A program made the translations under genes and the position numbers. This document shows positions 1 through 6,669 of a DNA stretch of 6,669 nucleotides, piece by piece (the first letter of the stretch is position 1; every line of letters starts with the position of its first letter). Source of the stretch: Candidatus Desantisiibacteriota bacterium (lineage in GTDB: Bacteria; JACRDZ01); NCBI GenBank assembly GCA_016209155.1, contig JACQWU010000026.1, positions 1-6,669 on the forward strand, written 5' to 3'. The notes beneath the pieces were generated by a model that saw only the letters and a program-made list of their open reading frames with translations, had not been told where the DNA came from and searched no databases.

Positions 1-407
1 AAATTATATATTTTGGTTGATACTTCAATATAGTTTTTTTTCTCATTTATTAACTCATCAAATAAAGTTTCATCTTCTTTATCAACTATAGATTTTTTTT
101 GCTTATTCAGGTTTTCATCCACAATTTTGGATAACACTATAATCCCCTCCTGTAATTCTTTAATTTCTTTAAAATCACTGGCTAAAAACATTTTATGCAG
201 GTTTATTCTAACTCCCTGTAAAAAAACACCTATATTAATTAAATTCCCCATTGGTTTAGTTTTTTTTTCAAAAAGAAATGTATCAGCATTATTAAGAGTT
301 TTTAAATTTGTAATCCCAATAAAACCAACGATTCCTACAATTATCGCAACAATAATAAATCCGCTAATAAGTTTTGTCCTGATTTTTATATTATCTAAAT
401 TCAACAT
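1..407 (-). CDS. Methyl-accepting chemotaxis protein, N-terminal part (3' end cut by window edge)
   Basis: This is the start of a transmembrane chemoreceptor, which senses a ligand and controls CheA through CheW. Reading from ATG at 407 gives 135 codons that stay open to the left edge. The N-terminus is typical of receptors: a short basic lead (NIKIRTKLISGF, residues 6-17), then one hydrophobic segment at about 14-33 rich in Ile, Val and Gly, then a helical, charged region. That layout resembles the four-helix-bundle (4HB_MCP) ligand-binding class. The second membrane segment, HAMP domain, methylation helices and signalling tip would lie outside the window, so the receptor call rests on the N-terminus and on the position 29 bases after cheW. 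A GGAGG at 416-420, 8 bases upstream, supports the start. Ligand unknown. A sensor kinase with the same kind of N-terminus is possible but less likely here. Confidence 0.82.
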   Translation of the reverse strand, partial: MLNLDNIKIRTKLISGFIIVAIIVGIVGFIGITNLKTLNNADTFLFEKKTKPMGNLINIGVFLQGVRINLHKMFLASDFKEIKELQEGIIVLSKIVDENLNKQKKSIVDKEDETLFDELINEKKNYIEVSTKIYN

Positions 408-436
408 TTGATTATCCTCCTTCTTTCTTTTATAAT

Positions 437-979
437 TTATTTTTGATTAATTTGATTTGCAGGTTTTTCTGCCTGCTTTATATCAATCACATCTTTTGTT
501 GAAATAACTTTGTTTATATCCAGTAGAATTTTTACTTTATCTCCGGACCTGCCTATTCCCAGAATATAATCAGTGTCAACTCTTTCACCAAAGCATGGAG
601 TATCTTCAATATCATTATTATCTATGTTTGCTACTTCAGAGACTTTATCAACTATTATCCCTAATTCAATATCATTTGCTTTTACCACAATTATGCATGT
701 TTTTTCAGTATGCGCTGCTTCCTGCATAGACAATTTTAAACGTAGATCCAGTATGGGAATAATTTTCCCGCGCAAATTAATAAATCCTTTAATAAATTTT
801 GGAACTTTTGGAATAGGTGTTATTACTAAAAATCCGATTATCTCGCGAACTTTTAATATTTCTATTCCATATTCTTCATCTCCTAAATAGAAAGTTAAAT
901 ATTTACCTCCTTTTTTTACTGTTTTGTTTTCATTTGATATATTTGTATCTTTTACTGATTCACAAGCGGCAATCGTCAT
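437..979 (-). CDS. cheW: Chemotaxis coupling protein CheW
   Basis: CheW is the cytoplasmic scaffold that links receptor tips to the P5 domain of CheA in the signalling array. The 180-residue product has a polar N-terminal tail of about 24 residues, then one CheW domain starting at KYLTFYLGDEEYGIEI (26-41). It has the family core motif INLRGKIIPILDLR (67-80), with the conserved Arg at 70, followed by the IIVVKAND and LGIIVDKVSEV strands. The last 20 or so residues are a polar Lys/Gln-rich tail. The length is slightly above the usual 150-170 because of the two tails. I chose ATG 979 over the in-frame ATG at 988, because the AGGAG at 989-993 touches the 988 ATG but sits 9 bases from 979. Stop is TAA. 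It follows cheB after an AT-rich gap and precedes the receptor gene by 29 bases, so cheW and the receptor are probably co-transcribed. Confidence 0.95.
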   Translation of the reverse strand: MTIAACESVKDTNISNENKTVKKGGKYLTFYLGDEEYGIEILKVREIIGFLVITPIPKVPKFIKGFINLRGKIIPILDLRLKLSMQEAAHTEKTCIIVVKANDIELGIIVDKVSEVANIDNNDIEDTPCFGERVDTDYILGIGRSGDKVKILLDINKVISTKDVIDIKQAEKPANQINQK

Positions 980-1144
980 TTTAATCATCTCCTTTTTAAA
1001 TATAGACAGAGAATTAAGGTATTTATAATATAATTAGGGTTATTTTTTTTAAAATCTTTAATTTTTTTAATAAAAAATATCAATTATTATGGTAATTACA
1101 AATATCCTTCAGTCATTTCACCCTAAACACCTGAATATCAACCG
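980..1144 (-). other. AT-rich intergenic region between cheB and cheW
   Basis: This is the largest gap in the cluster. It is almost pure A/T with long A and T runs and holds no credible gene; the only short frame is a six-codon ATG frame near 1116. There is no GC-rich hairpin followed by T's, so I see no intrinsic terminator. A TTGATA (minus strand, about 1079-1084) and TATTAT/TATAAA-like strings (about 1022-1032) could be promoter elements for cheW and the receptor, but no pair has both good matches and good spacing. In DNA this AT-rich such strings arise by chance. Confidence 0.4.
989..993 (-). promoter_or_regulatory. Ribosome binding site of cheW (decides the start)
   Basis: On the minus strand this reads AGGAG, preceded by a run of A. 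It directly abuts the upstream ATG (986-988), which is too close for initiation, and lies 9 bases before the ATG at 977-979. The second ATG is therefore the likely start. Confidence 0.7.
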
Positions 1145-1291
<147 letters not shown>

Positions 1292-2179
1292 TTAACGCAT
1301 TGCGAATAACCCCTTTGCTCCATCAGCACCCATACCGGTCAAAATCACACCAATGGCATTTCTACCCGCATTCATTGCAACAGAATGAAATAAAACATCA
1401 ACACTTGGTCTTTGATAATGTACTTGAGGACCTTTTTTTATTTTAACAAAATATTTTGAACCGCTTTCCTCAAGCAGCATATGATAATTTCCGGGAGCGA
1501 TCAGCGCAACTCCAGGTGCAACAATATCATTATCTTTTGCTTCTCTTACTTCCATCCTGGAGAGGCTATTTAACCTTTCAGCAAAACTTGTGGTAAAATA
1601 TTCCGGCATATGCTGAACAATAACTGTACCCGGCGCATCAGCAGGCAGTTCCTTTAATAAAGATTCAATAGCCACTGTACCGCCTGTCGAAGCGCCTATT
1701 GCAAGTATTTTATGTGTTGCATTTATTGCCCGCAAAACAACTTCACCTTTATTTGCTGATGCGATTTCTTCTCTATTATATTTTTTAATGTCCGCAGACG
1801 CTGCATTTCTTATTGCGCGGACAAGAATTCGCGGATCAGATGACACAGAAAATGTCGAACCGGGTTTATGTATAACATCAATTGCTCCCAATTCCAGAGC
1901 TTTTATTGCCGCTTCACTATTTTTTGGCGTAAGAGAACTTACGATAACTACAGGTATTGGATAAAATTTCATGAGTTTAGCCAGAAAGGTAAGTCCATCC
2001 ATTCTCGGCATTTCAATATCTAAAGTTACAACATCAGGTTTTAGATTAATTATTTTATCGCGGGCAACATATGGATCAACTGCCGTATCTATGACCTTTA
2101 TATCCGGATATGAAGATAATTGTTCTGTAAGAATCTTTCTTACAATTGCCGAGTCATCGACGATTAGTACCTTTATCAT
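1292..2179 (-). CDS. cheB: Protein-glutamate methylesterase CheB, cut short by an in-frame stop
   Basis: CheB removes methyl groups from receptor glutamates (and deamidates glutamines) and is activated by phosphate from CheA. This frame gives 295 residues. The receiver domain (about 1-120) has the acidic pair D8/D9, phospho-acceptor D54, the SS pair 81-82 and K105. A linker of about 35 residues leads to the CheB catalytic domain, with S164 in GASTGG, H190 in QHMP and D286 in GMGADGA. These match the Salmonella CheB triad numbering. The frame stops with TAA at 1292-1294, straight after LFAMR, about 48 residues before the family's usual end, and those residues are encoded in the same frame downstream. 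The triad is kept but the last strand and helix are lost, so the short product is probably unstable or inactive unless the stop is read through or is a sequence error. Start ATG has AAGGA at 2188-2192, and cheX ends 14 bases upstream. Confidence 0.93.
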   Translation of the reverse strand: MIKVLIVDDSAIVRKILTEQLSSYPDIKVIDTAVDPYVARDKIINLKPDVVTLDIEMPRMDGLTFLAKLMKFYPIPVVIVSSLTPKNSEAAIKALELGAIDVIHKPGSTFSVSSDPRILVRAIRNAASADIKKYNREEIASANKGEVVLRAINATHKILAIGASTGGTVAIESLLKELPADAPGTVIVQHMPEYFTTSFAERLNSLSRMEVREAKDNDIVAPGVALIAPGNYHMLLEESGSKYFVKIKKGPQVHYQRPSVDVLFHSVAMNAGRNAIGVILTGMGADGAKGLFAMR

Positions 2180-2193
2180 AATTAAATTCCTTC

Positions 2194-2664
2194 TTAAAAA
2201 AATAATTTATTATTTTTTTCAACATATAATTTAGTTTTAACAAAACCATTTTCAAATCCAATATCCATCTCAGCAATTATTTTTTTGCTATCCGCAATAT
2301 CTTCATTATTTATTATTTTTTTTGGCGGATCTATATAAAAAATTTCTTTTGTATCTGCAATTTCCGGGAGCAGATTTCCGCAAATTAAATTTACTATTTC
2401 ACCCAATGCATCTATTTTTTGATCCTCAGATGAATTAATTTCCTCCCCAAGCATATTTGCCGCTAATGTTGAAAGAAAATTGCCGCCGTAAACACTTAAT
2501 ATTAGTCTACCGCAAAATATACCTTTAAAATCCACACTCATGGTTGCCTCAGGACATGTATCTTTATATTTTTCAATGCTCTCCTCATCAATAAATATAT
2601 ATCCTGCCTCTTCAAAAATCTTTACCACTATTTTGTGAATTGTATTCTCGAATTCCGTCTTCAT
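2194..2664 (-). CDS. cheX: CheX-type chemotaxis phosphatase
   Basis: This is a cytoplasmic protein of the CheC/CheX/FliY group, which hydrolyses the aspartyl phosphate on CheY and so ends the signal. The 156-residue product has a single copy of the catalytic ExxN signature, E89 and N92 in ALGEIVNLICGN (86-97). It is preceded by a strand-rich section (FKGIFCGRLILSVYG, 46-60) and the ANMLGEE helix (69-75). One ExxN copy and no flagellar-switch domain fit CheX better than CheC or FliY, which usually have two copies or extra domains. ATG 2664 lies inside the end of cheY; GGAG at 2671-2674, 6 bases upstream, supports it. It overlaps cheY by 53 bases and ends 14 bases before cheB, so translation with its target CheY is probably coupled. 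Confidence 0.85.
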   Translation of the reverse strand: MKTEFENTIHKIVVKIFEEAGYIFIDEESIEKYKDTCPEATMSVDFKGIFCGRLILSVYGGNFLSTLAANMLGEEINSSEDQKIDALGEIVNLICGNLLPEIADTKEIFYIDPPKKIINNEDIADSKKIIAEMDIGFENGFVKTKLYVEKNNKLFF

Positions 2665-3040
2665 TTTTAGCTCCAGTCATTGATATTATTATTTCCTTCA
2701 AAAATTCTGGTGTAAATGGTTTATGTACAAATTTAGCATCAAGTTTTCTCAGCATTTCAATGCGCAATTCACTCCCTTCAGTTGAAACAATAACAACAGG
2801 TAAATTTTTCAAGAATTCTTCTTTCCTTAGTTCTTTCAGCATTTCCTCGCCATTCATAACAGGCATATTTAAATCAACAAGCGCAAGATCAATCCATGTT
2901 TTTTTAAGAATATTCAAACCTTCAAGCCCATTACCTGCTTCATGGATCTCACCTATAGAAACACCGCTTAAATGCAATACTTTTATTACCATTTTACGGG
3001 TAATTGCGCTATCATCTACTACAAGAATATTCAAAGCCAT
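2612..3040 (-). CDS. cheY: Chemotaxis response regulator CheY (single receiver domain)
   Basis: This is a stand-alone receiver domain that takes phosphate from CheA and is expected to bind the flagellar motor switch. The 142-residue product has the acidic pair D9/D10 (VVDDSAITRK), phospho-acceptor D56 in LVDLNMP, switch T87 in VST, and K107 in HKPF. The usual aromatic switch position, Tyr106 in E. coli, appears to be F104. There is no output domain. The receiver fold ends near residue 124; the last 18 or so residues are a polar tail encoded in the stretch shared with cheX. Start ATG has GGAG at 3048-3051, 7 bases upstream; stop is TGA, unlike its TAA-ended neighbours. Its place between cheD and a CheX phosphatase supports a chemotaxis role over a general receiver. 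Other CheY copies may exist elsewhere. Confidence 0.92.
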   Translation of the reverse strand: MALNILVVDDSAITRKMVIKVLHLSGVSIGEIHEAGNGLEGLNILKKTWIDLALVDLNMPVMNGEEMLKELRKEEFLKNLPVVIVSTEGSELRIEMLRKLDAKFVHKPFTPEFLKEIIISMTGAKNEDGIREYNSQNSGKDF

Positions 3041-3062
3041 TTTTTCTCTCCATATTAAAATA

Positions 3063-3545
3063 TTATATCTTCTTAGTTTCCCCGTTAATTTTTAAATATA
3101 CCTCGCCTGTCCCAATTTCCAGAAACATTGTTCTTGAAAGATTTTCTCCAACATCGTATGATTTTAATAATACATTATTTTTCCATAAGAGTTTACGGAG
3201 CATAATAAAATTTCTTTTGCCTATATTGAAAAAATCTTCGTCAGAATTACCGCTTCTGCATGATCCTCCGGCAACTTTAACAATCAACCTTTCTTTTTTA
3301 GCTCCAGCTTTATAAGCGGAAAGAAAAAATTTGGGGACACCGGTATCAACAAACATATATGGATTTTCATTTGCTTTTGCGCTGTCAATTGTTGAAAGCG
3401 GAAGCATAATATGGAGAAGTCCTCCTACATATGCCACCGGATCATATATTGTAATTCCAAGACAGCTTCCAAGCGCATAGGTTACTAAAGTACAATCTTT
3501 ATTCGTTGAAATTTTCATATCGCCTACACCTATTACATCAAGCAA
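3063..3545 (-). CDS. cheD: Chemoreceptor glutamine deamidase CheD (TTG start)
   Basis: CheD deamidates specific receptor glutamines to glutamates, creating methylation sites; in several bacteria it also binds CheC-family phosphatases. The 160-residue product has the full active-site pattern: T22, C28 in YALGSCLGITIYDP and H45 in GGLLHIMLP. These correspond to Thr21, Cys27 and His44 of Thermotoga CheD. Other family motifs are NPYMFVDTGVP (61-71), IGKRN (108-112) and DVGENLSR (131-138). The usual GGA after the KV strand reads GGSC (93-96), a small departure. The start is TTG at 3543-3545, preceded by GAGGTG; the first ATG is codon 10 and would remove the conserved first strand. The gene lies 35 bases after cheA and 22 before cheY. 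CheC is absent here, so CheX is the only phosphatase partner visible. Confidence 0.94.
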   Translation of the reverse strand: MLDVIGVGDMKISTNKDCTLVTYALGSCLGITIYDPVAYVGGLLHIMLPLSTIDSAKANENPYMFVDTGVPKFFLSAYKAGAKKERLIVKVAGGSCRSGNSDEDFFNIGKRNFIMLRKLLWKNNVLLKSYDVGENLSRTMFLEIGTGEVYLKINGETKKI

Positions 3546-3549
3546 ATTT

Positions 3550-3555
3550 CACCTC
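3550..3555 (-). promoter_or_regulatory. Ribosome binding site of cheD (supports the TTG start)
   Basis: The minus strand reads GAGGTG, ending 4 bases before the TTG (6 bases when counted from its AGG). No ATG or GTG in the cheD frame sits at this distance, so the site supports initiation at TTG. Confidence 0.75.
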
Positions 3556-3580
3556 AAGTTTCATATTTATATATTTTAAT

Positions 3581-6500
3581 TTATACAAACTGTAATGTAT
3601 TTTTTGAAAAACCTTCGTCTCTTGCCATATTTCCGATTCCATCAGGATCCAGAATAAGTCCCACACATCCATCAGCAAGTATAGCGGCTCCGGATATCCC
3701 ATCAACTTTACCTATCCCTTCACTAAGTGATTTGGCCACAACCTGCTGTTGTCCCAGTAATTCGTCAACTAAAAGCGCGTAATATCCTTTTTTATCACTC
3801 ATAAGCAAAAGCAGCGCTTTATCAAGGTCATTTACAGCATCAGGTATGTCAAATAACTTATTTAATCTGAATATTGGAACAAATTCATTGCGGATCTTCA
3901 CAATTTCTCCTCTTCCCATTACGCTTGAAACAGAATCAGCATCAGGCCGTAAACTCATAATTATATTAATAGCAGGAATAATAAAACATTCTTTCCCGAC
4001 TTTAATCAACATCCCATCTGTAATCGCAAGTGTAAGCGGAAGATGGATAGAAAAAACAGTTCCTTTACCTTTTTCAGAGGTTACATCTACCTGTCCGCGA
4101 AGGCTGTCTACTCCTTTTTTAACAACATCAAGACCAACTCCCCGCCCTGAGATATCCGTGATTTTATCTGCGGTTGAAAATCCGGGTAAAAATATAAGTT
4201 TAAAGATTTCACTTTCCGATAAATTTTTATTACTCTCTATCAGTCCCTTTTCTATTGCCTTTTTAACAATTTTTTCATGGTCAAGTCCTTTCCCGTCGTC
4301 GCTTATATTTACCACTACTTTACCGCTTAAATTTAAAGCCGAAAGATGAATTGTCCCTGATTCTTTTTTGCCGGATTTTTTACGGCTTTCAGGATCCTCT
4401 ATACCATGATCAACCGCATTCCTGATCAAATGAACAAGTGGGTCGTTCAGCACATCAACCATATTTCGGTCTATCTCAGTACCTTCACCTTCAATAATTA
4501 GATTAACAACTTTGTTGCTTTTTTGAGACAGATCTCTAACAAGACGGTTCATCTTTTGCAGGGTGGATTTAAGAGGCACCATACGAATAGTCATACTGAG
4601 ATCCTGAAGTTCTCTTACAATTTTACCTGTGTGCGCAACTTTTTTTGCAAGCCCGTGATTTACAGCAATTATTTTATCCTGTGAAATCATGGAATGAGCG
4701 ATTACGAGTTCACCTACCATATCAAGAAGTTTATCCATTTTATCGGTGTTTACTTTTACAAATGAACTTACTTCCTCCCCATTTATTTTTTTGAGTTTTC
4801 TTAATGAAGTTGCGACATCCTTCACACTGGCTACATTTGATTTAATAATAACTTTCCCCAGCGGCTCTTTCCCCTGACAGAATGCGGCAAGCTCAATATC
4901 TTCACGGCTTGCTTTCCCATCCGCAACCATAATATCACCTAAACGCAAAGATGTATTTATGGTATCAGATTCGGGTTCTAATTCAGATTCAATTTTTTCC
5001 GGATTGGTTAAAATATCAAGTAGTGCATAATATTCACCCGGAATTATTTTCTCTTCTCCTCCTATGGCATCATGAACAAATTGGATTAAATTCTTAATCA
5101 TATCCAATGAACGCAATGCCAGATCCGCATATTTGCCTGAATAAACAATTTGATGGTCTCTGATTCTGGAAAGAAGAGTCTCAGCATGGTGCGCAAATTC
5201 GTTAATCAATTTAAGACCGAGAAAAGCTGAGGTTCCTTTTATTGTATGGAAAGCTCTGAATACTATATTTAAAGATTCCTGATCCTCAGGATTTGATTCC
5301 AGATTAAGCAAGGCTGCTTCAGAGTTTTCAATATACTCATTGCTTTCATTAATAAATTCTTCCAGAGTACCAATATCAGCATCAGCAGGAAGAGTAAATG
5401 TTTGCTTATTATTTTCGGGAACCGAAAGCTGGGAATTATTTTTTTTGTTTGCAGCGGATTCCACTTTTTGAGATTTTTGATTCGCAATATTATTTGCTTC
5501 AGGTATATTTGTTTTATTTGATTTAGATTTATTATCAGATTCAGATTTAACTTTTTCCGGATTGGTTAATATATCAAAAAGTGTATAATATTCTCCCGGA
5601 ATTATTTTCTCTTCTCCTCCTATAGCATCATGAACAAATTGAATCAAATTCTTAATCATATCCAATGAACGCAATGCCAGATCGGCATATTTGCTTGAAA
5701 AAATAATTTCATGATCTCTGATTCTTGAAAGAAGAGTCTCAGCATGGTGCGCAAATTCGGAAATCTGGGGAAGACCGAGAAAAGCTGAAGTTCCCTTTAT
5801 TGTATGAAAAGCTCGGAATACTATATTCAAAGATTCCTGATCTTCAGGATTTGATTCCAGATTAAGCAAGGCTGTTTCAGAGTTTTCAATATACTCACTG
5901 CATTCATTAATAAATTCCTCTAAAGTAGCTATATCAGCATCAGCAGGAAGAACAAATGTTTGCTTATTATTTTCAGGATCAGAAGACAGGGAATTATTTT
6001 TTTTATTCACATCGGATTTCACAGCATCTTTAGGTTTTTGTTTAATATTATTATCCGGTTCAAGCATTTCCTGAATATCTCCAATTGTTTTTTCAACTTC
6101 ACCTATAATTTCCTGTTTTTTTTCAATTTTTTCATCAATAATTCTTATTATTTTCTGCTTAATATCCGTCAATTTTTTATTTATATCTTCAGAATAAATA
6201 TTACAGGAAATAAGCTGATCAATTGATTTACATAACTTTTGCACACTATCTTTATTATCAGGTTTTAATTGTATCAATAAAAGAGAAATATCATCTATGC
6301 AGAGATTTGAACTTTCTTTTCCCGCTAAGACTGAATTCTCCGTATTTTTTATTTGCATTTCTTTTTCATTACTGCGCAGCAAACCTGCAATAACCCCCTT
6401 TATGCCATCGAGTTCCGATACAGGGACATCCATATTATTTAAAACAGCTATTGAAATATCTAAAATTTTTGAAATATTTTTTATGATTTCTTTTGGAGAT

Positions 6501-6669
6501 TTTGCGCTGTCTTCATAAATTGCTTTCATTGCCTCGAAACATATCTCAAAGTATCCTTTTAAAGATAATTCTGCTTCGAAGACACTGCTGTAACTTTCCT
6601 CAAATTCAGCACCTATCTTTATGATCGCATCTTTATCATTAAAATTCAGCAGTTTTAAATTTTCGTTTA
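3581..6669 (-). CDS. cheA: Chemotaxis histidine kinase CheA with two tandem Hpt domains (5' end outside window)
   Basis: CheA autophosphorylates under receptor/CheW control and passes phosphate to CheY and CheB. Residues are counted from the ATG at 6529. A helical N-terminal region (1-158) of unknown identity ends in a likely coiled coil (115-155). Two Hpt (P1) domains follow, about 199-305 and 385-491, each with FHTIKGTSAFLG; the phospho-acceptors are H242 and H428. Residues 528-582 look like a two-repeat GspE/MshE N-terminal-type domain (LGDIMVADGKASRED and LGKVIIKS). Then come the P3 dimerisation domain (588-645), P4 ATPase (N704 in LIRNAVDHGIE, DDGKG 744-748, LPGFSTA 781-787, GRGVGLD 795-801) and CheW-like P5 (about 837-970). 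I see no P2 CheY/CheB-docking domain. The frame stays open for 46 more codons to the edge with no ATG, GTG or TTG, and ATG 6529 has only a badly spaced GAGG, so the true start is probably outside. At 1028 or more residues it is far longer than E. coli CheA (654). Confidence 0.95.
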   Translation of the reverse strand, partial: NENLKLLNFNDKDAIIKIGAEFEESYSSVFEAELSLKGYFEICFEAMKAIYEDSAKSPKEIIKNISKILDISIAVLNNMDVPVSELDGIKGVIAGLLRSNEKEMQIKNTENSVLAGKESSNLCIDDISLLLIQLKPDNKDSVQKLCKSIDQLISCNIYSEDINKKLTDIKQKIIRIIDEKIEKKQEIIGEVEKTIGDIQEMLEPDNNIKQKPKDAVKSDVNKKNNSLSSDPENNKQTFVLPADADIATLEEFINECSEYIENSETALLNLESNPEDQESLNIVFRAFHTIKGTSAFLGLPQISEFAHHAETLLSRIRDHEIIFSSKYADLALRSLDMIKNLIQFVHDAIGGEEKIIPGEYYTLFDILTNPEKVKSESDNKSKSNKTNIPEANNIANQKSQKVESAANKKNNSQLSVPENNKQTFTLPADADIGTLEEFINESNEYIENSEAALLNLESNPEDQESLNIVFRAFHTIKGTSAFLGLKLINEFAHHAETLLSRIRDHQIVYSGKYADLALRSLDMIKNLIQFVHDAIGGEEKIIPGEYYALLDILTNPEKIESELEPESDTINTSLRLGDIMVADGKASREDIELAAFCQGKEPLGKVIIKSNVASVKDVATSLRKLKKINGEEVSSFVKVNTDKMDKLLDMVGELVIAHSMISQDKIIAVNHGLAKKVAHTGKIVRELQDLSMTIRMVPLKSTLQKMNRLVRDLSQKSNKVVNLIIEGEGTEIDRNMVDVLNDPLVHLIRNAVDHGIEDPESRKKSGKKESGTIHLSALNLSGKVVVNISDDGKGLDHEKIVKKAIEKGLIESNKNLSESEIFKLIFLPGFSTADKITDISGRGVGLDVVKKGVDSLRGQVDVTSEKGKGTVFSIHLPLTLAITDGMLIKVGKECFIIPAINIIMSLRPDADSVSSVMGRGEIVKIRNEFVPIFRLNKLFDIPDAVNDLDKALLLLMSDKKGYYALLVDELLGQQQVVAKSLSEGIGKVDGISGAAILADGCVGLILDPDGIGNMARDEGFSKNTLQFV
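4994..5449 (-). repeat. Tandem duplication inside cheA, copy 2 (second Hpt domain)
   Basis: This encodes residues 361-512, again from NKKNNS to LTNPEK, with phospho-acceptor H428. By eye, DNA identity with copy 1 is close to 90 percent over the best-matched 390 bases. Differences cluster in the lead, around the PQIS/KLIN stretch (254-257 against 440-443) and just after RIRDH. The two copies are separated by a 34-codon Ser/Asn/Lys-rich linker (5450-5551) that is not part of the repeat. Confidence 0.93.
5552..6007 (-). repeat. Tandem duplication inside cheA, copy 1 (first Hpt domain)
   Basis: This encodes residues 175-326, from NKKNNS to LTNPEK. It includes a Lys/Asn-rich lead, the TFVLPADADI strand, the whole Hpt helix bundle with H242, and the PGEYY tail. 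It matches copy 2 at a constant offset of 186 codons (558 bases), with about 17 differing residues out of 152 and no gaps. Confidence 0.93.

Follow-up and report, generated by a model that had tools for sequence, protein, structure and literature searches.

Many CheA kinases carry more than one Hpt (P1) domain: in a survey of 13,673 CheAs, 18% had at least two Hpts, with up to fourteen found (PMC10782961), and the statement of an earlier, sequence-only reading of this DNA that CheAs with several Hpt domains are known is thus borne out. More than 90% of the multi-Hpt CheAs in that survey carry a C-terminal receiver and about 93% belong to the ACF and Tfp classes, while the F4-class CheA has three Hpt domains (PMC10782961). 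The studied multi-Hpt case is ChpA of P. aeruginosa, whose large number of phosphotransfer domains has yet to be explained (PMC12632253). The CheA described here has two Hpts with the phospho-histidine motif, two or more being what defines a multi-Hpt CheA, and does not have the receiver of the Tfp/ACF class.

The window, by which we mean the whole stretch of DNA analysed, is an entire contig of 6,669 bases in a 3.08-Mb draft assembly (352 contigs, about 79% complete). Pfam assignments place cheA, cheD, cheY, cheX, cheB, cheW and the start of a chemoreceptor gene on its minus strand, as follows.

3581 to 6669, minus strand: cheA, 5′-truncated at the contig end (open frame of 1028 codons, with an internal ATG at 6529)
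3063 to 3545, minus strand: cheD (Pfam)
2612 to 3040, minus strand: cheY-like receiver, likely phosphate acceptor (Pfam)
2194 to 2664, minus strand: cheX phosphatase (Pfam)
1292 to 2179, minus strand: cheB, likely phosphate acceptor, shortened by an in-frame TAA (Pfam)
437 to 988, minus strand: cheW (Pfam)
3 to 407, minus strand: start of a chemoreceptor gene (4HB_MCP_1), cut at the contig end (Pfam)

An ordinary chemotaxis cluster with a CheA kinase is part of the best explanation of the locus, and the cluster likely controls flagella in what is an incomplete genome. Flagellin and FliG genes are present, the FliM/N C-domain had no match in the genome at its completeness of about 79%, and the PilT matches were under the family cut-off. 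In cheB, the TAA follows GLFAMR at the 3′ end of the frame, about 50 residues before the profile end, and the conserved C-terminal part continues in the frame past it ([28 protein letters not shown]...); this stop may be a nonsense mutation, a strain variant or a sequence error. The cheY and cheX frames, taken from the first ATG, overlap by 53 nt (window 2612–2664), and the true start of cheX may be further downstream.

The cheA frame runs on without a stop to the contig end, and the alignment of relatives reaches upstream of the ATG at 6529, their start methionine lying about 20 residues before the first residue of the window, indicating that this ATG is internal. The phospho-acceptor histidines, which had been numbered H242 and H428 by counting from this ATG, are therefore H288 and H474 in the truncated frame, so that the earlier numbering is offset by at least 46, and the true cheA numbers are higher than these. 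The CheA core domains P1, P3, P4 and P5 were all detected by Pfam in the one protein, which is laid out as listed below (residues of the truncated frame).

6053 to 6667, minus strand: N-terminal region with two predicted helical bundles, residues 12–106 and 124–202 (model)
5552 to 6007, minus strand: Hpt unit 1, residues 221–372, with H288 (codon 5806–5804), K291, H307 and E310
5450 to 5551, minus strand: 34-codon linker, predicted to be disordered (pLDDT about 36–39, residues 381–420)
4994 to 5449, minus strand: Hpt unit 2, residues 407–558, with H474 (codon 5248–5246), K477, H493 and E496
4793 to 4945, minus strand: MshEN-like helical segment, standing where P2 would be (motif comparison)
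4586 to 4768, minus strand: P3 dimerisation domain (H-kinase_dim), residues 634–694 (Pfam)
4031 to 4444, minus strand: P4 kinase domain (HATPase_c), residues 742–879 (Pfam)
3635 to 4015, minus strand: P5 CheW-like domain, residues 885–1011 (Pfam)

Neither a P2 domain nor Response_reg gave a Pfam match in the 1028-residue frame, and the protein ends after P5, without a C-terminal receiver domain.

The two Hpt units are both in frame in cheA at a spacing of 186 codons, and align without gaps with 135 of 152 amino acids (88.8%) and 411 of 456 bases (90.1%) identical, each containing the HTIKG motif. The central observation of the sequence-only reading, two near-identical 152-residue Hpt units at 4994–6007, was thus reproduced in its coordinates, identities, spacing and motif. 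The Pfam Hpt family (PF01627) matched in two stretches, one per unit, at 101.4 bits against a cut-off of 24.6, and the family-model scores of the two units were alike (139 and 140 bits). In a repeat search across the window, no family other than the Hpt pair (300-nt reference copy, 84%) was longer than 36 nt. When one unit was searched as DNA against the whole assembly, these two places were the only matches, which excludes a genome-wide repeat or mobile element. The duplicated stretch comprises the Hpt domain and a little linker, and the likeness fades within the 34-codon linker; judging from this fading similarity, the duplication may originally have covered the full 558 nt.

The residues H, K, H and E are the active-site set of the CheA P1 domain, and correspond to H45, K48, H64 and E67 in T. 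maritima CheA. This quartet, aligned through the match to the P1 structure 1tqg, is intact in both units and is kept in 96 of the 99 Hpts scored. Substitutions between the units are mostly silent (dN 0.064, dS 0.28; NG86), indicating purifying selection on both. Together, the equal HMM scores and the intact quartet rule out that one copy is degenerate, and both units, as far as their sequences tell, are apparently working.

The predicted structures were examined alongside the sequences. AlphaFold gave two high-confidence Hpt helical bundles with a disordered linker between them, and the Foldseek search with the 640-residue model matched solved CheA P1 structures (1tqg, TMt 0.88, rmsd 1.1), both modelled units having the P1 helical-bundle fold. 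No Pfam family matched the N-terminal region (6053–6667), a region that many relatives share. Its bundles have a predicted CheA P1/Hpt-like fold and zero histidines, and their best match was Salmonella P1 with a Z of 11.0, a value short of what counts as secure among helical bundles. On the strength of the model, these bundles are a possible pseudo-Hpt pair, bringing the tally in this CheA to two Pfam Hpts plus two predicted Hpt-like bundles that lack histidine.

The MshEN c-di-GMP receptor, which has been mentioned in CheA, has two 24-residue RLG...LxxxLxxQ motifs placed 5 residues apart (PMC5013675). In the window segment 4793–4945, which has no Pfam match, the first half-motif keeps RLG...Q and the second is degenerate (Arg to Pro, Gln to Leu) after a spacer of 3, and the two-motif arrangement of MshEN is not present. 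An MshEN-like segment between Hpt and P3 is common to many relatives, with three or four half-motifs in L038 and L118.

To collect relatives, an aligned Hpt-to-P4 region was scanned against the named genomes, and this gave the 80 closest named loci; the same scan with a single protein as the query gave no matches. Many of the 80 are from Desulfobacteraceae, Balneolaceae, Gemmatimonadota, Planctomycetota, Armatimonadota and others, and the great majority have one recognisable Hpt, a homologous one rather than divergent independent Hpts, in keeping with the duplication proposed by the sequence-only reading. Among three other genomes of the same phylum, the search found distant CheAs only and no same-phylum orthologue. 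The two units of the window came out as sisters, with a support of 100, in a tree built from 94 Hpt domains; their tips measure 0.054 and 0.060 and their stem 0.66, and the nearest Hpt outside this protein is 62% identical. Sister units with short tips on a long stem indicate that the duplication, or the last complete homogenisation of the units, falls in the terminal lineage. The duplication would accordingly appear specific to this lineage, unless whole-unit conversion erased an older one; its time and the single-copy ancestor are both inferred from relatives that are only about 60% identical. The term "recent" in the sequence-only reading is therefore appropriate in relative terms, for a lineage-specific duplication with sister units, but not for a fresh copy, as the dS of 0.28 indicates.

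Other members of the subfamily also carry additional Hpts. The CheA of the Nitrospinota MAG CSMAG_3060 (G035; L033/L044, 3-4070), a gene truncated by the contig start, has at least five tandem Hpts. Its units are 156–162 codons long and 48–72% identical, the last two being the closest, and in one Hpt the His, Lys and His of the site are replaced by Tyr, Arg and Asn. Two further genomes, G045 and G322, share one family with two old Hpts each, which match by position (H1–H1 56%, H2–H2 54%, and H1–H2 36–44% within or between proteins), and a deeper group (L035, L036, L038, L118 and L119) has a separate, diverged N-terminal Hpt. Extra Hpts have been gained more than once, independently, in this CheA subfamily. 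The within-protein Hpt identity of 89% in the window is the highest among the proteins read here, followed by 72%.

We favour, with a probability of about 0.82, the reading that a single-Hpt CheA was duplicated in tandem (about 558 nt) in a lineage-specific event and that the copies are largely redundant. Near-identical neighbouring units would also be yielded by an older duplication whose units are kept alike through gene conversion between them, and the two other subfamily lineages with multiple Hpts make old arrays possible. We nevertheless consider this origin unlikely, since the differences are evenly spread over the units with no conversion-tract signal (p 0.57 and 0.24 for clustering), a result that lends no support to patchy gene conversion or to the ongoing conversion suggested earlier. 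Moreover, the Hpts within any one protein of G035, G045 and G322 share 72% amino-acid identity or less, so these genes do not generally keep their units alike by conversion. It is far less probable still that an assembly artefact or strain chimera joined two alleles of a one-Hpt gene, even though the contig is short and comes from a draft of 352 contigs that is incomplete. As many as 45 of the 456 bases differ and no exact shared run exceeds 38 nt, which makes an assembly duplicate of one unit very unlikely and argues that the duplication is real; in addition, a distinct in-frame 34-codon linker lies between the copies, one open frame spans both, and a third, single-unit copy is absent from the assembly. 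A strain chimera in particular is possible in principle yet unlikely.

The two Hpts might instead be specialised, for example with one feeding CheY and the other feeding CheB, both of which are encoded next door. There are 17 amino-acid differences between the units, some of which (PQ/KL and S/N, at +12, +13 and +15) lie where the helix that follows the phospho-histidine begins. However, the differences within the Hpt domain are mostly at columns that vary in the family, and the active-site residues are identical in both units, so that we regard specialisation as quite unlikely.

Under the favoured reading of a lineage-specific tandem duplication, the single Hpt (P1) domain would have been copied on the branch towards this organism, the copied piece probably measuring about 558 nt. 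From general knowledge of CheA, the shared kinase domain of the dimer would phosphorylate either histidine, H288 or H474, and either would act as phosphate donor for one and the same CheY and CheB. The main effect of the extra Hpt would then be a greater amount of phosphorylatable P1 close to P4 and the targets; a largely redundant extra copy is the simplest reading. This CheA may be a clear and fairly young halfway stage towards CheA kinases with several Hpts: its two copies seem active and have hardly diverged, in a subfamily where one Hpt is the rule and a relative has at least five, one with its His lost. As such, it could provide a natural test of the effect of an extra P1 domain before specialisation. 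A more speculative reading, which we hold to be a long shot, is that Hpt copy number is an evolvable dial in this subfamily, and that the near-identical units could still expand or contract through recombination and change the signalling gain. If true, tandem units would be acquired repeatedly (two here, at least five in the Nitrospinota MAG), and the signalling gain could vary between strains or cells.

The single-Hpt CheAs of the subfamily (L042 and L043; Desulfobacteraceae, Balneolaceae) have the same domain order as the window CheA, namely an N-terminal region, an HTIKG Hpt, a linker (MshEN-like in many), P3, P4 and P5, but have one recognisable Hpt whereas the window CheA has two. The CSMAG_3060 CheA, from the same subfamily, has a tandem Hpt array as the window CheA does, although its array of at least five units, including the one with Tyr for His, arose independently of the duplication in the window. 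ChpA and other Tfp/ACF CheAs are similar to the window CheA in having several Hpts N-terminal to the kinase core (PMC10782961, PMC12632253), and some Hpt-like bundles without histidine occur in both, those of the window being predicted. The multi-Hpt CheAs of the Tfp/ACF classes mostly carry a C-terminal receiver, whereas the window CheA has none and its Hpts are near-identical. Taken together, multi-Hpt CheA is an already known arrangement, and the window CheA is unusual only in the absence of a receiver and in the near-identity of its two Hpt copies.
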